A stretch of 64,000 bases of DNA from contig NZ_JAGIOD010000002.1 of assembly GCF_017876545.1 (NCBI RefSeq), positions 806,001-870,000 of the forward strand, in the 5' to 3' direction. The position numbers and the translations under genes were made by a program. Source of the DNA: Brachybacterium sacelli (lineage in GTDB: Bacteria > Actinomycetota > Actinomycetes > Actinomycetales > Dermabacteraceae). Positions 1 to 64,000 of this stretch are shown one piece after another. How positions within the stretch are numbered: the stretch's first letter is position 1; the number at the start of each line of letters is the position of its first letter. Below the pieces are notes generated by a model that saw only the letters and a list, made by a program, of their open reading frames with translations, was not told where the DNA came from and did not search any database.

Positions 1-506
1 CGCGCCGCCTCCTCGGGCTGGTCGATCCGCTCGAGAACCCTCTCGACGGCCTGCGTGATCGTGAGCTCGCCGATCCCGAGCCGCTCCCAGTCCGGATGCA
101 GCCGGGCCGACTCCGCGGTCCCGGCCGCGACGACCTCGGCCACCTGCTCCTCGTCCCATCCCCGCACGGCCAGCCGCTCCCGCAGGACGGCCGGGGCGGC
201 ATCACACCACAGGGACCGGACCGTGATGCCGGCGATCGCCGGGGGAGCGTCGTCCGGGGAGGCGACGCCCGAGACGACGAGCTGCTCGACCCCGGCAGCG
301 CGGTGCTCGCGAGCCACGGCCCGCAGAGCACGCTCCTTGAGCGCCACCCGGTCCGCATCGTCTGCAGGTGGTGGGTAGAGCATGCCCAGCTGGTCGATGT
401 CCACGTACCCGGTCGGACGGCCCGCGGCGGCGGATCGGGAGGCGAGGGCCCAGGCGATCGTCGACTTCCCGACCCCGGGCGGCCCGGCGAGGCGCAGCAG
501 CTGCAT
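1..506 (-). CDS. P-loop nucleotide kinase-like ATPase (3' part outside window)
   Basis: The protein begins MQLLRLAGPPGVGKSTIAWA, so the Walker A motif GPPGVGKST lies at about residues 8-16, directly after the first beta strand. A later GYVDIDQLG segment resembles the second strand with acidic residue found in small kinases of the AAA/shikimate-kinase-like class. About 168 residues are visible and the C-terminus lies beyond base 1. It reads toward the window edge, and kbl follows it in the same direction upstream. The substrate cannot be told; a gluconate- or nucleoside-kinase-like fold or a small AAA ATPase are both possible. The start is the only ATG placed just ahead of the P-loop. Confidence 0.7.
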   Translation of the reverse strand, partial: MQLLRLAGPPGVGKSTIAWALASRSAAAGRPTGYVDIDQLGMLYPPPADDADRVALKERALRAVAREHRAAGVEQLVVSGVASPDDAPPAIAGITVRSLWCDAAPAVLRERLAVRGWDEEQVAEVVAAGTAESARLHPDWERLGIGELTITQAVERVLERIDQPEEAA

Positions 507-577
507 GAGCTGACCGTAAGGCGTGATGACCCGTCACGGCCAGGTCTTCTCTCCTCGTCGGAGCGCGGCCTTCGGGA

Positions 578-1792
578 TCAGCCCTGCACGGCGTCGCGGG
601 AGGAGACGAACGCCGCGACCGCGGCCTCGACGTCGGCCTCCGTGTGCGCGGCGGAGAGCTGCACCCGGATGCGGGCCTTACCCTGCGGGACCACGGGGTA
701 GGAGAACGCGGTGACGAACACGCCGCGGTCGAGCATCGCATCGGCGATCCGCGCGGCCAGAGCGGCGTCCCCGAACATCACCGGCACGATCGCGTGCTCG
801 CCGTCCAGCAGGTCGAAGCCCTCCTCGCTCATCCGGCGGCGGAACAGCTCCGCGTTGCGGAGCAGGGTGGCGCGCAGCTCGGCGCTGCCGCCGACCAGCT
901 CGAGCGCGGCCAGGGTGGCGGCCACGATCGAGGGCGCGAGGGAGTTGGAGAACAGGTAGGGGCGGCCCTTCTGGCGCAGCATCGCGACGATCTCGGAGCG
1001 TCCGGAGACGTAGCCGCCGCTGGCGCCGCCGAGGGCCTTGCCGAAGGTCCCGGTGTAGATGTCCACCCGCTCGGAGACCCCGAAGTGCTCCGGGGTGCCC
1101 GCGCCGCTACCGCCCATGAAGCCGACCGCGTGGGAATCGTCGACCATCACCAGCGCGCCGTACTCGTCGGCCAGATCGCAGATCCCCGGCAGCGGGGCGA
1201 GGTAGCCGTCCATGGAGAACACGCCGTCGGTGACGATGATCGTGCGGCGCGCCCCGGCGCCGTCGGCCTGCGCTCGGGTGGCCTCGAGCTGGGCCCGCAG
1301 ATCGGTCAGGTCGGCGTTGCGGTACCGGTAGCGGACCGCCTTGGACAGACGGATGCCGTCGATCAGGGAGGCGTGGTTCAGCTCGTCGGAGATGATCGCG
1401 TCGTCCTTGCCGAACAGCGGCTCGAACACCGCACCGTTGGCGTCGAAGCACGAGGAGAACAGGATCGTCTCCTCGGTGCCGAGGAAGGCCGAGACCGCCT
1501 CTTCCAGCTGCAGGTGCAGATCCTGGGTGCCGCAGATGAACCGCACGGAGGCCATCCCGAACCCGCGGGTCTCCAGGGCCTTCGTCGCCGCGGCCACGAG
1601 GTCGGGATGGTCGGCCAGGCCGAGGTAGTTGTTGGCGCAGAAGTTCAGGACCTCGGCGCCCTCGCGGCCCAGCTGACCGGCGATGATGCGATTGCTCTGC
1701 GGGGTCGAGATCATCCGCTCGTGTTTGAAGGTGCCGGCCTGCTCGATCGCGGCGAGCTCGGCGGTCAGCTGGTCCTTGAGGTCCGTGTACAC
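578..1792 (-). CDS. kbl: Glycine C-acetyltransferase (2-amino-3-ketobutyrate CoA ligase)
   Basis: PLP enzyme of the alpha-oxoamine synthase family. It cleaves 2-amino-3-ketobutyrate with CoA to glycine and acetyl-CoA, the second step of threonine degradation. The 404-residue product matches the usual length of about 398. Visible signatures are the N-terminal segment SNRIIAGQ, the strand [12 protein letters not shown] with the cofactor-contacting Asp and His, and the PLP lysine in TFGKALGG. The GTG start at 1792 is chosen because GGAAGGA lies 7 bases upstream and the protein then aligns from YTDLKDQL. The gene lies 104 bases downstream of tdh on the same strand, the standard partner. The spacer between them has an 18-base direct repeat. 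Confidence 0.95.
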
Positions 1793-1809
1793 GGGAGTCC
1801 TTCCGTCTG

Positions 1810-1853
1810 GGTCCGGGTGGGGAGAGAACTGGGGTGGTCCGGGTGGGGAGAGA
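1810..1853. repeat. 18-bp tandem direct repeat in the tdh-kbl spacer
   Basis: Two perfect copies of GGTCCGGGTGGGGAGAGA lie at 1810-1827 and 1836-1853 (26-base period), in the untranslated gap ahead of kbl. Function is unknown; it may be a simple slippage product. Confidence 0.8.
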
Positions 1854-1896
1854 GCCGGCCGGTCCGGGGTGGGCGGGGCGCGTCGGGCCGACGGCC

Positions 1897-2964
1897 TCAG
1901 CCGATGCTCTCCCAGTCCAGCAGTACCTTGCCGCCGTCGCCGGTCCGGGCGATCTCGTAGCCGCGCGCGAAGTCCGCCGCGGGGATCACGTCGGTGACCG
2001 TGCGGGTGACCTTCGCGCGCAGGTCGGGTGAGCTGGTGAGCATCGCCGACATCGCGTTCCAGGTCTCGTACATCTCGCGGCCGTAGATGCCCTGCAGGGT
2101 GAGCATCCGGGTGACGACCATCGTCCAGTCGATCTCGAACTGCTGCGAGGGCAGGCCCAGCAGCGAGATCTTGCCACCATGGTTCATGTTCTCGATCAGC
2201 TCCTGCAGCGCCCGGGGCTGGCCGGAGATCTCCAGGCCCACGTCGAAGCCCTCGCGCATCCCGAGCTCGGCCTGCGCGGTGCGCACCCGGGTGGAGGAGA
2301 CGTCGATGGTGGCGTCCGCCCCGCTCTCGGCCGCCATCTCCAGCCGGTGCGGGGCGACGTCGGTGATGGCGATGTACCGGGCCCCGGCATGACGGGCCAC
2401 CGCCACGGCCATCTGCCCGATCGGACCGGCCCCCGTGATCAGCACGTCCTCGCCGACGATCGAGAACTTCAGCGTGGTGTGGACGGCATTGCCGAAGGGA
2501 TCGAACAGGGCGCCGAGCTCGGGAGTGATCAGGTCCGTGTCGCCGTCGTGCTCGTGGACCCACACGTTGAAGTGAGGGATCACGACGTACTCGGCGAACG
2601 CCCCGTCGCGCTGGACGCCGACCGACCGGGTGCGGATGCACATCTGCTTGCGCCCCGCTCGGCAGTTGCGGCAGGTCCCGCACACCACATGGCCCTCACC
2701 GGAGACACGATCGCCGACCTGCACGTCGGTGACGTCGACCCCGACCTCCACGACCTCTCCGTAGAACTCGTGACCGGGGGTGAACGGCACCGTGTCGCAC
2801 ATCGCCCGGGCCGAGTCGTCCCAGGCCAGGATGTGCAGGTCGGTGCCGCAGATCCCGGCGCGCAGCACCCGGATCTTCACGTCCAGCGGGCCGGTCCCCG
2901 GCTCCGGCAGGTCCACCAGGCTCAGCCCGGGCCCGGGCTCCGTCTTACGCAGCGCACGCATCAT
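1897..2964 (-). CDS. tdh: L-threonine 3-dehydrogenase
   Basis: Zinc-dependent medium-chain dehydrogenase that oxidises L-threonine to 2-amino-3-ketobutyrate with NAD+; the product is handed to Kbl encoded just downstream. The 355-residue protein shows GICGTDLHI (catalytic Zn Cys), [13 protein letters not shown] (Zn His-Glu), the structural-zinc lobe [15 protein letters not shown], and the Rossmann motif GAGPIGQMA. The [12 protein letters not shown] segment is typical of Tdh. The start at 2964 is the first of two adjacent ATG codons, with GGAGGA 11 bases upstream. It is divergent from hrpA. Together tdh and kbl form a two-gene threonine-to-glycine catabolic operon. Confidence 0.95.
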
Positions 2965-3102
2965 CGCGGCAGCGATCCTCCTCGGTGTCGTCGGCCCGCC
3001 GGTGCGGACCCGCCCCCGATGGTAGACGGATCCGGGGCGCGGCTCCGCCGTCCTCGGTCGTGGCCGACGGAATTGCACGGGACCCGATGCGGTCCGGCCC
3101 CG

Positions 3103-3108
3103 TAGAGT
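3103..3108 (+). promoter_or_regulatory. Candidate -10 element of hrpA
   Basis: TAGAGT lies 9 bases before the ATG at 3118 and no clear Shine-Dalgarno is present, so hrpA may be read from a very short or absent leader. Confidence 0.4.
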
Positions 3109-3117
3109 GGGCGCGTC

Positions 3118-6100
3118 ATGACCACGCCCTCCACGACCCCCGACCTGCGCCTGTCCTATCCCGCCGAGCTGCCCGTCTCCGGGCGCCGCGAGGACATCAT
3201 GGAGGCGATCGACAAGAACCAGGTGGTCGTGATCGCCGGCGCCACCGGCTCCGGCAAGACCACCCAGATCCCCAAGATGCTGCTCGAGCTCGGGTACGGG
3301 GCCGGCGGTCGACTGATCGGCCACACGCAGCCCCGCCGGATCGCGGCCCGCTCGGTCGCCCAGCGGATCGCCGGCGAGCTCGGTCAGAAGCTGGGGGAGG
3401 GGGCCGTCGGCTTCCAGGTCCGCTTCACCAAGCAGACCGCCCGCGGCACTCGGCTGAAACTCATGACCGACGGCATCCTGCTCGCCGAGATCGCCCGCGA
3501 CCGGCTGCTGAAGCGCTATGACGCGATCATCATCGACGAGGCCCACGAGCGCTCGCTGAACATCGACGTGATCCTCGGCTACCTGCGCCAGATCCTCCCG
3601 CAGCGCCCCGACCTGAAGATCATCATCACCTCGGCCACCATCGACCCCGAGCGCTTCGCCGAGCACTTCTCCTCCAGCTCACCCGCGGGAGAGCGTGAGC
3701 CCGCCCCGATCATCGAGGTCACCGGACGCACCTACCCGGTGGACATCCGCTACCGGCCGCTCGTGCTGGAGGCCGAGGTCGACGAGGACGACGATCTCGA
3801 GGACATCCACTCCGTCGAGCGCGACCTCACCCAGGCCATCATCGACTCCGTCGACGAGCTGGCCGCCGAGGGCCCCGGGGACATGCTGGTCTTCCTGCCC
3901 GGGGAGCGCGAGATCCGAGAGATCTCCGAGGCCCTCACCGCCCACCTGGACCGCGGCACGAAGGGCCGGGCAGCGCTGCCGGTCGAGGTGCTGCCACTGT
4001 TCGGCCGGCTCTCCGCCCAGGACCAGCAGAAGATCTTCTCCCCGCCGCCCGCGGGCACCTACCGGCGGATCATCCTGTCCACCAACGTCGCCGAGACCTC
4101 GCTGACGGTCCCGGGGATCACCTTCATCATCGACTCCGGGCTCGCCCGCATCTCCCGCTACTCCCAGCGCACCAAGGTCCAGCGCCTCCCCATCGAGCCG
4201 ATCTCGCAGGCCAGCGCGAACCAGCGCTCCGGCCGCAGCGGCCGCACCGCGCCGGGCATCGCGATCCGCCTGTACTCCGAGGAGGACTTCGAGGCCCGCC
4301 CGGAGTTCACCGAGCCCGAGATCCTGCGCACCTCGCTGGCCTCCGTCGTGCTGCTGATGACGAGCCTGGGCCTGGGTGACGTGGAGTCCTTCCCGTTCGT
4401 GGAACCGCCGGCCTCCCGCGCCATCACCGACGGCGTACGTCTGCTCGACGAGCTCGGCGCCCTCGAGGACGCGCCGCGCGCACCGGGAGGCCGGCGCCTC
4501 ACCCGCGTCGGCCGCACCCTGGCCCGCTTCCCCTTGGACCCGCGGATGGCGCGGATGCTCATCGAGGCCCACCGGCTCGGTGCCCTGCGCGAGGTGCTGA
4601 TCATCGTCGCCGCCCTGTCCATCCAGGACCCGCGCGAGAGGCCGCTGGGCCAGGAGCAGCAGGCCAAGGAGAAGCACAAGCGCTTCGAGGACCCGACCAG
4701 TGATTTCCTCGCCTTCCTGAACCTGTGGAACCACCTCCAGGAGCGGCGCAAGGCGCTGTCGTCCTCCGCGTTCCGCCGCGAGGTGCGCGCCGAGCACCTG
4801 CACTACCTGCGCATCCGTGAGTGGTGGGACCTGCACGCCCAGCTGCGGGACATGGCCAAGGACGCGGACCTCTCCCGCAACGACAACGATGCCTCCCCGC
4901 AGGCTATCCATCAGGCGCTGCTGGCCGGTCTGCTCTCGCACGTCGGTCTGGTCGACGATCGCACCCGCGAGTACTCCGGCGCGCGCGGGGCCCGCTTCGC
5001 CCTGTGGCCCGGCTCGGCGCTGGCCAAGAAACGCCCCGACTACGCGATGGTCGCCGAGCTGGTCGAGACCTCCCGGCTCTGGGGCCGCACCGCCGCCCGC
5101 ATCGATCCGGCGTGGGCGGAGGAGACCGGCGCCCACGTCGTCAAGCGCTCCTACTCCGCCCCGCACTGGTCCTCGAAGCGGGCGAGCGCCATGGCCCACG
5201 AGAAGGTCACCCTCTACGGCGTACCGCTCGTCGCCGACCGAGTCGTCGGTTACGGACGCATCGACCCCGTCGCCGCCCGGGACATCTTCCTCCAGAACGC
5301 GCTCATCGAAGGGGACTGGCGCACCCGCCACCACTTCTTCCGCGACAACCGTGCGCTGATCGCCCAGCTCGAGGAGCTCGAGGCGAAGACGCGGCGCCGG
5401 GACCTGCTGATCTCCGACGAGCAGCTGTTCGCCTACTACGACGAGCGGATCCCGAAGGACGTCGTCTCCGGCGCGCATTTCGACTCCTGGTGGAAGAAGC
5501 AGCGCCACGAGACCCCGGACCTGCTCACCCTCACCGAGCAGGACCTGCTGGCCGCCGACGAGGACGCCCGCGAGGCGATCCTGGCCGATTTCCCCGACAC
5601 CTGGGTCCAGGGCGACATCACCCTGCCGCTGAGCTACGCCTTCGGCGAGGTCGGGGCGCAGGGAGCCGACGGCGTGACCGCCACCATCCCGCTGGCGGTG
5701 CTGAACCGTGTGCAGCCCCGCGGCTTCGACTGGTTGGTGCCCGGGATGCGGGAGGAGCTGGTGACCGAGCTGATCCGCTCGCTGCCCAAATCCGTCCGGC
5801 GCCATCTCGTCCCTGCCCCCGAGCGGGCGAAGACCGTCGCTGCCACCCTGCATGATGACGACCCCGACGCGGGCGAGTCGTTCCTCGAGGCCGCCGCCGA
5901 CGAACTGGTCGCGCTGCCGGGAGTGCCCGACGACCTGCCTCTGTACGGCCCCGAGTTCGACCTGTCCAAGCTGCCCGCGCACCTGCGGATGCACTTCCGG
6001 GTGGTGGACGACACGGGCCGGCAGATCGGCACCGGGGACGACCTCGAGGAGCTCGCGGGGCGGCTCAAGGCGCGCGTGGACGCCTCGGTCTCCACCGGGG

Positions 6101-6987
6101 CCGATGAACTGGCCGGTCGCGACCTGCAGTCCTTCCCCGACCAGGGCGTGCCGGGCGTCCACGAGTCCACCGTCGGCGGACTGAAGGTCACCGGCTACCC
6201 CGCACTGGTCGCGCGCCGCGGGCAGGACGGACAGCTCCAGCGGGTCGACCTCGCCGTCCTCGCCACCGCCGATGAACAGACCCTCGCCCACCGCGACGGC
6301 GTGATCGCCCTCCTGGACCGGGAGCTCGACGCCGACCTCGCGGCGGTGCTGAACGCGCTGCCCAACCCCACCAAGCTCGCCGTCGCGGGCTCGGACTACG
6401 CCTCGACCGCCGCCCTGCTGGCCGACGCCTCCCGTGCCGCCACGATCCACCTGGCCGGTGAGGCGCAGGTGCGCAGCCGCGCCGAGTACGATGCGTTGCT
6501 CTCGACGGTGCGCAGCCGGCACGACGCGCTCGCCGCGCAGGCCGTCAAGGAGGCCGCGGCGGCGCTCGCCGTCGACGCCAAGCTCCACAAGGAGCTCTCC
6601 CGCGTGCCCTCGCTGTCCGTGCTCTCCCATCTCACCCAGATCCGCGAGCATGCCGCGTCGCTGCTCGGGAACGGGTTCATCTCCCGCACGGGCCTCGAGC
6701 ACCTGCCGGATCTGCGCCGCTACCTCGAGGCCGACGTGATCCGGCTGGAGAAGCTGCCGGAGAACCCCCGCCGCGACGAGCAGCTGGCCTGGCAGATCGG
6801 CGACCTCGAGCAGTACTGGGCCGGTGCGAGGGCGAAGCTGTCGGCCCGCCGGCGCGCCGGGGGCGACGTCCGCGAGATCGACTGGATGCTCCAGGAGCTG
6901 CGCGTGAGCCTGTTCGCCCAGACACTGGGAACGAAGCAGACCGTCTCCGACAAGCGCATCCGCAAGGCGATCGCCGCGCTGAGCTGA
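3118..6987 (+). CDS. hrpA: ATP-dependent RNA helicase HrpA
   Basis: DEAH-box RNA helicase of 1289 residues, the size of E. coli HrpA (about 1300). Walker A GATGSGKTT is near residue 41, the DEAH box near residue 139 (DEAHERSLN), the SAT motif follows in ITSATIDPERF, and the C-terminal helicase motif is NQRSGRSGRTAPG. The HA2 and OB-fold regions follow, then the long HrpA-specific C-terminal region ending KRIRKAIAAL. It is expected to unwind structured mRNA or stalled translation complexes in the cytoplasm. It stands alone, divergent from tdh. A 1124-residue antisense frame across it is a codon-bias shadow. Confidence 0.95.
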   Translation: MTTPSTTPDLRLSYPAELPVSGRREDIMEAIDKNQVVVIAGATGSGKTTQIPKMLLELGYGAGGRLIGHTQPRRIAARSVAQRIAGELGQKLGEGAVGFQVRFTKQTARGTRLKLMTDGILLAEIARDRLLKRYDAIIIDEAHERSLNIDVILGYLRQILPQRPDLKIIITSATIDPERFAEHFSSSSPAGEREPAPIIEVTGRTYPVDIRYRPLVLEAEVDEDDDLEDIHSVERDLTQAIIDSVDELAAEGPGDMLVFLPGEREIREISEALTAHLDRGTKGRAALPVEVLPLFGRLSAQDQQKIFSPPPAGTYRRIILSTNVAETSLTVPGITFIIDSGLARISRYSQRTKVQRLPIEPISQASANQRSGRSGRTAPGIAIRLYSEEDFEARPEFTEPEILRTSLASVVLLMTSLGLGDVESFPFVEPPASRAITDGVRLLDELGALEDAPRAPGGRRLTRVGRTLARFPLDPRMARMLIEAHRLGALREVLIIVAALSIQDPRERPLGQEQQAKEKHKRFEDPTSDFLAFLNLWNHLQERRKALSSSAFRREVRAEHLHYLRIREWWDLHAQLRDMAKDADLSRNDNDASPQAIHQALLAGLLSHVGLVDDRTREYSGARGARFALWPGSALAKKRPDYAMVAELVETSRLWGRTAARIDPAWAEETGAHVVKRSYSAPHWSSKRASAMAHEKVTLYGVPLVADRVVGYGRIDPVAARDIFLQNALIEGDWRTRHHFFRDNRALIAQLEELEAKTRRRDLLISDEQLFAYYDERIPKDVVSGAHFDSWWKKQRHETPDLLTLTEQDLLAADEDAREAILADFPDTWVQGDITLPLSYAFGEVGAQGADGVTATIPLAVLNRVQPRGFDWLVPGMREELVTELIRSLPKSVRRHLVPAPERAKTVAATLHDDDPDAGESFLEAAADELVALPGVPDDLPLYGPEFDLSKLPAHLRMHFRVVDDTGRQIGTGDDLEELAGRLKARVDASVSTGADELAGRDLQSFPDQGVPGVHESTVGGLKVTGYPALVARRGQDGQLQRVDLAVLATADEQTLAHRDGVIALLDRELDADLAAVLNALPNPTKLAVAGSDYASTAALLADASRAATIHLAGEAQVRSRAEYDALLSTVRSRHDALAAQAVKEAAAALAVDAKLHKELSRVPSLSVLSHLTQIREHAASLLGNGFISRTGLEHLPDLRRYLEADVIRLEKLPENPRRDEQLAWQIGDLEQYWAGARAKLSARRRAGGDVREIDWMLQELRVSLFAQTLGTKQTVSDKRIRKAIAALS

Positions 6988-7352
6988 CGGCACCGGGCCC
7001 GCCACCGGGTGAACTGCGCCATCGAGGGGTCTGCCGAGAGTGTCCTGCGGCACGGGTCCGGTGTCCCGGCGGTCACCTTGCAGAACTTTTACATTCAGCT
7101 ACTGGCCGTCGTGGTGGCACGGTCTGCCTCTGCACCCCGCGGGCGGGGACGACGCGACGACCGGCGATGACGCGGTCACCGAGCAGGCATCCGTTCCGGA
7201 GAGTTCCGGTCATGATCGCCAAAAGTCTCCGCCGGTGCGGCGTCCGGCCGTCCGACCGGGGCCTTCACACGCCGTGATCACCTCGTTACGTTGGCACGGC
7301 CCGGAGCACCCGGGCGACACCTTGGCTCCCGGAACTCCGAAGGATTCTCTGT
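6988..7352. other. Intergenic region upstream of the secreted lysozyme-like gene
   Basis: 365 bases without a convincing gene. The first 30 bases contain a short CACCGGGC/CACCGGGTG repeat that could be the end of the hrpA transcript. Near its right end is a candidate MtrA-type box (listed separately), then the AAGGA ribosome-binding site of the next gene. I looked for a c-di-AMP (ydaO-type) riboswitch, which often precedes such cell-wall hydrolases, and could not support one. Confidence 0.6.
7274..7290 (+). promoter_or_regulatory. Candidate MtrA-type direct-repeat operator
   Basis: GTGATC-N5-GTTACG (11-base period) resembles the direct-repeat sites that the response regulator MtrA uses in front of actinobacterial cell-wall hydrolase genes. 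It lies about 62 bases before the start of a secreted muralytic-type protein. Assignment is inference from pattern and context. Confidence 0.4.
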
Positions 7353-7955
7353 ATGACCAGCGCGCTGACCTCTCCTCTGTCCCGACGCATGCTCTTCGCC
7401 ACCGGCGTCCTCGGCCTCGCCGCCGCGACCTCGGCCGCGACGACCGCACCCGCCTCCGCCGCGGAGGAGGAGTGGACCGAGGAGTTCATGACCCGCCCGG
7501 AGACCCGGGAGGGCTTCGCGGTCGATGCCATGGACGACTGGCAGGTCGAGAACGCGAAGTTCATCATCGCCGTGACCACGGGCCACGGGCTGGGTGAAGA
7601 GGCCGCGACGGTCGCCCTGATCACCGCGATCGTCGAGTCCTGGCTGTACAACTACGAGCCCGCCGTGGACGCCGACTCCGGCGGCCTGTTCCAGCAGCGC
7701 CCCTCGACGGGCTGGGGCACCTACGACGACGTGCGCCACAAGCAGCTCGCGATCGACGCCTTCCTCGGCGTCAGCACGCACTCCCTCGCGCCCGGCCTCC
7801 TCCAGGCCGCCCCCGACTTCGCGCAGTGGGAGCCCGGGACCGTCGCCCAGCTGGTGCAGGGCTCCGCGCACCCCGAGCGCTACGGCCAGCAGGTCCCCGC
7901 CGCCCGGACCCTCTGGGAGCGCTACGCCGACGACGTCGAGCCGTACACCGCCTGA
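7353..7955 (+). CDS. Secreted lysozyme-like/peptidoglycan-active protein
   Basis: 200-residue exported protein. The N-terminus carries SRRMLFATG followed by a hydrophobic stretch and ASAA, a Tat-like or Sec signal peptide with probable cleavage near residue 37. The mature part contains VALITAIVESWLYNYE and SGGLFQQRPSTGWGTYDD. This is the pattern seen in actinobacterial transglycosylase-like domains of cell-wall hydrolases, with the Glu of the ES pair as likely catalytic acid. The ATG at 7353 has AAGGA 8 bases upstream. It is monocistronic, between hrpA and malic enzyme. Peptidoglycan turnover is an inference; there is no separate wall-binding domain. Confidence 0.7.
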   Translation: MTSALTSPLSRRMLFATGVLGLAAATSAATTAPASAAEEEWTEEFMTRPETREGFAVDAMDDWQVENAKFIIAVTTGHGLGEEAATVALITAIVESWLYNYEPAVDADSGGLFQQRPSTGWGTYDDVRHKQLAIDAFLGVSTHSLAPGLLQAAPDFAQWEPGTVAQLVQGSAHPERYGQQVPAARTLWERYADDVEPYTA

Positions 7956-7970
7956 GCCCTCCGCGACCTC

Positions 7971-8003
7971 CGTCGGGCGCGGGGATGCCCCGGGCGTCCG
8001 ACG
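7971..8003 (+). terminator. Candidate GC-rich terminator after the lysozyme-like gene
   Basis: An imperfect hairpin, CGTCGG...CCGACG with an inner GGGG/CCCC stem, sits 16 bases past the stop codon. It has no T-tract. Confidence 0.4.
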
Positions 8004-8052
8004 TCTTCGGGCCCCCCGGTGCGCCGCGTACCCATAGGGCCTCCGGCATCGT

Positions 8053-8058
8053 TAGGCT
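8053..8058 (+). promoter_or_regulatory. -10 element of the leaderless malic enzyme gene
   Basis: TAGGCT lies exactly 7 bases before the ATG at 8066, with no Shine-Dalgarno. This geometry puts transcription start at the A of the ATG. Confidence 0.55.
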
Positions 8059-8065
8059 GAGCCCC

Positions 8066-9523
8066 ATGTCACCGCTGCCATCCGTGAGCTACTCCATCAC
8101 GATCCGACTCGAGTTCGCGGCGCGATCCGCCGCCGTCAGCGACATCACCGGCCGCATCGAGAGACACGGAGGCACCGTCACCGCTCTCGACGTGTCCGCC
8201 TCCGGGCCGGAGCGGATGCGCGCCGACATCACCGTCCTCACCGCCGGGCACGACCACGCCATGGAGGTCGTCGAGGACCTCAAGACCCTCGAGGGCGTCG
8301 AGCTCGGCAAGGTCTCCGACCGCACCTTCCTCGCGCACCTCGGCGGCAAGCTGAAGATCGAGTCGAAGGTCCCCATCCGCCACCGTGACGACCTCTCGAT
8401 GGTCTACACCCCCGGTGTGGCCCGCGTGGTCAAGGCGATCTCCGAGAATCCCGACGACGCCCGCCGGCTGACCATCAAGCGCAACACCGTCGCGGTCGTC
8501 TCCGACGGCAGCGCGATCCTGGGCCTGGGAGACCTCGGCCCGCTCGCCGCGATGCCCGTGATGGAGGGCAAGGCCGCGCTGTTCAAGCGCTTCGCCGACA
8601 TCGACGCCTTCCCCCTCTGCCTGGACGCGCATTCGGTCGACGACATCGTCTCCCACGTCAAGGCCATCGCCCCCGCCTTCGCCGGCATCAACCTCGAGGA
8701 CATCTCCGCCCCGCGCTGCTTCGAGATCGAGGACCGCCTGCGCGCGGAGCTGGACATCCCCGTCTTCCACGACGACCAGCACGGCACCGCGATCGTCGTG
8801 GTGGGCGCCCTGCGCAACGCCCTGCGCGTGGTGGAGAAGGACATCGCCTCCGCCCGCATCGTGCTCTCCGGGGCGGGAGCGGCCGGCACCGCGATCCTGC
8901 GCCTGCTGCGCGCCGCCGGCGCCCGGGACGTGGTGGTCACCGACATCGACGGCATCGTCCACGAGGGACGCGAGCAGCTCGAAGGCCGCCTGCCCTGGAT
9001 CGCGGAGGTCACCAACCCCCGCGAGCTGACCGGAACCCTCCACGACGCGATCGAGGGCGCGGACGTCTTCATCGGAGTCAGCGCCGGGAACATCCTCACC
9101 GCCCAGGACGTCACCACCATGGCCGATCGTGCCGTCGTGTTCGCGATGGCCAATCCGACCCCGGAGATCGATCCCGCCGAGGCGGCCCAGCACGCCGAGG
9201 TCGTCGCCACCGGGCGCAGCGACTTCGCCAACCAGATCAACAACGTGCTGGCCTTCCCGGGCGTCTTCCGCGGGCTGCTCGACGCCCACGCCACCCGGGT
9301 CAGCGACCGCATGCTGCTGGCCGCGGCGAACGCCCTGGCCGACGTCGTCGCCTCCGAGGAGCTCAACCCCACCTACATCGTCCCCAGCGTCTTCCACGAG
9401 GGTGTGACCAAGGCAGTGGCCAGTGCGGTCGAGCAGGTCGCCCGTGAGGAGGCCGGGACGGTCGACACCATCACCGGGGCCATGCCGGCGGTCTACGCCG
9501 ACGAGATCACCCTGGAGGGCTGA
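8066..9523 (+). CDS. NAD(P)-dependent malic enzyme with N-terminal ACT domain
   Basis: 485-residue oxaloacetate-decarboxylating malate dehydrogenase (malate to pyruvate plus CO2). Residues 1-80 (SYSITIRLEF...GVELGKVSD) form an ACT-like regulatory domain. The catalytic part follows: VYTPGVARV (Tyr), VMEGKAALFK (catalytic Lys), INLEDISAPRCFEIE and FHDDQHGTA (metal ligands), then the cofactor site LSGAGAAGTAILRLL and FAMANPTPEI. The longer upstream frame is rejected because TAGGCT sits 7 bases before this ATG, giving a leaderless start. It is monocistronic and ends in a strong hairpin. Likely roles are anaplerosis and NADPH supply; the cofactor preference cannot be read reliably. Confidence 0.93.
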   Translation: MSPLPSVSYSITIRLEFAARSAAVSDITGRIERHGGTVTALDVSASGPERMRADITVLTAGHDHAMEVVEDLKTLEGVELGKVSDRTFLAHLGGKLKIESKVPIRHRDDLSMVYTPGVARVVKAISENPDDARRLTIKRNTVAVVSDGSAILGLGDLGPLAAMPVMEGKAALFKRFADIDAFPLCLDAHSVDDIVSHVKAIAPAFAGINLEDISAPRCFEIEDRLRAELDIPVFHDDQHGTAIVVVGALRNALRVVEKDIASARIVLSGAGAAGTAILRLLRAAGARDVVVTDIDGIVHEGREQLEGRLPWIAEVTNPRELTGTLHDAIEGADVFIGVSAGNILTAQDVTTMADRAVVFAMANPTPEIDPAEAAQHAEVVATGRSDFANQINNVLAFPGVFRGLLDAHATRVSDRMLLAAANALADVVASEELNPTYIVPSVFHEGVTKAVASAVEQVAREEAGTVDTITGAMPAVYADEITLEG

Positions 9524-9542
9524 CCCCGCACGAGCGGACCTC

Positions 9543-9577
9543 ACGGGGGCGTGCACGGACACCGTGCACGCCCCCGT
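9543..9577 (+). terminator. Strong hairpin terminator after malic enzyme
   Basis: A perfect 16-bp stem (core GGGGGCGTGCACGG pairing with CCGTGCACGCCCCC) closes on a 3-base ACA loop, 20 bases past the stop codon. There is no T-run, as is common in actinobacteria. Confidence 0.85.
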
Positions 9578-9644
9578 CGTGCGTCCAGGGTGAGACGAGG
9601 CGACCGAATTTCGTATGTGGGTTACTTAATCTGGTCTGGATGTG

Positions 9645-9650
9645 TAGCGT
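9645..9650 (+). promoter_or_regulatory. -10 element of the ABC importer operon
   Basis: TAGCGT, in the extended context TGTGTAGCGT, lies 6 bases before the ATG at 9657. No ribosome-binding site is seen, so the solute-binding protein mRNA is probably leaderless. The upstream GGGTTACTTAATCTGG is AT-rich for this genome and could hold an operator. Confidence 0.5.
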
Positions 9651-9656
9651 ACCTAC

Positions 9657-11390
9657 ATGTCGTCCCTGTCACATCAGTCCTGCGATCCCGGCAGGCTCGG
9701 CGCCGAGCAGGCTGCACCCGGCGGGGCCGGAGAGCCCCGCCCCCTCCCTGACGTCTCCCGCCGTGCCCTGATGCTCGGCGGCATCGGCGCAGCAGGTGCG
9801 ACACTGGCCGGCTGCGGAGCCGCCGCTTCCGAGCAGGAGCCCCCGGTGCGGATCAAGGCCGCGGACACCACCCTCTTCCAGCCCAACTTCAACCCCTACT
9901 CGGGGCAGGCCCTGCAGGGCGCGAGCGGGCTCATCTACGAGCCCATGCAGGTGATCACCGCGATGGACGTCGAGAACCCCGAGCAGTGGCTGGCCTCCGC
10001 GTTCACCTGGAACGAGGACGGCACCGTGCTCACCGCGACGCTGCGGGAGGACGTGAGATGGACCGACGGCGAGGTGTTCGACGCCGAGGACGTCGTGTTC
10101 ACCTTCCTGATGATGAGGGACTTCCCGGCGGCCAACACGGCCGCGCTGCCGCTCCTCGACGCCGTCGCCGTGGACGAGTTCACCGTGGAGATCTCCTTCG
10201 AGTCCACCACCTTCGCCCAGGAGCCCACCATCGGCGAGCTCCCCATCGTCCCGGAGCACGTCTTCTCCGCCTTCGAGGACCCCTCGGCGGAGCAGGTCGA
10301 GGATCCGGTGGGCACCGGCCCGTACGCGCTCGAACGGTTCTCCGACCAGCTCTACACCTTCGTGCGCAACGACGAGCACTGGATGGCCGAGGAGTTCGCC
10401 CCGAGGACGCTCGCCTGGCCCTCCTACACCAGCCAGACCATGGCGACCGCGATGCAGGCGGGCGACATCGACTGGGCAGGGGACTTCATCGCCAACATCG
10501 ACCAGATCTTCGTGCAGCACGACCCGGAGCATCGCGGGCACTGGTATCCCGGCAACGGCATCTTCAACCTCACCTTCAACCTCGAGAAGGAGCTCTGGCA
10601 GGACCTGGAGCTGCGGCGCGGCATCAGCCTGGCGATCGACCGTCAGGAGCTCTCGGACATCGCCATGCTCGGGTACGTCGACGTGCCCCACCCCACCGCG
10701 CTGCCCCGACCGACCTTCGAGGAGTTCATCTCCGAGGATCTGCGTGACCAGGAGTTCGTCTTCGACCCGGACGAGGCCGAGCGGGTGCTCGATGCGGCCG
10801 GCTACGCGCGCGGAGCCGACGGGGTGCGGGTCGCGCCCGACGGGACCCCGCTGTCCTTCGCGCTGCAGATCCCGTCGGACTACAACGACTGGGTCATCGC
10901 GACCCAGGTGCTCGACGAGCAGCTGCGCCGGGTCGGGATCCAGTTCACGCCGCGGGGCGTGTCCTTCGAGTCCTGGACCGAGAGCCGGGACATGGGGACC
11001 TTCGACGTCACCCTGTCGATCGTCGCGGCCGGCCTGGGCCCCTGGTTCATGTACCGCTCGATGCTCTCCTCCGAGCATGCGCCGGAGGACGACGGCCGCG
11101 TGTTCGCGAATTTCCAGCGGTGGTACGACGAGGAGACCGACGAACTGCTTAGCGCCTTCGCGGAGACGGAGGAGGAGACCGAGCGGGCCCGCGCGATCGA
11201 CGGTCTGCAGCGGATCGTGGTCGACGAGCTCCCGGCGGTCCCGATCATCACCGCCCCGAACTGGTTCAACTACAACACCGAGGTCTGGACCGGGTTCCCC
11301 TCGGAGGAGAACCCCTACGCCCTGGGCTCGCCCGTGAACGCCGCCGACCGGATGATCATCCTGCGGCGACTGTCCAGGACCGACGGCTGA
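9657..11390 (+). CDS. ABC importer solute-binding lipoprotein (family 5)
   Basis: 577-residue extracytoplasmic receptor of the DppA/OppA class (SBP_bac_5). The signal region has SRRALMLGGIG followed by lipobox LAGC at about residue 53, suggesting Tat-type export and lipid anchoring. Family features include NPYSGQALQGASGLIYEPM near the mature N-terminus, LREDVRWTDGEVFDAEDVVF, VGTGPYALERF and LRRGISLAIDRQEL. It opens an operon of receptor, permease, permease-ATPase fusion and ATPase. The NFNPY...GLIYEPM type of N-terminus occurs in both oligopeptide and oligosaccharide (cellobiose-type) receptors, so the ligand is not settled. Confidence 0.88.
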   Translation: MSSLSHQSCDPGRLGAEQAAPGGAGEPRPLPDVSRRALMLGGIGAAGATLAGCGAAASEQEPPVRIKAADTTLFQPNFNPYSGQALQGASGLIYEPMQVITAMDVENPEQWLASAFTWNEDGTVLTATLREDVRWTDGEVFDAEDVVFTFLMMRDFPAANTAALPLLDAVAVDEFTVEISFESTTFAQEPTIGELPIVPEHVFSAFEDPSAEQVEDPVGTGPYALERFSDQLYTFVRNDEHWMAEEFAPRTLAWPSYTSQTMATAMQAGDIDWAGDFIANIDQIFVQHDPEHRGHWYPGNGIFNLTFNLEKELWQDLELRRGISLAIDRQELSDIAMLGYVDVPHPTALPRPTFEEFISEDLRDQEFVFDPDEAERVLDAAGYARGADGVRVAPDGTPLSFALQIPSDYNDWVIATQVLDEQLRRVGIQFTPRGVSFESWTESRDMGTFDVTLSIVAAGLGPWFMYRSMLSSEHAPEDDGRVFANFQRWYDEETDELLSAFAETEEETERARAIDGLQRIVVDELPAVPIITAPNWFNYNTEVWTGFPSEENPYALGSPVNAADRMIILRRLSRTDG

Positions 11391-11404
11391 CGGAGGCCGC
11401 CCCC

Positions 11405-12382
11405 ATGAGATTCCTGCTGCGAAAGCTCGGCCTCTACGCGTTCATCGCGTGGGCCGCGCTCACACTCAACTTCCTGATCCCGCGTCTGATGCCCGGTGAT
11501 CCGGTGAGCATCCTGATCGCCGGGTCCAAGGGTCAGATCGATGCGGAGGCCCGAGACGCGATCGCGGCGCAGTTCGGTCTCTCCGACGACCCCCTACCTC
11601 TCCAGTACGTCCACTACCTGGGCGATCTCCTCCACCTCGACCTGGGCGTCTCGCTCAGCCAGTACCCGGTCCCGGTGATGGACATCATCGGCCAGTCCCT
11701 GCCCTGGACGGTCGGCCTGGTGGGCGTCTCGACCGTGATCGGCTTCGTGCTGGGCACCGGGCTCGGTGTGATCCTTGCCTGGCGCCGCGGCACCTGGTCC
11801 GACCACGTGCTGCCGGGGCTGACCTTCCTCAACGCCATCCCGTACTTCTGGATGGCGCTGATCCTGGTGATGCTGCTGTCCGTGACGGTCAGCATCTTCC
11901 CCGCGGGCGGCGGGTACGACCGGTCGATCTTCCCCGAGCCCACGGCGCAGTTCGCCGGATCGGTGCTCTACCACGCGGCACTGCCCGCCCTGACGATCGT
12001 GATCGGCTCCTTCGCCGGTTGGGTGCTGCAGATGCGGAACATGACGGTGACGATCCTGGGCGAGGACTACGTCTCGATGGCGGAGGCCAAGGGTCTGCCC
12101 CCGCGGACGGTCCTGTTCGGGTACGCCGCGCGCAACGCGATCCTGCCCAGCGTCACGGGCTTCGCCCTCGCCCTCGGCGCCGTGGTGGGCGGATCGATGC
12201 TCACAGAGGTGATCTTCAACTATCCCGGGCTCGGCTACGCCCTCTTCCAGGCGGTCAGCGCCCAGGACTTCCCCCTCATGCAGGGACTGTTCCTGATCAT
12301 CTCCCTGGCGGTGATCGCGGCGAACCTGATCGCCGACATCGCCTACGTGTTCCTCGATCCCCGAACCCGACAGGGAGCCTGA
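11405..12382 (+). CDS. ABC importer permease, DppB type
   Basis: 325-residue inner-membrane permease of the dipeptide/oligosaccharide class. It begins FLLRKLGLYAFIAWAALTLNFLIPRLMPGDP, the classic DppB first helix. About six membrane segments follow, and the EAA coupling loop is seen as YVSMAEAKGLPPRTVLFGYAAR. The start at 11405 has GGAGG upstream. The gene follows the receptor by 14 bases and is separated by only 3 bases from the next gene, indicating one operon. It forms the transmembrane channel with the permease domain of the following fusion protein. Confidence 0.92.
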   Translation: MRFLLRKLGLYAFIAWAALTLNFLIPRLMPGDPVSILIAGSKGQIDAEARDAIAAQFGLSDDPLPLQYVHYLGDLLHLDLGVSLSQYPVPVMDIIGQSLPWTVGLVGVSTVIGFVLGTGLGVILAWRRGTWSDHVLPGLTFLNAIPYFWMALILVMLLSVTVSIFPAGGGYDRSIFPEPTAQFAGSVLYHAALPALTIVIGSFAGWVLQMRNMTVTILGEDYVSMAEAKGLPPRTVLFGYAARNAILPSVTGFALALGAVVGGSMLTEVIFNYPGLGYALFQAVSAQDFPLMQGLFLIISLAVIAANLIADIAYVFLDPRTRQGA

Positions 12383-12385
12383 GCC

Positions 12386-14236
12386 GTGAAGATCTCCTCG
12401 CTCGTCCCGCGCAGCGGAAAGGTCCGTGCCGGGACCCTCATCGTCCTGGTGTTCCTCGTCATCGCCGTGGTCGGCCCGCTGGTGGCGACCCACGACCCCC
12501 GGGCCACCTCCTTCGACATGCTCCGGCCCCCGTCGGGCGGGTACTGGCTGGGGACCACCCAGTCCGGGCAGGACGTCTTCGCCCAGTTCGTCCACGGCGC
12601 CCGCGTCTCGCTGCTGGTGGGCCTGCTGGCCGGCGTGATCTCCCAGCTGTTCTCCGTCGTGGTGGGCCTGCTGGGAGGCTACCTGCGCGGGGTCGCCGAC
12701 GACCTGCTCTACATCCTCACCGCCGTGTTCCTGGTCATCCCCGGGATGCCGCTGCTGATCGTGCTGACCGGATACCTGCCCTCCCGCGGCATGTTCTCGA
12801 TCGCCGTGGTCATCGCGATCACGTCCTGGGCGGGCGCGGCGCGCGTGATCCGGGCCCAGACCCTCTCTCTGCGCAATCGCGACTTCGTCGAGGCGGCCCG
12901 AGCCACCGGCGAGAGCCGCCTGCGGATCATGTTCTACGAGGTGCTGCCGAACATGCTCCCGCTGGTGGCCTCCGGCTTCCTGTTCTCGGTGATCGGGGGC
13001 ATCCTCGCCGAGGCCGGCCTCGCCTTCCTGGGACTGGGGTCGCTGACCACGACCAGCTGGGGCTCCATGCTGTACTTCGCCCAGAACTCGCAGGCGCTGC
13101 TGGCAGGCGCCTGGTGGTGGTTCGTGCCGCCGGGCCTGGCGATCGCCGTGATCGGTGCCGGACTCGCCCTGATCAACTTCGGGATCGACGAGTACTCGAA
13201 CCCGCGTCTGCGCACGGGGTCGGCGGTGACCAAGGGCGGAGGGGGCCGCGCCGCCGGAGGCGATGCGACCACGGCGAATGCCCAGGTCTCCGGGATCAGG
13301 TCGGGCACACCGACGGCGCCGGGCGGTGCCACCTCGGCCACCGCGGAGCATGTGGCGCTCACCGAGGAGCGCTCGGCGCACGAGGATCCGGAGCCGGCCC
13401 CGCGGATCCAGCCCTCGCCGATGCCGGGCTCGGCGATCATCGAGGTCGACTCCCTGCGGGTGGACTACCCGACGGCCTACGGCACGGTGCACGCGGTCCA
13501 GGACGTCTCGCTCACGCTGCGCCGCGGGGAGATCCTGGGGCTGGCCGGGGAATCCGGCTCCGGTAAATCCACCCTGACCAACGCCATCACCCGGCTGCTG
13601 CGGCCGCCGGCGGAGCTCGTCGGAGGGTCGATCACCTACCGGGCGGAGGACGGCGCCCCCACCGATCTGCTGCACCTGGAGGACCGTGAGCTGCGGGCTC
13701 TGCGATGGAACGAGATCGCGGTGGTGTTCCAGAGCGCGATGAACGCTTTGAACCCGGTCACCTCCATCCACGCCCAGTTCGACGACGTGATCCGGGTGCA
13801 CCGACCGGGTCTGCCGCCCGCGCGGCGCACCGAGATCGCCACGGAGCACCTCGAGCGGGTGGGGATCGACGCGGACCGCATCGACGCCTACCCCCACGAG
13901 CTCTCTGGCGGCATGAAGCAGCGGGTGGCGATCGCGATCGCCCTGGTGCTGGAGCCCGACGTGATCTTCATGGACGAGCCGACCACCGCCTTGGACCTGC
14001 TGGTCCAGCGCGACGTGCTCGACCAGATCGTGCGCCTGCGGGAGGAGTACGGCTTCGCGATCGTGTTCACCACGCACGACCTCGCGCTGCTGCTGGAGAT
14101 CTCCGACTCCGTCGCCGTGATGCGCCACGGCCGCCTCGTCGAGTACGGCCCGGCCGTCGACCTCTACCGGGACCCGCAGCACCCGTACACGAAGAACCTG
14201 CTGTCCTCGCTCGCAGATCTGGGGAGCCTCGCATGA
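12386..14236 (+). CDS. Fused ABC importer permease (DppC type) and ATPase (DppD type)
   Basis: 616 residues in a single frame. Residues 1-285 are a DppC-like permease (segments from AGTLIVLVFLVIAVVGPLV to LAIAVIGAGLALINFGIDEY; coupling loop FVEAARATGESRLRIMFYEV). Residues 285-348 are a low-complexity Gly/Ala/Thr linker. Residues 350-616 are a complete ATPase with Walker A GESGSGKST near 388, signature LSGGMKQRVAIAIAL, Walker B IFMDEPTTALD and the H-loop HDLALL. These are normally two proteins. The GTG start lies 3 bases past the preceding stop, and the end overlaps the next ATPase gene by ATGA. There is no frameshift or internal stop in the linker, so the fusion appears genuine. Confidence 0.9.
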   Translation: MKISSLVPRSGKVRAGTLIVLVFLVIAVVGPLVATHDPRATSFDMLRPPSGGYWLGTTQSGQDVFAQFVHGARVSLLVGLLAGVISQLFSVVVGLLGGYLRGVADDLLYILTAVFLVIPGMPLLIVLTGYLPSRGMFSIAVVIAITSWAGAARVIRAQTLSLRNRDFVEAARATGESRLRIMFYEVLPNMLPLVASGFLFSVIGGILAEAGLAFLGLGSLTTTSWGSMLYFAQNSQALLAGAWWWFVPPGLAIAVIGAGLALINFGIDEYSNPRLRTGSAVTKGGGGRAAGGDATTANAQVSGIRSGTPTAPGGATSATAEHVALTEERSAHEDPEPAPRIQPSPMPGSAIIEVDSLRVDYPTAYGTVHAVQDVSLTLRRGEILGLAGESGSGKSTLTNAITRLLRPPAELVGGSITYRAEDGAPTDLLHLEDRELRALRWNEIAVVFQSAMNALNPVTSIHAQFDDVIRVHRPGLPPARRTEIATEHLERVGIDADRIDAYPHELSGGMKQRVAIAIALVLEPDVIFMDEPTTALDLLVQRDVLDQIVRLREEYGFAIVFTTHDLALLLEISDSVAVMRHGRLVEYGPAVDLYRDPQHPYTKNLLSSLADLGSLA

Positions 14237-15099
14237 CCACCACCGATACCGGCACCGACGCGGGTGGACGGGCCGGCGCCCGCGTCGTCCTCGAGGGCCG
14301 CAACCTCATCAAGGAGTACCCCGTCGGCGCCCGCAGCGGCCTGCTGCGCCGCCAGCGGACGATGCGCGCCGTCGACGACGTCTCGATCGCGCTCGCCCAG
14401 GGGCGGGTCACCGCCCTGGTGGGCCAGAGCGGGTCAGGGAAGTCGACCCTCGGGCGGATGCTGGCGCGACTCATCCCGGCCACGGAGGGACAGATATTGC
14501 TGGACGGTCGCGAGGTGCCGACGCAAGGCAGCGCCGGCCACCGGGAGTACGTGGGCGACGTGCAGCTGATCCTGCAGGACCCCTTCGCCTCGCTCAATCC
14601 GCTGCGCCGGGCCGCCTACACACTGGGCCGGGCGGTGCGGATCCACCAGGAGGTGCGCGGGGAGGCAGCGGTCCAGGAGCGCTGCGTGCAGCTGCTCGAA
14701 CGGGTCGGGCTCACCCCGGCAAAGCGGTACCTGGACCGGTTCCCGCACGAGCTCTCCGGCGGGGAGCGACAGCGTGTGTCCTTCGCCCGGGCGCTCGCCG
14801 CCTCGCCCACGGTGCTGATCGCCGACGAGCCCGTCTCGATGCTCGACGTGACGATCCGGAAGGAGATGCTCGATCTGATCGACTCCCTGCGCCGCGACGA
14901 GGACCTCGCCGTCCTGTACATCACCCATGATCTCGGGAGCGCTCGCCGCTATTCGGACGACGTGATGGTCATGCACCACGGCCGGGTCGTCGAGGCGGGG
15001 GAGAGCAGATCGGTGATCGACGACCCGCAGCACGAGTACACCAAACGCCTGCTGGCCGCTGCGCCGAACCCTGCCGCCCGGCCGACGCAAGGACCGTGA
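14233..15099 (+). CDS. ABC importer ATPase, DppF type
   Basis: 288-residue second nucleotide-binding subunit. It has Walker A GQSGSGKST, Q-loop ILQDPFASLNP, signature ELSGGERQRVSFARAL and Walker B VLIADEPVSMLD; the segment DPQHEYTKRLLAA is typical of the OppF/DppF C-terminus. The ATG at 14233 overlaps the preceding stop (ATGA), so it is translationally coupled to the fusion protein. It supplies the second ATPase needed for a heterodimeric motor. The operon ends at a hairpin 30 bases downstream. Confidence 0.92.
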   Translation: MTTTDTGTDAGGRAGARVVLEGRNLIKEYPVGARSGLLRRQRTMRAVDDVSIALAQGRVTALVGQSGSGKSTLGRMLARLIPATEGQILLDGREVPTQGSAGHREYVGDVQLILQDPFASLNPLRRAAYTLGRAVRIHQEVRGEAAVQERCVQLLERVGLTPAKRYLDRFPHELSGGERQRVSFARALAASPTVLIADEPVSMLDVTIRKEMLDLIDSLRRDEDLAVLYITHDLGSARRYSDDVMVMHHGRVVEAGESRSVIDDPQHEYTKRLLAAAPNPAARPTQGP

Positions 15100-15129
15100 G
15101 TCACGTCAGGTCGGACCCGGGAGCCCTCA

Positions 15130-15156
15130 CCGTCCCCGCACGGAAAGCGGGGACGG
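15130..15156 (+). terminator. Hairpin terminator of the ABC importer operon
   Basis: A 10-bp perfect stem (CCGTCCCCGC with GCGGGGACGG) and 7-base loop lie 30 bases after the last ATPase gene. Confidence 0.75.
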
Positions 15157-15283
15157 CAGCCAGGACGAGTCAAGTATCCGGGGCCTCTCCCGGCGTGCTG
15201 CAGCGGCACTCACGGGACTCGGGAGCCGGAGGTCATTCCATGGTGTGTGGTGGGAACCGGATCACCTGAAGGGTCGACACGGC

Positions 15284-16213
15284 TCATGAATCCACCGGCG
15301 ACGTCGTCGTCAGCGGGCCGCTGCGTCGCGTGCACAGCCAGACGATCGCGGCGAAGAGGACGAAGGCGATAGCGCTCGGGACCAGGAGCTCGGGCGTGAC
15401 GGCTCCGGGCGAACGGTCGAACCGTTCGGTGAGGTCGGCGTGCAGGACGACCCAGAACATGATGGTCACGACGTTGTAGGCGGCGTGGATGACCCCAGCG
15501 ATCTCGACACCGCCGCTGCGCCACGTGGCGATCGCGGCGGCAACGGACAACACGACGTAGAACACGTTCCACCAGGGGTCGGTCGCTGTGTGGATGACGG
15601 CGAACACCGCAGAGGAGACGGCGATTCCCAGAACGAGAGACGCCCATCGGCCGTGCACCCAGCTTCCCGCGATGCGGAAGATGAGGCCGCGCACTCCGTA
15701 CTCTTCGCCGGCTGACTGCAGCGGTATCAGCAGGACGACCGCCACGAAGAACAAGACGAGTTCCGTGGTGCTCCATTGGCTCGTAGCGCCCGGCTGGAGG
15801 AGCTCGGTGGTAGCGAGTGCGAGGACGCTGATCGGAAGCACGACGAGCAGGGCGCGCCCGAAGACGGCGAAGCGGAAGCGCGAGACGACCGAATGCAACG
15901 ACGCGCCAGGAACCCCGTAGAGCCATCGTTGGATCAGCATGCTCCAGGGAATGACCAGCGCGGCGGGGATAAGGGTAGACGCGAAAATGATCGGCGACAG
16001 TCCCGTCGGGGTCCCGTTCGGAAGGATGAGCGCGTCGAGCCAGATGCCGAGGTAGAAGAACACTTGGATGCCGCCGAACATTCCTCCGAGCACCAGGACG
16101 ATCGCGAGTATGCCCCGCCCGATCCGCCGTTTTTCTCCGGCGAGCACTCTATGGTATTCCACGCCCTCCGGGATCGTTTTGGGGGCGCGGACGCCGGGTA
16201 TCGCTGTCGTCAT
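15284..16213 (-). CDS. CPBP (CAAX/Abi) family intramembrane metalloprotease
   Basis: 309-residue multi-pass membrane protein. The family motif EExxxR appears as AGEEYGVRG, the second motif as FAVIHTATDPWWN, and the third as GVIHAAYN, which together form the glutamyl metalloprotease site. About seven to eight hydrophobic segments are visible. The start at 16213 has GGAAGGA 6 bases upstream. Roles in this family include prenyl-protein processing, bacteriocin immunity and stress signalling; none can be chosen here. A truncated ABC-ATPase remnant lies directly upstream on the same strand, so it may once have been part of an ABC export or immunity operon. Confidence 0.85.
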   Translation of the reverse strand: MTTAIPGVRAPKTIPEGVEYHRVLAGEKRRIGRGILAIVLVLGGMFGGIQVFFYLGIWLDALILPNGTPTGLSPIIFASTLIPAALVIPWSMLIQRWLYGVPGASLHSVVSRFRFAVFGRALLVVLPISVLALATTELLQPGATSQWSTTELVLFFVAVVLLIPLQSAGEEYGVRGLIFRIAGSWVHGRWASLVLGIAVSSAVFAVIHTATDPWWNVFYVVLSVAAAIATWRSGGVEIAGVIHAAYNVVTIMFWVVLHADLTERFDRSPGAVTPELLVPSAIAFVLFAAIVWLCTRRSGPLTTTSPVDS

Positions 16214-16294
16214 GGGATTCCTTCCAGATCGAATGCTCGGTGTTCGGCCGGCGGCTCACCGTCCATCAACCGGGGGGAAGAGAAGCCGATGCCT

Positions 16295-16390
16295 TACTCC
16301 GGCGATCCGGCCAGGCTCGGCGGAGAACGACACGTCGTGGACCGCCATCGAGCTTCGGCAGGGTTCCGTGAGTCCAGTTGCGGTGATCGT
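16295..16390 (-). pseudogene. 5' remnant of an ABC transporter ATPase gene
   Basis: Reading from 16390 the frame gives ITATGLTEPCRSSMAVHDVS, then FSAEPGRIAG. This is the start of an ABC-2-type ATPase up to the strand just before Walker A; the P-loop and everything after it are absent. The codon before ITATGL is ACG where ATG is expected, and the KRYG residues usual after GLT are changed. The piece ends about 80 bases before the CPBP gene. I infer decay by start-codon mutation plus internal deletion. The assignment rests on this short motif only. Confidence 0.55.
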
Positions 16391-16728
16391 GTTTCCTATA
16401 TTCGCCCGGTATGCATGTGCTCGAATCAGCGCATGGTCTCGTCGCGCTCCAACTTTGGGTGGTGTCGCTCGAGCGCACAGAGGAGCGGTGCCGTCTCGAC
16501 CCGGCCGTCTACGGCGCCACCAGCTCTCCCAGATCCCCAGATGGCCATAGGGGACCGGGTCGCGTTGCGTTGCTGCTGCCTGCGACGGGCGTCCACGCTC
16601 GGGTCGGGGCACCTCCTGGCGCCGACGGCGCGGCAACCGGGCCGCGTCCCAGGCTGCCGGCCGCTGGCGCCGACCGCAGTACGGCACGCTCGTGGCTCTC
16701 CCGGCAGGAGGTCGGGCGCAGCAGGTGC
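16391..16728. other. Non-coding stretch between ABC remnant and hydrolase
   Basis: About 340 bases with no supported gene on either strand. The part next to the remnant holds TATAGG, a possible old promoter. The rest has broken, biased frames only. Confidence 0.5.
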
Positions 16729-17835
16729 TCAGGCGAAGGCGATCCGGGCCAGCTCCCGTCGGGAGCGGTCGACCGTGAACCAGGTCCGGCGGGGGTGGAC
16801 CCGATTGGTCAGCAGCGTGGCGACGGTGCCGGTGGTGGGATCGGCGAGCACCGAGGTCCCGGTGAATCCGGGGTGGCCGACGACGCGGGGCAGCAGGACG
16901 CCGGGCGCGGACTCCTGACCCACTCGCAGACCCAGGCCCTGCCGCCAGGGCGCGTCGGTGCTCACCCCGGGCAGCTGGTCGGTCGTCATCAGCGTGCGCA
17001 CCGCGTCTGAGAGCGTCGGTCCTGGTGCCCGGCCGGCCAGGACACGCCCGATCGCGAGAGCGTCCTCGAGGGTGGCGAACAGGCCCGCGTTGCCGGAACC
17101 GCCCAGGGACCAGGCCGTCTCGTCGTGCGTCGCACCGCGCACCAGTCCGCGGGGTGGATCCTCCTGGTACTCGGTGGCCGCCGCCCGCTGTGCCTGGGGC
17201 GGGGCAGGCGCCCAGCCCGCGGTCATGGCGCCGGCGGGATCCAGCACCCGCACCCGGGCGAGCTCGGGCAGGGGAGTGTCTGTGAGCCCCTCGAGCAGCG
17301 CGCCCAGCAGGATGAAACCGATGCACGAGTAGGCGTGCACGCTGCCCGGTGCGGCCTCGAGATGCGCGCGGGAGACGGCCGCCAGGCGCGCCTCGCGATC
17401 ACCGGCGAGACGCCACAGCGGCATGACGGGCGGCAGCCCGGCAGTGTGGGTGAGCAGGTGCCGCGCCGTGATCGCGGGATGCGGGGAGGGCAGGTACTCC
17501 CGGATCGGAGCTTCCGGATCGAGCAGCCCGTCGTCGATGAGGGTCCCGGCCGTCAGCGCGGTGACCACTTTGGTCACCGAGGCCATGTCGAACAGCGTGT
17601 TCCCCTCCACGGGCGTGACCTCCGGGGAGGCCTCCTCCAGCAGGGACCCGTCGCCCGCGAACAGGGCCGTCGACCCGGCCACCGCCTGCGCGGTGCCGTC
17701 GAGGCGGTCCACGGCGGCGACGGCCCCGGCGGCGCCCTCGATTTCCGCTCCATGGGCGGGGGCGGACGCCGCGGCGCGGGTGAGGGCGCCGACCAGTTCC
17801 TGGAGACGGTCCTGGTCGTCCGGGCTGGCGGTCAT
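16729..17835 (-). CDS. Serine hydrolase, beta-lactamase/esterase fold
   Basis: 368-residue class C beta-lactamase-like enzyme (EstB/DD-peptidase relatives). The nucleophile motif SxxK is SVTK in DMASVTKVVTAL, followed by TARHLLTHTAGL. The third motif is HPGFTG (HxG variant). The second motif, normally YxN, reads YSC in HAYSCIGFILLG, so the usual Asn is replaced by Cys. No signal peptide is seen, suggesting a cytoplasmic esterase or amidase rather than a periplasmic beta-lactamase. The start at 17835 has AGGAG 9 bases upstream. It lies 94 bases downstream of a VanZ-like gene on the same strand. Confidence 0.8.
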   Translation of the reverse strand: MTASPDDQDRLQELVGALTRAAASAPAHGAEIEGAAGAVAAVDRLDGTAQAVAGSTALFAGDGSLLEEASPEVTPVEGNTLFDMASVTKVVTALTAGTLIDDGLLDPEAPIREYLPSPHPAITARHLLTHTAGLPPVMPLWRLAGDREARLAAVSRAHLEAAPGSVHAYSCIGFILLGALLEGLTDTPLPELARVRVLDPAGAMTAGWAPAPPQAQRAAATEYQEDPPRGLVRGATHDETAWSLGGSGNAGLFATLEDALAIGRVLAGRAPGPTLSDAVRTLMTTDQLPGVSTDAPWRQGLGLRVGQESAPGVLLPRVVGHPGFTGTSVLADPTTGTVATLLTNRVHPRRTWFTVDRSRRELARIAFA

Positions 17836-17929
17836 GATGCGCTGCTCCTGGTGGGCGTCGACGAGGGGCGCAGAGACGTCACCGAGACGTCCCGGACCCG
17901 GTGGGCTGCAACCACGACGCGGACCGCGT

Positions 17930-18466
17930 TCAGCGCGGGGTCACGGCGCCCGTGGGGGCCCCGTCAGGCTCGGTGGATGCAGGCGCGGTGCCCGCGGTGC
18001 CCACGGGCGGGATCTCGGCCTCCTCGATCTCGGGCGCAGGCCGCTCGGCGCGCTCGCGGCGGAGACGCTCGCCGAGCCACAGCCCGACCCCCAGGGCGAT
18101 GCCGATGACGTCGACGAGCACGTCGGCGCCCTCGGCGCCCCGCTCGGGCAGCAGAACCAGCTGGATCAGCTCGATCAGCAGGGCGTGGGCGAAGGCGACC
18201 AGCACGACCCATCCCATGGGGAACCGCCGACGGGGAGCCAGCAGGCGACCGGCCGCCCAGACGGTCAGGGCGAACACCACGAAGTGGACGACCTTGTCGA
18301 GCCCCGGGGCCCCGGCCCCGGGGACTCCGCTCGGGATCGACGGCAGGTAGAAGCCGATGTTCGCCACCAGGGCGAGCACCAGTGCTCCCGCACGCCACGG
18401 CAGTGAGCCCCCGGCGCGACGGATCTCGTGCGGGAGGCGATGGAGGTACTCGACGACAGCGTCCAT
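17930..18466 (-). CDS. VanZ-like membrane protein
   Basis: 178 residues with about four membrane segments: ALVLALVANIGFYLPS; LDKVVHFVVFALTVWAAGRLL, carrying the DKxxHF motif of VanZ; WVVLVAFAHALLIELIQLVLL, with the conserved ExxQ; and VLVDVIGIALGVGLWLG. The C-terminal 40 residues are a charged, Ala/Pro-rich tail. VanZ-family proteins are linked to low-level glycopeptide tolerance, but most genomic copies have no known role. It is divergent from the DUF3039 gene. Confidence 0.85.
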   Translation of the reverse strand: MDAVVEYLHRLPHEIRRAGGSLPWRAGALVLALVANIGFYLPSIPSGVPGAGAPGLDKVVHFVVFALTVWAAGRLLAPRRRFPMGWVVLVAFAHALLIELIQLVLLPERGAEGADVLVDVIGIALGVGLWLGERLRRERAERPAPEIEEAEIPPVGTAGTAPASTEPDGAPTGAVTPR

Positions 18467-18552
18467 GACCGCATTGTTCCAGCGGTCGCGACTGACCGCG
18501 GGGAGGCGGGGCGCTAGGCTCGGAGCAACGCCAACGATCGAGGGAGCAAGCC

Positions 18553-18927
18553 ATGTCCTCCACGTCCGACCCGTCCCGGATGGACCCGTACAGCGATGAA
18601 CCGGGCGGTACCGCGGTGCTGGACCGCCAGCTGCAGGAGCAGGAGCAGGAGACCGACGACGGCGACCACGACCGGTTCGCCCACTACGTGCGCAAGGACA
18701 AGATCACCCAGGCGGCCCTCGGCGGCACGCCCGTGATCGCGCTGTGCGGCAAGGTGTGGGTGCCCGGGCGTGATCCCGAGAAGTATCCCGTCTGCCCCGA
18801 GTGCAAGGAGATCTTCGAGGGGCTGCGCGAACCGCAGGACGGGGGCGGCGACTCCGGCGGCTCGGGCGGTTCGGGCGGGTCCGGACGCGGAGGCGGCTTC
18901 CGCGGCTTCTTCGGCGGGCGTCGCTGA
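18553..18927 (+). CDS. DUF3039 protein
   Basis: 124-residue soluble protein. The conserved core is HDRFAHYVRKDKITQAALGG, then a zinc-ribbon-like pair: VIALCGKVW and YPVCPECKEIF. This is the DUF3039 pattern of actinobacteria. The last 35 residues are Gly/Ser/Arg-rich and low complexity. The start has GAGGGAG upstream, and a TAGGCT -10 lies about 30 bases before it. The helicase gene follows 103 bases downstream, its frequent neighbour in actinobacteria. Function is unknown; metal binding by the four Cys residues is inferred. Confidence 0.8.
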   Translation: MSSTSDPSRMDPYSDEPGGTAVLDRQLQEQEQETDDGDHDRFAHYVRKDKITQAALGGTPVIALCGKVWVPGRDPEKYPVCPECKEIFEGLREPQDGGGDSGGSGGSGGSGRGGGFRGFFGGRR

Positions 18928-19014
18928 CCGCACTCCCCGACCCCGGCTGCCCCGACCCCGGCTGCGGCGACTTCCTCACATCGGGGCCGTCGGCGGGTCG
19001 TCGGACGGCGGCGG

Positions 19015-19020
19015 TACGGT
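19015..19020 (+). promoter_or_regulatory. Candidate -10 element of the helicase gene
   Basis: TACGGT lies 10 bases before the GTG at 19031. No Shine-Dalgarno is seen. Confidence 0.35.
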
Positions 19021-19030
19021 TGAGCACGCT

Positions 19031-20839
19031 GTGAATACGACTCCCTCCCTGTTCTCCACGAGCGATCCGCGCCAGCCCTCCGAGGCCGCCGCCCGGTCGC
19101 TGCCGGTGGCCTACCCCGAACGTGCCGCCTGGGGCACCGTCCCCAAGCTGCGCGCCTGGCAGGCCGAGGCACTCGAGCTGTACCGCGACCGCGCCCCGAG
19201 GGATTTCCTCGCGGTGGCCACGCCCGGCGCGGGCAAGACCACCTTCGCCCTGCAGATCGCCGCTGGATTGCTCTCCGAGGGCACGGTCCGGCGGGTCACG
19301 GTCGTGGCCCCGACCGAGCACCTCAAGACGCAGTGGGCGGACTCGGCCGCGCGCGTCGGCATCTCGTTGGACCCGAACTTCACCAACTCCCAGGGTGCCC
19401 ACGGCTCGCACTACCAGGGGGTGGCGGTCACCTATGCCCAAGTGGGGATGCACCCGGCGCTGCATCGCGCCCGCACCGAGGCCGAGCGCACCCTGGTGAT
19501 CCTCGACGAGATCCACCACGCCGGCGATTCCCTGACCTGGGGTGACGGTGTTCGCGACGCCTTCGACACCGCGACCCGACGGCTCTCGCTGACCGGCACC
19601 CCGTTCCGTTCCGACTCCTCGCAGATCCCCTTCGTCGTCTACGAGGAGGACGGTGAGGGCTTCTCCCGCTCGAAGGCCGACTACACCTACGGTTACGGCG
19701 AGGCGCTGCGCGACCACGTCGTGCGGCCGGTGCTGTTCATGACCTACTCGGGCCGGATGCACTGGCGCACCAAGACCGGCGACGAGGTCTCCGCGCAGCT
19801 CGGGGCGCTGGAGACCAAGGACATCACCCAGCAGGCCTGGCGCACCGCCCTGGACCCGCAGGGCGAATGGATGCAGTCGGTGCTCTCGGCCGCGGACCGG
19901 CGCCTGACCGAGGTGCGACGCCACGTCCCCGATGCCGGTGGGCTGGTGATCGCCACCGATCAGAAGGCCGCCCGCGCCTACGCGGCGACGCTCCAGGAGA
20001 TCTGCGGGCAGGCGCCCACCGTCGTGCTCTCCGACGACGCCGGGGCCGGCAAGCGCATCGAGGGCTTCTCGGCCTCCGACGACCGCTGGATGGTCGCCGT
20101 GCGCATGGTCTCCGAGGGGGTGGACGTGCCGCGTCTCGCGGTCGGGGTGTACGCCACCTCCACGGCGACCCCGATGTTCTTCGCGCAGGCCGTCGGCCGT
20201 TTCGTGCGCTCGCGCACCCGCGGGGAGACCGCGAGCGTGTTCCTGCCGACGGTCCCGGTCCTCATGGCCCACGCCGCGGAGCTCGAGGCCGAGCGCGACC
20301 ACGTGCTGGACCTGCGGCCCCCGGAGGGTGACGAGGAGACCGGGCTCGACGAGGGCCTGCTCGAGGAGGCCAACCGCACGGAGCAGGCCAGCGACCAGCT
20401 CGAGATGACCTTCGAGGCGCTCGAGTCCGAGGCGTCCTTCGACCGGGTCCTGTTCGATGGCGGCGAGTACGGCGCCGGCGGCACGATCGGCAGCGAGGAC
20501 GAGCAGGAGTTCCTGGGTATCCCCGGGTTGCTGGACGCCGAGCAGATGCGCACCGTCCTCCAGCAGCAGCAGGCCCAGCAGCAGGCGCGCCGCCAGAAGG
20601 GCGGGGCCGCCGAGGTGCCCACCACTCCGGGCGTCGTGGACCACCGGCAGCTGATGGAGCTGCGCAAGGAGCTCAGCACCCTGGTCTCGGCCTGGGCCAA
20701 GAAGTCGGGCACGCCCCACGGTTCGGTCCACAACACCCTGCGCAGTCGCAGCGGCGGCCCGGCGGTGGCCCAGGCCAGCGCCGAGCAGATCCAGGAGCGC
20801 ATCGGCATCGTGCGCGGCTGGTTCGTCGGGCGTCGCTGA
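19031..20839 (+). CDS. DEAD/DEAH-box superfamily 2 helicase
   Basis: 602 residues. An LRAWQAEALE Q-motif-like segment is followed by Walker A ATPGAGKTTF (about 65-74), VVAPTEHLKTQWAD (motif Ia), Walker B VILDEIHHAGD near 158, LTGTPFRSD (motif III), GVDVPRLAVGVYAT and QAVGRFVRSRT (motifs V and VI). The C-terminal 170 residues contain an EEANRTEQ...QQQQAQQQ linker and a helical region. It resembles the actinobacterial ATP-dependent helicases that sit next to DUF3039. The GTG start is chosen from the upstream TACGGT element and from homology beginning at about NTTPSLFS. The substrate (DNA repair or RNA) is not known. Confidence 0.85.
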   Translation: MNTTPSLFSTSDPRQPSEAAARSLPVAYPERAAWGTVPKLRAWQAEALELYRDRAPRDFLAVATPGAGKTTFALQIAAGLLSEGTVRRVTVVAPTEHLKTQWADSAARVGISLDPNFTNSQGAHGSHYQGVAVTYAQVGMHPALHRARTEAERTLVILDEIHHAGDSLTWGDGVRDAFDTATRRLSLTGTPFRSDSSQIPFVVYEEDGEGFSRSKADYTYGYGEALRDHVVRPVLFMTYSGRMHWRTKTGDEVSAQLGALETKDITQQAWRTALDPQGEWMQSVLSAADRRLTEVRRHVPDAGGLVIATDQKAARAYAATLQEICGQAPTVVLSDDAGAGKRIEGFSASDDRWMVAVRMVSEGVDVPRLAVGVYATSTATPMFFAQAVGRFVRSRTRGETASVFLPTVPVLMAHAAELEAERDHVLDLRPPEGDEETGLDEGLLEEANRTEQASDQLEMTFEALESEASFDRVLFDGGEYGAGGTIGSEDEQEFLGIPGLLDAEQMRTVLQQQQAQQQARRQKGGAAEVPTTPGVVDHRQLMELRKELSTLVSAWAKKSGTPHGSVHNTLRSRSGGPAVAQASAEQIQERIGIVRGWFVGRR

Positions 20840-20892
20840 GGCCCGTCGAGCTGGCCGTCCGCGTCGAACTCGCCTCAGCGCGGGAAGGATGG

Positions 20893-20964
20893 GTCGACAA
20901 CTGGCGCTATGGCATGCGCACTGGCTATATCGCCAGAGCGCATGCCATAGCGCCAGTTCTCGAC
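20893..20964. repeat. Large near-perfect inverted repeat between convergent genes
   Basis: The two arms are 33 bases each and pair with only two mismatches (C/C and A/A) around a TATATC loop. The central 21 bp, from AACTGGCGC to GCATGCGC and its mirror, pair perfectly. It lies between the convergent helicase and pncB genes. It could act as a bidirectional terminator, but it is far longer than the other hairpins here and has no T-run, so a mobile palindromic element or protein-binding cruciform is equally possible. Confidence 0.9.
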
Positions 20965-21054
20965 AAGTCCCACCTCTCCGCGTGCGCGGCCCAGCCTTCC
21001 GCGTGCGCGGTCCGTGACCCTTCCGCCCGGTAGCGTCGCGCGCTGGGCGCGGAA

Positions 21055-22434
21055 TCAGCGCAGGACGCGGGCGGCCTCGACGCCGTCCGTGAGGGTCGGG
21101 ATCGCGATCGGACCGTCGGGGCCCTCCTCGGGATCCAGCCCCAGTTCCCCGACCGAGGCCGCGTGCCGTGCCCGGGCCGCTTCCACCCGCTGCGGGGGCC
21201 GGTGTTCCTCCACCGGTTCGCCGCCGAGGATCATCGGCACCTGCAGCGGGCGCAGGGTCGTGCGGGCCCAGTCGGAGGAGGCCTCGGCCGAGATCAGCTC
21301 GGCGGTCAGCTCCCGCTCGAACTCCGCGACCTCCTCCTCCCCGGGCAACACGAGCTCCGCGCGCGCCGTCCCGCCCACCAGCAGGCGGTAGGCGCTCTTC
21401 CCGGCACCGAGCGTGGACTTGCCCTCCGACCGTTTGCCCACCGGGTGCATCTGCCCGTCGGCGCCCTCGCGCTCGACCAGCTTGTACACGAACCCGGGTG
21501 CGGGGTGGCCGCCACCGGTGACCAGGCGGGTGCCGATCCCATAGCCGTCCAGCGGCGCCGTGGCGAGCTCGTCGACGCTGTACTCGTCCAGATCACCGGT
21601 CGCGGTGACGCGGGTGTCGGTTGCGCCGAGGGAGTCCAGCAGCGCGCGCACCCGGTGGGCCTGTTCCCCCAGATCCCCGGAGTCGAGACGCACCGCGCCC
21701 AGCTCGGTGCCGGCCAGCCGGACCGCGGTGCGCACGGCGGTCTCGACATCGTAGGTGTCCACCAGCATCGTGGTGCCGGTGCCCTGGGAGTCGAGCTGGG
21801 CGCGGAAGGCCTCCTCCTCGCTGTCGAACAGCAGGGTGAAGGCATGCGCGGCGGTGCCGGCCACGGGGACCCGGTAGTGGGCGCCCGCGGCGAGGTTCGA
21901 GGTGGAGGCGAAGCCGACGATGAAGGCGGCACGGGCGGCGGCGATCGCAGCGTCCTCATGGATGCGGCGCCCACCCATCTCGATGCAGGGACGTCCGCGA
22001 GCGGCCGTGATCATGCGCGAGCCGGCCGAGGCGACCCCGCTGTCGTGATTGAGGATCGAGAGCACCACCGTCTCCAGCATCACGGCGTCCTCGAAGGTGC
22101 CCTCCACGCGCAGCACGGGCGAGTTCGGGAAGTACAGCTCGCCCTCCTCGTAGCCGTGCACGTCGCCGGTGAAGCGGTATGCCGAGAGGTGCTCGAGCGT
22201 CGCCTCGTCGAGCACTCCGGTCCTGCGCAGATAGCGCAGATCGGCCTCGTCGAACTGGAAGTCGGCGATCGCCTCGAGCACGCGGGCGGTACCGGCCAGC
22301 GCCCCGTAGCGACGTCCCTCGGGGAGGGACCGGGTGAACACCTCGAAGACGCAGCGGCGCGAGGCGGTGCCGGCCTGGCGGGCACCGTGCAGCATCGTCA
22401 GCTCGTAGAGGTCAGTGAGCAGGGCAGAAGTCAC
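21055..22434 (-). CDS. pncB: Nicotinate phosphoribosyltransferase
   Basis: 459-residue enzyme converting nicotinate and PRPP to nicotinate mononucleotide (Preiss-Handler NAD salvage). Landmarks are LLTDLYELTML at the N-terminus, GYEEGELYFPNSPVLRVEG, the active-site region FVGFASTSNLAAG (here FIVGFASTSN), VRLDSGDL, and GIGTRLVTGGG in the phosphate-binding part. The GTG start at 22434 is supported by a TACGGT -10 exactly 7 bases upstream. It is divergent from clpS, as Rv1330c is from Rv1331 in mycobacteria. Confidence 0.95.
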   Translation of the reverse strand: MTSALLTDLYELTMLHGARQAGTASRRCVFEVFTRSLPEGRRYGALAGTARVLEAIADFQFDEADLRYLRRTGVLDEATLEHLSAYRFTGDVHGYEEGELYFPNSPVLRVEGTFEDAVMLETVVLSILNHDSGVASAGSRMITAARGRPCIEMGGRRIHEDAAIAAARAAFIVGFASTSNLAAGAHYRVPVAGTAAHAFTLLFDSEEEAFRAQLDSQGTGTTMLVDTYDVETAVRTAVRLAGTELGAVRLDSGDLGEQAHRVRALLDSLGATDTRVTATGDLDEYSVDELATAPLDGYGIGTRLVTGGGHPAPGFVYKLVEREGADGQMHPVGKRSEGKSTLGAGKSAYRLLVGGTARAELVLPGEEEVAEFERELTAELISAEASSDWARTTLRPLQVPMILGGEPVEEHRPPQRVEAARARHAASVGELGLDPEEGPDGPIAIPTLTDGVEAARVLR

Positions 22435-22441
22435 AGTGTCC

Positions 22442-22447
22442 ACCGTA
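22442..22447 (-). promoter_or_regulatory. -10 element of leaderless pncB
   Basis: TACGGT on the minus strand, 7 bases before the GTG start, with no Shine-Dalgarno. Confidence 0.5.
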
Positions 22448-22556
22448 ATGCGTGGCGGGACGGCTGATGGTCGGGCGCGCCCCGTAGACTCGTCCGCGCC
22501 GCATCCCGGCGACCAGCGGACGGATCGGGAGGCGGCGTGACACAGGAGGAGCACGA

Positions 22557-22880
22557 ATGCCGGTGGAGCTGCGGCGGGGCGAGCCCGGGACGGGCTCGCT
22601 GACCGATCCCTCCGGGAAAGTCGCGCTGGATGTCGAGACCGACGGTCCGTGGTGCGCCGTGGTCTGGAACGACCCCGTGAACCTCATGAGCTACGTCGTG
22701 TTCGTCTTCCGCCAGTACTTCGGCTACTCCCGGCTCGTCGCCGAGCAACTGATGACACAGGTCCACGAGGAGGGCCGAGCGATCGTCTCGCGCGGCTCCC
22801 GGGAACGGGTCGAGACCGATGTGCAGGCCATGCACTCCTTCGGCCTGCGCGCGACCCTGGAGAGAGCGGGAGAGGACTGA
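22557..22880 (+). CDS. clpS: ATP-dependent Clp protease adaptor ClpS
   Basis: 107-residue adaptor that delivers N-end-rule substrates to ClpC/ClpA-ClpP. The core VVWNDPVNLMSYVVFVF contains the conserved N-D-x-x-N/M substrate pocket, followed by VHEEGRAIV (the usual V-H-x-x-G) and ETDVQAMHSFGLRATLE. GGAGGAG lies 5 bases before the ATG. It overlaps the next gene by one base (TGATG). This clpS-DUF2017 pair next to divergent pncB is conserved in actinobacteria. Confidence 0.95.
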   Translation: MPVELRRGEPGTGSLTDPSGKVALDVETDGPWCAVVWNDPVNLMSYVVFVFRQYFGYSRLVAEQLMTQVHEEGRAIVSRGSRERVETDVQAMHSFGLRATLERAGED

Positions 22881-23512
22881 TGGCCCACGCGTTCCGCCGT
22901 CGTCCCGACGGCAGCCTGGCCTGCCGGCTGGACGGCGAGGAGAAGTCGATCATCGCGCAGGTCTCCCAGGAGACCTCCGACCTGATCCGGGCCGACCTCG
23001 GGATCGATGCGGATCCCGATCTGCTGCGCCACGCCGCCGACAGCGAGGATCCGCTGCGCCGGCTGGAGGCCGAGTTCGCCGGGCGCGATGCCCGTGAACC
23101 GGCGGACTCCGCCGTCAAGCGTCTGTTCCCGGCCGCTTCCGAGGACCCGACTCTCGCCGGCGAGTTCCGCCGGTTCGGGCAGCAGGACCTCGCCGACGGC
23201 AAGCTCGAGGACCTCCGCACCGTCATGTCGATCCTCGATGCGACAGGCCACGGCCACAGTGAGGTCGTCGTCGATGACGCGCAGGCACTGGTCCTGCTGC
23301 GCGCCCTGAACGACGTGCGGATCGTGCTCGCCGATCGCCTCGACCTCCGGCGGGACGGCGACTTCGACACCGTGAGGATGCTCCAGCAGATCGGCGAACG
23401 TGTCGAGGGAGCGACGGATCCCGACGACGAGCAGGTCGGTTCCGACATCGTCATCGCCGTCTACGAGCTGCTGTCCTGGCTCCAGGAAAGCCTGCTGCGG
23501 GCAATGGACTGA
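22880..23512 (+). CDS. DUF2017 protein
   Basis: 210-residue soluble, largely helical protein of the actinobacterial DUF2017 family (Rv1332-like). The N-terminal AHAFRRRPDGSL is followed by LDGEEKSIIAQVSQETSDLI and a C-terminal VLLRALNDVRIVLADRL. No catalytic motif is seen. It starts on the base where clpS ends, so it is translationally coupled to clpS and may be linked to Clp proteolysis; that link is context only. Its last bases are part of a 52-bp direct duplication. Confidence 0.85.
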   Translation: MAHAFRRRPDGSLACRLDGEEKSIIAQVSQETSDLIRADLGIDADPDLLRHAADSEDPLRRLEAEFAGRDAREPADSAVKRLFPAASEDPTLAGEFRRFGQQDLADGKLEDLRTVMSILDATGHGHSEVVVDDAQALVLLRALNDVRIVLADRLDLRRDGDFDTVRMLQQIGERVEGATDPDDEQVGSDIVIAVYELLSWLQESLLRAMD

Positions 23513-23648
23513 GCGACGAACTGCGAGGCAGGAGGGGTCGGTGAGGGACGAGCCGGCACCGTAGGTCGAGCGGGAGGAGTGAGGTCGGTTCGGTGGGGAC
23601 TGAGCGACGAACTGTGAGGCAGGAGGGGTCGGTGAGGGACGAGCCGGC
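23506..23648. repeat. 52-bp direct duplication with 91-bp period
   Basis: Copies at 23506-23557 and 23597-23648 differ at one base only (CTGCGAGG versus CTGTGAGG). Copy 1 includes the stop codon of the DUF2017 gene; copy 2 is non-coding. The segment between them is GC-rich and unrelated. It marks the place where mycobacteria carry mec-cysO-cysM genes. Confidence 0.9.
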
Positions 23649-23734
23649 CGCGACGGCGATAGTTGATCGTGTGATCGGACTGTGAAACGGCACGCAGTGA
23701 GCGTGCCGTCACTGTCCTCGGCGAGGATCGACAT

Positions 23735-23740
23735 TAGCCT
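23735..23740 (+). promoter_or_regulatory. -10 element of leaderless murI
   Basis: TAGCCT, 7 bases before the ATG at 23748. Confidence 0.45.
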
Positions 23741-23747
23741 TGCGGGG

Positions 23748-24560
23748 ATGAACAACGCGCCGATCGGGATCTTCGACTCCGGGGTGGGCGGGCTCACCGT
23801 CGCCCGGGCCATCCTCGACCAGCTGCCGCAGGAGGAGCTGGTCTACATCGGCGACACCGCGCACGGTCCCTACGGGCCCCGGTCGATCGCCGAGGTGCGG
23901 TCGCTGACCCTGGACATCATGGACGACCTGGTCGAGCACGGGGTCAAGATGCTCGTCATCGCCTGCAACACCGCCTCGGCCGCGGTGCTCCGCGACGCGC
24001 GCGAGCGGTACGAGGTCCCGGTCGTCGAGGTCATCCAGCCGGCCGTGCGCCGCGCCGTCGCCTCGACCCGCAATCGCCGGGTGGGCGTGATCGCGACCCA
24101 GGGAACCGTCACCTCCCGGGCCTACGAGGACGCCTTCGCCGCGGCCCCCGATCTGGACATCGTCACGCAGGCGTGCCCCCGCTTCGTCGAGTTCGTCGAG
24201 CACGGCGTGATCACGGGTGAGGAGGTGATCGACGTGGCCGAGAAGTACCTGGCGCCCGTGCGCGAGGCCGGCGTGGACACCTTGGTGCTCGGATGCACCC
24301 ACTACCCGATGCTCGCCGGACCCATCAGCTACGTCATGGGACCGGAGGTCTCCCTCGTCTCCTCCGCCGAGGAGACCGCACTGGACGTCTACCGGCTGCT
24401 GCGCGGCGCCTCGCTGCTGCGCGAGTCGGAGCGCTCGCCGCGGCACGTGTTCGCCCAGACCGCGGAGGGTGAGGGCAGCGAGTCCTTCGTGCGCCTCTCG
24501 CGCCGGTTCCTGGGGCCGATGCTCGATGTGACCGCGAGCCTGCCGGTGGTGACGGCATGA
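23748..24560 (+). CDS. murI: Glutamate racemase
   Basis: 270-residue cofactor-independent racemase supplying D-glutamate for peptidoglycan. Motifs are [15 protein letters not shown], the substrate loop [11 protein letters not shown], the first catalytic Cys in VIACNTASA and the second in [11 protein letters not shown]. The ATG at 23748 is preferred over the longer upstream frame because the protein begins at [12 protein letters not shown], the family start. A -10-like TAGCCT also lies 7 bases upstream. Its stop overlaps the next start (ATGA), opening the murI-MBL-rph-rdgB group conserved across actinobacteria. Confidence 0.95.
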
Positions 24561-25354
24561 GGATCCACGTCATCGGCTGCAGCGGCAGCTTCGCCGGGCC
24601 CCGCGGCGCGGCCTCCGGTTACCTCCTCGAGCACGAGGACGAGTCCGGACGTACCTGGCGGGTGCTCATGGACCTCGGCTCCGGGGCGTTCGGGCCGCTG
24701 CAGTCCGTCATCGACCCCGCCGACCTCGACGCCGTGATCGTCTCCCACCTGCACCCTGACCACTACCTCGATCTCACCGGTCTAGAGGTGTTCTGGGCGT
24801 ACCACCAGCGTGACGATCTGCCGCAGCTGCCCATCCACGCCCCGCGGCCGCTGCCGGAACGGCTCTCCGCGGTGCTGGGCCGGTCCGGCAACATCCCCGC
24901 CGGTGTCGACTGCGAACCCTTCGACCACCACGTGCTCGAGGATCGCCGGCGCTTCTCGATCGGTCCCTTCGACATCCTGGTGCGCGAGGTCCTGCACCCC
25001 GTGGAGGCCTACGGGTTCCGCATCACCGCGGGCGACACCGTGCTCACCTATTCCGGGGACACCGACACCTGCGCGGCCCTGGACGAGCTCGCCGCGGATG
25101 CCGATCTGTTCCTGTGCGAGGCGGGCTACATAGAGGGTCGCGACGACCGCTTCAGCGGCGTGCACCTCACCGGTCTGCGCGCCGGGCAGGCGGCCGTCGC
25201 GTCCCGGGCCCGTCGGGTCGTGCTCACCCACATCGCCGCCTGGACGGACCCGGAGGTCCCCCTGGCCGAGGCCCGCAGCGTCTACGACGGACCGCTCGAG
25301 CTCGCCGCGCCGGGGGCGGTGTACGAGCTGGACAGGGCCGACCGCGCCGCGTGA
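24557..25354 (+). CDS. MBL-fold phosphodiesterase, Rv1339-like
   Basis: 265-residue metallo-beta-lactamase-fold hydrolase. The metal motif HxHxDH is [10 protein letters not shown]; a further DTDTCAAL supplies the bridging Asp, and VVLTHIAAW the last His. The Mycobacterium homologue Rv1339, in the same position between murI and rph, has been described as an atypical cyclic-AMP phosphodiesterase, so a cyclic-nucleotide or RNA phosphodiesterase role is the best inference. It is translationally coupled to murI by ATGA. Confidence 0.85.
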
Positions 25355-25493
25355 CCGGTCCGGCGTCCCGCCCTGCCGGGACACGGAGGGCGGGCCGCCC
25401 GGGGCTCGACGGGGGATCCCGGTGCCCGGCGCCCCAGGACCAGCGGCTATCCTCGGTCCGTACGCCTGAGCGACACGGAGGAGAACCCGCTCG

Positions 25494-26252
25494 ATGAGCA
25501 CCCCTGCACCCACCCCCATCGGCGACCGCGTCGACGGCCGCACCCCCGACCGGCTGCGCGAGGTCCGCATCACCCGCGACTGGCTCGACCACGCCGAAGG
25601 CAGCGCCCTGATCGAGTTCGGCCGCACCCGCGTGCTGTGCGCGGCCAGCTTCACCGAGGGGGTCCCGCGGTGGAAGAAGGGCTCCGGCTCGGGCTGGGTG
25701 ACCGCCGAGTACGCGATGCTGCCCCGGGCGACGAACACCCGCGGCGCCCGCGAGAGCGTCAAGGGGAAGATCGGCGGCCGCACCCACGAGATCTCGCGTC
25801 TGATCGGCCGCTCGCTGCGCGCGATCATCGACCTCGGCGCACTGGGTGAGAACACCATCCAGCTGGACTGCGACGTGCTGCAGGCCGACGGCGGCACCCG
25901 CACCGCCGCGATCACCGGTGCCTACGTGGCGCTGGCCGACGCGATCACCTGGGGCAAGAAGCACACCGCCGTCCCGGCCGCCCGGGAGGTCCTCACCGAT
26001 TCCGTCAGCGCCATCAGCGTCGGCATCGTGGAGGGCCGGCCGCTGCTGGATCTCGAGTACCGCGAGGACGTCGAGGCCGAGACCGACATGAACGTCGTGG
26101 TCACCGGTTCCGGCTCCTTCGTCGAGGTGCAGGGCACCGCCGAGGGCGCTCCCTTCGACCGTGCGGAGCTGGGCTCCCTGCTGGACCTCGCCACCGCCGG
26201 CTGCGAGCAGCTCTCGGCGATCCAGCGCGACGTCCTCGCCGCGCAGCGATGA
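25494..26252 (+). CDS. rph: Ribonuclease PH
   Basis: 252-residue phosphorolytic 3'-5' exoribonuclease that trims tRNA 3' ends. It opens with [24 protein letters not shown] and shows [35 protein letters not shown] and [20 protein letters not shown], the conserved RNase PH core with phosphate-binding Arg residues. GGAGGAG lies 10 bases before the ATG. It overlaps rdgB by ATGA at its 3' end, matching the rph-rdgB pairing known in actinobacteria. Confidence 0.96.
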
Positions 26253-26887
26253 CCGGGTCGGGCACGACGGTCACGGCCGGTGCGAGGGTCATCCTGGCCT
26301 CGCACAACCAGGGAAAGCTCCGTGAGCTGCAGCGGATCCTGGCCGCCGCGGTGCCCGGGCTCGAGGAGGGCGCGATCATCTCGTCGGCCGGCCTGGAGCT
26401 GCCCGATGTGCTCGAGGACGCCGTCAGCTTCGAGGGCAACGCCCTGCTCAAGGCGCACTCCGCCGCTGCGGCGACGGGGCTGCTCGCCGTGGCCGACGAC
26501 TCCGGACTCGCCGTCGACGTGCTCGGCGGCAGCCCCGGGATCTTCTCGGCGCGCTGGAGCGGTCGCCACGGGGACGATGAGGCCAACAACGACCTGCTGC
26601 TCGCGCAGCTGTCCGACGTCCCCGACGAGCACCGGGGCGCGCGCTTCGTGTGCGCGGCGGCGCTGGTGGCGCCGGACGGCTCTGAGGTGGTTGAGCGCGG
26701 TGAGATGCCGGGCCGGTTGCTGCGGGAGCGCCACGGCGAGGGCGGTTTCGGCTACGACCCGCTGTTCCTGCCCGAGGGGGAGGATCGCACCTCTGCCGAG
26801 CTCACCCCTGCGCAGAAGGATGCGATCTCGCACCGCGGGACGGCGTTCCGCGCGATCGCCGGCCACGTGGCACGGCTGCTGTCCTGA
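26249..26887 (+). CDS. rdgB: RdgB/HAM1 non-canonical purine NTP pyrophosphatase
   Basis: 212-residue house-cleaning enzyme that hydrolyses XTP, ITP and dITP to monophosphates. Motifs are [18 protein letters not shown], the catalytic [25 protein letters not shown] and [13 protein letters not shown], and the end is HRGTAFRA. The start overlaps the rph stop. It is the last gene of the murI-rph-rdgB group and is followed by a bidirectional hairpin. Confidence 0.95.
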
Positions 26888-26943
26888 GGCACAGCGGCCG
26901 AGTCGGGACGCGATGACGTCCCCACCTGGCGCCTGAGCGAGGA

Positions 26944-26971
26944 CGCCCCTGACCCGCGCGGGTCAGGGGCG
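26944..26971. terminator. Bidirectional hairpin terminator between convergent genes
   Basis: A 12-bp perfect stem (core GCCCCTGACCC with GGGTCAGGGGC) around GCGC lies between rdgB and the convergent DUF4916 gene. Confidence 0.85.
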
Positions 26972-27001
26972 CCGTCGTCGGCCGGGAGCACTGGGCGCGC
27001 G

Positions 27002-27544
27002 TCAGGCGGCGCCGACGTGCGCGAGGGCCCGGCGCACCAGGAGGTCGCGGCCGCCGTTCATCTCGTCCAGCGGTGAGGAGTCGCCGAGCAGCTCGTCGGT
27101 GCCGAACCAGGACAGCTCCAGCGCGTCCTCCTGCGGGGCGGTCTCGCCGTCGATGGGCACGATGTAGGCCATCGAGATCGCGTGCTGGCGCGGATCGTGG
27201 AACGGCGAGATGCCCGGGGTGGGGAAGTACTCGGCGACCGTGAACGGCACGGGGGAGACCGGGATCCTCGGCATCGCCATCGGGCCGAGATCCTTCTCGA
27301 TGTGCCGGGCGACGGCCTCGCGGATCGTCTCGTGGATCATGAGGCGCCCGGAGACGATCGCGCGCACGATCTGCCCGTCCCCCGAGGCACGCAGCAGCAG
27401 ACCGACCTCGACCACGGACCCGTCCACGTCGGTGCGCACCGGCACCACGTCCACGTAGGGGATCGGCAGCCGACGGCGGAGCAGATCGATGTGTTCGGGA
27501 TCGAACCAGGCGCCCTCGGCGTCCACGGCGGTACGGCTGCTCAT
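27002..27544 (-). CDS. DUF4916/NUDIX-like protein
   Basis: 180-residue protein resembling the DUF4916 branch of the NUDIX fold. IPYVDVVPVRTD is followed by VVEVGLLLRASGDGQIVRAIVSGRLMIHETIREAV, which replaces the ordinary NUDIX box; the ETIREAVARHIEKDLG helix matches its position. The C-terminal part has EDALELSWFGTDEL. The full GxxxxxExxxxxxxREUxEExGU box is not present, so hydrolase activity is uncertain. Its ATG overlaps the stop of the upstream phosphatase gene (ATGA), so the two are coupled. Confidence 0.7.
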   Translation of the reverse strand: MSSRTAVDAEGAWFDPEHIDLLRRRLPIPYVDVVPVRTDVDGSVVEVGLLLRASGDGQIVRAIVSGRLMIHETIREAVARHIEKDLGPMAMPRIPVSPVPFTVAEYFPTPGISPFHDPRQHAISMAYIVPIDGETAPQEDALELSWFGTDELLGDSSPLDEMNGGRDLLVRRALAHVGAA

Positions 27545-28227
27545 CGGAGTCCTCCTTCGGGGGAATCGGTGCTCGCGACGACCGGATGGGCCGGAGTCGC
27601 GGCCGGGGCGAGCGCGGCCTTCTCGAGCACGAAACGGGGGTTCTGCGCGCGGGAGGCGACCCGCACCGCGTGCTCGATCTCCTGACCGGCGATCATCCGC
27701 ACCTGCCAGGTCGTGCCCTCGAGCTCCAGCAGGGAGAGGGTCGCGTTCGGGATCGAGGGCAGGGGCCGCTCGGCGACCCCGGAGAGGATGAATCTGATCA
27801 GGGTGCCGTGCGCGACGACCAGCACCTTCTGGTCGCGGTACTGCTCCTCGAGGGCCTCCAATGCGTCGTAACCGCGATCCGCCACGACCTGGTGGTCCTC
27901 GCGACCGGGGAAGGAACGCTCGGGGTAGCGCTGCTCCATCTCCTCGACGGGCCTGCCCTCGGCTGCGCCCCAGTCGATCTCCACCAGACGGGCATCCGTC
28001 CCACCGAAGTCGATGGCGTGGTCCTCGGCGATGATCCGAGCGGTCTGCTCGGCGCGCTTCAGCGGTGAGGAGACGACCACGTCCCAGTCCACCGGCGGGA
28101 GCTGGTCGAAGGCGCGGTGCGCCTGCTCGATCCCGGTGTCGTTCAGCGGGATGTCCGAGGACCCCTGGAAGAGGTTCTGCAGGTTGTAGTCCGTCTGCCC
28201 ATGGCGGACGAGGCCGAACAGAGTCAC
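27541..28227 (-). CDS. Histidine phosphatase family (phosphoglycerate mutase-like)
   Basis: 228-residue protein. The catalytic motif is LVRHGQTDYN near the N-terminus. The PLKRAEQTARII and GAAEGRPVEEME segments (acid/base Glu) and VLVVAHGTLIRFIL (second His) complete the active site. The GTG at 28227 is chosen from AAGGGA 7 bases upstream and from homology starting at MTLFGLVRHG. It is translationally coupled to the DUF4916 gene. The substrate is not clear; acid-phosphatase-like or sugar-phosphatase activity is typical. Confidence 0.88.
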   Translation of the reverse strand: MTLFGLVRHGQTDYNLQNLFQGSSDIPLNDTGIEQAHRAFDQLPPVDWDVVVSSPLKRAEQTARIIAEDHAIDFGGTDARLVEIDWGAAEGRPVEEMEQRYPERSFPGREDHQVVADRGYDALEALEEQYRDQKVLVVAHGTLIRFILSGVAERPLPSIPNATLSLLELEGTTWQVRMIAGQEIEHAVRVASRAQNPRFVLEKAALAPAATPAHPVVASTDSPEGGLR

Positions 28228-28591
28228 GGGCGGTCCCTTCTCGAGGTGGTGCCGGCACGAGCCGGCCGCTGCCGGATGCCCCCGCACCAGGGTAGAGGAC
28301 CCGCGTTGGTCCGGACGCGGACCGGGTGCGCGGCGAGGGGTGGGGAGCTCGCCGGGGAGGGGTCGGCAGGTGGTCCCTTCGGACGGGAGATGGGGGTCCC
28401 GGCTGGTGGATGTACTCAGAGGGACTCCCATCAGCTCCACAGGCTGTCTACCGTCAACGGTGGATGGCAGCGCCGCGCGAGCCGGACCGGACTCGACGAC
28501 CAACCGATGCGGCGTCGCCGGCCCGGACACAGTCGTTCCGCGATCAACCGGCTGTTGTCCGGACTCGTAAGGCGTCATCGGAAGGACGATC
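28228..28591. other. Divergent intergenic region before the SDR cluster
   Basis: 364 bases without a gene. Around 28450-28470 the sequence CTACCGTCAACGGTGG is an imperfect palindrome (one mismatch) and could be an operator for the SDR genes to the right. GGAAGGA before 28592 is the ribosome-binding site of the first SDR. Confidence 0.5.
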
Positions 28592-29263
28592 ATGAGCACC
28601 ATCGCGATCATCGGAGCCGGCCCCGGGCTCGGCCAGGCCACCGCCGGCCGTTTCGGCCGCGAGGGGTTCGCCGTCGCGCTGATCTCGCGTCGCCAGGCCC
28701 ACGTCGACGAGCTGGCCGCCGAGCTGGCCGACGAGGGCATCACGGTCCGCGGCTACGCGGCGGACGTCCGTGATCTGCGGGCGCTGCGCTCGGCGCTCGA
28801 CACCGCGGCGTCCGACCTGGGCCCGATCGAGGTCCTGCAATACAGCCCGGCCCCCGCAGCGGAGTTCATGAAGCCGGTGCTCGAGGCGACGGCCGAGGAC
28901 CTTGCCGGCCCCGTCGAGCAGTCGGTGTACGGGCCTGTCACCGCCGTGCAGCGCGTCCTGCCCGGCATGCGTGAGGTGGGCCGGGGCACGATCCTGTTCA
29001 TCAACGGGTCCAGCGCCGTGAGTCCGAGCGGCGGCGTGGCGGGAACCTCCATCGCCTTCGCCGGGGAGAGCGCCTACGGCCAGATGCTGCACGACGCGCT
29101 GGCGCCCGAAGCCATCCACGTCGCGCAGCTGATCATCCCGCGTGGCATCGGCGGTGGCGAGCCCGACCACGAGCCCGCCGCCCTCGCCGAACGCATCTGG
29201 TCCCTCCACCGTGACCGCTGCGCGTTCCGGACCTTCGTCGGCGAAGAGACGGCACAGGGATAA
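28592..29263 (+). CDS. SDR-family protein with degenerate active site
   Basis: 223 residues. The Rossmann motif is IIGAGPGLGQATAGRF, followed by RRQAHVDELAAEL and YAADVRD. The expected NNAG reads YSPAPA, and the expected YxxxK reads YGQML in ESAYGQMLHDAL, so the catalytic Lys is missing. It is closest to the YciK/oxidoreductase-like SDRs that lack NNAG. It could bind NAD(P) without reduction, or act on an unusual substrate. It is first of three SDR genes in the same direction. Confidence 0.75.
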   Translation: MSTIAIIGAGPGLGQATAGRFGREGFAVALISRRQAHVDELAAELADEGITVRGYAADVRDLRALRSALDTAASDLGPIEVLQYSPAPAAEFMKPVLEATAEDLAGPVEQSVYGPVTAVQRVLPGMREVGRGTILFINGSSAVSPSGGVAGTSIAFAGESAYGQMLHDALAPEAIHVAQLIIPRGIGGGEPDHEPAALAERIWSLHRDRCAFRTFVGEETAQG

Positions 29264-29493
29264 CATCGCTCGGCTGACGTGGCACATGACGTTGCTCGCC
29301 TCTGTCGTCGCCGTGACGGCGTCGGCAGTCTGCACAGATATCCCCGGAAGCGCTCTTCGGGGCGGCCGAGCGAGACGGCGGCGTGTTTCATTCCCGCGGG
29401 GCAAGCTCGTACGACGCGACCTTCACCTCCCGGCCCCGACGACGACCGCGTTCTGCTCATCGACCCCACAACCCACCCAGAGGAGGGACGCCC

Positions 29494-30228
29494 GTGTCGC
29501 GCATACTGATCACCGGGTCCACCGACGGCGTCGGCCGGGCCACGGCCGCGTCGCTGCAGGTCGACGGCCACGACATCGTCGTCCACGCCCGCCACGACCA
29601 GAGGCTCTCCGCCGTCGAGGAGCTGATCGCTCGCGGCGCGCGCAGCGTCGTCGGCGACCTCGCTGACCCCGACGAGCTGCAGGGCATCGCCGAGCAGGCG
29701 AACGGACTGGGACCGTTCGACGCCGTCATCCACAACGCCGGGATCATCGATGGACCGGCGCTCTTGCCGGTCAACGCCGTTGCGCCGTACGTGCTCACTG
29801 CGCTTATTCCGGCGTCACGGCTGGTCTACCTCAGCAGCAGCATGCACCGTGGCGGTCATGCCGACCTCGCCGGCGCCGACTGGTCCGGCGCACGGAATTC
29901 GGTCTCCTACTCCGACAGCAAGCTGTTCGCCACGACGCTCATGGCCGCCATCGCCCGGCGCTGGCCGAACGTGCGCACGCACGCGGTCGATCCCAGCTGG
30001 GTACCCACGAAGATGGGCGGCCCGTCGGCGAGCGACGACCTCGCGCTCGGCCACGTCACCCAGGCCTGGCTCGCCACCAGCGACGATCCCGAGGCCCTGG
30101 TCTCCGGTCGCTACTGGCACCACCGGCGGATCGAGGAGCCCCACGCCGCTGTGCACGACGAGCGGTTCCAGGACGAGCTGGTCGCGTCTCTGGCGGAGCA
30201 CACCGGCGTCGACCTCCCGTTCACCTGA
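29494..30228 (+). CDS. SDR-family oxidoreductase
   Basis: 244 residues. The GTG at 29494 has AGGAGGGA upstream and the protein begins ILITGSTDGVGRATAASL (cofactor TGxxxGxG). VIHNAGIIDG (NAG) and the catalytic SYSDSKLFATTLM (YxxxK) are intact; LVYLSSSMHRGG carries the catalytic Ser. It resembles retinol-dehydrogenase-like/daunorubicin-C13-ketoreductase-like SDRs. The specific substrate is unknown. Confidence 0.85.
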   Translation: MSRILITGSTDGVGRATAASLQVDGHDIVVHARHDQRLSAVEELIARGARSVVGDLADPDELQGIAEQANGLGPFDAVIHNAGIIDGPALLPVNAVAPYVLTALIPASRLVYLSSSMHRGGHADLAGADWSGARNSVSYSDSKLFATTLMAAIARRWPNVRTHAVDPSWVPTKMGGPSASDDLALGHVTQAWLATSDDPEALVSGRYWHHRRIEEPHAAVHDERFQDELVASLAEHTGVDLPFT

Positions 30229-30266
30229 CCCCGACCCGGACCACCCACGAAGAAGGAGCATCACTC

Positions 30267-31034
30267 ATGACCGTCTCATATGACTTCACAGGAAAGACTG
30301 CGTTCGTCACCGGCGGCAGCGCCGGCATGGGAGCCGCCACCGTCCGCGCGTTCGCCGACGCCGGAGCGGCTGTCGCCATCGTCGACCTCGACGGGGACGC
30401 CGCCGAGCAGTTCGCCGCGCAGCTGAACGACGAAGGCCACCGGGCGCTGGCCATCGCCTGCGACGTCTCGGACGAGGGCCAGGTCGCCGCCGCGGTCGAC
30501 GCGGCCGTCGAGGCGTTCGGCAGCCTGGACATGGCATTCAACAATGCCGGGATCATGCTCCCGCCCATCGACTCCGCCGACGAGACCGAGGACGCTTTCG
30601 ACAAGATCGTCGACGTCAACCTCCGCGGCGTGTGGGGATCGATGAAGCACGAGCTGAAGCAGATGCGCGAGCAGGGCTCGGGCGCGATCGTGAACTGCTC
30701 ATCGCTGGGCGGCCTCGTCGGCGGCGACGGCCGGAGCAGTTACCACGCCACGAAGCACGGGGTGCTCGGGGCGACCAAGAGCGTCGCCCTGCAGTACGGA
30801 CAGCGGGGCGTGCGCGTGAACGCCGTCTGCCCGGGCACGATCGCCACGCCGATGGTCGAGCGTATGACGTCCGGCGGCGAGCTCGACCCCGACGGTGCTC
30901 TCGCCGCGATCCCGATGGGCCGGCTCGGCCGCCCAGAGGAGATCGCCGCGGCCGTTCTGTGGTTGTGCAGCGATGCCGCCAGCTATGTCACCGGCGTGGC
31001 CCTGCCCGTCGACGGCGCGCACACCGCCCAGTAG
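30267..31034 (+). CDS. SDR-family oxidoreductase (classical type)
   Basis: 255 residues with all classical SDR motifs: FVTGGSAGMGAATVRAF, FNNAGIMLPP, IVNCSSLGGLVG (Ser), SSYHATKHGVLG (YxxxK) and NAVCPGTIATPM. It follows the previous SDR by 38 bases with AGAAGGAG before the ATG, so the two are probably cotranscribed. It is close to glucose-1-dehydrogenase/cyclopentanol-dehydrogenase-type SDRs. A decayed lipoprotein gene follows 25 bases later. Confidence 0.88.
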   Translation: MTVSYDFTGKTAFVTGGSAGMGAATVRAFADAGAAVAIVDLDGDAAEQFAAQLNDEGHRALAIACDVSDEGQVAAAVDAAVEAFGSLDMAFNNAGIMLPPIDSADETEDAFDKIVDVNLRGVWGSMKHELKQMREQGSGAIVNCSSLGGLVGGDGRSSYHATKHGVLGATKSVALQYGQRGVRVNAVCPGTIATPMVERMTSGGELDPDGALAAIPMGRLGRPEEIAAAVLWLCSDAASYVTGVALPVDGAHTAQ

Positions 31035-31059
31035 CCGATCCGAGACGAAGGAATTCATC

Positions 31060-31240
31060 ACGAGGAAGAAGACCTTCGCACTGGCTACGGGGGTGATCAC
31101 CGCAGCGCTGCCGGCCGGATGCAGCGCAGACCCTGGCACGAAGGAGACCGCTTCCTCGTCGCCGAACCAGAACGCCGAGCAACGCCGCTCACCCGAGAAG
31201 GCACTCCTCAGTTCCCGCTCACGCTTGGCGAACGTGGATG
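31060..31240 (+). pseudogene. 5' remnant of a lipoprotein gene
   Basis: After GAAGGA and an 8-base gap the frame reads RKKTFALATGVITAALPAGC, then SADPGTKETASSS. This is a lipoprotein signal peptide and Ser/Thr-rich spacer. The codon at the start is ACG instead of ATG, and the lipobox reads PAGC where LAGC is expected, so two point changes would disable it. Beyond about residue 60 nothing resembles a folded domain. It lies directly downstream of the SDR genes. Confidence 0.55.
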
Positions 31241-31581
31241 AACGCGCACGCGCGGTTCAGCGTCCCCGATCGGGTCGTCCCGCCGACGCGGAACCGAACG
31301 CGGCACGAAAGCCGGTGGATCTGGCGACTGCCCCCAGTTTCACTCCGGACGCGAAACGACTGCACCCCCTGCAGCGGAGCGACGTGAACGGTGCCGACCA
31401 ATTGTTCTGTCGCATGACGCCATTCGGGAGTAGTCTGTCGCGGTCGCCTCGCAGTGTCATCGAAGCCCATAGCGAGACGACCCCTGGGAAGGGACGCCCT
31501 CATCCTTCTACGGCGGGATCAGGGCATCTGCCACCGGCAGCCTGCCCGGTCATGGGATCAACGACGACACGGCCGGACACG

Positions 31582-31629
31582 AAGAAGCGCCCCGACTCTC
31601 CCGTTCTGGAAGGGTGGGGGCGTTTTCTT
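31582..31629. terminator. Bidirectional rho-independent terminator
   Basis: AAGAAGCGCCCC and GGGGCGTTTTCTT form a stem with an inner CCC/GGG, flanked by A-rich and T-rich tails. This is the only classical U-tract terminator noticed in the window. Confidence 0.75.
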
Positions 31630-31664
31630 GCGTTCACGACTGACCAGAGCCATCCTCAGCTTTT

Positions 31665-31700
31665 CCACAAACGACGGCGGTCTCAATCTGTCAACGCATC
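31665..31700 (+). repeat. IS30-type terminal inverted repeat, left copy
   Basis: 36 bases matching the reverse complement of 33799-33834 at 30 positions, including AAACG, GGCGGTCTCAA and TCAACGCATC. It faces inward toward the PAP2 gene and the transposase. Confidence 0.75.
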
Positions 31701-31769
31701 GGCGCACACGTGATTCGCCTGTAGGTGTCGTGCACTGGGGAGTCACGGCAGCAGACGCTTCGCCCGGCC

Positions 31770-32501
31770 CTACGCGGTGCGCGCGGAGTCGAGTCGAATA
31801 TGCCGGGGAGGACGGGGGCGGTACTGGTCTGGGCTCGCAGCGATAAGGCAATCGAGAAGCGGAAACCGCCGGCACCATTTCAGCAGCCGTGCGATAGGTG
31901 GTGTCCCCACTTTGGTGATTACGATGACCGCTATGGTGGCAAGCAACGCCCCGGCCAGCACGTCATGGAAGTAGTGCACGCCCACAGCAACGCGGCTGAA
32001 TCCGATAAGTCCTGCGAGGGGCAGGGCGAGGATGCCAAGGCGTGGATTCATGGCCAGCACGGCAAGGGCGATGGCGACAGAGATCGTGGCGTGGTTGCTG
32101 GGCCAGGACCAATCGGTTGCCTCGGGGCACGCCGCAATCGTGGTGACGGTGAAGTTGTAGCAGGGCCTTAGTTCGCTGAACAGGACCTTGATGACTTCGC
32201 TGGACACGTAGGCCGCTATGACCCCGAACCCTGCGGCGACACCTCGCGCTAGGTGCGTCATTCCTCTTTTGCGCGCACTCAGAGCAGCTACGGCGAAGAG
32301 AGTGATCAGGCCAAGAATTCCGTACTCCGAGACCGACGAGAAGAAGCTCTGCACCGGTCCTGGCAGTTGGTTGGACCACGCGACGGTGCCGCGGTAGGTC
32401 ATCCCTCGTACGAGGAGTAGCGCCAGGACGGCAAGTAAGCCAACAGCAGCCACCCCGGCAATGATGAGGCGTGGTGAGAGGCGAGCGGCACGGGAGATCA
32501 T
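31770..32501 (-). CDS. PAP2-family membrane phosphatase
   Basis: 243-residue membrane protein with about six hydrophobic segments. The three phosphatase motifs are KVLFSELRP (KxxxxxxRP), WPSNHATISVA (the usual PSGH appears as PSNH) and SRVAVGVHYFHDVLAG (SRxxxxxHxxxD). A basic tail of about 30 residues follows. Likely substrates are phosphatidic acid, undecaprenyl diphosphate or related lipid phosphates on the outer face of the membrane. GC content is lower than neighbours. It lies between inward-facing IS30-type repeats together with the transposase, so it may be a passenger gene. Confidence 0.85.
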   Translation of the reverse strand: MISRAARLSPRLIIAGVAAVGLLAVLALLLVRGMTYRGTVAWSNQLPGPVQSFFSSVSEYGILGLITLFAVAALSARKRGMTHLARGVAAGFGVIAAYVSSEVIKVLFSELRPCYNFTVTTIAACPEATDWSWPSNHATISVAIALAVLAMNPRLGILALPLAGLIGFSRVAVGVHYFHDVLAGALLATIAVIVITKVGTPPIARLLKWCRRFPLLDCLIAASPDQYRPRPPRHIRLDSARTA

Positions 32502-32540
32502 GACAGTAATTCAGTCAGCAGAGAGGCAGGGGCGCATCCA

Positions 32541-32580
32541 CCCCGAGACGGACCCGAGTTGCGGGGTATCCGTCTCAGGG
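32541..32580. terminator. Hairpin between transposase and PAP2 genes
   Basis: GAGACGGA at 32545-32552 pairs with TCCGTCTC at 32569-32576, extended by CCC/GGG after one mismatch. It lies 24 bases past the transposase stop and 40 bases before the PAP2 start, so it could end transposase transcription. Confidence 0.55.
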
Positions 32581-32603
32581 TGGACCGGTTGAGACTCACC
32601 TCG

Positions 32604-33752
32604 TCAGTTGAGGAAGGATTGGCTGGGCGCTGTTGCGAGGAGTTCCTGGCTGGTCTTCCATCCCAGGACACGCCGAGGTCGGCCGTTGATCTTTCCTGCG
32701 ATGACGTCAAGCTCGGCCTGTGTCAAGTGAGAGAAGTCCGCCTGCTTTGGGAGGTACTGGCGCAGGAGCCGGTTGGTGTTTTCGTTCGAGCCGCGCTGCC
32801 AGGGCGAGCGAGGGTCGCAGAAGTAGACGCGAATGCCGAGCTCATGGGCGATACTCTTGTGCTCGGACATTTCTCGCCCGCGGTCCCACGTGAGCGACTG
32901 CAACAGCCACGGCGGAAGCTCCCGGAGGTTGCGGATCAGAGCGTCACGCACCTCCGTGCCTTTGATCCCTTGTAGCTTCACTAAGCGAACTGCACGCGTG
33001 GAGCGCTCGACCAGCGTCGCAACAGCGCTGGGCCGCCGACCCATGACGAGATCCCCTTCCCAGTGCCCGATCTCAACCCGAGTCTCGATCCGCGCCGGGC
33101 GATCATGAATCGAGACCATGCTCCTCAATCGGCCACGCCCGTGTCCGGTGCGTCGCGACTGGCGCGATGTGCGGAGCCGACGGCCGGAACGCAGGTGAAC
33201 GCTCATCTCGGAAGGAAGGGCCGGGCATGTGGCGGTGTAGAGGCTCCGATAGATCGCCTCGTGGGAGATCCGCATCTTCGGGTCGTTCAAAAAGGCCCGT
33301 CGTAGCCACGCCGCGATCTGCTCAGGAGACCAGTCCTCGTGCAGCTTCTCCCTCACAACGCCGCGCAGCTCCTCGTTCGCATCGAGCTTGGTGAGCTTGG
33401 GGCGCTGCGCGAGCTGCCAAGCGTGCTCATCTGCCATGGCAGCTCTGTACTGGTCACGGCCGCCGTTGCGGGAGATCTCTCGCGAGATCGAGGAGTCTGA
33501 CCGACCGAGTCGAGCAGCGATCGTTCGAGCGGAATCACCGGCGGCGAGTCCTCGGGAGATCTCCTCCCTCTCCGCCAGTGACAAACGCAGAGCAGCGCGA
33601 CGGCGCTGCGCTGGGCGGATCCCACCCGACTTCGCCAGGTGTCTGCGTACCGCCTCACGGCTGCAGTGCACCGATCGGGCGATCACGCGAATCGGCTCGC
33701 CTGCACGCCATCGCTCCCACACGGCATCCTGCACTTCGATTTCCAACGCCAT
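32604..33752 (-). CDS. IS30-family transposase
   Basis: 382 residues. The N-terminal part has two HTH regions (IRVIARSVHCSREAVRRHL; SARTIAARLGRSDSSISREI). The DDE catalytic domain follows: the first Asp in HWEGDLVMG, the second in LTWDRGREMSEHK and the Glu in GSNENTNRLLRQYLP, then the end GRPRRVLGWKTSQELL. The frame is intact. The ATG at 33752 is preferred for its GGAGAGGAG about 10 bases upstream; a longer start at 33794 is possible. It should catalyse DNA cleavage and strand transfer of its element. Confidence 0.9.
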   Translation of the reverse strand: MALEIEVQDAVWERWRAGEPIRVIARSVHCSREAVRRHLAKSGGIRPAQRRRAALRLSLAEREEISRGLAAGDSARTIAARLGRSDSSISREISRNGGRDQYRAAMADEHAWQLAQRPKLTKLDANEELRGVVREKLHEDWSPEQIAAWLRRAFLNDPKMRISHEAIYRSLYTATCPALPSEMSVHLRSGRRLRTSRQSRRTGHGRGRLRSMVSIHDRPARIETRVEIGHWEGDLVMGRRPSAVATLVERSTRAVRLVKLQGIKGTEVRDALIRNLRELPPWLLQSLTWDRGREMSEHKSIAHELGIRVYFCDPRSPWQRGSNENTNRLLRQYLPKQADFSHLTQAELDVIAGKINGRPRRVLGWKTSQELLATAPSQSFLN

Positions 33753-33798
33753 CCCTGCCAGCTCCTCTCCCGTCCATGCGCACACTCCCATCATGTGC

Positions 33799-33834
33799 GA
33801 TGCGTTGATGGGTTGAGACCGCCACCGTTTCTGG
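33799..33834 (-). repeat. IS30-type terminal inverted repeat, right copy
   Basis: This is the upstream end of the transposase gene, containing GATGCGTTGA and TTGAGACCGCC. It matches 31665-31700 in inverse orientation at 30 of 36 positions. Confidence 0.8.
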
Positions 33835-33918
33835 CACGCGACTGTTCGACTTCCTGCTGCTGCTCGTCGGGCCCGCACTCGAGTAGATGTTCCTTCCGCC
33901 CGGCACCCGGGGTGCTGC

Positions 33919-33924
33919 TACGGT
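33919..33924 (+). promoter_or_regulatory. -10 element of the leaderless methyltransferase gene
   Basis: TACGGT, 7 bases before the ATG at 33932. It lies just outside the IS30 element. Confidence 0.5.
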
Positions 33925-33931
33925 CGGCGGC

Positions 33932-34705
33932 ATGCCTGAGCAAAGCGACGCAGAGGTCGTCAGACAGAACAGCAAGTACTGGGAACTTCTTGCCCCGCAC
34001 CGGCGCGGCGAGCCTGTCGACTTCTTCCGGGAAGGTGGAAGCGCCTTGACCGAGGCTGAGCTGGCCGCGATCGGTGACGTACAGGGGCGACGGGTACTCC
34101 AACTCGCGGGGTCGATCGGCGACGAAGGCCTGACGTTTGCTCAACGCGGAGCAGATGTGACTGTCGTGGACATCGCGCCCTCGCACCTCGAGACTGGGCG
34201 CGCGAAGGCATCGGCACTGGGGTTGTCGGTGGACTTCATCGAGCAAGACATGATGAGCCTGGACCCCGACATCACCGGGTTCGACATCGTCTACATCTCG
34301 AGCGGCGGCATCTGCTGGGCACCGAACCTCTCGGACTGGGCGGCTCTAGTCGCCGACCGTCTAAACGACGGTGGGCTGTTGGTCGTCCAGGAACATCACC
34401 CGCTGTGGGAAGTTCTGACTGTGCGAGGGCTGGGTGAGCTGTCCGTCACCGGCGACTACTTCAACGCAGGCTGGGACGGATACGACGATCAGTCGAAAGC
34501 GCCGCAGGTGACCCGGGTGCTAGGTGTGCCCGATGCTCCGCATCGCAGCTACGTCTGGAGCGTCGGCAGCCTGACGAGCGCACTCGTGACTGCCGGGTTC
34601 ACGATCCGCTCCTTGCAGGAATTCCCCGAGCTCGACATGTATTCAGGCCTGGGCGAGCGCGCCTCTTCGATCCCAGCCACCTACCTGCTGGCGGCCACCC
34701 GTTAG
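33932..34705 (+). CDS. Class I SAM-dependent methyltransferase
   Basis: 257 residues. YWELLAPHRRGEPVDFF precedes motif I, VLQLAGSIGDEGLTFAQRGADVTVVDIAPS, where the usual GxGxG reads LAGSIGDEG. FDIVYISSGGICW is motif IV. The class is common in actinobacteria with unknown substrates. The ATG at 33932 is chosen over the upstream in-frame ATG at 33887 because TACGGT sits 7 bases before it and the upstream residues are not conserved-looking. It may be part of an acquired segment, as GC is lower than in core genes. Confidence 0.82.
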   Translation: MPEQSDAEVVRQNSKYWELLAPHRRGEPVDFFREGGSALTEAELAAIGDVQGRRVLQLAGSIGDEGLTFAQRGADVTVVDIAPSHLETGRAKASALGLSVDFIEQDMMSLDPDITGFDIVYISSGGICWAPNLSDWAALVADRLNDGGLLVVQEHHPLWEVLTVRGLGELSVTGDYFNAGWDGYDDQSKAPQVTRVLGVPDAPHRSYVWSVGSLTSALVTAGFTIRSLQEFPELDMYSGLGERASSIPATYLLAATR

Positions 34706-34747
34706 GGACCGTTTACGGCACAGTCGGGGTGGGTGACGATTGGACCC

Positions 34748-35128
34748 ATGGATCTCGCCCTTAAGGAACTGCTGGCTCGCGAGCCCTTGACCCACAGGCT
34801 GCCCGCACAGGCGCCCCGCGACACCATCGCGGATCTTCTCGACCCGGAGTTCCGCGAGGTCGGTGCCTCCGGAGAGGTCTACGACCGAGGTCTCGTGATC
34901 GACGTAGTTGAGGAGAGATACCGAGACGGGACGGATCCTGATGACAGTAGGTGGCGCCTGCAAGACCCATCGATCCGCCAGCTCGGAGAGGACCTATACC
35001 TCCTCACCTACACCCTGGAGTTCGACGGGTGCGTCTCCCGAAGAGTCACGCTCTGGCGGCTGCAGACTCCGGTGTGGCGCGCTCTTTACCACCAAGGCAC
35101 CCGCTGCTCATCGCGCGATGCCGTCTGA
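34748..35128 (+). CDS. NTF2-like/DUF4440 protein
   Basis: 126 residues: LKELLAREPLTHRLP, then ADLLDPEFREVGASGEVYDRGLVIDVVEERY, and after the middle LLTYTLEFDGCVSRRVTLWRL. This is the SnoaL/DUF4440 pattern (alpha helix, strand with DxxFxExGxSG, then antiparallel strands). The ATG at 34748 lies 7 bases after GACGAT, a weak -10. A GTG five codons upstream is possible. The end, HQGTRCSSRDAV, is typical. Function is unknown; stress or detoxification is common in the family. Confidence 0.75.
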   Translation: MDLALKELLAREPLTHRLPAQAPRDTIADLLDPEFREVGASGEVYDRGLVIDVVEERYRDGTDPDDSRWRLQDPSIRQLGEDLYLLTYTLEFDGCVSRRVTLWRLQTPVWRALYHQGTRCSSRDAV

Positions 35129-35212
35129 GCTGATATCGACTGTTTACGGCCCAGCACCTGTGAGGTCAGGAACCATCGCCCATCGAGCTGAGGGCTCACC
35201 GATACTGGATGG

Positions 35213-35761
35213 ATGGAGCCATGCCGACTCAACATTATGGGCGCCAGCGGCGCGGGAGCCACGACCTTGGGGCGTGCGATCGCTAACTCGTGGTCCGTCC
35301 CGCACGCCGACAGCGACGACTACTACTGGTTGCCGACCGACCCCGCTTTCACCACTCCGCGGGCTGTCCCCGAGCGGATCAATCTCATGAACCAGATCTT
35401 CACCTCCCGAGTGGCGTGGGTCCTATCAGGAGCGATGACGAGCTGGGGGGAATCCATCGTCTCCCTCTGCGACGCAACGGTCTTCCTGACCGTCGATCCG
35501 CAAGAGCGCATGCGTCGGCTGGAGGCCCGCGAGGAACTGCGCCGTGATGTAGAGGGCTTGAACGAGGATGCTTCACAGGATTTCCTGGAGTGGGCCGCGG
35601 GTTATGACGACCCCTCGTTCAAGAGTCGAAGCCTCCGATCCCAGGAAGCGTGGCTCGGACACCTGCCGACACCGATCCTCCGGCTCGACTCCTCACAATC
35701 CGTCGAGGAGCTGTGTCGTCGGGTGCTCGCCTGGGATCCAGGCATCTCATCAGACCGTTAA
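35213..35761 (+). CDS. Small P-loop-like kinase lacking the Walker A lysine
   Basis: 182 residues. LNIMGASGAGATTLGRAIA occupies the position of Walker A but has Ala where Lys is expected (GASGAGATT). DSDDYYWLPTDPAF follows as in adenylate-kinase-like proteins with an acidic pair. Then come WVLSGAMTSWGESIVSLCDATVFLTVD and EERMRRLEAREELR-like basic LID residues (here QERMRRLEAREELR). Related actinobacterial and Firmicute proteins read GASGSGTTTLG, so the lysine-less loop is a family feature rather than a fresh mutation. The nucleotide or metabolite substrate is unknown. Confidence 0.7.
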   Translation: MEPCRLNIMGASGAGATTLGRAIANSWSVPHADSDDYYWLPTDPAFTTPRAVPERINLMNQIFTSRVAWVLSGAMTSWGESIVSLCDATVFLTVDPQERMRRLEAREELRRDVEGLNEDASQDFLEWAAGYDDPSFKSRSLRSQEAWLGHLPTPILRLDSSQSVEELCRRVLAWDPGISSDR

Positions 35762-35824
35762 ACCTACTGTTACATATCCTTCCAGGCCGCCCTATGGGCA
35801 CGCGAGATCAGATGTCATCTATCG

Positions 35825-36235
35825 GTGCGGCAGTCCCTTCACCTCGATCTGCTTCGAGGGGTGGTCGATGCAGGTCCTCGAACACTCGTCCACGGCGACA
35901 GTCACCTCGGGAATGTGGTCCGATCGTCGTTGGGCCAGCCCCTTCTGGTGGATTGGCAGTCCGCACGTATCGGCACCTCCGCGGGCGACATCGCCTTCGC
36001 CCTCACGCGAGCAGCCGCTGAGACAGGCGCGGTCCCCCGGGACCGGGTCATAGGTGCTTATAGCGCGGCTGCGGGCGTCGAACCTGACCCCACCCGTCGC
36101 GCTGTCACAGCGCAACAGCTATTGACGCTCGTCGAGCAGTATCCGGAGTTCGCCGACTTCCTCGGCACGCGAGATATCGACCGGCTTCGCCGGACCTTCG
36201 ATCTTCTCCTCAGCGAGTGGGCAGACCAGGGGTAA
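35825..36235 (+). pseudogene. C-terminal fragment of an aminoglycoside phosphotransferase-like kinase
   Basis: About 136 residues matching the C-lobe of APH kinases: the catalytic loop LVHGDSHLGNVV, the metal-binding VDWQSARIG and GDIAFALTR, then helices. The whole N-lobe (nucleotide-binding strands and Lys) is absent; upstream the frame shows nothing kinase-like and there is no ribosome-binding site. A full-length protein would need about 150 more residues. I infer 5' deletion during insertion or recombination in this accessory stretch. Confidence 0.75.
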
Positions 36236-36302
36236 CTCAACGTCGCACGCACCGGTGCCCATAGGGAACCATCGATCCTGCGGGCAGCACTCAGCTTGCG
36301 AA

Positions 36303-36518
36303 TCAGCAGCGGGTAGCGATGCGATGGACTCGCGCGTCCCCAACATCCATCGTCTGGCTAACGGCCATTCTGTCGAGACACCAACGCAGGTGCCAGTGAG
36401 GCTCCCGGTCCGCATTCGCATACCCCTCGTCGAGGAGGTAGTCCGTCGCGGGCCCGGTCGAGCGGAACTCCAGCTCCCCGTCGGGTGTCTCTACGACGAA
36501 CTCCATCTCCGCGCTCAT
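36303..36518 (-). CDS. Small acidic hypothetical protein
   Basis: 71 residues beginning MSAEMEFVVETPDGELEFRS, with aromatic HWHLRWCLDRM toward the end. No family recognised. The case for a real gene is the TAGGAT -10 exactly 7 bases before the ATG, the geometry used by several core genes here, and a composition unlike the random frames around it. It is convergent with the APH fragment. Confidence 0.5.
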   Translation of the reverse strand: MSAEMEFVVETPDGELEFRSTGPATDYLLDEGYANADREPHWHLRWCLDRMAVSQTMDVGDARVHRIATRC

Positions 36519-36894
36519 TCGCGAGATCCTAAGCCCGCCCGCTGTCCATGTCGCCACCTAAGTCGCAGGGGCCGGGATTCGGGCAGGCCCAGCCGTGGCG
36601 GGTGCGGATCAGCGCCGTGGTCATGCTGGCTCCACGTCGCCGCATTCGTCGACCCCTCACGGGCTGATGCCAGAACACCGGGGCGACTCCGTCCCGCACC
36701 AGCACGTCACGCCATTCCATGGAATTCACGTGCAGAAACCGTCGTGCTCGAGCCGCCTGCCATCGGCCATGCCGCCAAGAGTGGGGAGGGGTCTGTCATG
36801 TCGACCTCAGTGGGCCGTGCCTCTTGCGTGTCCGATCCGGGCTCAAGGTACGTACCGAGGACGTATCGCCCCAGTTCAGGATCGTATGGATGGG
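36519..36894. other. Stretch between small gene and tRNA-Leu
   Basis: 376 bases. A 63-66 codon minus frame (36529-36729; WRDVLVRDGVAPVFWHQP near its start) lies just upstream of the small gene but has no ribosome-binding site or recognisable motif. Otherwise nothing is seen. Confidence 0.4.
36526..36531 (-). promoter_or_regulatory. -10 element of the small leaderless gene
   Basis: TAGGAT on the minus strand, 7 bases before the ATG at 36518. Confidence 0.4.
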
Positions 36895-36976
36895 TGCGCG
36901 AGAAGGGACTCGAACCCTCATGCCCTAGGGCACTGGAACCTAAATCCAGCGCGTCTGCCAGTTCCGCCACTCGCGC
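36895..36976 (-). tRNA. tRNA-Leu (anticodon UAG)
   Basis: On the minus strand the acceptor GCGCGAG pairs with CTCGCGC, the anticodon loop is ATTTAGG (TAG), a long class II variable arm follows, and the T-arm carries GGTTCGAGTCC. The 3' CCA is not encoded. TAGGCT 8 bases upstream is a likely -10. Confidence 0.95.
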
Positions 36977-37121
36977 GCCCGCACAGCCTATCCGCCCTGC
37001 TGGGATGCTCCGGGTAGGCTCGTCCCTCGGTGGCGCGATGCACCCCGCCCGTTCCGGGCGGCGAGAGCATCTGCCCCGCCTCCTCGACACCGAAACCGGC
37101 CCGACATCACAGGAGACCTCC

Positions 37122-37877
37122 ATGAGCGCCCTCGCAGGCAAGACCGCCGTCATCACTGGATCCTCGCGCGGGGTCGGCGCCGCCACCGCGAAGCGGCTCG
37201 CCGAGCAGGGCGCGAACGTCGTCATCAACTACCGCCAGAAGGCACCCCGGGCGAACAAGGTCGTCGCCGAGATCGAGGCGGCCGGCGGCCGCGCCGTCGC
37301 CGTCGGCGCGGATCTCACTGACGCCGAGGGCCTGAGCACTCTCATGCAGACGGCCGTGGACACCTTCGGAAGCCTCGACCTGCTGGTCCTGAACGCCTCC
37401 GGCGGGATGGAGGCCGACCTCGGCGAGGACTACGCGATGCGTCTGAACCGCGACGCGCAGTCCGAGGCCCTCAGCGCGGGGCTCGAGCATCTGACCACCG
37501 GCGGGCGCGTCGTGTTCGTGACCAGCCACCAGGCCCACTTCATCGAGGATGTCGAGACCATGCCCGAGTACGAGCAGGTCGCGCGCTCCAAGCGGGCCGG
37601 AGAGGAGGCGCTGACCGCACGGATCGGCGAGATGTCCGAGAAGGGCGTCTCCTTCGTCGTCGTCTCCGGCGACATGATCGAGGGCACCGTGACCGCCACA
37701 CTGCTCAACCGGGCCCGCCCCGGTGCGCTCGAGGAGCGCCGCGAGGCCGCCGGCAAGCTCTACTCCGTCGACGAGTTCGGTGCCGAGGTCGCGGCCATGG
37801 CCAGCGCCGACGTCGAGACCGGCCACATCGAACTGGTCGGCGGCGCCGACGACTTCCTCGCCCGCACCCAGGCCTGA
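37122..37877 (+). CDS. SDR-family oxidoreductase with shifted active-site tyrosine
   Basis: 251 residues. Cofactor motif ITGSSRGVGAATAKRL and LVLNASGGME (in place of NNAG). RVVFVTSHQAHF supplies the Ser region. The helix bearing YxxxK reads YEQVARSKRAGE: the Lys is present but the Tyr is seven, not four, residues before it. This form occurs in other actinobacterial SDRs. AGGAGA lies 6 bases before the ATG. It is separate from the SDR trio at 28.6-31 kb. Confidence 0.8.
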   Translation: MSALAGKTAVITGSSRGVGAATAKRLAEQGANVVINYRQKAPRANKVVAEIEAAGGRAVAVGADLTDAEGLSTLMQTAVDTFGSLDLLVLNASGGMEADLGEDYAMRLNRDAQSEALSAGLEHLTTGGRVVFVTSHQAHFIEDVETMPEYEQVARSKRAGEEALTARIGEMSEKGVSFVVVSGDMIEGTVTATLLNRARPGALEERREAAGKLYSVDEFGAEVAAMASADVETGHIELVGGADDFLARTQA

Positions 37878-37991
37878 ACGGGCCGGACCGCCCGTTCGGT
37901 CCCGTCCCGGAGAACCGGGTCGATTCCGGACGGACGGCCTGCTCGCGATACGATCGGCGCAAGCAAGCCCTGACGACCCCCGGAGGCAGTG

Positions 37992-38366
37992 GTGGCCAAG
38001 AAGAAGAGCCTGGACGATATGCGCGACGAGGCGTACCGCCGGCAGGACAACCTGGCGTCGGACATCGACGAGCTGGTCGACCGTGTGAACCCCAAGAATG
38101 CGGTGACCCGTTGGAAGAACGAGATCGTCGGCTCGGCGAAGGGTTTTTCCGACGCCGGTGACGACAAGACCGCCCCGACGCTCCCGGTAGCGATCGCAGG
38201 CGGCGTCATCGGCGTGGTCCTCCTCGGCGCAGGAGTCGCGGCCGCGATCGCCCTGTCCGGAGGAGATGAGAAGGACTGTTCCGCGGCGGAGAAGGACAAG
38301 GCCAGAACCAAGGCCAAGGCCGCCGCGGCGAAGGCGAAGCAGAAGGCCCGCAGCGAGACCGCATGA
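37992..38366 (+). CDS. DUF3618-like membrane-anchored protein
   Basis: 124 residues. MAKKKSLDDMRDEAYRRQDN is followed by SDIDELVDRVNPKNAVTRWK, the DUF3618 pattern in which a helix precedes a single membrane segment (LPVAIAGGVIGVVLLGAGVAAAIAL). The tail is a run of Lys/Ala (KARTKAKAAAAKAKQKA). Two adjacent GTG codons are possible starts; 37992 is chosen for its 5-base distance from GGAGG. Function unknown; it probably sits in the inner membrane with a cytoplasmic N-terminus. Confidence 0.75.
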   Translation: MAKKKSLDDMRDEAYRRQDNLASDIDELVDRVNPKNAVTRWKNEIVGSAKGFSDAGDDKTAPTLPVAIAGGVIGVVLLGAGVAAAIALSGGDEKDCSAAEKDKARTKAKAAAAKAKQKARSETA

Positions 38367-38402
38367 TCCGACGCGGGGACCTGCCCGTACAGCACAAGCC
38401 TC

Positions 38403-38435
38403 TCGGCGCCGGTCGCCTCCCGCGACCGGCGCCGA
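38403..38435. terminator. Bidirectional hairpin terminator
   Basis: A perfect 14-bp stem (TCGGCGCCGGTCGC with GCGACCGGCGCCGA) around CTCCC, between convergent genes. Confidence 0.85.
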
Positions 38436-38476
38436 ACGCTGCCTGACCCGCGCCCTCCCGGCGGGGGACTCGGCCT

Positions 38477-38893
38477 CTAGACCTCGCCGTCCAGGTACAG
38501 CCATTCCCCGTCCTCCCGCACGAAGCGCGAGAGCTCGTGCTGCTGCTGTCTGCCCTGCGGGGTGCGGGAGATCGCCACGAACTCCACGGTCCCCGCATCA
38601 TCGAAGGGACCGCCGCCGCTGGTCGCGCGGACGTCGAGGCGCAGCCAGCGCGTCCCGTCCGCCAGCGAGTCCGCGAGGTCGTCGCGGTCGGGCCGTTCGC
38701 GGGGATGCCAGGTCCTCAGCAGGTGCTCGACGTCCCCGACGGCGAAGGCCGTGTATCGCGATCTCATGAGTGCTTCCGCGGTGGCCGCGCGACGCTCCTG
38801 GCGCAGCACCGGACCGCAGCAGGCGCCGTAGGTGTCGCCGCGCCCGCAGGGGCAGCGGGAGGCGTCCGGCGGGGGAGTGGATGCGGTGCTCAT
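38477..38893 (-). CDS. YchJ-family SEC-C metal-binding protein
   Basis: 138 residues. The N-terminal CPCGRGDTYGACCGP is a SEC-C zinc motif, followed by the YchJ/UPF0225 core AEALMRSRYTAFAVGDVEHLLRTW and TVEFVAISR, with HELSRFVREDGEWLYLDGE at the end. The family is soluble with an NTF2-like fold and unknown role. It is divergent from the GNAT gene. Confidence 0.88.
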   Translation of the reverse strand: MSTASTPPPDASRCPCGRGDTYGACCGPVLRQERRAATAEALMRSRYTAFAVGDVEHLLRTWHPRERPDRDDLADSLADGTRWLRLDVRATSGGGPFDDAGTVEFVAISRTPQGRQQQHELSRFVREDGEWLYLDGEV

Positions 38894-38983
38894 GCTCCGA
38901 GTATGCCCGGTCCGCGGCCGCGGGTTCCTGCTCGGCGGCAGGCAGCGACCCCAGGGCGGTCTGCTCGATGACAGGATCGGGGC

Positions 38984-39445
38984 ATGACCGGAGATACTCG
39001 TTCCGCGCCCGGATCCGACCAGGAGCGCACGCAGCTGCCGGCCGGCTTCCGACTGAGGCACGAGCCGCCGACGAACGCGGAGTACGTGCGATTGCGCGCG
39101 ATCTCGGGGCTCAGCCCTCGTACCCCCGAGCAGGCTGCGGGTGCACTCTCCTCGAGCTGGGCGTGGACGATCGTGCGCTCCGCCGACGGGGGCCTGGCGG
39201 CGATGGGACGTGTGATCGGGGACGGCACCTGGTACTTCCATCTCGCCGATGTGGCCACCGACCCCGCGCAGCAGCGTCGAGGTCTCGGCCGGGCGGTGAT
39301 GGAGGACCTCATCGCGTGCATCGATGCCGCAGCACCACCGGATCCGTACGTCACCCTGCTCGCGGATCCGCCGGGCCAGCACCTCTACCGGTCGCTGGGA
39401 TTCGTGGACTCCGCCCCGAGCCTGGGGATGCGGCTGCCCCGCTGA
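38984..39445 (+). CDS. GNAT-family N-acetyltransferase
   Basis: 153 residues. The acetyl-CoA loop is TDPAQQRRGLGRAVMEDLI (Q/RxxGxG/A), preceded by WYFHLADVAT. LADPPGQHLYRSLGFVDSA is the C-terminal beta-bulge segment. N-terminal FRLRHEPPTNAEYVRLR leads into the first strand. CAGGAT lies 6 bases before the ATG and there is no Shine-Dalgarno, so it may be leaderless. Acceptor substrate unknown. Confidence 0.87.
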   Translation: MTGDTRSAPGSDQERTQLPAGFRLRHEPPTNAEYVRLRAISGLSPRTPEQAAGALSSSWAWTIVRSADGGLAAMGRVIGDGTWYFHLADVATDPAQQRRGLGRAVMEDLIACIDAAAPPDPYVTLLADPPGQHLYRSLGFVDSAPSLGMRLPR

Positions 39446-39487
39446 CGGAGCGGCGGTGGGGATTCGGCGGAATCCGACCCATCGGGG

Positions 39488-40384
39488 TCAGCGCCGGGAC
39501 CAGCCCGGGGTGGACGGGCCCACCGTCGGCCGCCAGCCGGTCTCGGACATGAACCGCACCGAGGAGACCCGCAGCGAGCGGCGCTGGGTGTCGAGCCGGG
39601 TGCCGACGATGGCCTGGGTGAGCTCCGGGTAGAACTTGGCGGGGGCCCCGACCCCGGCCTCCATGGCCAGATCCTTCGCCCAGCGGGCCTTGGTGATCGG
39701 CTCGCCGCCGACGTTGTAGAAGCCGCTGTCCGCGCGCAGGGCTGCCACGAAGGCGCGGCCCGCATCCGAGTGGTGCAGCAGCGTCACGTAGTTCTCGGGC
39801 TTGCCCAGCAGGATCGGGTCGCCCTCCCGGGTGGCCTTCAGGGCATGGGTGGTGTGGGGATCGCGGCCGAACAGCTGGCCCAGGCGCAGGATCACGGAGC
39901 TGCGTCCGGCGGAGGCGAAGTCCACTGCGGCACGCATCTCGGCGACACGGGGCCGGAACGCCTGGTTGTGCACGCTCAGTCGCTGGTCCTCCCCGATCCA
40001 CTCGGACCCGTTGTCCGGGTACAGGTAGATGGTGGACTCCTGGATCAGCCGGCGCACGCCGGCCTCGGCCGCGGCCCCCGCGATCGCGACGGAGGCCTCG
40101 AGATGGAGCTTGTCGTCCTCGCGCCAGGCGAGGGGGCGCAGACCCGACATGCCGACCGGCACGTGGGCGAGGGCGTTGATGACGACGTCGTAGCCGCGGA
40201 AGGCACGAGCGAGGTCGGAGGGGTCGAAGACATCGGCCACCACGGCGCCGCCGCCGCGGCCCTCGATGATCGGTATCCCGGAATCGCGTCGGGTGATGCC
40301 TGTGACCTCGTGCCCTGCGGCCACGAGCGCCTCGACGGCTTCCTGGCCCAGCACACCTGTGGCACCGGTGACGGCGATCCTCAC
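39488..40384 (-). CDS. NAD(P)-dependent epimerase/dehydratase-like oxidoreductase
   Basis: 298-residue atypical/extended SDR. It starts MRIAVTGATGVLGQEAVEAL (TGxxGxxG) and has INALAHVP, RLIQESTIYLYPDNGSEW in the catalytic Tyr region, and VILRLGQLFG. It is an NmrA/epimerase-like class often acting on nucleotide sugars or serving as a redox sensor; which one is not clear. The GTG start has AAGGAGG 5 bases upstream. Confidence 0.82.
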   Translation of the reverse strand: MRIAVTGATGVLGQEAVEALVAAGHEVTGITRRDSGIPIIEGRGGGAVVADVFDPSDLARAFRGYDVVINALAHVPVGMSGLRPLAWREDDKLHLEASVAIAGAAAEAGVRRLIQESTIYLYPDNGSEWIGEDQRLSVHNQAFRPRVAEMRAAVDFASAGRSSVILRLGQLFGRDPHTTHALKATREGDPILLGKPENYVTLLHHSDAGRAFVAALRADSGFYNVGGEPITKARWAKDLAMEAGVGAPAKFYPELTQAIVGTRLDTQRRSLRVSSVRFMSETGWRPTVGPSTPGWSRR

Positions 40385-40528
40385 GCTGACCTCCTTCGCC
40401 GACGATCCGTGGACCCTCGCGCATCGACCTTCCTGGGAGGTCGAGTCTATGTGATGACCACCGGTCCCATCTCAGGGACCGCCGAGGAGGCAGGTGCTGT
40501 CGGCTCGCTCACACGGGGCCTTCACGAG

Positions 40529-40557
40529 TTGGCCTGGCGGCGCGGGGAGAGTAAAGT
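40529..40557 (+). promoter_or_regulatory. Promoter of tRNA-Lys
   Basis: TTGGCC at 40529-40534 and TAAAGT at 40552-40557 with 17-base spacing; transcription would begin a few bases before the tRNA. Confidence 0.55.
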
Positions 40558-40570
40558 TCTTTCCTGTTCG

Positions 40571-40647
40571 GCGCCATTAGCTCAGTTGGTTAGAGCAGCT
40601 GACTCTTAATCAGCGGGTCCGGGGTTCGAATCCCTGATGGCGCACCA
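40571..40647 (+). tRNA. tRNA-Lys (anticodon CUU)
   Basis: 77 bases including an encoded CCA. Acceptor GCGCCAT pairs with ATGGCGC, the anticodon stem-loop is CTGACTCTTAATCAG and the T-loop GGTTCGAATCC. Confidence 0.97.
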
Positions 40648-40650
40648 CGA

Positions 40651-40682
40651 GAAGCCCCTCGGCCAGTCGGCCGAGGGGCTTC
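40651..40682. terminator. Hairpin terminator after tRNA-Lys
   Basis: A 14-bp perfect stem (GAAGCCCCTCGGCC with GGCCGAGGGGCTTC) and AGTC loop. It also lies 18 bases past the convergent membrane-protein gene and can serve both. Confidence 0.88.
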
Positions 40683-40699
40683 GTCGTGGTTGTGGTACT

Positions 40700-41725
40700 T
40701 CAGGTGGCGATCTCGCGCGGAGGGGCCGCAGCGGCGAGTGACCTGCCGACTGTCGTGCCCCACATGGTGGGGAACTCGGTCGGGAAGATGCGAAGAGAGT
40801 CTGCCTCTCCGAGGCGAGCGCTCGTCGCGACGAGTGAACCTCGGCCCGACGGTACGCCCTCCACGAAGATCCGGGGCGGCTGCTCTCCACGCTTCTCCTG
40901 GGCGAGAGCAAGATGGAGTCGATCCGAGAGGTAGGAGACATCCGCCGGAGCGAAGTGCGAAGCGATGCGCTCTGCGTATGCGTGAATGGTTGCCCCGGAG
41001 TGGGTGTCGAGCCCGAACTGGCCGGCGGTCTGCATGACCAGGGCGTGGATCCATTCCAGAACGGCGCCGTTGGATACAGCCGTCACCCGCAGGGTGTCCG
41101 CCGTTCCGTGAATGTCTCCCGTCTCGAAGAGTGCAAAGAGCGCATCCCCCAAGAGGTCGTTCCGGGTCGTCGATGACAACGAGAGGTGCACGTCTGACAT
41201 GCCTCGAATCGCCGCGGAGTGCACGCCTCCCGCGACGGATGTGCGCTGACCGGCCGCGTAACCGATGCCGAATGACTGACCGAACATGCTGAACTGGTGC
41301 ATCAGCGCGCCGCGGGCCTCGCCGGCGGTCTTCTCATCGAAGTGTCGCTCGACCTCAAGCACACGGCGTGGGTCCAGACGGATCACGGCGTCGGAAGTGT
41401 AGGCATGCGATGACGGTCTGGTCAGCAACTGCTCGGCGTGAGAGGCCAGCGCTTCTGCCGTCGCCCAGTCTTCACGATTGATCCTGCGCGCTTTGAACTC
41501 ACCGACCAGGCCGACGATGGTCAGGACCACACCCGTGATCCAGAGCAAGGTGGTCAGGAGTAGGACGGTGACAAATCCTCCCACCTTGCCCCCAGCGGTG
41601 TCGGCGAACACCAGAGGAAGTGCGAGAAGACCGAGCGTAACGACCAGAAGGAACGGCCCGATGATCAGGGAATTGCGATGCAACTGATGGCGCGCTCGGC
41701 CGCACATGCTCGGCGATTTGCTCAT
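40700..41725 (-). CDS. Two-helix membrane protein with large soluble domain, unknown
   Basis: 341 residues. Two adjacent membrane segments near the N-terminus (SLIIGPFLLVVTLGLLALPL and VTVLLLTTLLWITGVVLTIV) are followed by a soluble region of about 265 residues. That region has HTHSGATIHAYAERIASHF-like alpha/beta character (here DTHSGATIHAYAERIASHF) and a Gly-rich QFSMFGQSFGIGYAAGQ. No family recognised. The ATG at 41725 is chosen because TATGGT lies 6 bases before it; 28 extra residues are possible upstream. It sits beside tRNA-Lys and has slightly lower GC than neighbours, so acquisition at the tRNA is possible. Confidence 0.65.
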   Translation of the reverse strand: MSKSPSMCGRARHQLHRNSLIIGPFLLVVTLGLLALPLVFADTAGGKVGGFVTVLLLTTLLWITGVVLTIVGLVGEFKARRINREDWATAEALASHAEQLLTRPSSHAYTSDAVIRLDPRRVLEVERHFDEKTAGEARGALMHQFSMFGQSFGIGYAAGQRTSVAGGVHSAAIRGMSDVHLSLSSTTRNDLLGDALFALFETGDIHGTADTLRVTAVSNGAVLEWIHALVMQTAGQFGLDTHSGATIHAYAERIASHFAPADVSYLSDRLHLALAQEKRGEQPPRIFVEGVPSGRGSLVATSARLGEADSLRIFPTEFPTMWGTTVGRSLAAAAPPREIAT

Positions 41726-41731
41726 GAGCTC

Positions 41732-41737
41732 ACCATA
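41732..41737 (-). promoter_or_regulatory. -10 element of the leaderless membrane-protein gene
   Basis: TATGGT on the minus strand, 6 bases before the ATG at 41725. Confidence 0.45.
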
Positions 41738-41878
41738 GAGGCCATGCAGGGCGAATCTGTCCGCACTGTGAATCTCAGGGCACTCCTGGTCCCAGCGCTC
41801 GATGGGCACGTGCCTGTCTAACCGCTGAAGGCCCTGGTCGTCCTCGTCTTCGTAGGGCCCGCAGAGAGTTGAATCCGA

Positions 41879-42652
41879 TCAGCGGTAGCGCTGCACGGCC
41901 TCCGCGGCGTTCTCGGCCAGCTCCCGGATCTCCTCGTGCTCGGTGTGGGCGAGCACCTCCGCGAAGGTGCCCTGCGCCAGGATCCGGCCCTGCCCCAGGA
42001 AGGCGACCTGCGGGCACAGGCGCTGCAGCAGTTCGAGGTCGTGGGAAGCGATCAGCACCGCGATCCCGAGGCGCTGGATGATCTGCCTCAGGGCCGCGGA
42101 GATCTCCCCGCGCATCCCCGGGTCCACGGCGGTCAGCGGCTCGTCCAGCACGAGGATCTCCGGGCGGGTCGCCAGTGCCGTGGCGAGCGCGACCCGCTGC
42201 GTCTCCCCGCCGGAGAGGGTGCGCATGCGGCGCGTCAGGTACTGCTCGCCGAGGCCCACGGTCTCGAGCATCTCGGTGGGGGAGACGGCGTGGGTGCGTC
42301 CGCCCTTGCGGGCCTCCTTCGCGGCCAGCTCGAGCCGGGAGGCGACGGTCTCCCGGGGGTCGGCGATGGTCATCGCGTACTGGGAGACGAAGCGCACCGC
42401 CGCGCGGAAAGCGCGGCGATCCTTGCCGCGCAGCCGGCGCACGCTGCGCCCGTCGAGAGTGACCTGGCCTGCGCTCGGCGAGAGCTCGCCGCGCAGCACC
42501 TGGATCAGCGTCGTCTTGCCCGCGCCGGAGGGGCCGAGCAGCCCGATCGGCGCGTCGCCGGCGCGCAGCGACAGGTCCACCCCGGTCAGGACCGGTTCGC
42601 CGGGGTATCCGGCGTGGAGGGCGGTGGCGGTCAGGGTGGTCGACGCAGGCAT
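41879..42652 (-). CDS. Orphan ABC transporter ATP-binding protein
   Basis: 257 residues. Walker A GPSGAGKTTLIQ, Q-loop FVSQYAMTIADPRETV, signature RTLSGGETQRVALATAL, Walker B ILVLDEPLTAVDPG and H-loop ASHDLELLQRL are all intact. It resembles the peptide/nickel or FtsE-like import ATPases. No permease or binding protein adjoins it, so its membrane partner must be elsewhere. GAGAGAAGAG lies before the ATG at 42652; a longer in-frame start gives an unlikely N-terminus. Confidence 0.85.
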   Translation of the reverse strand: MPASTTLTATALHAGYPGEPVLTGVDLSLRAGDAPIGLLGPSGAGKTTLIQVLRGELSPSAGQVTLDGRSVRRLRGKDRRAFRAAVRFVSQYAMTIADPRETVASRLELAAKEARKGGRTHAVSPTEMLETVGLGEQYLTRRMRTLSGGETQRVALATALATRPEILVLDEPLTAVDPGMRGEISAALRQIIQRLGIAVLIASHDLELLQRLCPQVAFLGQGRILAQGTFAEVLAHTEHEEIRELAENAAEAVQRYR

Positions 42653-42814
42653 CGGGCTCTTCTCTCGCGGGACGGGGTCGCAGTGCACAGTAGCGGGGCG
42701 GGCTGGGGCCGGACTGCATCGGAGCGGGTCGGCGCAGAGCACAAGGTCCCGGGGAGGGATCTGTCAGCGGTGGAGGATGGGGCCGTTCGCACCCGATCCG
42801 TCCCGGAGGTCCCG

Positions 42815-43099
42815 ATGACCGTCGTCAAGATCAACCGCCTCGCCGTGCCAGCAGGTCATCAGGCCGAGCTCGAGAAGCGCTTCGCCGCTCGCAAGCACTC
42901 CGTCGACTCCACCCCCGGCTTCGAGGGATTCGAGCTGCTGCGCCCGACCGGCGGCGAGGACCACTACTTCGTGGTCACGCGCTGGGCCGACGACTCCAGC
43001 TTCCAGGCCTGGGCCGCCCAGCGCGCCCCGCGCGATCCGAGCACCACGGTCTCGAAGGCCGAGGGGATCCTGGAGTTCGAGGTCGTCGAGCTGGACTGA
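42815..43099 (+). CDS. ABM-domain protein related to heme-degrading MhuD
   Basis: 94 residues. MTVVKINRLAVPAGHQAELE and GFEGFELLRPTGGEDHYFVV follow the mycobacterial heme-degrading monooxygenase MhuD closely, including Asn7 and the Trp of FQAWA. The following loop, which in MhuD carries the heme-ligating His75, is shortened to AAQRAPRDPST with no His. So it is either a non-heme ABM monooxygenase or a heme enzyme with a different ligand. GGAGG lies 5 bases before the ATG. It is monocistronic. Confidence 0.8.
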   Translation: MTVVKINRLAVPAGHQAELEKRFAARKHSVDSTPGFEGFELLRPTGGEDHYFVVTRWADDSSFQAWAAQRAPRDPSTTVSKAEGILEFEVVELD

Positions 43100-43247
43100 T
43101 CACTCGCCCGCGGCAGGTGCCGTTCGGCCCGGCCGTTCCGCCCCACCAGCCGAACGGTCGAGGCGGTTCCCTCCTGCGCGGCCGCGGCCTACGGTGAACG
43201 AACCGGAACCGGCCGGTGGGCAGAGCCGGCACGCTCGAGGGACGGAG

Positions 43248-43751
43248 ATGATCGCGGTGGTCGCCCTGCGGACCCCTCGCAGCATCCTCCTCGTCCTCGC
43301 GATGATGCTCGTCCTCGTCACCGCGGGATGCCAAGGGCACTTCCCGGCGGATTCGCAGGGCACCCTGGACCGGGCGCGCGACGGCGTGCTCCGCGTCGGC
43401 ATCAGCGAGAACGACCCCTTCACCGAAGTCGCCCCTGACGGATCCGTCAGCGGCAGCGAGGTCGACCTGATCCGGGAGTACGCTGCGAGCATCGACGCGG
43501 AGGTGGACTGGCAGCCGGGCGGGGAGAACGCCCTGGCCGCCTCGATGAAGGCCGGGGACCTCGATGTGGTCATCGGTGGTCTCGCCTCCGACGCCCCCTG
43601 GACCTCGAAGATCGCCCTCACCCGCCCGTACACGAGCACCACCGGCCCGGAAGGGAAGACGGTGAAGATCGTGATGGGGGTGACGCCGGGGGAGAACGCG
43701 CTGCTGGTGGATCTCGAGCGCTTCCTCGCCGAGGAGGCCGGTGACCTATGA
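43248..43751 (+). CDS. Half-size family-3 solute-binding lipoprotein
   Basis: 167 residues. Signal peptide with LVLAMMLVLVTAGC lipobox. The mature part matches lobe I of amino-acid-type binding proteins: VLRVGISENDPFTEVAPDGS, GSEVDLIREYAASIDAEVDW, MKAGDLDVVIGGLASDAPWT and LTRPYT. It then jumps to VMGVTPGENALLVDLERFL, so most of lobe II (about 80-100 residues) is missing. The frame is open, so this looks like a designed short form. Its stop overlaps the start of a cation diffusion facilitator (ATGA), not an ABC permease, suggesting a sensor or accessory role for that transporter. Confidence 0.75.
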   Translation: MIAVVALRTPRSILLVLAMMLVLVTAGCQGHFPADSQGTLDRARDGVLRVGISENDPFTEVAPDGSVSGSEVDLIREYAASIDAEVDWQPGGENALAASMKAGDLDVVIGGLASDAPWTSKIALTRPYTSTTGPEGKTVKIVMGVTPGENALLVDLERFLAEEAGDL

Positions 43752-44761
43752 GCGACGAGAAGGGGGAAGGTGGCGAGGAGGCGACCGGCTCGGGCCACGA
43801 CGCCCTGGGCGAGCAGCAGCGCGCAGTGCTGCGCCGCGCGATCCGTCTGGAGTGGATCACCCTCGGGTGGATGTCGGCCACCGTCGCCCTGGTCGCCTTG
43901 GTCGCCGGTCAGTCCCAGGCGATGCGCGCGGCGTGGGCCGAGGACGTGCTCTCGCTGCTCCCGCCGATCGCCTTCCTGGTCGCCTCCCGACGCATCCGCA
44001 AGCGGCCCGACCGTCACCATCCCTACGGTCACCACCGTTCGATCGGCGTCGCCCATCTCGTCGCGGCGATCGCGCTGATCACGATGGGCGGCTACCTGTC
44101 CATCGACTCGGTGATAGGGCTCGTGGAGGTCGAGCGACCGCCCATCGGGCTGACCGTGATCGCCGGGCAGGCGATCTGGGCTGGCTGGTTGATGGTCGCT
44201 GTCATGGTGGTCACCAGCATCGGTCCCGTGATCCTCGGCTACAAGAAGCTGAAGCTCTCCGAGCAGCTGCACGACAAGGTGCTGTTCGCGGACGCAGACA
44301 TGAGCAAGGCCGATTGGAGCACCGCGGTCGCCACGATCGCCGGCGTGCTCGGGATCGGACTGGGCCTGTGGTGGGCGGACGCCGTGGCCGCTCTCGTGGT
44401 CGCCGTCTCGATCCTGCGCGACGGAGTGAAGAACCTGCGCGGCTCGATCGCGGGACTCACCGACGTGGAGGCCCGCACGTACGACGACGCCGAGCCGCAC
44501 CCTCTGACGCTCGAGATCGAACAGCGCGCCGCCGAGACACCGTGGGTGCGCGACGTCGCTGCACGGGTCCGCGACGAGGGGCACGTCTTCCACGCCGAGG
44601 TCTTCGTCGTCCCCCACCCCGGATCGGCGCCGACGACCGAGGACTTCGCAGAGCTCCGCGACCGGGTCGATGAATTGGACTGGAAGGTCCACGACATCGT
44701 GATCGCCCCCGTCGACGAGCTCCCCGGGATGCAGACCTTTCGGTCGACCCTGAGGACGTGA
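43748..44761 (+). CDS. Cation diffusion facilitator (CDF) family transporter
   Basis: 337 residues. Six membrane segments are visible (from WITLGWMSATVALVALVAG to WWADAVAALVVAVSIL). Metal-site motifs are RRIRKRPDRHHPYGHHRSIG in the second helix-loop region and ADADMSKADWSTA (HxxxD-type site replaced by D-A-D and D-W) in helix 5. The C-terminal domain VFHAEVFVV is the cytoplasmic ferredoxin-like part. It should export Zn, Fe or Mn by proton antiport. It is translationally coupled to the half-size binding lipoprotein. Confidence 0.85.
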   Translation: MSDEKGEGGEEATGSGHDALGEQQRAVLRRAIRLEWITLGWMSATVALVALVAGQSQAMRAAWAEDVLSLLPPIAFLVASRRIRKRPDRHHPYGHHRSIGVAHLVAAIALITMGGYLSIDSVIGLVEVERPPIGLTVIAGQAIWAGWLMVAVMVVTSIGPVILGYKKLKLSEQLHDKVLFADADMSKADWSTAVATIAGVLGIGLGLWWADAVAALVVAVSILRDGVKNLRGSIAGLTDVEARTYDDAEPHPLTLEIEQRAAETPWVRDVAARVRDEGHVFHAEVFVVPHPGSAPTTEDFAELRDRVDELDWKVHDIVIAPVDELPGMQTFRSTLRT

Positions 44762-44821
44762 GCGGGCGGGAACCCTACGGTGGAAGAACGCCGCACGGGA
44801 CCACCCACGGGAGGCGCGACC

Positions 44822-46021
44822 ATGAGAGCAGTGACCTGGCAGGGCATCGAGAAGGTGAGCGTCCAGGACGTCCCCGATCCGATCCTGCAGCAGCCCACCG
44901 ACGCGGTGATCCGGGTGACCTCGACCGCCATCTGCGGCTCCGACCTCCACCTGTACGAGGTGCTCGGGCCGTTCATGACCCGCGGTGACGTCATCGGCCA
45001 CGAGCCGATGGGCATCGTCGAGGAGGTCGGCTCGGAGGTCGCCCACGTGCAACCCGGCGATCGCGTCGTCGTCCCCTTCACCATCTCCTGCGGCAGCTGC
45101 ACGATGTGCACCCAGGCGCTGCCCTCCCAGTGCGAGACCACGCAGGTGACCGAGTACGGGTCCGGTGCCGCGCTGCTGGGCTACTCGAAGCTCTACGGTC
45201 AGGTGCCCGGCGGGCAGGCCGAATACCTGCGGGTGCCGCACGCCGACTACGGGCTGATGAAGGTCGGCTCCCGGCTGCCGGATGAGAACTACCTCTTCCT
45301 CAGCGACATCCTCCCCACCGCGTGGCAGGCCGTGGTGTACGCCGGCGTCCCCACGCACCGGACCCTCGCGGTGATCGGCCTCGGTCCCGTCGGGCAGCTC
45401 AGCGCCCGCATCGGGCGGCACCTGGGCGCTCGCGTCCTCGCGATCGACCCCGTGCCCGAACGCCGAGAGATGGCCGAGCGGCACGGGATCGAGGTCTTCG
45501 ATCTCGCCGAGGACACCGTCGGGGAGATCCGTGAGCGCACGCAGGGCCGGGGCCCGGACGCCGTGGTCGACGCCGTCGGGATGGAAGCCGAGGGCAGCCC
45601 CGTCGCCGGGCTCGCGCAGTCACTTGCGGGCAGGCTGCCCGATGCGGTCGCCCGGCCGCTCATGGAGCACGCCGGGGTGGACCGGCTCGCCGCCCTGCAC
45701 ACCGCCATCGACCTGGTCCGCCGCGGCGGCACGGTCTCCCTCTCCGGCGTCTACGGCGGGGCGGCCAGTCCCATGCCGCTGCTGACCATGTTCGACAAGC
45801 AGCTCCAGCTGCGGATGGGCCAGTGCAACGTGCGCACCTGGACCGACGACCTGCCGCCGCTGGTCGAGGATCCCGCCGACCCGCTCGGCGTCGGTGATCT
45901 CGTCACCCATCGCCTGTCCCTCGAGGAGGCCGGCGTCGGCTACGACATCTTCCAGAAGAAGCACGACGGCTGCATCAAGGTCGTCCTCGACCCGACCATC
46001 GCCCCTGCCCCGACCGACTGA
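44822..46021 (+). CDS. Zinc-dependent alcohol/formaldehyde dehydrogenase-like protein
   Basis: 399-residue MDR enzyme of the glutathione-independent formaldehyde dehydrogenase-like branch. AICGSDLHLYE (catalytic Cys), IGHEPMGIVEEVG, structural-zinc CGSCTMCTQALPSQC, cofactor GLGPVGQLSARIG and a long insertion before LVRRGGTVSLSGVYGG are typical. GGGAGG lies before the ATG. It opens a run of same-strand genes with the following SDR and isochorismatase. The substrate may be a short alcohol or aldehyde. Confidence 0.88.
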   Translation: MRAVTWQGIEKVSVQDVPDPILQQPTDAVIRVTSTAICGSDLHLYEVLGPFMTRGDVIGHEPMGIVEEVGSEVAHVQPGDRVVVPFTISCGSCTMCTQALPSQCETTQVTEYGSGAALLGYSKLYGQVPGGQAEYLRVPHADYGLMKVGSRLPDENYLFLSDILPTAWQAVVYAGVPTHRTLAVIGLGPVGQLSARIGRHLGARVLAIDPVPERREMAERHGIEVFDLAEDTVGEIRERTQGRGPDAVVDAVGMEAEGSPVAGLAQSLAGRLPDAVARPLMEHAGVDRLAALHTAIDLVRRGGTVSLSGVYGGAASPMPLLTMFDKQLQLRMGQCNVRTWTDDLPPLVEDPADPLGVGDLVTHRLSLEEAGVGYDIFQKKHDGCIKVVLDPTIAPAPTD

Positions 46022-46085
46022 CCGTGGGCCGTCCCTGTCCATCGCCCGCGGCAGGCCCCACCCGATCACCCCGAGGAGAGAATCC

Positions 46086-46985
46086 ATGGCATCCGTCGAC
46101 CAGCTCGCCTTCGTCGATCCCGTCACCCGCTTCCCCGACATCACTCCGCCGAAGCAGCACCAGAGCGAACCCGGCCTCGACGCCGAGCTCATCCCCGGCA
46201 CCGATCGTGGCGAGGACTCCTACCGCGGCACCGGACGCCTCGAGGGTCGCCGGGCACTGATCACCGGTGCCGACTCGGGGATCGGCGCGGCCGTCGCGAT
46301 CGCCTTCGCCCGCGAGGGCGCCGACGTCGCGATGAACTACCTCCCGCAGGAACAGGAGGACGCCGAGCACGTGGCCGAGGTGATCGAACGGTCCGGGCGC
46401 ACGGCGGTCCTGTTGCCCGGGGACCTCGCCGACGCCGACCTCTGCCGCCAGCTCGTCGACGACGCGGCCGCGCAGCTCGGGGGCCTGGACGCCCTGGTGA
46501 ACAACGCCGGACGCCAGATCGCCGTCGAGAGTCTCGAGGAGCTCGAGGACGCGCAGTGGACCTCCACCTACGAGGTGAACATCCACGCCATGTATCGGAT
46601 CACCAAGGCGGCGCTGAAGCACCTCCCGTCCGGCTCCACGATCGTCAACACCACCTCGATCCAGGCCTACGAGCCCTCCACCACCCTCATCGACTACGCC
46701 TCCACCAAGGCGGCGATCAACAACTTCTCCAAGGGGATCGCCCAGCAGCTCGCCCCGCGGGGGATCCGCGTGAACGCCGTGGCCCCCGGCCCGATCTGGA
46801 CCCCACTGCAGGTCTCGGACGGCCAACCGAAGGAGGCGCTGCCCGACTTCGGCAAGAACACCCCGCTGGGCCGCGCCGGCCAGCCCACGGAGCTCGCCCC
46901 GGCCTACGTCTTCCTCACCTCGCCCGAGTCGAGCTACGTGCTCGGAACGACCCTGCACGTCAACGGAGGCAGCCCGACACCGTGA
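46086..46985 (+). CDS. YghA/YhdG-like SDR oxidoreductase
   Basis: 299 residues. The N-terminal 50-residue extension with FPDITPPKQHQSEPGLDAEL is diagnostic of the YghA/GsiB-type SDRs. It is followed by ALITGADSGIGAAVAIAF, LVNNAGRQIA, STIVNTTSIQAY (Ser), YASTKAAINNFSKGIA (YxxxK) and NAVAPGPIWTPL. AGGAGAG lies before the ATG. Its stop overlaps the isochorismatase GTG start. General-stress alcohol or aldehyde reduction is likely. Confidence 0.92.
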   Translation: MASVDQLAFVDPVTRFPDITPPKQHQSEPGLDAELIPGTDRGEDSYRGTGRLEGRRALITGADSGIGAAVAIAFAREGADVAMNYLPQEQEDAEHVAEVIERSGRTAVLLPGDLADADLCRQLVDDAAAQLGGLDALVNNAGRQIAVESLEELEDAQWTSTYEVNIHAMYRITKAALKHLPSGSTIVNTTSIQAYEPSTTLIDYASTKAAINNFSKGIAQQLAPRGIRVNAVAPGPIWTPLQVSDGQPKEALPDFGKNTPLGRAGQPTELAPAYVFLTSPESSYVLGTTLHVNGGSPTP

Positions 46986-47548
46986 GCCCACGAACCCACG
47001 ACGCCGTGCTGCTGATCGACCTGCAGGAGGCGTTCTTCCAGAGCCCGTCCCTGGCCGAGGCACGCGCCGAGGTGGTCGCCGCCGTCGAGACCCTGACGGC
47101 GGCGGCCCATCGCAGCGGCGTGCCGATCTTCCTGATCTCCACCGAGCACAGCCGCGACCGATCGACCTGGACGCTCTCCATGCTCGATGACGACCAGGGC
47201 TTCCTCTTCCACGGTGAACCCGGGACCGAGGTCATCGAGGAGCTCGACACCGAAGACATGACCCGGATCGAGAAGACCCGCGACAGCGCCTGGTTCGGGA
47301 CCGATCTGCTGCTGCGCCTGCACAACCTCGGCGTGCGCCAGGTGGTGATGGCGGGCGTGTCCACCCATGCCTGCATCGCCCAGACCGCCCGGGACGCGTA
47401 CGCGAACAACGTGCGCGCCACGATCGCCGAGGACGCGGTGGCCGACGAACGACCTGAGCACAAGCGCACCGTGCTGGACCTGCTGGTGACGGACCGCCAG
47501 GCCGAGCTCGCCGACTCCGCCGAGATCCTGCGGCGCTGGCAGGGCTGA
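46982..47548 (+). CDS. Isochorismatase-family cysteine hydrolase
   Basis: 188 residues. The triad is visible as Asp in VLLIDLQEAFF, Lys in RIEKTRDSAWFGTDL, and Cys in MAGVSTHACIAQTARDAY. The GTG start overlaps the preceding TGA, so it is coupled to the SDR. The family includes nicotinamidases, ureidoacrylate hydrolases and generic amidases; the motif set does not decide between them. Confidence 0.9.
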   Translation: MSPRTHDAVLLIDLQEAFFQSPSLAEARAEVVAAVETLTAAAHRSGVPIFLISTEHSRDRSTWTLSMLDDDQGFLFHGEPGTEVIEELDTEDMTRIEKTRDSAWFGTDLLLRLHNLGVRQVVMAGVSTHACIAQTARDAYANNVRATIAEDAVADERPEHKRTVLDLLVTDRQAELADSAEILRRWQG

Positions 47549-47595
47549 GGGCACCAGGGCTTCCATCCGTCGGGGCCTGGTGCTTCGATGGGGCA

Positions 47596-48438
47596 ATGAG
47601 CATCGATGCCCTCGGAATCATCCGCGAGGAAGCGGATCTCCTCGCCGCCGCCCTCACCGCCACCGACCCCGAGCAGAAGGTCCCCACCTGCCCGGACTGG
47701 ACGGCCACCGATCTGCTGTGGCACTTCACCGAGGTCCACGAGTTCTGGGGCGGCATCCTCGCCCAGGGGGTCACCGACGAGGAGGCGGCCCAGAAGGTCG
47801 AGGAGTCCGCGGCGCCACGGCCCGAGCGCCTCGATGAGCTGCTGGAGCGCCGCGCCGCAGCGACCGAGGCGCTGGTCGCCCAGCTCGAGGCCCGCGACGA
47901 CGAGGAGCCTGCCTGGTTCTGGTACTCGGCGGAGCAGTCCGTGGGGGTCATCCGGCGCATGCAGGTCCATGAGGCGACCATCCACCGCGTCGATGCCGAG
48001 CTCGCGGCCGGCCGCACGGTCACCTCGATCCCGCCGCAGGTCGCCCACGACGGGCTCGACCACGTGCTGCAGGTCATGTGGCCGGCGGTCTCCGAGTGGA
48101 TCCCCCAGTGGGCCGAGACCAGGCCCGTCGCCCTCGTCGAGATCACCGCCGACGCCGGCCTGCCTCGCCGGCTGCTGATCAGCCGCTGGTCCGGGACGCG
48201 CCCGCGCGACGGCCAGGAGTTCGACGCGCCCGTCGGCCGGCTCGTCGCGGACGGAGAGACGACCGAGAACCTCCCGCGGGCCGCGGCGTCCGGTTCACCG
48301 TTCGCCCTGGACGTGTGGGCCTGGGGGAGAGGGCTGGCCCTCGAGCACGCCTCCGGACAGAGCGAGAAAGTGGAGGTGATCGGTGACGACGAGGCCGTCG
48401 TACAGATGGAGGCACTGATCGGCGAGGGGCACGACTGA
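47596..48438 (+). CDS. Maleylpyruvate isomerase family mycothiol-dependent enzyme
   Basis: 280 residues. DinB-like helical N-terminal domain with DWTATDLLWHFTEVHEFWGG (metal His), HEATIHRVDAELAAG (second and third His/Asp positions) and the C-terminal SCP2-like domain ending EVIGDDEAVVQMEALIG. Pattern of MDMPI-type mycothiol transferases, consistent with an actinobacterium using mycothiol. Substrate unknown. Confidence 0.88.
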   Translation: MSIDALGIIREEADLLAAALTATDPEQKVPTCPDWTATDLLWHFTEVHEFWGGILAQGVTDEEAAQKVEESAAPRPERLDELLERRAAATEALVAQLEARDDEEPAWFWYSAEQSVGVIRRMQVHEATIHRVDAELAAGRTVTSIPPQVAHDGLDHVLQVMWPAVSEWIPQWAETRPVALVEITADAGLPRRLLISRWSGTRPRDGQEFDAPVGRLVADGETTENLPRAAASGSPFALDVWAWGRGLALEHASGQSEKVEVIGDDEAVVQMEALIGEGHD

Positions 48439-48452
48439 CGCGCGCGAGATCC

Positions 48453-49133
48453 TCACCCCCGCAGGCGCGACGCCGGGGGAGTTGACCGCTCCGGGCCGCT
48501 GTGGACGGAGCCGTCGGCCCCCGGCGGTGCGGGCGCCCTCGCCCGCAGCAGGCCGCCGCCCAGGTGCAACAGCGAGGCCACCACGAGGAAGGACAGCAGC
48601 ATCACCGCCGTGGTGAGCAGGACCTGCGGCCACGAGGAGACCGTCGGATCCAGGAAGTCGTAGGGATACCAGCCCGTGACCGCCCCTCGCGCCCAGGTGA
48701 GTACGAGGAAGGCGAGAGGGTACAGCTGCCAGAGCAGGATCCGTCGCGGGGAGGCGGCCCGGGTCCGGGGTGTCAGCAGCCAGTCGGCGACCGCGACCAC
48801 CGGGGCCAGACGATGCAGCACGATCCCGGTCCACCCGATGTCCCACCGCAGCAGCTCCTGCGGCGGCGCGATCACCAGGGCGTAGATGATCCCGGTCATC
48901 GCCAGGTAGAAGACGACCGCGCCGCGCACGTCCTCCCTCCATGGCGGCCGTCGAGGCACGAGCGCGGAGCCCGCGGTCACGAGGACCACGAACATCAGGG
49001 TGGACTGATTGGTGAAGTAGGAGACGTTCTGGGCGAGCAGGCCCACCTGCACCGACTCGACCGCATCTGTGACCAGGGCGGCGAGCACGGCCAGGGCGAC
49101 CAGCACCCGGGTCGTGCGCGCCGCGACGCTCAC
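48453..49133 (-). CDS. Pr6Pr-like (FAR-17a/AIG1-like) membrane protein
   Basis: 226 residues with about six membrane segments. SYFTNQSTLMFVVL is the conserved 'FTxxS' loop of the Pr6Pr family; LYPLAFLVLTWARGAVTGWYPYDFLDP is the other hallmark. The C-terminal 30 residues are basic and Pro-rich. The GTG start overlaps the stop of the upstream epimerase gene, so they are coupled. Function unknown in bacteria; eukaryotic relatives are lipid hydrolases. Confidence 0.82.
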   Translation of the reverse strand: MSVAARTTRVLVALAVLAALVTDAVESVQVGLLAQNVSYFTNQSTLMFVVLVTAGSALVPRRPPWREDVRGAVVFYLAMTGIIYALVIAPPQELLRWDIGWTGIVLHRLAPVVAVADWLLTPRTRAASPRRILLWQLYPLAFLVLTWARGAVTGWYPYDFLDPTVSSWPQVLLTTAVMLLSFLVVASLLHLGGGLLRARAPAPPGADGSVHSGPERSTPPASRLRG

Positions 49134-49915
49134 GACCCCTGGGGCCAGGAGTCGCGCACGTCGGCCCCGCCCTCGACCACGTGCTCGGCTGCGCCGGGCA
49201 GATCGGTCCAGGAGTCCTGCGGGCGATACCCCAGCTCGAGGGTGGTGTTGGTCAGGGACCAGCGGCGATTGGGGTTGTCCGAGATCGCGTAGTACAGGCC
49301 GAAGCGCACCTCGGCCTCGATGGCGCAGCGCACCACCCGGGTGCAGTCGGCCGGGCTCAGCCACATGGCCCGCAGGACGTCCTCCTGCGCCGCGAGGGGA
49401 TCCTCCGAGACCCATCCGATGCGCAGCGCGATGACGTCCAGGCCGTACTGGTCGTGGTAGAAGCGTCCGAGGGACTCCCCGAAGATCTTGGAGACGCCGT
49501 AGAGGGAATCGCCGCGGGGGATCTGGTCGGGATAGACGGGCCACTGCTCGAAGCGGTCGTACATGCCCATCGCGTGGTTCGAGGAGGCGAGCACCACCCG
49601 CCGCGCTCCCGCCTCGCGGGCGGCCTCGAGCACGTTGCGCTGGCCGACGATGTTGGCTTCCAGCACCGCGTCCCAGCCGGATTCGGGGGAAGCGGCCCCG
49701 GCCAGGTGGACCACGGTGTCGACGCCGTCCATGAGCGCGAGCACCTGGTCGTACTCGCCCAGCTCCGCGAACCTCAGCTCGAGGCCGGGCGGGGCCTTGT
49801 CCGCGCTGCGTCCGTGGAGGACGAGGTCGTACTCCTCGCGCAGTGACTCGGCCAGGCGGGAGCCGACGCCGCCCGTCGCCCCGGTGATCAGCACACGCTT
49901 CGTCGAGTTGCTCAT
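49130..49915 (-). CDS. NAD-dependent epimerase/dehydratase (uronate dehydrogenase-like)
   Basis: 261 residues. VLITGATGGVGSRLAESL, VVHLAGAASPESGWDAVLEANIVG, VVLASSNHAMGMY and the catalytic YGVSKIFGESLGRFY (YxxxK). It resembles uronate dehydrogenase-type SDRs (GWD, SNHAxG). Coupled to the Pr6Pr-like gene downstream. The start at 49915 is the ATG directly ahead of the family N-terminus; no clear ribosome-binding site. Confidence 0.88.
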   Translation of the reverse strand: MSNSTKRVLITGATGGVGSRLAESLREEYDLVLHGRSADKAPPGLELRFAELGEYDQVLALMDGVDTVVHLAGAASPESGWDAVLEANIVGQRNVLEAAREAGARRVVLASSNHAMGMYDRFEQWPVYPDQIPRGDSLYGVSKIFGESLGRFYHDQYGLDVIALRIGWVSEDPLAAQEDVLRAMWLSPADCTRVVRCAIEAEVRFGLYYAISDNPNRRWSLTNTTLELGYRPQDSWTDLPGAAEHVVEGGADVRDSWPQGS

Positions 49916-50046
49916 GGGGCCATTATGGGCGCCCACCTCGCCCCGGGCGACCGGATCGACCGGTCGATCCGGCCGTCCACAAGGCGACCAGCAGGATGCG
50001 CAGGGCGGTCAGGTCGGACAGCACGGTCGGGGCCGGCGCCCCGAGG

Positions 50047-50817
50047 TCACGACGTGGACGACGCCTCGTCGCGGCGGTGGTCGTCGACGTCGGGCATCGG
50101 GCGGATCTCCGAGCGCATCCGCTCCATCCGCGCGTCGAGGTCTGCTGCGACCTGCGCGGCGTCGTCGAGCTCCTCGCGCAGATGCGCGGGCAGGTTCCGG
50201 CGGTACTTGTAACTGAGCTTGTGCTCGGTGCTGGCCCAGAAGTCCATCGCGATGGTGCGCAGCTGCAGCTCGACCGGGACGTGCTCGGTGTGCTCGGACA
50301 GGAACACCGGCACCTGCACGATCAGGTGCAGGGACCGGTACCCGTTGGGCTTCGGGGCGGCGATGTAGTCCTTGGTCATGAGCACCTCGAGATCCGGCTG
50401 ACGGCTCAGCATGTTCGCGATCCAGTACACATCCGAGACGAAGCTGCAGGTGATGCGCACTCCGGCGATGTCGTGGACCCGCTCGCGGATGGCTGGGATC
50501 GTCATGTCACCGCCGGTGCGCACCGCCTTCTCGACGAGGCTCTCGGTGGACTTCAGCCGCGAGCGCACGTGCTCGATGGGGGAGTAGTCGTGGATCTGCT
50601 CGAACTCCTGGCGCAGGGTGTTGACCTTGGTCTGCACCTCGTCGATGCCGAACTGGTAGTACATCCGCAGCCGGACGAACTCCTCGTGGACCTGCTTCAT
50701 CTGAGCGGCGAGATGCTCATGATCGACCCCTGGACGGGTCAGCTGCTCCTGCTGCGCGCGCACGAGTGAGCGCATCCGTTCCGAGGTGTCGGCCTGGACC
50801 GAGTCGTCATCATCCAT
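50047..50817 (-). CDS. Small alarmone synthetase (RelA/SpoT domain)
   Basis: 256 residues containing only the (p)ppGpp synthetase domain. RVHDIAGVRITCSFVSDVYWI holds the metal-binding Asp region, IAAPKPNGYRSLHLIV the substrate-binding loop, PVELQLRTIAMDFWASTEHKLSYK the catalytic Glu/Gln and ATP-binding part. Helical flanks resemble RelP/RelQ-type synthetases. GAAGGG lies 9 bases before the ATG. It would add (p)ppGpp synthesis to that of the long Rel protein. Confidence 0.92.
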   Translation of the reverse strand: MDDDDSVQADTSERMRSLVRAQQEQLTRPGVDHEHLAAQMKQVHEEFVRLRMYYQFGIDEVQTKVNTLRQEFEQIHDYSPIEHVRSRLKSTESLVEKAVRTGGDMTIPAIRERVHDIAGVRITCSFVSDVYWIANMLSRQPDLEVLMTKDYIAAPKPNGYRSLHLIVQVPVFLSEHTEHVPVELQLRTIAMDFWASTEHKLSYKYRRNLPAHLREELDDAAQVAADLDARMERMRSEIRPMPDVDDHRRDEASSTS

Positions 50818-50994
50818 CAGGTGGTGCCCTTCGAGGAGAGATCCGAACCCCTGACGATGCCAGATCCGGCTGAGGGCGCGCGGAACGTCCCCGCGGACTC
50901 GGGGGCGGAGGCTCCCCACGACGGTGGCTCGCCCCGACTCTCCGGCAGGGCACGGGTTCTCTGCGCGAGACGCCCCCGTGCACCGTGTCGGTGC

Positions 50995-51819
50995 TCAGGC
51001 GGCGGCTCGCCAGCGGGCCACGGCCTCCAGATCGTTGAAGGTGTACACGTGCGGGCCGGCCAGGGCGAGGCCCGACTCCTCCTGCCCCCGGGCGAGCTCC
51101 GCCAGCAGCGCATCGGGGTCCCACTCCCCGGGGCCGACGAGCCGTCGCATCCCGGAGCCTCGGCCGCTGAGCATTCGCAGCGACCTGCCGACCCCGACCT
51201 TGGCCCCGATCCGCAGCAGCCGGGCGGTGCCCACCGGGGCCGCGATCCCGGGGCGGATCGGGAGCGTGATGCCGGCTTCACGGAGGCTTCGCACCCACTG
51301 AAGCAGCGGCGGCGCCTCGAAGCACATCTGGGTGACGAGATAGGAGGCGTGCTCGGCCTTCGCGCGCACCAGGCGGATCGCCTCCTGCTCGTCGACGAAC
51401 GGGTGTCCCTCGGGATGCGCGCCCATCCCGAGAGTGATGCCGGGGGCCGCGGCGGCGAGGTCCTCGAGAAGGCCCAGCGAACCGGTGTAGTCCCCGGCGG
51501 GCCGAGTCGCGTCCCCGGCGATGACGAACACCTCGTGCACCCCGGCTGCGGCGAGCTGTTCGAGCAGGTCCGTCGCTTCGTGCCGGTCGCGGATCTGGCG
51601 CGCCGCGAGATGGGGGATCGCGGTGAAGCCCGCCGCCGCCAGCTCGCCCGCCACCGCGATCGTCGCTGCCAGGCCCTGCGCCGGCGAGGCGGTCACGGTC
51701 ACGCGCGCCCCCGGCGGGAGGTGGCCTTCGACCCGGTCCGTGATCCCCTTCAGCGGGATGACCTCGAACTGTGCCTCAGTTGCTCCCGCCGGGGGATCAC
51801 GATCGGCCGCGGAGGTCAC
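50995..51819 (-). CDS. Methylenetetrahydrofolate reductase-like protein
   Basis: 274 residues of the MetF fold: FEVIPLKG (catalytic Glu strand), RVTVTASPAQG, AIPHLAARQIRDR, EVFVIAGDATRP and SYLVTQMCFEAPPLLQWV. The GTG start lies one base beyond the stop of the DmdA-like gene and has GGGAGGGTGAG upstream, so it is translationally coupled to it. In that setting it would deal with the folate product of demethylation. The catalytic direction and cofactor cannot be read from sequence. Confidence 0.82.
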   Translation of the reverse strand: MTSAADRDPPAGATEAQFEVIPLKGITDRVEGHLPPGARVTVTASPAQGLAATIAVAGELAAAGFTAIPHLAARQIRDRHEATDLLEQLAAAGVHEVFVIAGDATRPAGDYTGSLGLLEDLAAAAPGITLGMGAHPEGHPFVDEQEAIRLVRAKAEHASYLVTQMCFEAPPLLQWVRSLREAGITLPIRPGIAAPVGTARLLRIGAKVGVGRSLRMLSGRGSGMRRLVGPGEWDPDALLAELARGQEESGLALAGPHVYTFNDLEAVARWRAAA

Positions 51820-51820
51820 C

Positions 51821-53077
51821 TCACCCTCCCGCGGCGCCCGTCGCGGCCGAGGGGCCGGCCGCCGCCAGGGCGGTCACGTCCCCCTTGGGCTGTTCCTTGG
51901 TCGGGTCGATGAAGGGCTTGGGGACGACCACGGCCTCGACGAGCTCCTCACCCGAGGGCAGCAGGGTGCCGGGGCGCTCGCCCGTGTCGACCGAGAAGGT
52001 CGTGCCCACCGCGGAGAGGTCGGCCTCCACCAGGGCCAGGCCGATGTTCTTCTCCAGCCGCGGGGACCAGCAGGCCGAGGTGACCTGACCGACCACGCCG
52101 CCGTCGTAGTGGACGGGGAAGGGGTCGATCATCGACCCGTCGTTGTAGGTGCCCAGCCGCGCCCCGCCGATCTCGAGACCGACCAGCTTGCGGCGCGGAC
52201 CCTCCGCCTTGACCCGGCGCAGGGCCTCCTTGCCGATGAAGTCGGCCTCCTGGTCCAGATCCACCATCCAGTCGTAGCCCATGCCGACCTCGAAGGGATT
52301 GGTGTCGAACGTGATGTCGGCGCCGTGGGCGAGCATGCCGCCCTCGATCCGGCGGATGTGGCACGGTCCGATGACCTTCATCCCGTGGGCCTGCCCGGCC
52401 TCCCACACCAGCTCCCAGAGCCTCGCGGCGTTCTGGGAGGCGTTGTGGACGTAGATCTCGTAGCCGATCTCGCCGGTGTACCCCGTGCGCGAGACGGTCA
52501 CGTCGATCCCGTCGATTGTGTAGTCGTGCAGGTAGTAGTAGCGGATGTCCGCCACCGAGTCGCCGAGCAGGTCGCGCATCACGGCGTAGGACTTGGGGCC
52601 CTGGACCTGCACGGGGCCGACGTCGACCTCGCGGATGTCGACGTCCATACCGGCGTGAGTGGCGACGCCGCGCGCCCACAGCAGGATGTCGCTGTCGGCG
52701 AGCGAGAGCCAGAAGCGGTTCTCCTCCAGCCGCAGCAGGATCGGGTCGTTGAGGATCCCGCCGTGCTGGTCGGTGAGGAAGACGTACTTGCACTGGCCGA
52801 CCTTGCACTTGCTCAGATCGCGGGTGACCAGCAGATTGGTGAAGTCGAAGGCATCCGGTCCGGAGATCTGGATCTGCCGCTCGACGCCGACGTCCCAGAG
52901 GGTGACACCCTCCAGCAGCGCCCAGTACTCGGCGATCGGGTCGCCGTAGTGCCGGGGGTGATAGGTGTGGTTGTACACGCTGTACATCTGCACGCCGTGA
53001 CGCCGGGAGGCGTAGAAGAACGGCGATTTGCGGATGCGCGGGTAGAGCAGAACGTGGGGATTCTGGTTCACGGTCAT
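51821..53077 (-). CDS. DmdA-like tetrahydrofolate-dependent demethylase (GcvT fold)
   Basis: 418 residues. RIRKSPFFYASRRHGVQMYS, VYNHTYHPRHYGD and LWDVGVERQIQISGPDAFDF follow the DMSP demethylase DmdA rather than glycine-cleavage T protein. HGGILNDPILLRL, QVQGPKSYAVM and SRTGYTGEIGYEIYV mark the folate-binding aminomethyltransferase fold. The family moves a methyl or one-carbon group from a substrate to tetrahydrofolate. The actual donor (DMSP, a methylated amine or an aryl ether) is not settled. GGAGG lies 5 bases before the ATG. The promoter contains twin palindromes shared with the divergent IclR gene. Confidence 0.82.
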   Translation of the reverse strand: MTVNQNPHVLLYPRIRKSPFFYASRRHGVQMYSVYNHTYHPRHYGDPIAEYWALLEGVTLWDVGVERQIQISGPDAFDFTNLLVTRDLSKCKVGQCKYVFLTDQHGGILNDPILLRLEENRFWLSLADSDILLWARGVATHAGMDVDIREVDVGPVQVQGPKSYAVMRDLLGDSVADIRYYYLHDYTIDGIDVTVSRTGYTGEIGYEIYVHNASQNAARLWELVWEAGQAHGMKVIGPCHIRRIEGGMLAHGADITFDTNPFEVGMGYDWMVDLDQEADFIGKEALRRVKAEGPRRKLVGLEIGGARLGTYNDGSMIDPFPVHYDGGVVGQVTSACWSPRLEKNIGLALVEADLSAVGTTFSVDTGERPGTLLPSGEELVEAVVVPKPFIDPTKEQPKGDVTALAAAGPSAATGAAGG

Positions 53078-53122
53078 CGTGGCCTCCAACGTCGTGTCCG
53101 TACTCCACTCTCGCACCTGTGC

Positions 53123-53153
53123 GCGTATTACGCAATGGGATGCGTAATACGCA
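53123..53153. promoter_or_regulatory. Twin palindromic operator, probably for IclR
   Basis: GCGTATTACGCA (53123-53134) and TGCGTAATACGCA (53141-53153) are each palindromic about a central base and lie 19 bases apart centre to centre. They sit in the divergent promoter region between the DmdA-like gene and the IclR regulator, 20 bases before the regulator's -10. Confidence 0.75.
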
Positions 53154-53172
53154 AACACCGAGAAGAGGGGCG

Positions 53173-53178
53173 TAGCAT
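53173..53178 (+). promoter_or_regulatory. -10 element of the IclR gene
   Basis: TAGCAT, 6 bases before the ATG at 53185; GGAGG immediately before the ATG is too close to act as a usual ribosome-binding site. Confidence 0.45.
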
Positions 53179-53184
53179 CGGAGG

Positions 53185-53958
53185 ATGGTCACGAACGGAT
53201 CGGTGCAATCGGTGGACAGAGCCGCGCGGGTGATGGAGATCCTCGCCCGCGACGGCACGGCGGGCGTCGGCGAGGTCGCCCGGGAGCTGGAGGTCCACGG
53301 CTCCACCGCATCCCGTCTGATCGGGGCGCTGGAAGCCCACGACCTCGTCGCGCGGGACGGCGCCACCGGCAGGGTGAGGCTCGGGATGGGGGTGCTGCGC
53401 CTGGCGGCGGCCACCCGGTCGGGACTGGACATGACTGCCCAGGCGGGGCCGGTCTGCGACGCGCTCGCCGAGGAGCTGGGCGAGACCGTCAACGTCGCCG
53501 TCCTGCGTGACGGCGCGGCCGTGAACGTCTATCAGGCGCAGGGCACCCGGACGGTCGCTCTGCACAACTGGGTGGGGAACCGGACGGTCCTGCACGCCAC
53601 CTCGAGCGGGAAGATGCTCATGGCCCACCTGGCGGAGGCGGAGCTCGACGCCGTGCTCGAGACGCCGCGGGAACGGTTCACCGACGCCACCGTCACGGAT
53701 GCCGACGCGCTGCGCCGTCTGTTCGACGAGTCCCGGGAGCGGGGCTGGGCCGAGGCGGTCGAGGAGTTCGAGCAGGGACTCAACGCCGTGGCCGCCCCGA
53801 TCCGCGGGCCGGAGGGGCGCGTCGTCGCCGCGGTGTCGGTCGCGGGGCCGGCCTACCGGCTCGGACCCGAGGAGCTCCCGGTGGCTGCCGAGGTGCTGAT
53901 CCGGGCGGCCGAAGAGATCTCGCGCCGACTCGGGCACCGCGCCGAGATCGCCCTCTGA
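53185..53958 (+). CDS. IclR-family transcriptional regulator
   Basis: 257 residues. N-terminal winged HTH: SVDRAARVMEILARDGTAGV, then GEVARELEVHGSTASRLIGA and LVARDGATGRVRLGMGVL. The C-terminal GAF-like effector domain has VNVYQAQGTRTVALHNWVGN, LHATSSGKMLMAHL and GLNAVAAPIRGPEGRVVAAVSVAG. It is divergent from the DmdA-metF pair and convergent with the dimethylglycine-oxidase-like gene, so it probably controls this one-carbon module in response to a methylated substrate. Confidence 0.93.
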   Translation: MVTNGSVQSVDRAARVMEILARDGTAGVGEVARELEVHGSTASRLIGALEAHDLVARDGATGRVRLGMGVLRLAAATRSGLDMTAQAGPVCDALAEELGETVNVAVLRDGAAVNVYQAQGTRTVALHNWVGNRTVLHATSSGKMLMAHLAEAELDAVLETPRERFTDATVTDADALRRLFDESRERGWAEAVEEFEQGLNAVAAPIRGPEGRVVAAVSVAGPAYRLGPEELPVAAEVLIRAAEEISRRLGHRAEIAL

Positions 53959-54007
53959 GCGGACGGCCCGGCGGCGAGGCCGACCCCCTGGGTGAGGGCC
54001 GCGGGTC

Positions 54008-56536
54008 TCAGCCCTTCATCCGCAGGTCCTGCGGATCGAAGGCGGGGGTGCGTCCCGTGGTCAGCACCGTCACGGGGTGCGGCCGGCCGAGGTACTCCAC
54101 CGACAGCCTCGTGCCCTCGGCCGCGAGCTGCGGGGGCAGGTAGGCCATCACGAGGTAGGAGCCCAGCGACGGGGCCGGGCCGGCCGACGTGACGTAGGAG
54201 CGTCGGCCCTTCGCATCGAGGATCGGTTCGCCCTCCGTGGTCAGGACCGGTTCGCCGCCGGTCATGCAGCGCGGCGCGTCCGCGTCGGCTCCGTCGGTGG
54301 CCGGCTCGACCGTCAGCGTGCACAGCAGCGCCGCCGGATCCGCGGCTCGGGCGGCGAGGTAGGCCTGCTTGCCGACGAAGCCGGGCGTCTTGACCTTCGG
54401 CAGCGCGAGGTCGGCCTCGACCGGGTCGTACTCGGCGGTGAGCTCGGCACCCATCAGGCGGTAGCCCTTCTCGAGCCGGCCCGTGGTGCCGTAGACCCCG
54501 ATGCCGGCGGCGATCAGGCCCAGGTCCTGGCCGCTGCCCCAGAGCACGTCCCACACGCGCAGGCCGTGCTCGGTGGGCACGTGGATCTCCCAGCCGAGCT
54601 CGCCGACGTAGGAGATCCGCAGCAGTGAGGCGGGCACGGAGCCCAGCTGCACGTCCTGGGCGGAACCGAAACCGAAGGCCTCGTGCGAGAGGTCGTGTTC
54701 GGTGACCCGTTCCAGCAGATCGCGGGCGCGTGGCCCCCAGACGCCGAGGGTGGAGACGGCGGAGCTCGCATCGGTCAGCTGGACCGAGCCGTCCCCGGGC
54801 AGGTGAGCGCGGAACCAGGCCAGGTCCCGGGCGCCCTCCGCGCCGCCGGTGATGACCCGGAAGTCCTCCGCCCCGCGGCGCACGATCGTGAGGTCCGAGC
54901 GGAAGGTGCCCACCGGCGTCAGCAGCGGTGTGTAGACCACGCGGCCGACGCGCACGTCGATGCGAGCCATCGCCAGCTGCTCGAGGTAGGCCACTGCTCC
55001 GGGCCCGTGCACGTCGAAGACGGCGAAGGCGCCCAGATCGATCATCGCGACCCGGTCGCGCATCGCCAGGTGCTCGGCCTCGATGATCGGTGACCACCAG
55101 CGACGGTCCCATTCGGCCGGACGCTCGGTCAGGCGCGAGCCGTACTCCTGGAGCAGATCGGCGTTGGACTCGTACCACTGCGGCCGCTCCCAGCCGGCCG
55201 CCTCGAAGTACTGCGCCCCCAGCGCCTCGGTGCGGGGGTGGAAGGGACTCGTGCGCAGCGGGCGGTCCGAGAGCCACTGCTCGCGCGGGTGGGTGATCCC
55301 GTAGACCTTGGGGAACCCCTCGGCGGCACGTGCCCGCACGTGGGAAGGGCTGCGCAGGGCGGGATGGAAACGGGCGATGTCGGAGCCGTGCGGGTCGATC
55401 TCGCTGGCCCCGTCGGTGATCAGCTCGGCGAGCATGCGCCCGACCCCGGCGGCCTCCTTGATCCAGACGGCGGCGGCGGACCACAGCCCGCCCACCTCCG
55501 GCATCTCGCCGACCACGGCATTGCCGTCGGGCGTCAGCGAGAGCAGACCGTTCAGCGCCTCCTTGCGCGGCGGCTCCGGATCGGTGAGCAGCTCCGGGAA
55601 CATCTGCCGGGCCTGCTGCATCTGCAGCGCGAAGTCGTCCTCGGTGAAGGGGAAGCTGGTCGGTGTCGACTGCCCGGGATGGTTCCCCACCGGCGGGATC
55701 TCGTCGGGATGGTGCAGCAGCGGCCGGTGCGCGTAGGAACCGATCTCCAGATCGGGGCCGCGCTGGCGCTCGTACATCAGGCAGTCCATGTCGCGCAGCA
55801 GCGGGAAGCTGATCCACTCCTCGGTGCGTTCCAGCTGCGGGATGGGGCCGACGTCGATCATCTGGTGCACTGCCGGCGTCAGGGGGATCGTCGCACCGGC
55901 CAGGGCCGCGACCCGAGGGCTCCATACGCCGCAGGCGACGACGACGATCTCCGCCTCGATCTCCCCGGCGTCGGTGCGCACACGGCGGATCCGCCCGTCC
56001 TCGACCACGAGGTCGAGCACCTCGGTCTCTGGGCAGGTGGTCAGTGCCCCGGCCTCCTCGGCCCGTCGGCGCATCAGCTCCCCTGCGCGGATCGGGTCGA
56101 CGATCGCCCCCGTGGGTGTGTGGAATCCGCCGATCAGCAGGCTCGCGTCGCAGTACGGGACGAGCTGCTGGATCTCGGCGGGCGAGAGCAGATGCGCCTC
56201 CACGCCGAAAGCCTTCGCGGAGCTCATCCGTCGCGTCAGCTCCTGCATCCGCTCCGGGCTGCGGGCGACCTCGATGCCGCCGCACTGCGAGAGCACCCCG
56301 AGTTCCTCGTACTGCCGCAGGGAGTCCACCGTGAGATCGGTGATCTCCTTGGAGTGGTCGACGGGGAAGACGAAGTTCGAGGCGTGGCCCGTCGAACCGC
56401 CCGGGTCCGGCAGGGGACCCTTGTCGATCTGGACGATGCTGCGCCATCCCAGATCGGCCAGGTGGCTGACGGCGGCATTGCCGACCACCCCGGCTCCGAT
56501 GACGACGATGTCTGCACGATCCGGCAACTGTGCCAT
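54008..56536 (-). CDS. Dimethylglycine oxidase-like FAD/folate enzyme
   Basis: 842 residues, the size of Arthrobacter dimethylglycine oxidase. N-terminal FAD domain: DIVVIGAGVVGNAAVSHL (GxGxxG), then GGSTGHASNFVFP with the His that in the family carries covalent FAD. A C-terminal aminomethyltransferase half follows, with FAVFDVHGPGAVAYLEQLA, LTPVGTFRSDLTI, VGELGWEIHVPTEHG and YGTTGRLEKGYRLMG for folate. It would oxidatively N-demethylate dimethylglycine, sarcosine or an analogue, passing the one-carbon unit to tetrahydrofolate. GGGAGG lies before the ATG. Context with the DmdA-like, MetF-like and IclR genes supports this. Confidence 0.88.
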   Translation of the reverse strand: MAQLPDRADIVVIGAGVVGNAAVSHLADLGWRSIVQIDKGPLPDPGGSTGHASNFVFPVDHSKEITDLTVDSLRQYEELGVLSQCGGIEVARSPERMQELTRRMSSAKAFGVEAHLLSPAEIQQLVPYCDASLLIGGFHTPTGAIVDPIRAGELMRRRAEEAGALTTCPETEVLDLVVEDGRIRRVRTDAGEIEAEIVVVACGVWSPRVAALAGATIPLTPAVHQMIDVGPIPQLERTEEWISFPLLRDMDCLMYERQRGPDLEIGSYAHRPLLHHPDEIPPVGNHPGQSTPTSFPFTEDDFALQMQQARQMFPELLTDPEPPRKEALNGLLSLTPDGNAVVGEMPEVGGLWSAAAVWIKEAAGVGRMLAELITDGASEIDPHGSDIARFHPALRSPSHVRARAAEGFPKVYGITHPREQWLSDRPLRTSPFHPRTEALGAQYFEAAGWERPQWYESNADLLQEYGSRLTERPAEWDRRWWSPIIEAEHLAMRDRVAMIDLGAFAVFDVHGPGAVAYLEQLAMARIDVRVGRVVYTPLLTPVGTFRSDLTIVRRGAEDFRVITGGAEGARDLAWFRAHLPGDGSVQLTDASSAVSTLGVWGPRARDLLERVTEHDLSHEAFGFGSAQDVQLGSVPASLLRISYVGELGWEIHVPTEHGLRVWDVLWGSGQDLGLIAAGIGVYGTTGRLEKGYRLMGAELTAEYDPVEADLALPKVKTPGFVGKQAYLAARAADPAALLCTLTVEPATDGADADAPRCMTGGEPVLTTEGEPILDAKGRRSYVTSAGPAPSLGSYLVMAYLPPQLAAEGTRLSVEYLGRPHPVTVLTTGRTPAFDPQDLRMKG

Positions 56537-56865
56537 GGCATCCTCCCGAGCTCACCGTGGGCCACCTCACGGTATCCCCGCGCGGCGCGTTTGACCATGG
56601 GTAGACCAGGCGCGGTCCGAGCCGGCGCCGGGCGGGGGCCGGCCCTGGCCCGCCACCAGGGCATGATCAGATCCGCGGATGTCGTCGCTCGATCGCCGTG
56701 CGGTGATCTCGCGCTCGGCGCATCGGGCCGACTGCGAGATCCGTGCAGGAGCACTGACGCGGTGAGGGAGACTGCATCCCCGCACGACGCACGAGGCGAG
56801 TACCCACGCAGAAAGTCCTGAGCCGCGGCATCGTCTGTCGACGATGCCGCGGCTCAGGACGTCGG
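56537..56865. other. Region between the oxidase gene and tRNA-His
   Basis: About 330 bases with no gene. On the minus strand TGGTC-N6-TGGTC (about 56589-56606) and GTGAGG/CCTCAC-like repeats near 56555-56575 are candidate regulatory elements for the oxidase. The right end holds the tRNA terminator listed separately. Confidence 0.45.
56815..56860 (-). terminator. 21-bp hairpin terminator of tRNA-His
   Basis: A perfect 21-bp stem (GTCCTGAGCCGCGGCATCGT and mirror) with TGTC loop, 6 bases beyond the tRNA 3' end. Confidence 0.88.
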
Positions 56866-56939
56866 GGTGATCGACGGGATTTGAACCCGCGACCGCCTGG
56901 ACCACAACCAGGAGCTCTACCAACTGAGCTACGACCACC
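56866..56939 (-). tRNA. tRNA-His (anticodon GUG)
   Basis: Acceptor GTGGTCG pairs with CGATCAC, with an extra G at -1 opposite discriminator C as expected for tRNA-His. The anticodon loop is TTGTGGT and the T-loop GGTTCAAATCC. CCA is not encoded. Confidence 0.96.
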
Positions 56940-57074
56940 ATGTGCGGATCGCGACCCGCAACGAGAGACAACCATACCGTCTCCGCTCGCTGTTCTCGCC
57001 TCGGCAGCGGTCGGTGAGGGTGTGATACGCGTTGCATCTGTCACCGCACGCGGACGAGGGTGGAGACTGGGGGC

Positions 57075-57422
57075 ATGATCGCCGCTTTCTCCCTCCAGCC
57101 CACCGGTGAGCCCTCCGACCCCGCGCTCGTGCGCACGCTCGAGGACGGCGCGGATGCCGCCAGCGTCCACGACGCGGTCGCCGCCGCCGTGCGCATCGTG
57201 CGCGAGTCCGGCCTGCCCACCCGCACCTCCTCGATGTTCACCGAGGTCGAGGGGGAGTGGGATCAGGTCATGGACGTCGTCAAGCGCGCGACGGCCGAAG
57301 CGGGGCGCTACGGCTCGCGCGTCTCCCTCGTGCTCAAGGCGGACCTCCGACCCGGCCACAGCGGGGAGCTCGACGGCAAGGTCGAGCGGCTCGAGGCCGC
57401 CGTCGACCGCCTCGAGGACTGA
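57075..57422 (+). CDS. MTH1187-family thiamine-binding protein
   Basis: 115 residues with ferredoxin-like fold: MIAAFSLQPTGE, SVHDAVAAAVRIVRESGLP, SMFTEVEGEWDQVMDVVKRA and RVSLVLKADLR are the MTH1187/YkoF pattern (strand-helix-strand, with T-x-x-E and E-x-x-x-V-M). It binds thiamine in characterised relatives. Two upstream in-frame starts exist; the ATG at 57075 begins exactly at the family N-terminus. Confidence 0.88.
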   Translation: MIAAFSLQPTGEPSDPALVRTLEDGADAASVHDAVAAAVRIVRESGLPTRTSSMFTEVEGEWDQVMDVVKRATAEAGRYGSRVSLVLKADLRPGHSGELDGKVERLEAAVDRLED

Positions 57423-57485
57423 TCCCACCGACCGGGCGGACCGGCTCTCGGGGACCGCGCGGCGAGGGCGTTCCGCCCTTCGGGC

Positions 57486-59387
57486 TCAGAGGTCCTGGTC
57501 GAGCAGCCCGTCGCGCAGTGCCGCCGCCAGGGTCGGAGTCACCGGCAGGCGCGGGATGAGCGTCGCCTGGAAGGCGTGGTAGATGTCCGGCTTGCCCGGC
57601 CAGGTCACGCCCTGCGGCTCGTTGTCGGCGTCGAGCTCGTGGAACCAGGAGCCGGTCCCGGGGTCCAACAGGTAGGTGGAGATGTACTCCCACCACTGCT
57701 CGTAGCGTTCGGCCCACACCCGCTCCCCGGTCACCTGGTGCATCACTGCGGCCGCACCGACGGCCTCGGCGGCGACCCAGTGCATGCGCTCACGCGCCAC
57801 GGGGGTGCCGTCCCAGTCCACGGTGTAGGCGAAGCCGGGTGCACCGTCGGCCCCGAAGGTGGCCGCGGCCTTCTCCATCAGCGCGGTGGCCGCCTCGAGC
57901 ATCCACTCCGGGGCCTCGCCCTCGACCGAGATCAGCGCGGCCCGGCCGTGCAGCACCAGGCGCGCCCACTCGATCCAGTGCCCGATCGTGGCGCCGTAGG
58001 GGCGGAACGGGTGAGTGGGCTCGTCGCGGTTGTACTCCAGCAGCGGGTTCCAGTCGGTGTCGAAGTGCTCGGGAAGGGCCCAATCGTTGCCGCGGGCGAA
58101 CTCGTCGATCGCGCGGGTCATGATCCCCACCGCGCGATCGAGCCAGCGGCGCTGCCCGGTCACGTCGGCGGCGGCCAGCAGCGCTTCGACCGTGTGCATG
58201 TTGGCGTTGATCCCGCGATACTCCTCGCAGGTGGAGAAGGCGCGATCGAAGGTGTCGACGCTCATGCCGGCGTCCTCGTCGAAGAACTTCTCATCCAGCA
58301 CCGTCAATGCCTCTTCGAGCAGCTCCGCGGCTCCCGGTCGGCCCGCGGCGAGCGCCGAGGAGGCGGCGAGCACCACGAAGGCGTGCGCGTAGGCCTGCTT
58401 CGAGTCGTCGACCGGCTGGCCCGCCGCGACCGAGGCGAACCAGCCGCCGTGCTCCTGATCGAGGAACACCCCGCGCAGCGAGGCGATGCCGTGATCGGCG
58501 AAGCGGCCGAAGTCCGGACGTCCCAGCAGGTGGCCGAGCGCGAAGCTGTGCGTCATCCGGCAGGTGATCCACAGCTCCGAGGGGCGTGAGAGATCCGGGG
58601 CGCCGTTCTCGTCGAGCCAGGCGAAGCCGCCATCGGCCCGGACGGACTCGGAGCCGAACACGAGCAGCTCGTCCCCCTCGCCCTCGAGCCAGCGGCGGTG
58701 TGAGGCGCGATCGAGCCAGGGCACGTGCGGAGCCGGGGCCGGGGTGCTGCCCACGGGCGTCGCCTCCGGGGCGAGCTCGAAGGTGCGCGAGGCAGCCTGC
58801 GCCTGGGCGGTGGTGGGCCCGGGCTCGGTGACCAGCAGCACCTCGCGGTAGTACTTCAGCTCCTGGATGGACTCCTGGATGTCGGCCAGCGCACGGTGGC
58901 CGCCGTGCTTGGCGGGGATGTTGTAGTACACCCGCGGGAACCAGCGCTTGGCGAGCTCCTTGAGGCTGGAGACGTCGATGGTGCGGTAGGACAGCCAGCT
59001 CGCGAACTCGGGGACGTCGCGGTCCAGGAACACCCGGTCGGTGCCCACGCTGTTGCCCGCGAGGGGGGCCTTTCCCGGCTCGGGGCAGAACTCGCGCACG
59101 TAGGCCAGGCACTGCTCCTGCGCCTGCTCGAGGGTCATGCCCCCGTCGAGCTCCTCGAGGAGGCCGGAGACGGTGTGCATGTTGACCACGAAGGGGTCCA
59201 TGCCCTCCAGCGACTCCGCCGGCGGCTTGATGACGACGTCGACACCGTCACCCAGGATGTTCAGATCGGCGTCGGTCACGAGCACGGCGATCTCGACGAG
59301 CGCGTCACGCTGTTTGTCGAGGCCGGTCATCTCGCAGTCGACCCAGATGATGCGGTCGTTGAGGGCGCGGGAGGAGCTGGAAGTCAC
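57486..59387 (-). CDS. Oligoribonuclease-AGE (sugar isomerase) fusion protein
   Basis: 633 residues in one uninterrupted frame. Residues 1-200 are a complete Orn: IIWVDCEMTGLD (Asp17, Glu19), GNSVGTDRVFLD and GGHRALADIQESIQELKYYR. An Ala/Pro-rich linker (about 200-221) leads to a full AGE-superfamily (alpha/alpha)6-barrel: ITCRMTHSFALG (Arg), GINANMHTVEALL (His), GHWIEWARL (Glu) and KPDIYHAFQATLIPR (His), the residue set of mannose isomerase/YihS-type enzymes. The GTG at 59387 has TACTGT 6 bases upstream. A GTG codon at the AGE boundary (58724) has no ribosome-binding site. The fusion appears genuine and I know of no described example. Confidence 0.92.
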   Translation of the reverse strand: MTSSSSRALNDRIIWVDCEMTGLDKQRDALVEIAVLVTDADLNILGDGVDVVIKPPAESLEGMDPFVVNMHTVSGLLEELDGGMTLEQAQEQCLAYVREFCPEPGKAPLAGNSVGTDRVFLDRDVPEFASWLSYRTIDVSSLKELAKRWFPRVYYNIPAKHGGHRALADIQESIQELKYYREVLLVTEPGPTTAQAQAASRTFELAPEATPVGSTPAPAPHVPWLDRASHRRWLEGEGDELLVFGSESVRADGGFAWLDENGAPDLSRPSELWITCRMTHSFALGHLLGRPDFGRFADHGIASLRGVFLDQEHGGWFASVAAGQPVDDSKQAYAHAFVVLAASSALAAGRPGAAELLEEALTVLDEKFFDEDAGMSVDTFDRAFSTCEEYRGINANMHTVEALLAAADVTGQRRWLDRAVGIMTRAIDEFARGNDWALPEHFDTDWNPLLEYNRDEPTHPFRPYGATIGHWIEWARLVLHGRAALISVEGEAPEWMLEAATALMEKAAATFGADGAPGFAYTVDWDGTPVARERMHWVAAEAVGAAAVMHQVTGERVWAERYEQWWEYISTYLLDPGTGSWFHELDADNEPQGVTWPGKPDIYHAFQATLIPRLPVTPTLAAALRDGLLDQDL

Positions 59388-59393
59388 CGGACC

Positions 59394-59399
59394 ACAGTA
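59394..59399 (-). promoter_or_regulatory. -10 element of the leaderless Orn-AGE gene
   Basis: TACTGT on the minus strand, 6 bases before the GTG at 59387, with no Shine-Dalgarno. Confidence 0.5.
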
Positions 59400-59470
59400 T
59401 CGCGGGAACACGGCCACGGTTCCGGAGCTCGCTCGTGGCGGCCGAGGGCGCTGGTGCTGAGTTGTGTCGG

Positions 59471-59507
59471 GATCTCAGCCAGTTCCGGGCAGAAAGTGGC
59501 TGAGATC
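59471..59507. promoter_or_regulatory. 11-bp inverted repeat between divergent genes
   Basis: GATCTCAGCCA and TGGCTGAGATC pair perfectly across a 15-base spacer, in the shared promoter region of the Orn-AGE and thioesterase genes. Operator or mRNA hairpin; not decided. Confidence 0.6.
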
Positions 59508-59584
59508 GGAGCAATCGCGCGCGAGCGCTCGTGGTTACCATGGGGTCATCTGGGTTCGTCGAGGAGCCCGGGGGAGGAGTCGCC

Positions 59585-60112
59585 GTGAACTTGTACCTCC
59601 GTCTGCTCGTCGTCATGATCAGGGTGCGATTCCGAAGTCGCCTGAGCATGTGGGACACCTCCCGCGTCCGCTTCCGCGTGAATCCCCTCGACCTCGATGT
59701 GCAGCGCCACATGAACAACGGTCGCTACCTCACGCTGATGGACCTCGGCCGGATGGACCTCATGATCCGTTCCGGCTTCTGGAAGCGGGTGACCGGGAAG
59801 GGCTGGTATCCCGTGATCGCCGGGCAGTCGATCACCTACCGCCGCTCGCTGACGTTGGGGCAGCGCTTCGACCTCTCGTCGCGGGTGATCGGGCACGACG
59901 ACCGCTGGATCTACATGGAGCAGGTCTTCCGCGTCGGCGACGTGGTCCATGCCGACGCCATCATCCGGGCCCGCTTTCTGCGGCGCACGGGCGGCTCGGT
60001 GGACATCCCGGAGGTGCTGGACCTCGCCGGCCCGATCCCGGAGAGTCTGCGGGTGCCCGACTGGATCCTCGACTGGAACGAGTCCTCCTCCCAGCACAGC
60101 CGAGGACTCTGA
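59585..60112 (+). CDS. 4HBT/hotdog-fold acyl-CoA thioesterase-like protein
   Basis: 175 residues. The N-terminus is hydrophobic (LYLRLLVVMIRVRF), then VRFRVNPLDLDVQRHMNNGRYLTLMDLGRMDL, the FabB/4HBT-type signature with Asp and the HMNNGRY loop. GWYPVIAGQSITYRRSLTLGQRFDL follows as the central strands. The GTG at 59585 has GGAGGAG 5 bases upstream; a longer frame begins 18 codons earlier without such support. It likely hydrolyses acyl-CoA thioesters at the membrane. Confidence 0.82.
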   Translation: MNLYLRLLVVMIRVRFRSRLSMWDTSRVRFRVNPLDLDVQRHMNNGRYLTLMDLGRMDLMIRSGFWKRVTGKGWYPVIAGQSITYRRSLTLGQRFDLSSRVIGHDDRWIYMEQVFRVGDVVHADAIIRARFLRRTGGSVDIPEVLDLAGPIPESLRVPDWILDWNESSSQHSRGL

Positions 60113-60208
60113 GCACGCACCGGGACCGGGCGCGGCCCTCGCGACGAGACCGCGCGCCCGGTAGGTTATGAGGATCATCCGTCGGCCCGCCGTCGATCGA
60201 GAGGCCCC

Positions 60209-60793
60209 ATGACCTCGCCGTCCGCCCCCGAGACTCCGGACCCGTCTGCGAAGCCCGGCACCGGCCACGGCCTACCGGAGCCCGCCGAGGCGGAGGCGCA
60301 TGCCGCGGGCTTCGGTCTGCGCCCGCCCCGGGATCACGTCGATTCCCGGTGTCGCGCCTGGTGGGCGACCCAGACCGCGCTGTGGGCCGCCCTTCCCGTC
60401 CTCGTGCTCGCCCTGCTCGGTCTCCTCATCGAACCGGCTCGCTGGTGGCTGCTGGGGGCGGCGCTGGTGCTGCTCGTGCTCGCCGTGCCCCTCGCCCTGG
60501 TGGTGCCCCGGGTGCGGTGGCGCATCCACCGTTGGGAGGCGACCGATGACGCGCTCTACAGCCGTACCGGACTGTTGTGGGAGGAGTGGCGCGCGGCGCC
60601 CCTGTCCCGCATCCAGACCGTCGACATGGACCGCGGGCCGCTGCAGCGTTCCTTCGGCCTGGCCACCATCTCGGTGTCCACGGCCTCGGCGCGCGGCGCC
60701 GTGCGCATCAGCGCGCTCGACGCGGAGCTGGCGACGGAGCTGGTGCAGCGGTTCACCCATCTGACGGAGGCCGACGACGAGGACGCGACATGA
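60209..60793 (+). CDS. PH-domain (bPH2, YdbS-like) membrane protein
   Basis: 194 residues. Two adjacent membrane helices (TALWAALPVLVLALLGLLIE and WWLLGAALVLLVLAVPLALV) precede a bPH2 domain: WRIHRWEATDDALYSRTGLLWEEW, APLSRIQTVDMDRGPLQRSFGLATISVSTAS. GAGAGG lies before the ATG. Its stop overlaps the next start (ATGA). Paralogous B. subtilis YdbS/YdbT are linked to resistance against membrane-active peptides; that role is inference here. Confidence 0.85.
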   Translation: MTSPSAPETPDPSAKPGTGHGLPEPAEAEAHAAGFGLRPPRDHVDSRCRAWWATQTALWAALPVLVLALLGLLIEPARWWLLGAALVLLVLAVPLALVVPRVRWRIHRWEATDDALYSRTGLLWEEWRAAPLSRIQTVDMDRGPLQRSFGLATISVSTASARGAVRISALDAELATELVQRFTHLTEADDEDAT

Positions 60794-62376
60794 GTGCGTC
60801 GGCCCCGATCCCGGCACCTGACGTCCCTCCCGCCTCCGAGCAGCCCTGGCAGCGCCTGGACGTGCGCACGATCCTGGCGTCCGTCCTCGTCCTCGCCGCC
60901 GTGCTGCTCGGGATCGGCGTGGTGGTGGCGATCGGCATGCTGCTGCTCGGCGTCGGCCCGGGTTGGGTGCTGCTCTGGGTCGGCGGCGGCGTCACGGTGC
61001 TCAGCGCGCTCGTCGCCCTGGTCGAATGGATCCGCCTGCGAACCACCACCTACCGGCTCGACGGCACCCGCATCGAACGGCGCGTGCGCTTCCTCGGCAG
61101 CTCCCGCACCTCGCTGGCGCGCGACCGGATCCGCAACGTCGAGCTGTCCGCCGACCTGTTCCAGCGTCGCCTCGGCATCGCGGAGGTCAAGCTCGCGACC
61201 GCCGACGGGGGCGGGGAGCGCTTCCACCTCCAGGCGCTCGACCGCGCCGTCGCCGACGCACTCCGGATCGAGCTGCTGGGGGAGCGGGCCACCGCCGAGA
61301 CCGGCACCCTGGCCACGATCGACTGGGGGTGGCTGAGATATGCGCCGGTGTCGCTGACCACCGGCGCGATCGGTGTGGCCGCCTACGGCGCCGTGTTCCA
61401 GGTCTTCGACTGGTTCGCCGCGGTGCCCGCGCTGATCGCCTGGATCGCGCAGACCTTCGGTGCATTCCCCCTGATCCTGCTGATCCCGGCGCTGATCCTG
61501 GGAGCGGTGGTCCTCGGGGCCGTGGCCACGCTCGCGCTCTATGTCGAGGGCTGGTGGGGCTACCGGCTCGGACGTCACCGGGACGCCTCCCTCGACCTGC
61601 ACCGCGGCCTGCTCGTCAGCCGCTCCACCGTGTTCGACGGGGACCGGCTGCGAGGGCTCACGCTGCACGAGCCGCTCGGGCTGCGGCGCGTCGGCGGGGC
61701 CCGGCTCGACGTCATCGCGGTGGGAGTGAAGGCCCCCGAGGGGGACCAGAAGAACGCACAGTCCCCGGCGCTGGTGCCCGCCTCCCCGCGAGCCGTCGGC
61801 GCGGGCGTGGCGGCGACGGTGCTCGGTGCCGCACTGCCGGAGGAGCTGAGCTCCCATCCGCCGGCGGCCCGGCGCAAGAGGTTCCTGCGCGCCGGGATGC
61901 TCACCGCGGCCGGCACCGTCCCGGCCGTGATCCCTGCGCTCCTCCGCCCCTCGCTGTGGTGGATCCCGGTCCTCACCGTCCTGGTGCTGGCCGCGCTCAC
62001 CGCGGTGCTCGCCCTCGACAACGCCCGCGGGCTCGGCCACCTGGTCACCGAGCGCCATGTCGTGCTGCGCAAGGGCTCCCTCTTCCGCCGCACGGATGTG
62101 ATGGACCGGGAGGGGGTGCTCGGTTGGAACCTCACCCGCAGCCCGTTCCAGCGGCGCTCCGGGCTGGGCACGGTGGTCGCGACCTCCGCGGGCGGCAGCG
62201 GCGCCTTCCACCTGCCCGATGTCGCGGCGGAGCAGGCGCGCGAGGTGATGGGCAGCGCAGGAAGGGTCTGGGAGCATCTGCAGGTCGGCGCACCCGCAGC
62301 AGGAGACGTCAGCGCCGGGGCGGGGCGACGTCCGCCCTCCGCCGGTCCCGGCGACGCAGCTCCTCGAGACCGCTGA
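60790..62376 (+). CDS. PH-domain (YdbT-like) membrane protein with three repeats
   Basis: 528 residues. A pair of N-terminal membrane helices, then bPH2 repeats: TTYRLDGTRIERRVRFLGSS with RDRIRNVELSADLFQRRLG; a second membrane pair, then GLLVSRSTVFDGDRLRGLTL; a third pair, then HVVLRKGSLFRRTDVMDREG and TRSPFQRRSGLGTVV. Coupled to the YdbS-like gene by ATGA overlap. The C-terminal 40 residues are Pro/Ala-rich. Acts at the inner membrane with cytoplasmic PH-like faces; ligand unknown. Confidence 0.85.
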   Translation: MSASAPIPAPDVPPASEQPWQRLDVRTILASVLVLAAVLLGIGVVVAIGMLLLGVGPGWVLLWVGGGVTVLSALVALVEWIRLRTTTYRLDGTRIERRVRFLGSSRTSLARDRIRNVELSADLFQRRLGIAEVKLATADGGGERFHLQALDRAVADALRIELLGERATAETGTLATIDWGWLRYAPVSLTTGAIGVAAYGAVFQVFDWFAAVPALIAWIAQTFGAFPLILLIPALILGAVVLGAVATLALYVEGWWGYRLGRHRDASLDLHRGLLVSRSTVFDGDRLRGLTLHEPLGLRRVGGARLDVIAVGVKAPEGDQKNAQSPALVPASPRAVGAGVAATVLGAALPEELSSHPPAARRKRFLRAGMLTAAGTVPAVIPALLRPSLWWIPVLTVLVLAALTAVLALDNARGLGHLVTERHVVLRKGSLFRRTDVMDREGVLGWNLTRSPFQRRSGLGTVVATSAGGSGAFHLPDVAAEQAREVMGSAGRVWEHLQVGAPAAGDVSAGAGRRPPSAGPGDAAPRDR

Positions 62377-62578
62377 TCACGAGCAGGAGCACCACCACGC
62401 CGAGCAGGATCCACTGCTCGAACAGCCCGGCGAGGACGCCGGTGATCACCAGGGCGACGAGATAGACGACGGTCATCACCTGCGCGGAGACTCCCAGCAG
62501 TCGTGCCCCGAACCTGCCTCGCAGCAGCCGCAGCGCCAGTAGCACGGCGATGGCGCCGATCGTGAGGAGCTTCAGCAT
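62309..62578 (-). CDS. Small membrane protein, unknown
   Basis: 89 residues with three hydrophobic stretches (LLTIGAIAVLLALRLL; VSAQVMTVVYLVALVITGVL; WILLGVVVLLLVISGLEEL) and an Arg-rich tail. Antisense overlap of 68 bases with the end of the YdbT-like gene. GAGGAG lies 8 bases before TTG (62581) and 11 before ATG (62578); ATG is chosen. No family recognised. Confidence 0.65.
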   Translation of the reverse strand: MLKLLTIGAIAVLLALRLLRGRFGARLLGVSAQVMTVVYLVALVITGVLAGLFEQWILLGVVVLLLVISGLEELRRRDRRRADVAPPRR

Positions 62579-62609
62579 CAAGCGGACGGCTCCTCACGAC
62601 GGGGACGGC

Positions 62610-63080
62610 GTGCACCTCGCGGGGTGGTTCTCAAACCCGCGCAAGCCGCTCGTGACGTTGATTCGCCGGGTTCTGCGGGGATCGCGGCGCTCGGCGTCGC
62701 GTCCTGAGCGTCAGCCTGTCGAGGATGTACGTGGCCCGGTGGCGAAGAATTCACCCCGGGCTCAAACCCGTTTGAGTGTCTCGAATCGGGCTGCGCTGGC
62801 CGAGGAGTACGCCAAGGATGTGCCTGTTGATGAGCTGGTACGGCGGTTCGGGATACATCGCACGACGGTGCACCGGCTCGCTTCTCAGGCGGGCATCTCG
62901 GTGCGCCGCCGCGGTCTGGATGAGCCCGGGCGCCAGAAGGCTGCGCGATTGTACGAACAGGGCATGACGCTCGAAGAGGTCGCGGCCGAACTGGCGATCG
63001 GCGACGAGACGGTGCGTTCTGCGGTCGTGGCCTGTGGGGGAACGATCCGCCCGCGCGGTCGCCGTCCCGCCAGGGTCTGA
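62610..63080 (+). pseudogene. C-terminal remnant of a serine-recombinase-type protein with HTH repeats
   Basis: In frame: LAGWFSNPRKPLVTLIRR resembles the end of actinobacterial recombinases, then EEYAKDVPVDELVRRFGIHR and TTVHRLASQAGIS, a helix-turn-helix; a second, AARLYEQGMTLEEVAAELAI, follows, ending PRGRRPAR. Catalytic domains are absent; the sequence to its left is the neighbouring membrane-protein gene. It could be a short HTH gene starting at GTG 62739, but no ribosome-binding site is seen. It probably marks the edge of a mobile segment. Confidence 0.55.
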
Positions 63081-63187
63081 CGGGCCTGTAGCTCACCTCG
63101 CTGTCAGGGACAGTCGAGGCCGAGGATGGTCGTCGCGCTGCTGAATCAGCCCAGCTACGGCGCCAACCTGCCAAAGTGTCATCTGCG

Positions 63188-63221
63188 GTTGACATTCCAA
63201 GGTGTGTCAACGTACGTTGAC
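63188..63221 (+). promoter_or_regulatory. Promoter and palindromic operator of the HTH-ABC exporter operon
   Basis: Within 34 bases the half-site GTTGAC occurs at 63188 (+), 63206 (-) and 63216 (+). The pairs are GTTGACA-N10-TGTCAAC and the perfect 16-bp palindrome GTCAACGTACGTTGAC. TTGACA (63189-63194) and TACGTT (63213-63218) form a strong promoter overlapping these sites with 18-base spacing. Confidence 0.75.
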
Positions 63222-63251
63222 TATACGACGAGGGAGGAGGGACGGGTTGAG

Positions 63252-63482
63252 ATGGGTGAGCAGCAAATGAGCGCGTTGGTTGTCCAGTCGGGCGATGACG
63301 ACCCGTTGCGGGCGCTTGCGGCGGTGGCCGAACTGCATGGCGAGGTCAACCGCGCTGAGGCGGTGGTGGTGCGTCGGGCAAGGATGAGCGGTGCGTCCTG
63401 GGCACAGATCGCTCGCGTGCTGGGCGTGAGCCGGCAGGCGGTCCACAAGAAGTACGGTGGAACGCGGTTCAGCCGTGGCTGA
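63252..63482 (+). CDS. Small HTH protein upstream of ABC exporter
   Basis: 76 residues. After DPLRALAAVAELHGEVNRAE comes a helix-turn-helix, ARMSGASWAQIARVLGVSRQ with AVHKKYGG at the recognition helix. This small HTH commonly precedes MsbA-like exporter genes in actinobacteria, often annotated as AsnC-like. GGAGGAGG lies about 12 bases before the ATG. Its last 8 bases overlap the exporter's GTG start. It probably represses its own palindrome-rich promoter. Confidence 0.8.
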   Translation: MGEQQMSALVVQSGDDDPLRALAAVAELHGEVNRAEAVVVRRARMSGASWAQIARVLGVSRQAVHKKYGGTRFSRG

Positions 63483-64000
63483 CAGTAAGACTTCCACGCC
63501 GAAGGCGAGCCTGCGCGACCTGTTCTCCTACTTGCGTGAACACCGCGGGGTGCTGGCCATCGTGCTGGTCATCTCGCTGGTGGGTGCCGCACTGAACCTG
63601 GCGCAGCCGCTGATGGTCAACCAAGTCATCGCGGCCGTGGGCGACGGACGAGACCTCAGCGGCCCGGTGGCGGTGCTGGTGGGACTCGTCGTGGGCGCGG
63701 GGCTGGTGGACGCCGCACAGCAGTTCTTGCTGGGGCGCACCGCCGAGGGAGTGGTGTTCTGCGCGCGCCGCCAGCTACTGGGACGCATGCTCCGGTTACC
63801 GATCCGCGAGTATGACGCCCGCCGCACCGGCGACCTGGTCTCCCGGGTGGGATCGGACACCACCATGGTGCGCGAGGCGCTGACGGGCGGGCTCGTCGAG
63901 GCACTGAGCGGCGTGTTGGTCTTTGTCGGGGCGCTGGTCGCGATGGCACTGCTGGACCTGACCCTGCTGGGCATCACGCTGGCCGTCATCTTGGTCGCCG
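63475..64000 (+). CDS. ABC exporter (MsbA/multidrug type), 5' part
   Basis: 175 residues visible before the window ends. They contain an ABC type 1 transmembrane domain: VLAIVLVISLVGAALNLAQP, LMVNQVIAAVGD, VLVGLVVGAGLVDAAQQFLL and the coupling helix RRQLLGRMLRLPIREYDARR with TGDLVSRVGSD. The GTG at 63475 overlaps the HTH gene by 8 bases, so it is translationally coupled. The ATP-binding domain lies outside. Probable drug or peptide exporter. Confidence 0.88.
   Translation, partial: MADSKTSTPKASLRDLFSYLREHRGVLAIVLVISLVGAALNLAQPLMVNQVIAAVGDGRDLSGPVAVLVGLVVGAGLVDAAQQFLLGRTAEGVVFCARRQLLGRMLRLPIREYDARRTGDLVSRVGSDTTMVREALTGGLVEALSGVLVFVGALVAMALLDLTLLGITLAVILVA

Follow-up and report, generated by a model that had tools for sequence, protein, structure and literature searches.

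An oligoribonuclease joined in frame to a YihS-type isomerase is a conserved gene fusion in Brachybacterium

A single gene of Brachybacterium sacelli encodes an oligoribonuclease (Orn) and an AGE-superfamily isomerase in one reading frame. This Orn–AGE fusion is a real gene fusion that has been kept in evolution, and we think it probable that its product is one two-enzyme polypeptide—Orn, a flexible linker, and a YihS-type aldose-ketose isomerase—derived in three steps from two genes whose translation was coupled. Orn, a housekeeping nuclease with wide conservation, clears away the final short remnants of RNA. The gene occupies positions 57486..59387 on the minus strand of the window (i.e., the whole 64,000-nucleotide stretch of DNA that was analyzed) and consists of one open frame of 633 codons, from a GTG start at 59387 to a TGA stop. 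Pfam places RNase_T at residues 14–176 of the protein (E = 3.2e-23) and GlcNAc_2-epim at residues 253–608 (E = 1.1e-111). The NCBIfam oligoribonuclease model NF003765 matches the Orn part over its full length and above its cut-off (244.7 versus 106 bits).

How far does the fusion extend beyond this strain? Among 47 genomes of the family Dermabacteraceae, 38 belong to Brachybacterium, and in 37 of these a single frame runs through both the Orn and the AGE part across an open junction. The frame spans both domains in 34 of the 37; in two genomes (G016 and G032) it is cut by contig ends, and in G027 it breaks later in the isomerase. The sole exception is G026, an 88%-complete genome without a match. 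Outside the genus, the fusion was found in one of nine family genomes, that of Helcobacillus (G043, locus L037). The first-pass annotation had read the 633-codon frame as a genuine fusion of Orn with an AGE-superfamily enzyme and had raised the worry of a frameshift at the linker. The first claim is borne out by the same in-frame junction in 37 of 38 genus genomes; the worry finds no support, as the junction is also free of stops there. That a sequencing or assembly artifact joined two genes has virtually no probability, given the recurrence of the fusion in the congeners and in 47 further proteins that are 600 aa or longer, and the open junction in the 37 congeners and Helcobacillus rules out an assembly error or frameshift. 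In eight comparisons, two of which (L005 and L064) give equal values and are probably the same gene, dN/dS was 0.10–0.14 for Orn and 0.09–0.20 for the isomerase, which points to purifying selection on each half.

Public protein databases contain the architecture under the name "oligoribonuclease" with both Pfam domains. Each of two protein database searches listed the best 120 of ~8000 scored candidates, and among these all organism-named, full-length, two-domain proteins came from Brachybacterium or Helcobacillus; a remote Orn–AGE fusion outside these genera may exist beyond the best 120. A literature search over titles and abstract openings found no paper treating an Orn–AGE fusion, in agreement with the lack of precedent suggested earlier. 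The sequence is thus known in databases, and the fusion is apparently undescribed.

Where does translation of the fusion begin? A predicted −10 element, TACTGT (59394..59399, minus strand), stands 6 nt ahead of the GTG at 59387, an arrangement that predicts a leaderless transcript. A TANNNT box lies 5–8 nt ahead of an in-frame start near residue 1 in 43 of 44 Dermabacteraceae loci, in a scan that allowed some latitude in start and spacing and in which many loci are close kin; the spacing is exactly 6 nt in 34 of the 43. The box is found at all 36 fused loci and at seven of eight unfused ones, and its background in upstream DNA is 16 in 10340 positions. The same layout, TANNNT followed by the start, is described for leaderless genes of Mycobacterium tuberculosis (PMC3898074). 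From this motif we predict that Orn in the fusion starts at a leaderless GTG. An in-frame GTG further upstream, at 59417 (a 643-aa ORF), is the less likely start, because the conserved box lies exactly 6 nt ahead of 59387, the start already chosen in the first-pass annotation. At the outgroup orn loci L159–L173, the TANNNT-then-start layout was seen by eye upstream of several orn genes. Leaderless orn may be a wider trait beyond Dermabacteraceae.

The oligoribonuclease domain (58818..59360, minus strand; residues 10–190) carries the complete DEDDh set: D17, E19, D117, H164, and D169. We compared 48 fused proteins with a minimum length of 600 aa: the one encoded in the window and 47 more. D117, H164, and D169 are invariant in 48/48, and D17 and E19 in 42/42 where the record extends that far; six records stop short of these two residues. 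Two of the six, P0040 and P0046, begin at MTGLD, which would remove two catalytic residues; these and the other four probably reflect wrong starts or cut contigs. The phosphate cap (S113, Y134, R135, and S140) and the wedge L23 are likewise invariant in 48/48. They correspond to S108, Y129, R130, and S135 and to L18 of Vibrio cholerae Orn (eLife 46313). The stacking position differs: W61 of the V. cholerae enzyme is F66 in all 48 fused proteins. Stand-alone Orn of the REXO2 family, such as the solved enzymes of Mycobacterium smegmatis (7wik) and Blastococcus (9f7m), resembles the fused domain along its whole length, in the DEDDh residues, and in the phosphate cap, with 52–54% identity in the fold match. 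In contrast to the solved Orn chains found, all of which stand alone, the Brachybacterium protein continues into a second enzyme. The Orn half should clear diribonucleotides (nanoRNA).

The isomerase domain (57513..58721, minus strand; residues 223–625) contains three active-site histidines, H398, H470, and H604, as well as R277, R462, and E473, whose roles in the isomerase we assume. The histidines were matched to YihS by alignment, and they are invariant in 48/48 fused proteins. With the DEDDh residues also invariant, both active sites are intact, as had been claimed from the letters alone. Three active-site histidines serve as a criterion for the YihS subfamily in PMC7762179. The whole barrel resembles YihS of Escherichia coli (2rgk) and Salmonella (2afa, 2zbl, and 7ag4), with the three histidines in place and 43–45% identity. 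It differs from YihS in being fused to Orn and in having H583 and P600, invariant in a 20-row alignment, at the positions of YihS Q362 and Q379. A genome search found this AGE match as the only one in the window's genome. In the Brachybacterium genome G016, a second AGE-type frame (L046) lies on another contig, 47–49% identical to the query barrel and without an Orn match in the stretch examined.

What might the isomerase act on? Some database names, including the JGI name for P0035, call it a sulfoquinovose isomerase, and the best structural match of the predicted model is the Salmonella sulfoquinovose isomerase (TM-score up to 0.97 by target length, 43–44% identity). Nevertheless, we regard this substrate as very unlikely: Q362 and Q379 of YihS, which we take to be sulfonate-binding, are replaced by H583 and P600, and the replacement speaks against sulfoquinovose. 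The best NCBIfam match for the barrel is D-mannose isomerase (NF051846), which it follows along nearly the whole model, but at 480.5 bits it falls below the cut-off of 600, and the solved D-mannose isomerase 5x32 is only 27–29% identical in the fold match. Relatives also score below 600: 445.3 for the Helcobacillus fusion and 499.4 and 507.9 for the unfused isomerases of L036 and L038. The likeliest substrate, judged from these sequence comparisons, would be a free neutral sugar such as mannose/fructose.

An AlphaFold2 model built from a 20-sequence alignment has a mean pLDDT of 86.4 and a pTM of 0.66. Both domains are mostly confident, the barrel more so than Orn, in which residues 156–163 fall below a pLDDT of 50. 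The predicted barrel superposes on chains of 7ag4, 2zbl, 2afa, and 2rgk with TM-scores of 0.94–0.97 by target length, the rmsd being 1.2–1.4 in 8 of 10 rows and about 4 in two. The N-terminal part matches Orn structures with TM-scores of 0.76–0.90, some with a large rmsd (7.0–7.5 to 9f7m and 7wik). Residues 205–219, in the linker, also fall below 50, and the model does not fix the mutual placing of Orn and barrel. A fold search against viral structures paired the Orn part with exonucleases and also gave a few weak matches resembling glycosidases.

Does the frame yield one protein or two? The Ala/Pro-rich linker (58722..58790, minus strand; residues ~200–222) is the variable part of the protein: the mean identity of the 47 other fused proteins to the query is 39% in the linker, compared with 86% in Orn and 81% in the barrel. 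Linker length varies as well, and the pooled linkers are 24% Ala and 17% Pro. In this strain, the linker holds a possible internal start (58752..58767, minus strand), in which GGAGG is followed after 8 nt by a GTG at residue 212. This site could give some separate isomerase, as would fit the alternative that the single frame gives rise to two proteins, through cleavage or through initiation inside the linker, and that the fusion serves mainly as a device for coupled expression. The database record P0055, an apparently unfused isomerase of 412 aa from B. sillae, points the same way, yet L045, a DNA stretch with a 99.8% match to it, carries the in-frame fusion. Across the fused genes, however, the internal start is not conserved: a motif of at least five bases ahead of an in-frame start within the linker proper occurs in just 2 of 36 distinct linkers, this strain's among them (eight further hits on the codon that opens the scanned stretch, still within the Orn part, were left out of the count). 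A Shine-Dalgarno-like stretch stands ahead of the isomerase in 8/8 unfused relatives, as judged by eye. We therefore hold the production of two proteins to be unlikely. Because the Orn start is leaderless in layout at 43 of 44 loci and no internal start is conserved across the linkers, we predict a single polypeptide of ~70 kDa, with some internal initiation possible in this strain, and we infer that both activities, and the single polypeptide, would be present in the cell. P0055 was also considered as a counter-example to the fusion and rejected in view of the L045 DNA; it probably reflects the record's choice of start codon. Such choices in database records may hide the fusion elsewhere.

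How did the two genes come together? In eight family genomes, orn and the isomerase gene are close but unfused. These separate neighbors, in Devriesea, the genus g2 (perhaps Dermabacter), and other family members, share with the fusion the same two genes in the same order and on the same strand, with the promoter motif at seven of eight; unlike the Brachybacterium fusion, they are parted by a stop codon and, in six of eight, by a change of frame. The junctions range from overlapping (ATGA at L034 and GTGA at L038) through TGATATG (L036) and a TAG with a start a few nucleotides on (L039 and L040) to a TAG or TAA followed by AGGAG and ATG (L032, L033, and L035). Gene order was sampled in 149 genomes of the order, 138 of them outside the family. 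At least 75 of the 138 have the isomerase, and at least 74 also have Orn (with E values up to ~1e-77 counted); the two genes are close together in none of the 74 compared. Of these pairs, 24 lie on one contig, the nearest 257 kb apart, and the rest lie on different contigs, for which a neighborhood across contig ends is not strictly excluded.

A tRNA-His gene downstream of the fusion (56864..56938, minus strand) points to the probable older arrangement. At 15 hand-picked outgroup orn loci of the same order, tRNA-His is the direct downstream neighbor of orn in 13, no more than ~320 bases beyond the point where the Orn match ends, and 11 of the 13 are on the same strand. At 13 of 16 family loci, tRNA-His follows the isomerase gene, at distances of up to ~2.3 kb and, in L037, in the opposite orientation; none was found in the stretch examined at L057, L034, or L032. 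In g2, a longer stretch of G040 (L174) still had no tRNA-His, and in G041 (L175) one lies ~1 kb away on the opposite strand. Because most of these outgroup loci have tRNA-His beside orn and most family loci have the isomerase gene between them, the simplest reading is that, in the Dermabacteraceae ancestor, the isomerase gene was relocated to the interval separating orn from tRNA-His. The pair would then have become so close that its translation was probably coupled, and loss of the orn stop codon, with adjustment of the frame, would have produced the fusion. This may have happened independently in Brachybacterium and Helcobacillus, or in a single event that was later undone by a split in g2.

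The trees differ over these last two histories. The fused label requires two changes in each of the RpoB tree (19 family genomes and five outgroups), the AGE tree (22 family rows and five outgroups), and the Orn tree (22 rows). Helcobacillus and the unfused g2 form a group in both the RpoB tree (100/100) and the AGE tree (100/97). In the RpoB tree, this group falls within Brachybacterium at modest support values (91/82 and 81/69), and a single fusion followed by one split is the simplest explanation. In the AGE tree, it branches outside the genus, and two fusions would explain this most simply. The Orn tree is too weak to decide: no more than one change is forced by those of its branches that are well supported. 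Taken together, the disagreeing trees suggest that the fusion arose twice, or once with a later split.

What does joining the enzymes achieve? Most likely, two independent enzymes are tethered, an arrangement inherited from the coupled gene pair. Independent activities, rather than the coupling of nucleotide turnover to sugar metabolism that the first-pass annotation had considered, are favored because the linker is variable and the family contains unfused neighbors, and the benefit would lie in co-expression at a fixed ratio rather than in catalytic cross-talk. Co-expression had been counted, rightly, among the possible explanations from the start. The retention of the fusion across the genus could hint at more. 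The domains might work together, with the isomerase controlling Orn through oligomerization, location, or a sugar- or nucleotide-responsive switch and so linking nanoRNA turnover to carbon supply. Such cooperation could account for the fusion being kept in 37 of 38 genus genomes, and two separate fusions, the simplest reading of the AGE tree, would suggest a recurring benefit. Against it, the linker varies in both length and sequence, the pair is unfused in eight relatives, and none of the 74 non-family genomes compared has the genes close together; the one later split most simply read from the RpoB tree would mean that the tether can be lost. A role in c-di-GMP turnover, as the first-pass annotation had suggested, is not supported either: no GGDEF or EAL domain was matched in the five genus genomes searched (the window's own and four congeners). 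Among ten family genomes searched, only G044 has GGDEF and EAL, and it has both, while in 14 control genomes GGDEF was found in eight and EAL in six. On balance, we consider cooperation between the domains quite unlikely. That the fusion was selected because the isomerase physically modulates or localizes Orn, or the reverse, and that this perhaps evolved twice in one family, we judge very unlikely; if true, it would directly link nanoRNA disposal to sugar supply in bacteria without recognizable c-di-GMP enzymes.

Separate, overlapping, and fused states of the pair co-exist in one small family, which makes it a clear case of relocation, close pairing, and fusion. The Orn–AGE pair can also serve as a simple test case for the idea that fused genes are functionally linked, since the history of the neighborhood alone may explain this one.

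The window's genome (G000) contains a second, divergent Orn-family gene (L047:1114-1668, minus strand; contig C2, ~1707184-1707873). It is 37% identical, scores 126.6 bits against the NCBIfam oligoribonuclease model (cut-off 106), and has DEDDh-like residues, as seen by eye; the fusion therefore need not be the sole Orn of this strain. Elsewhere in the set of 47 family genomes, only G044 is listed with a comparable additional match to Orn.
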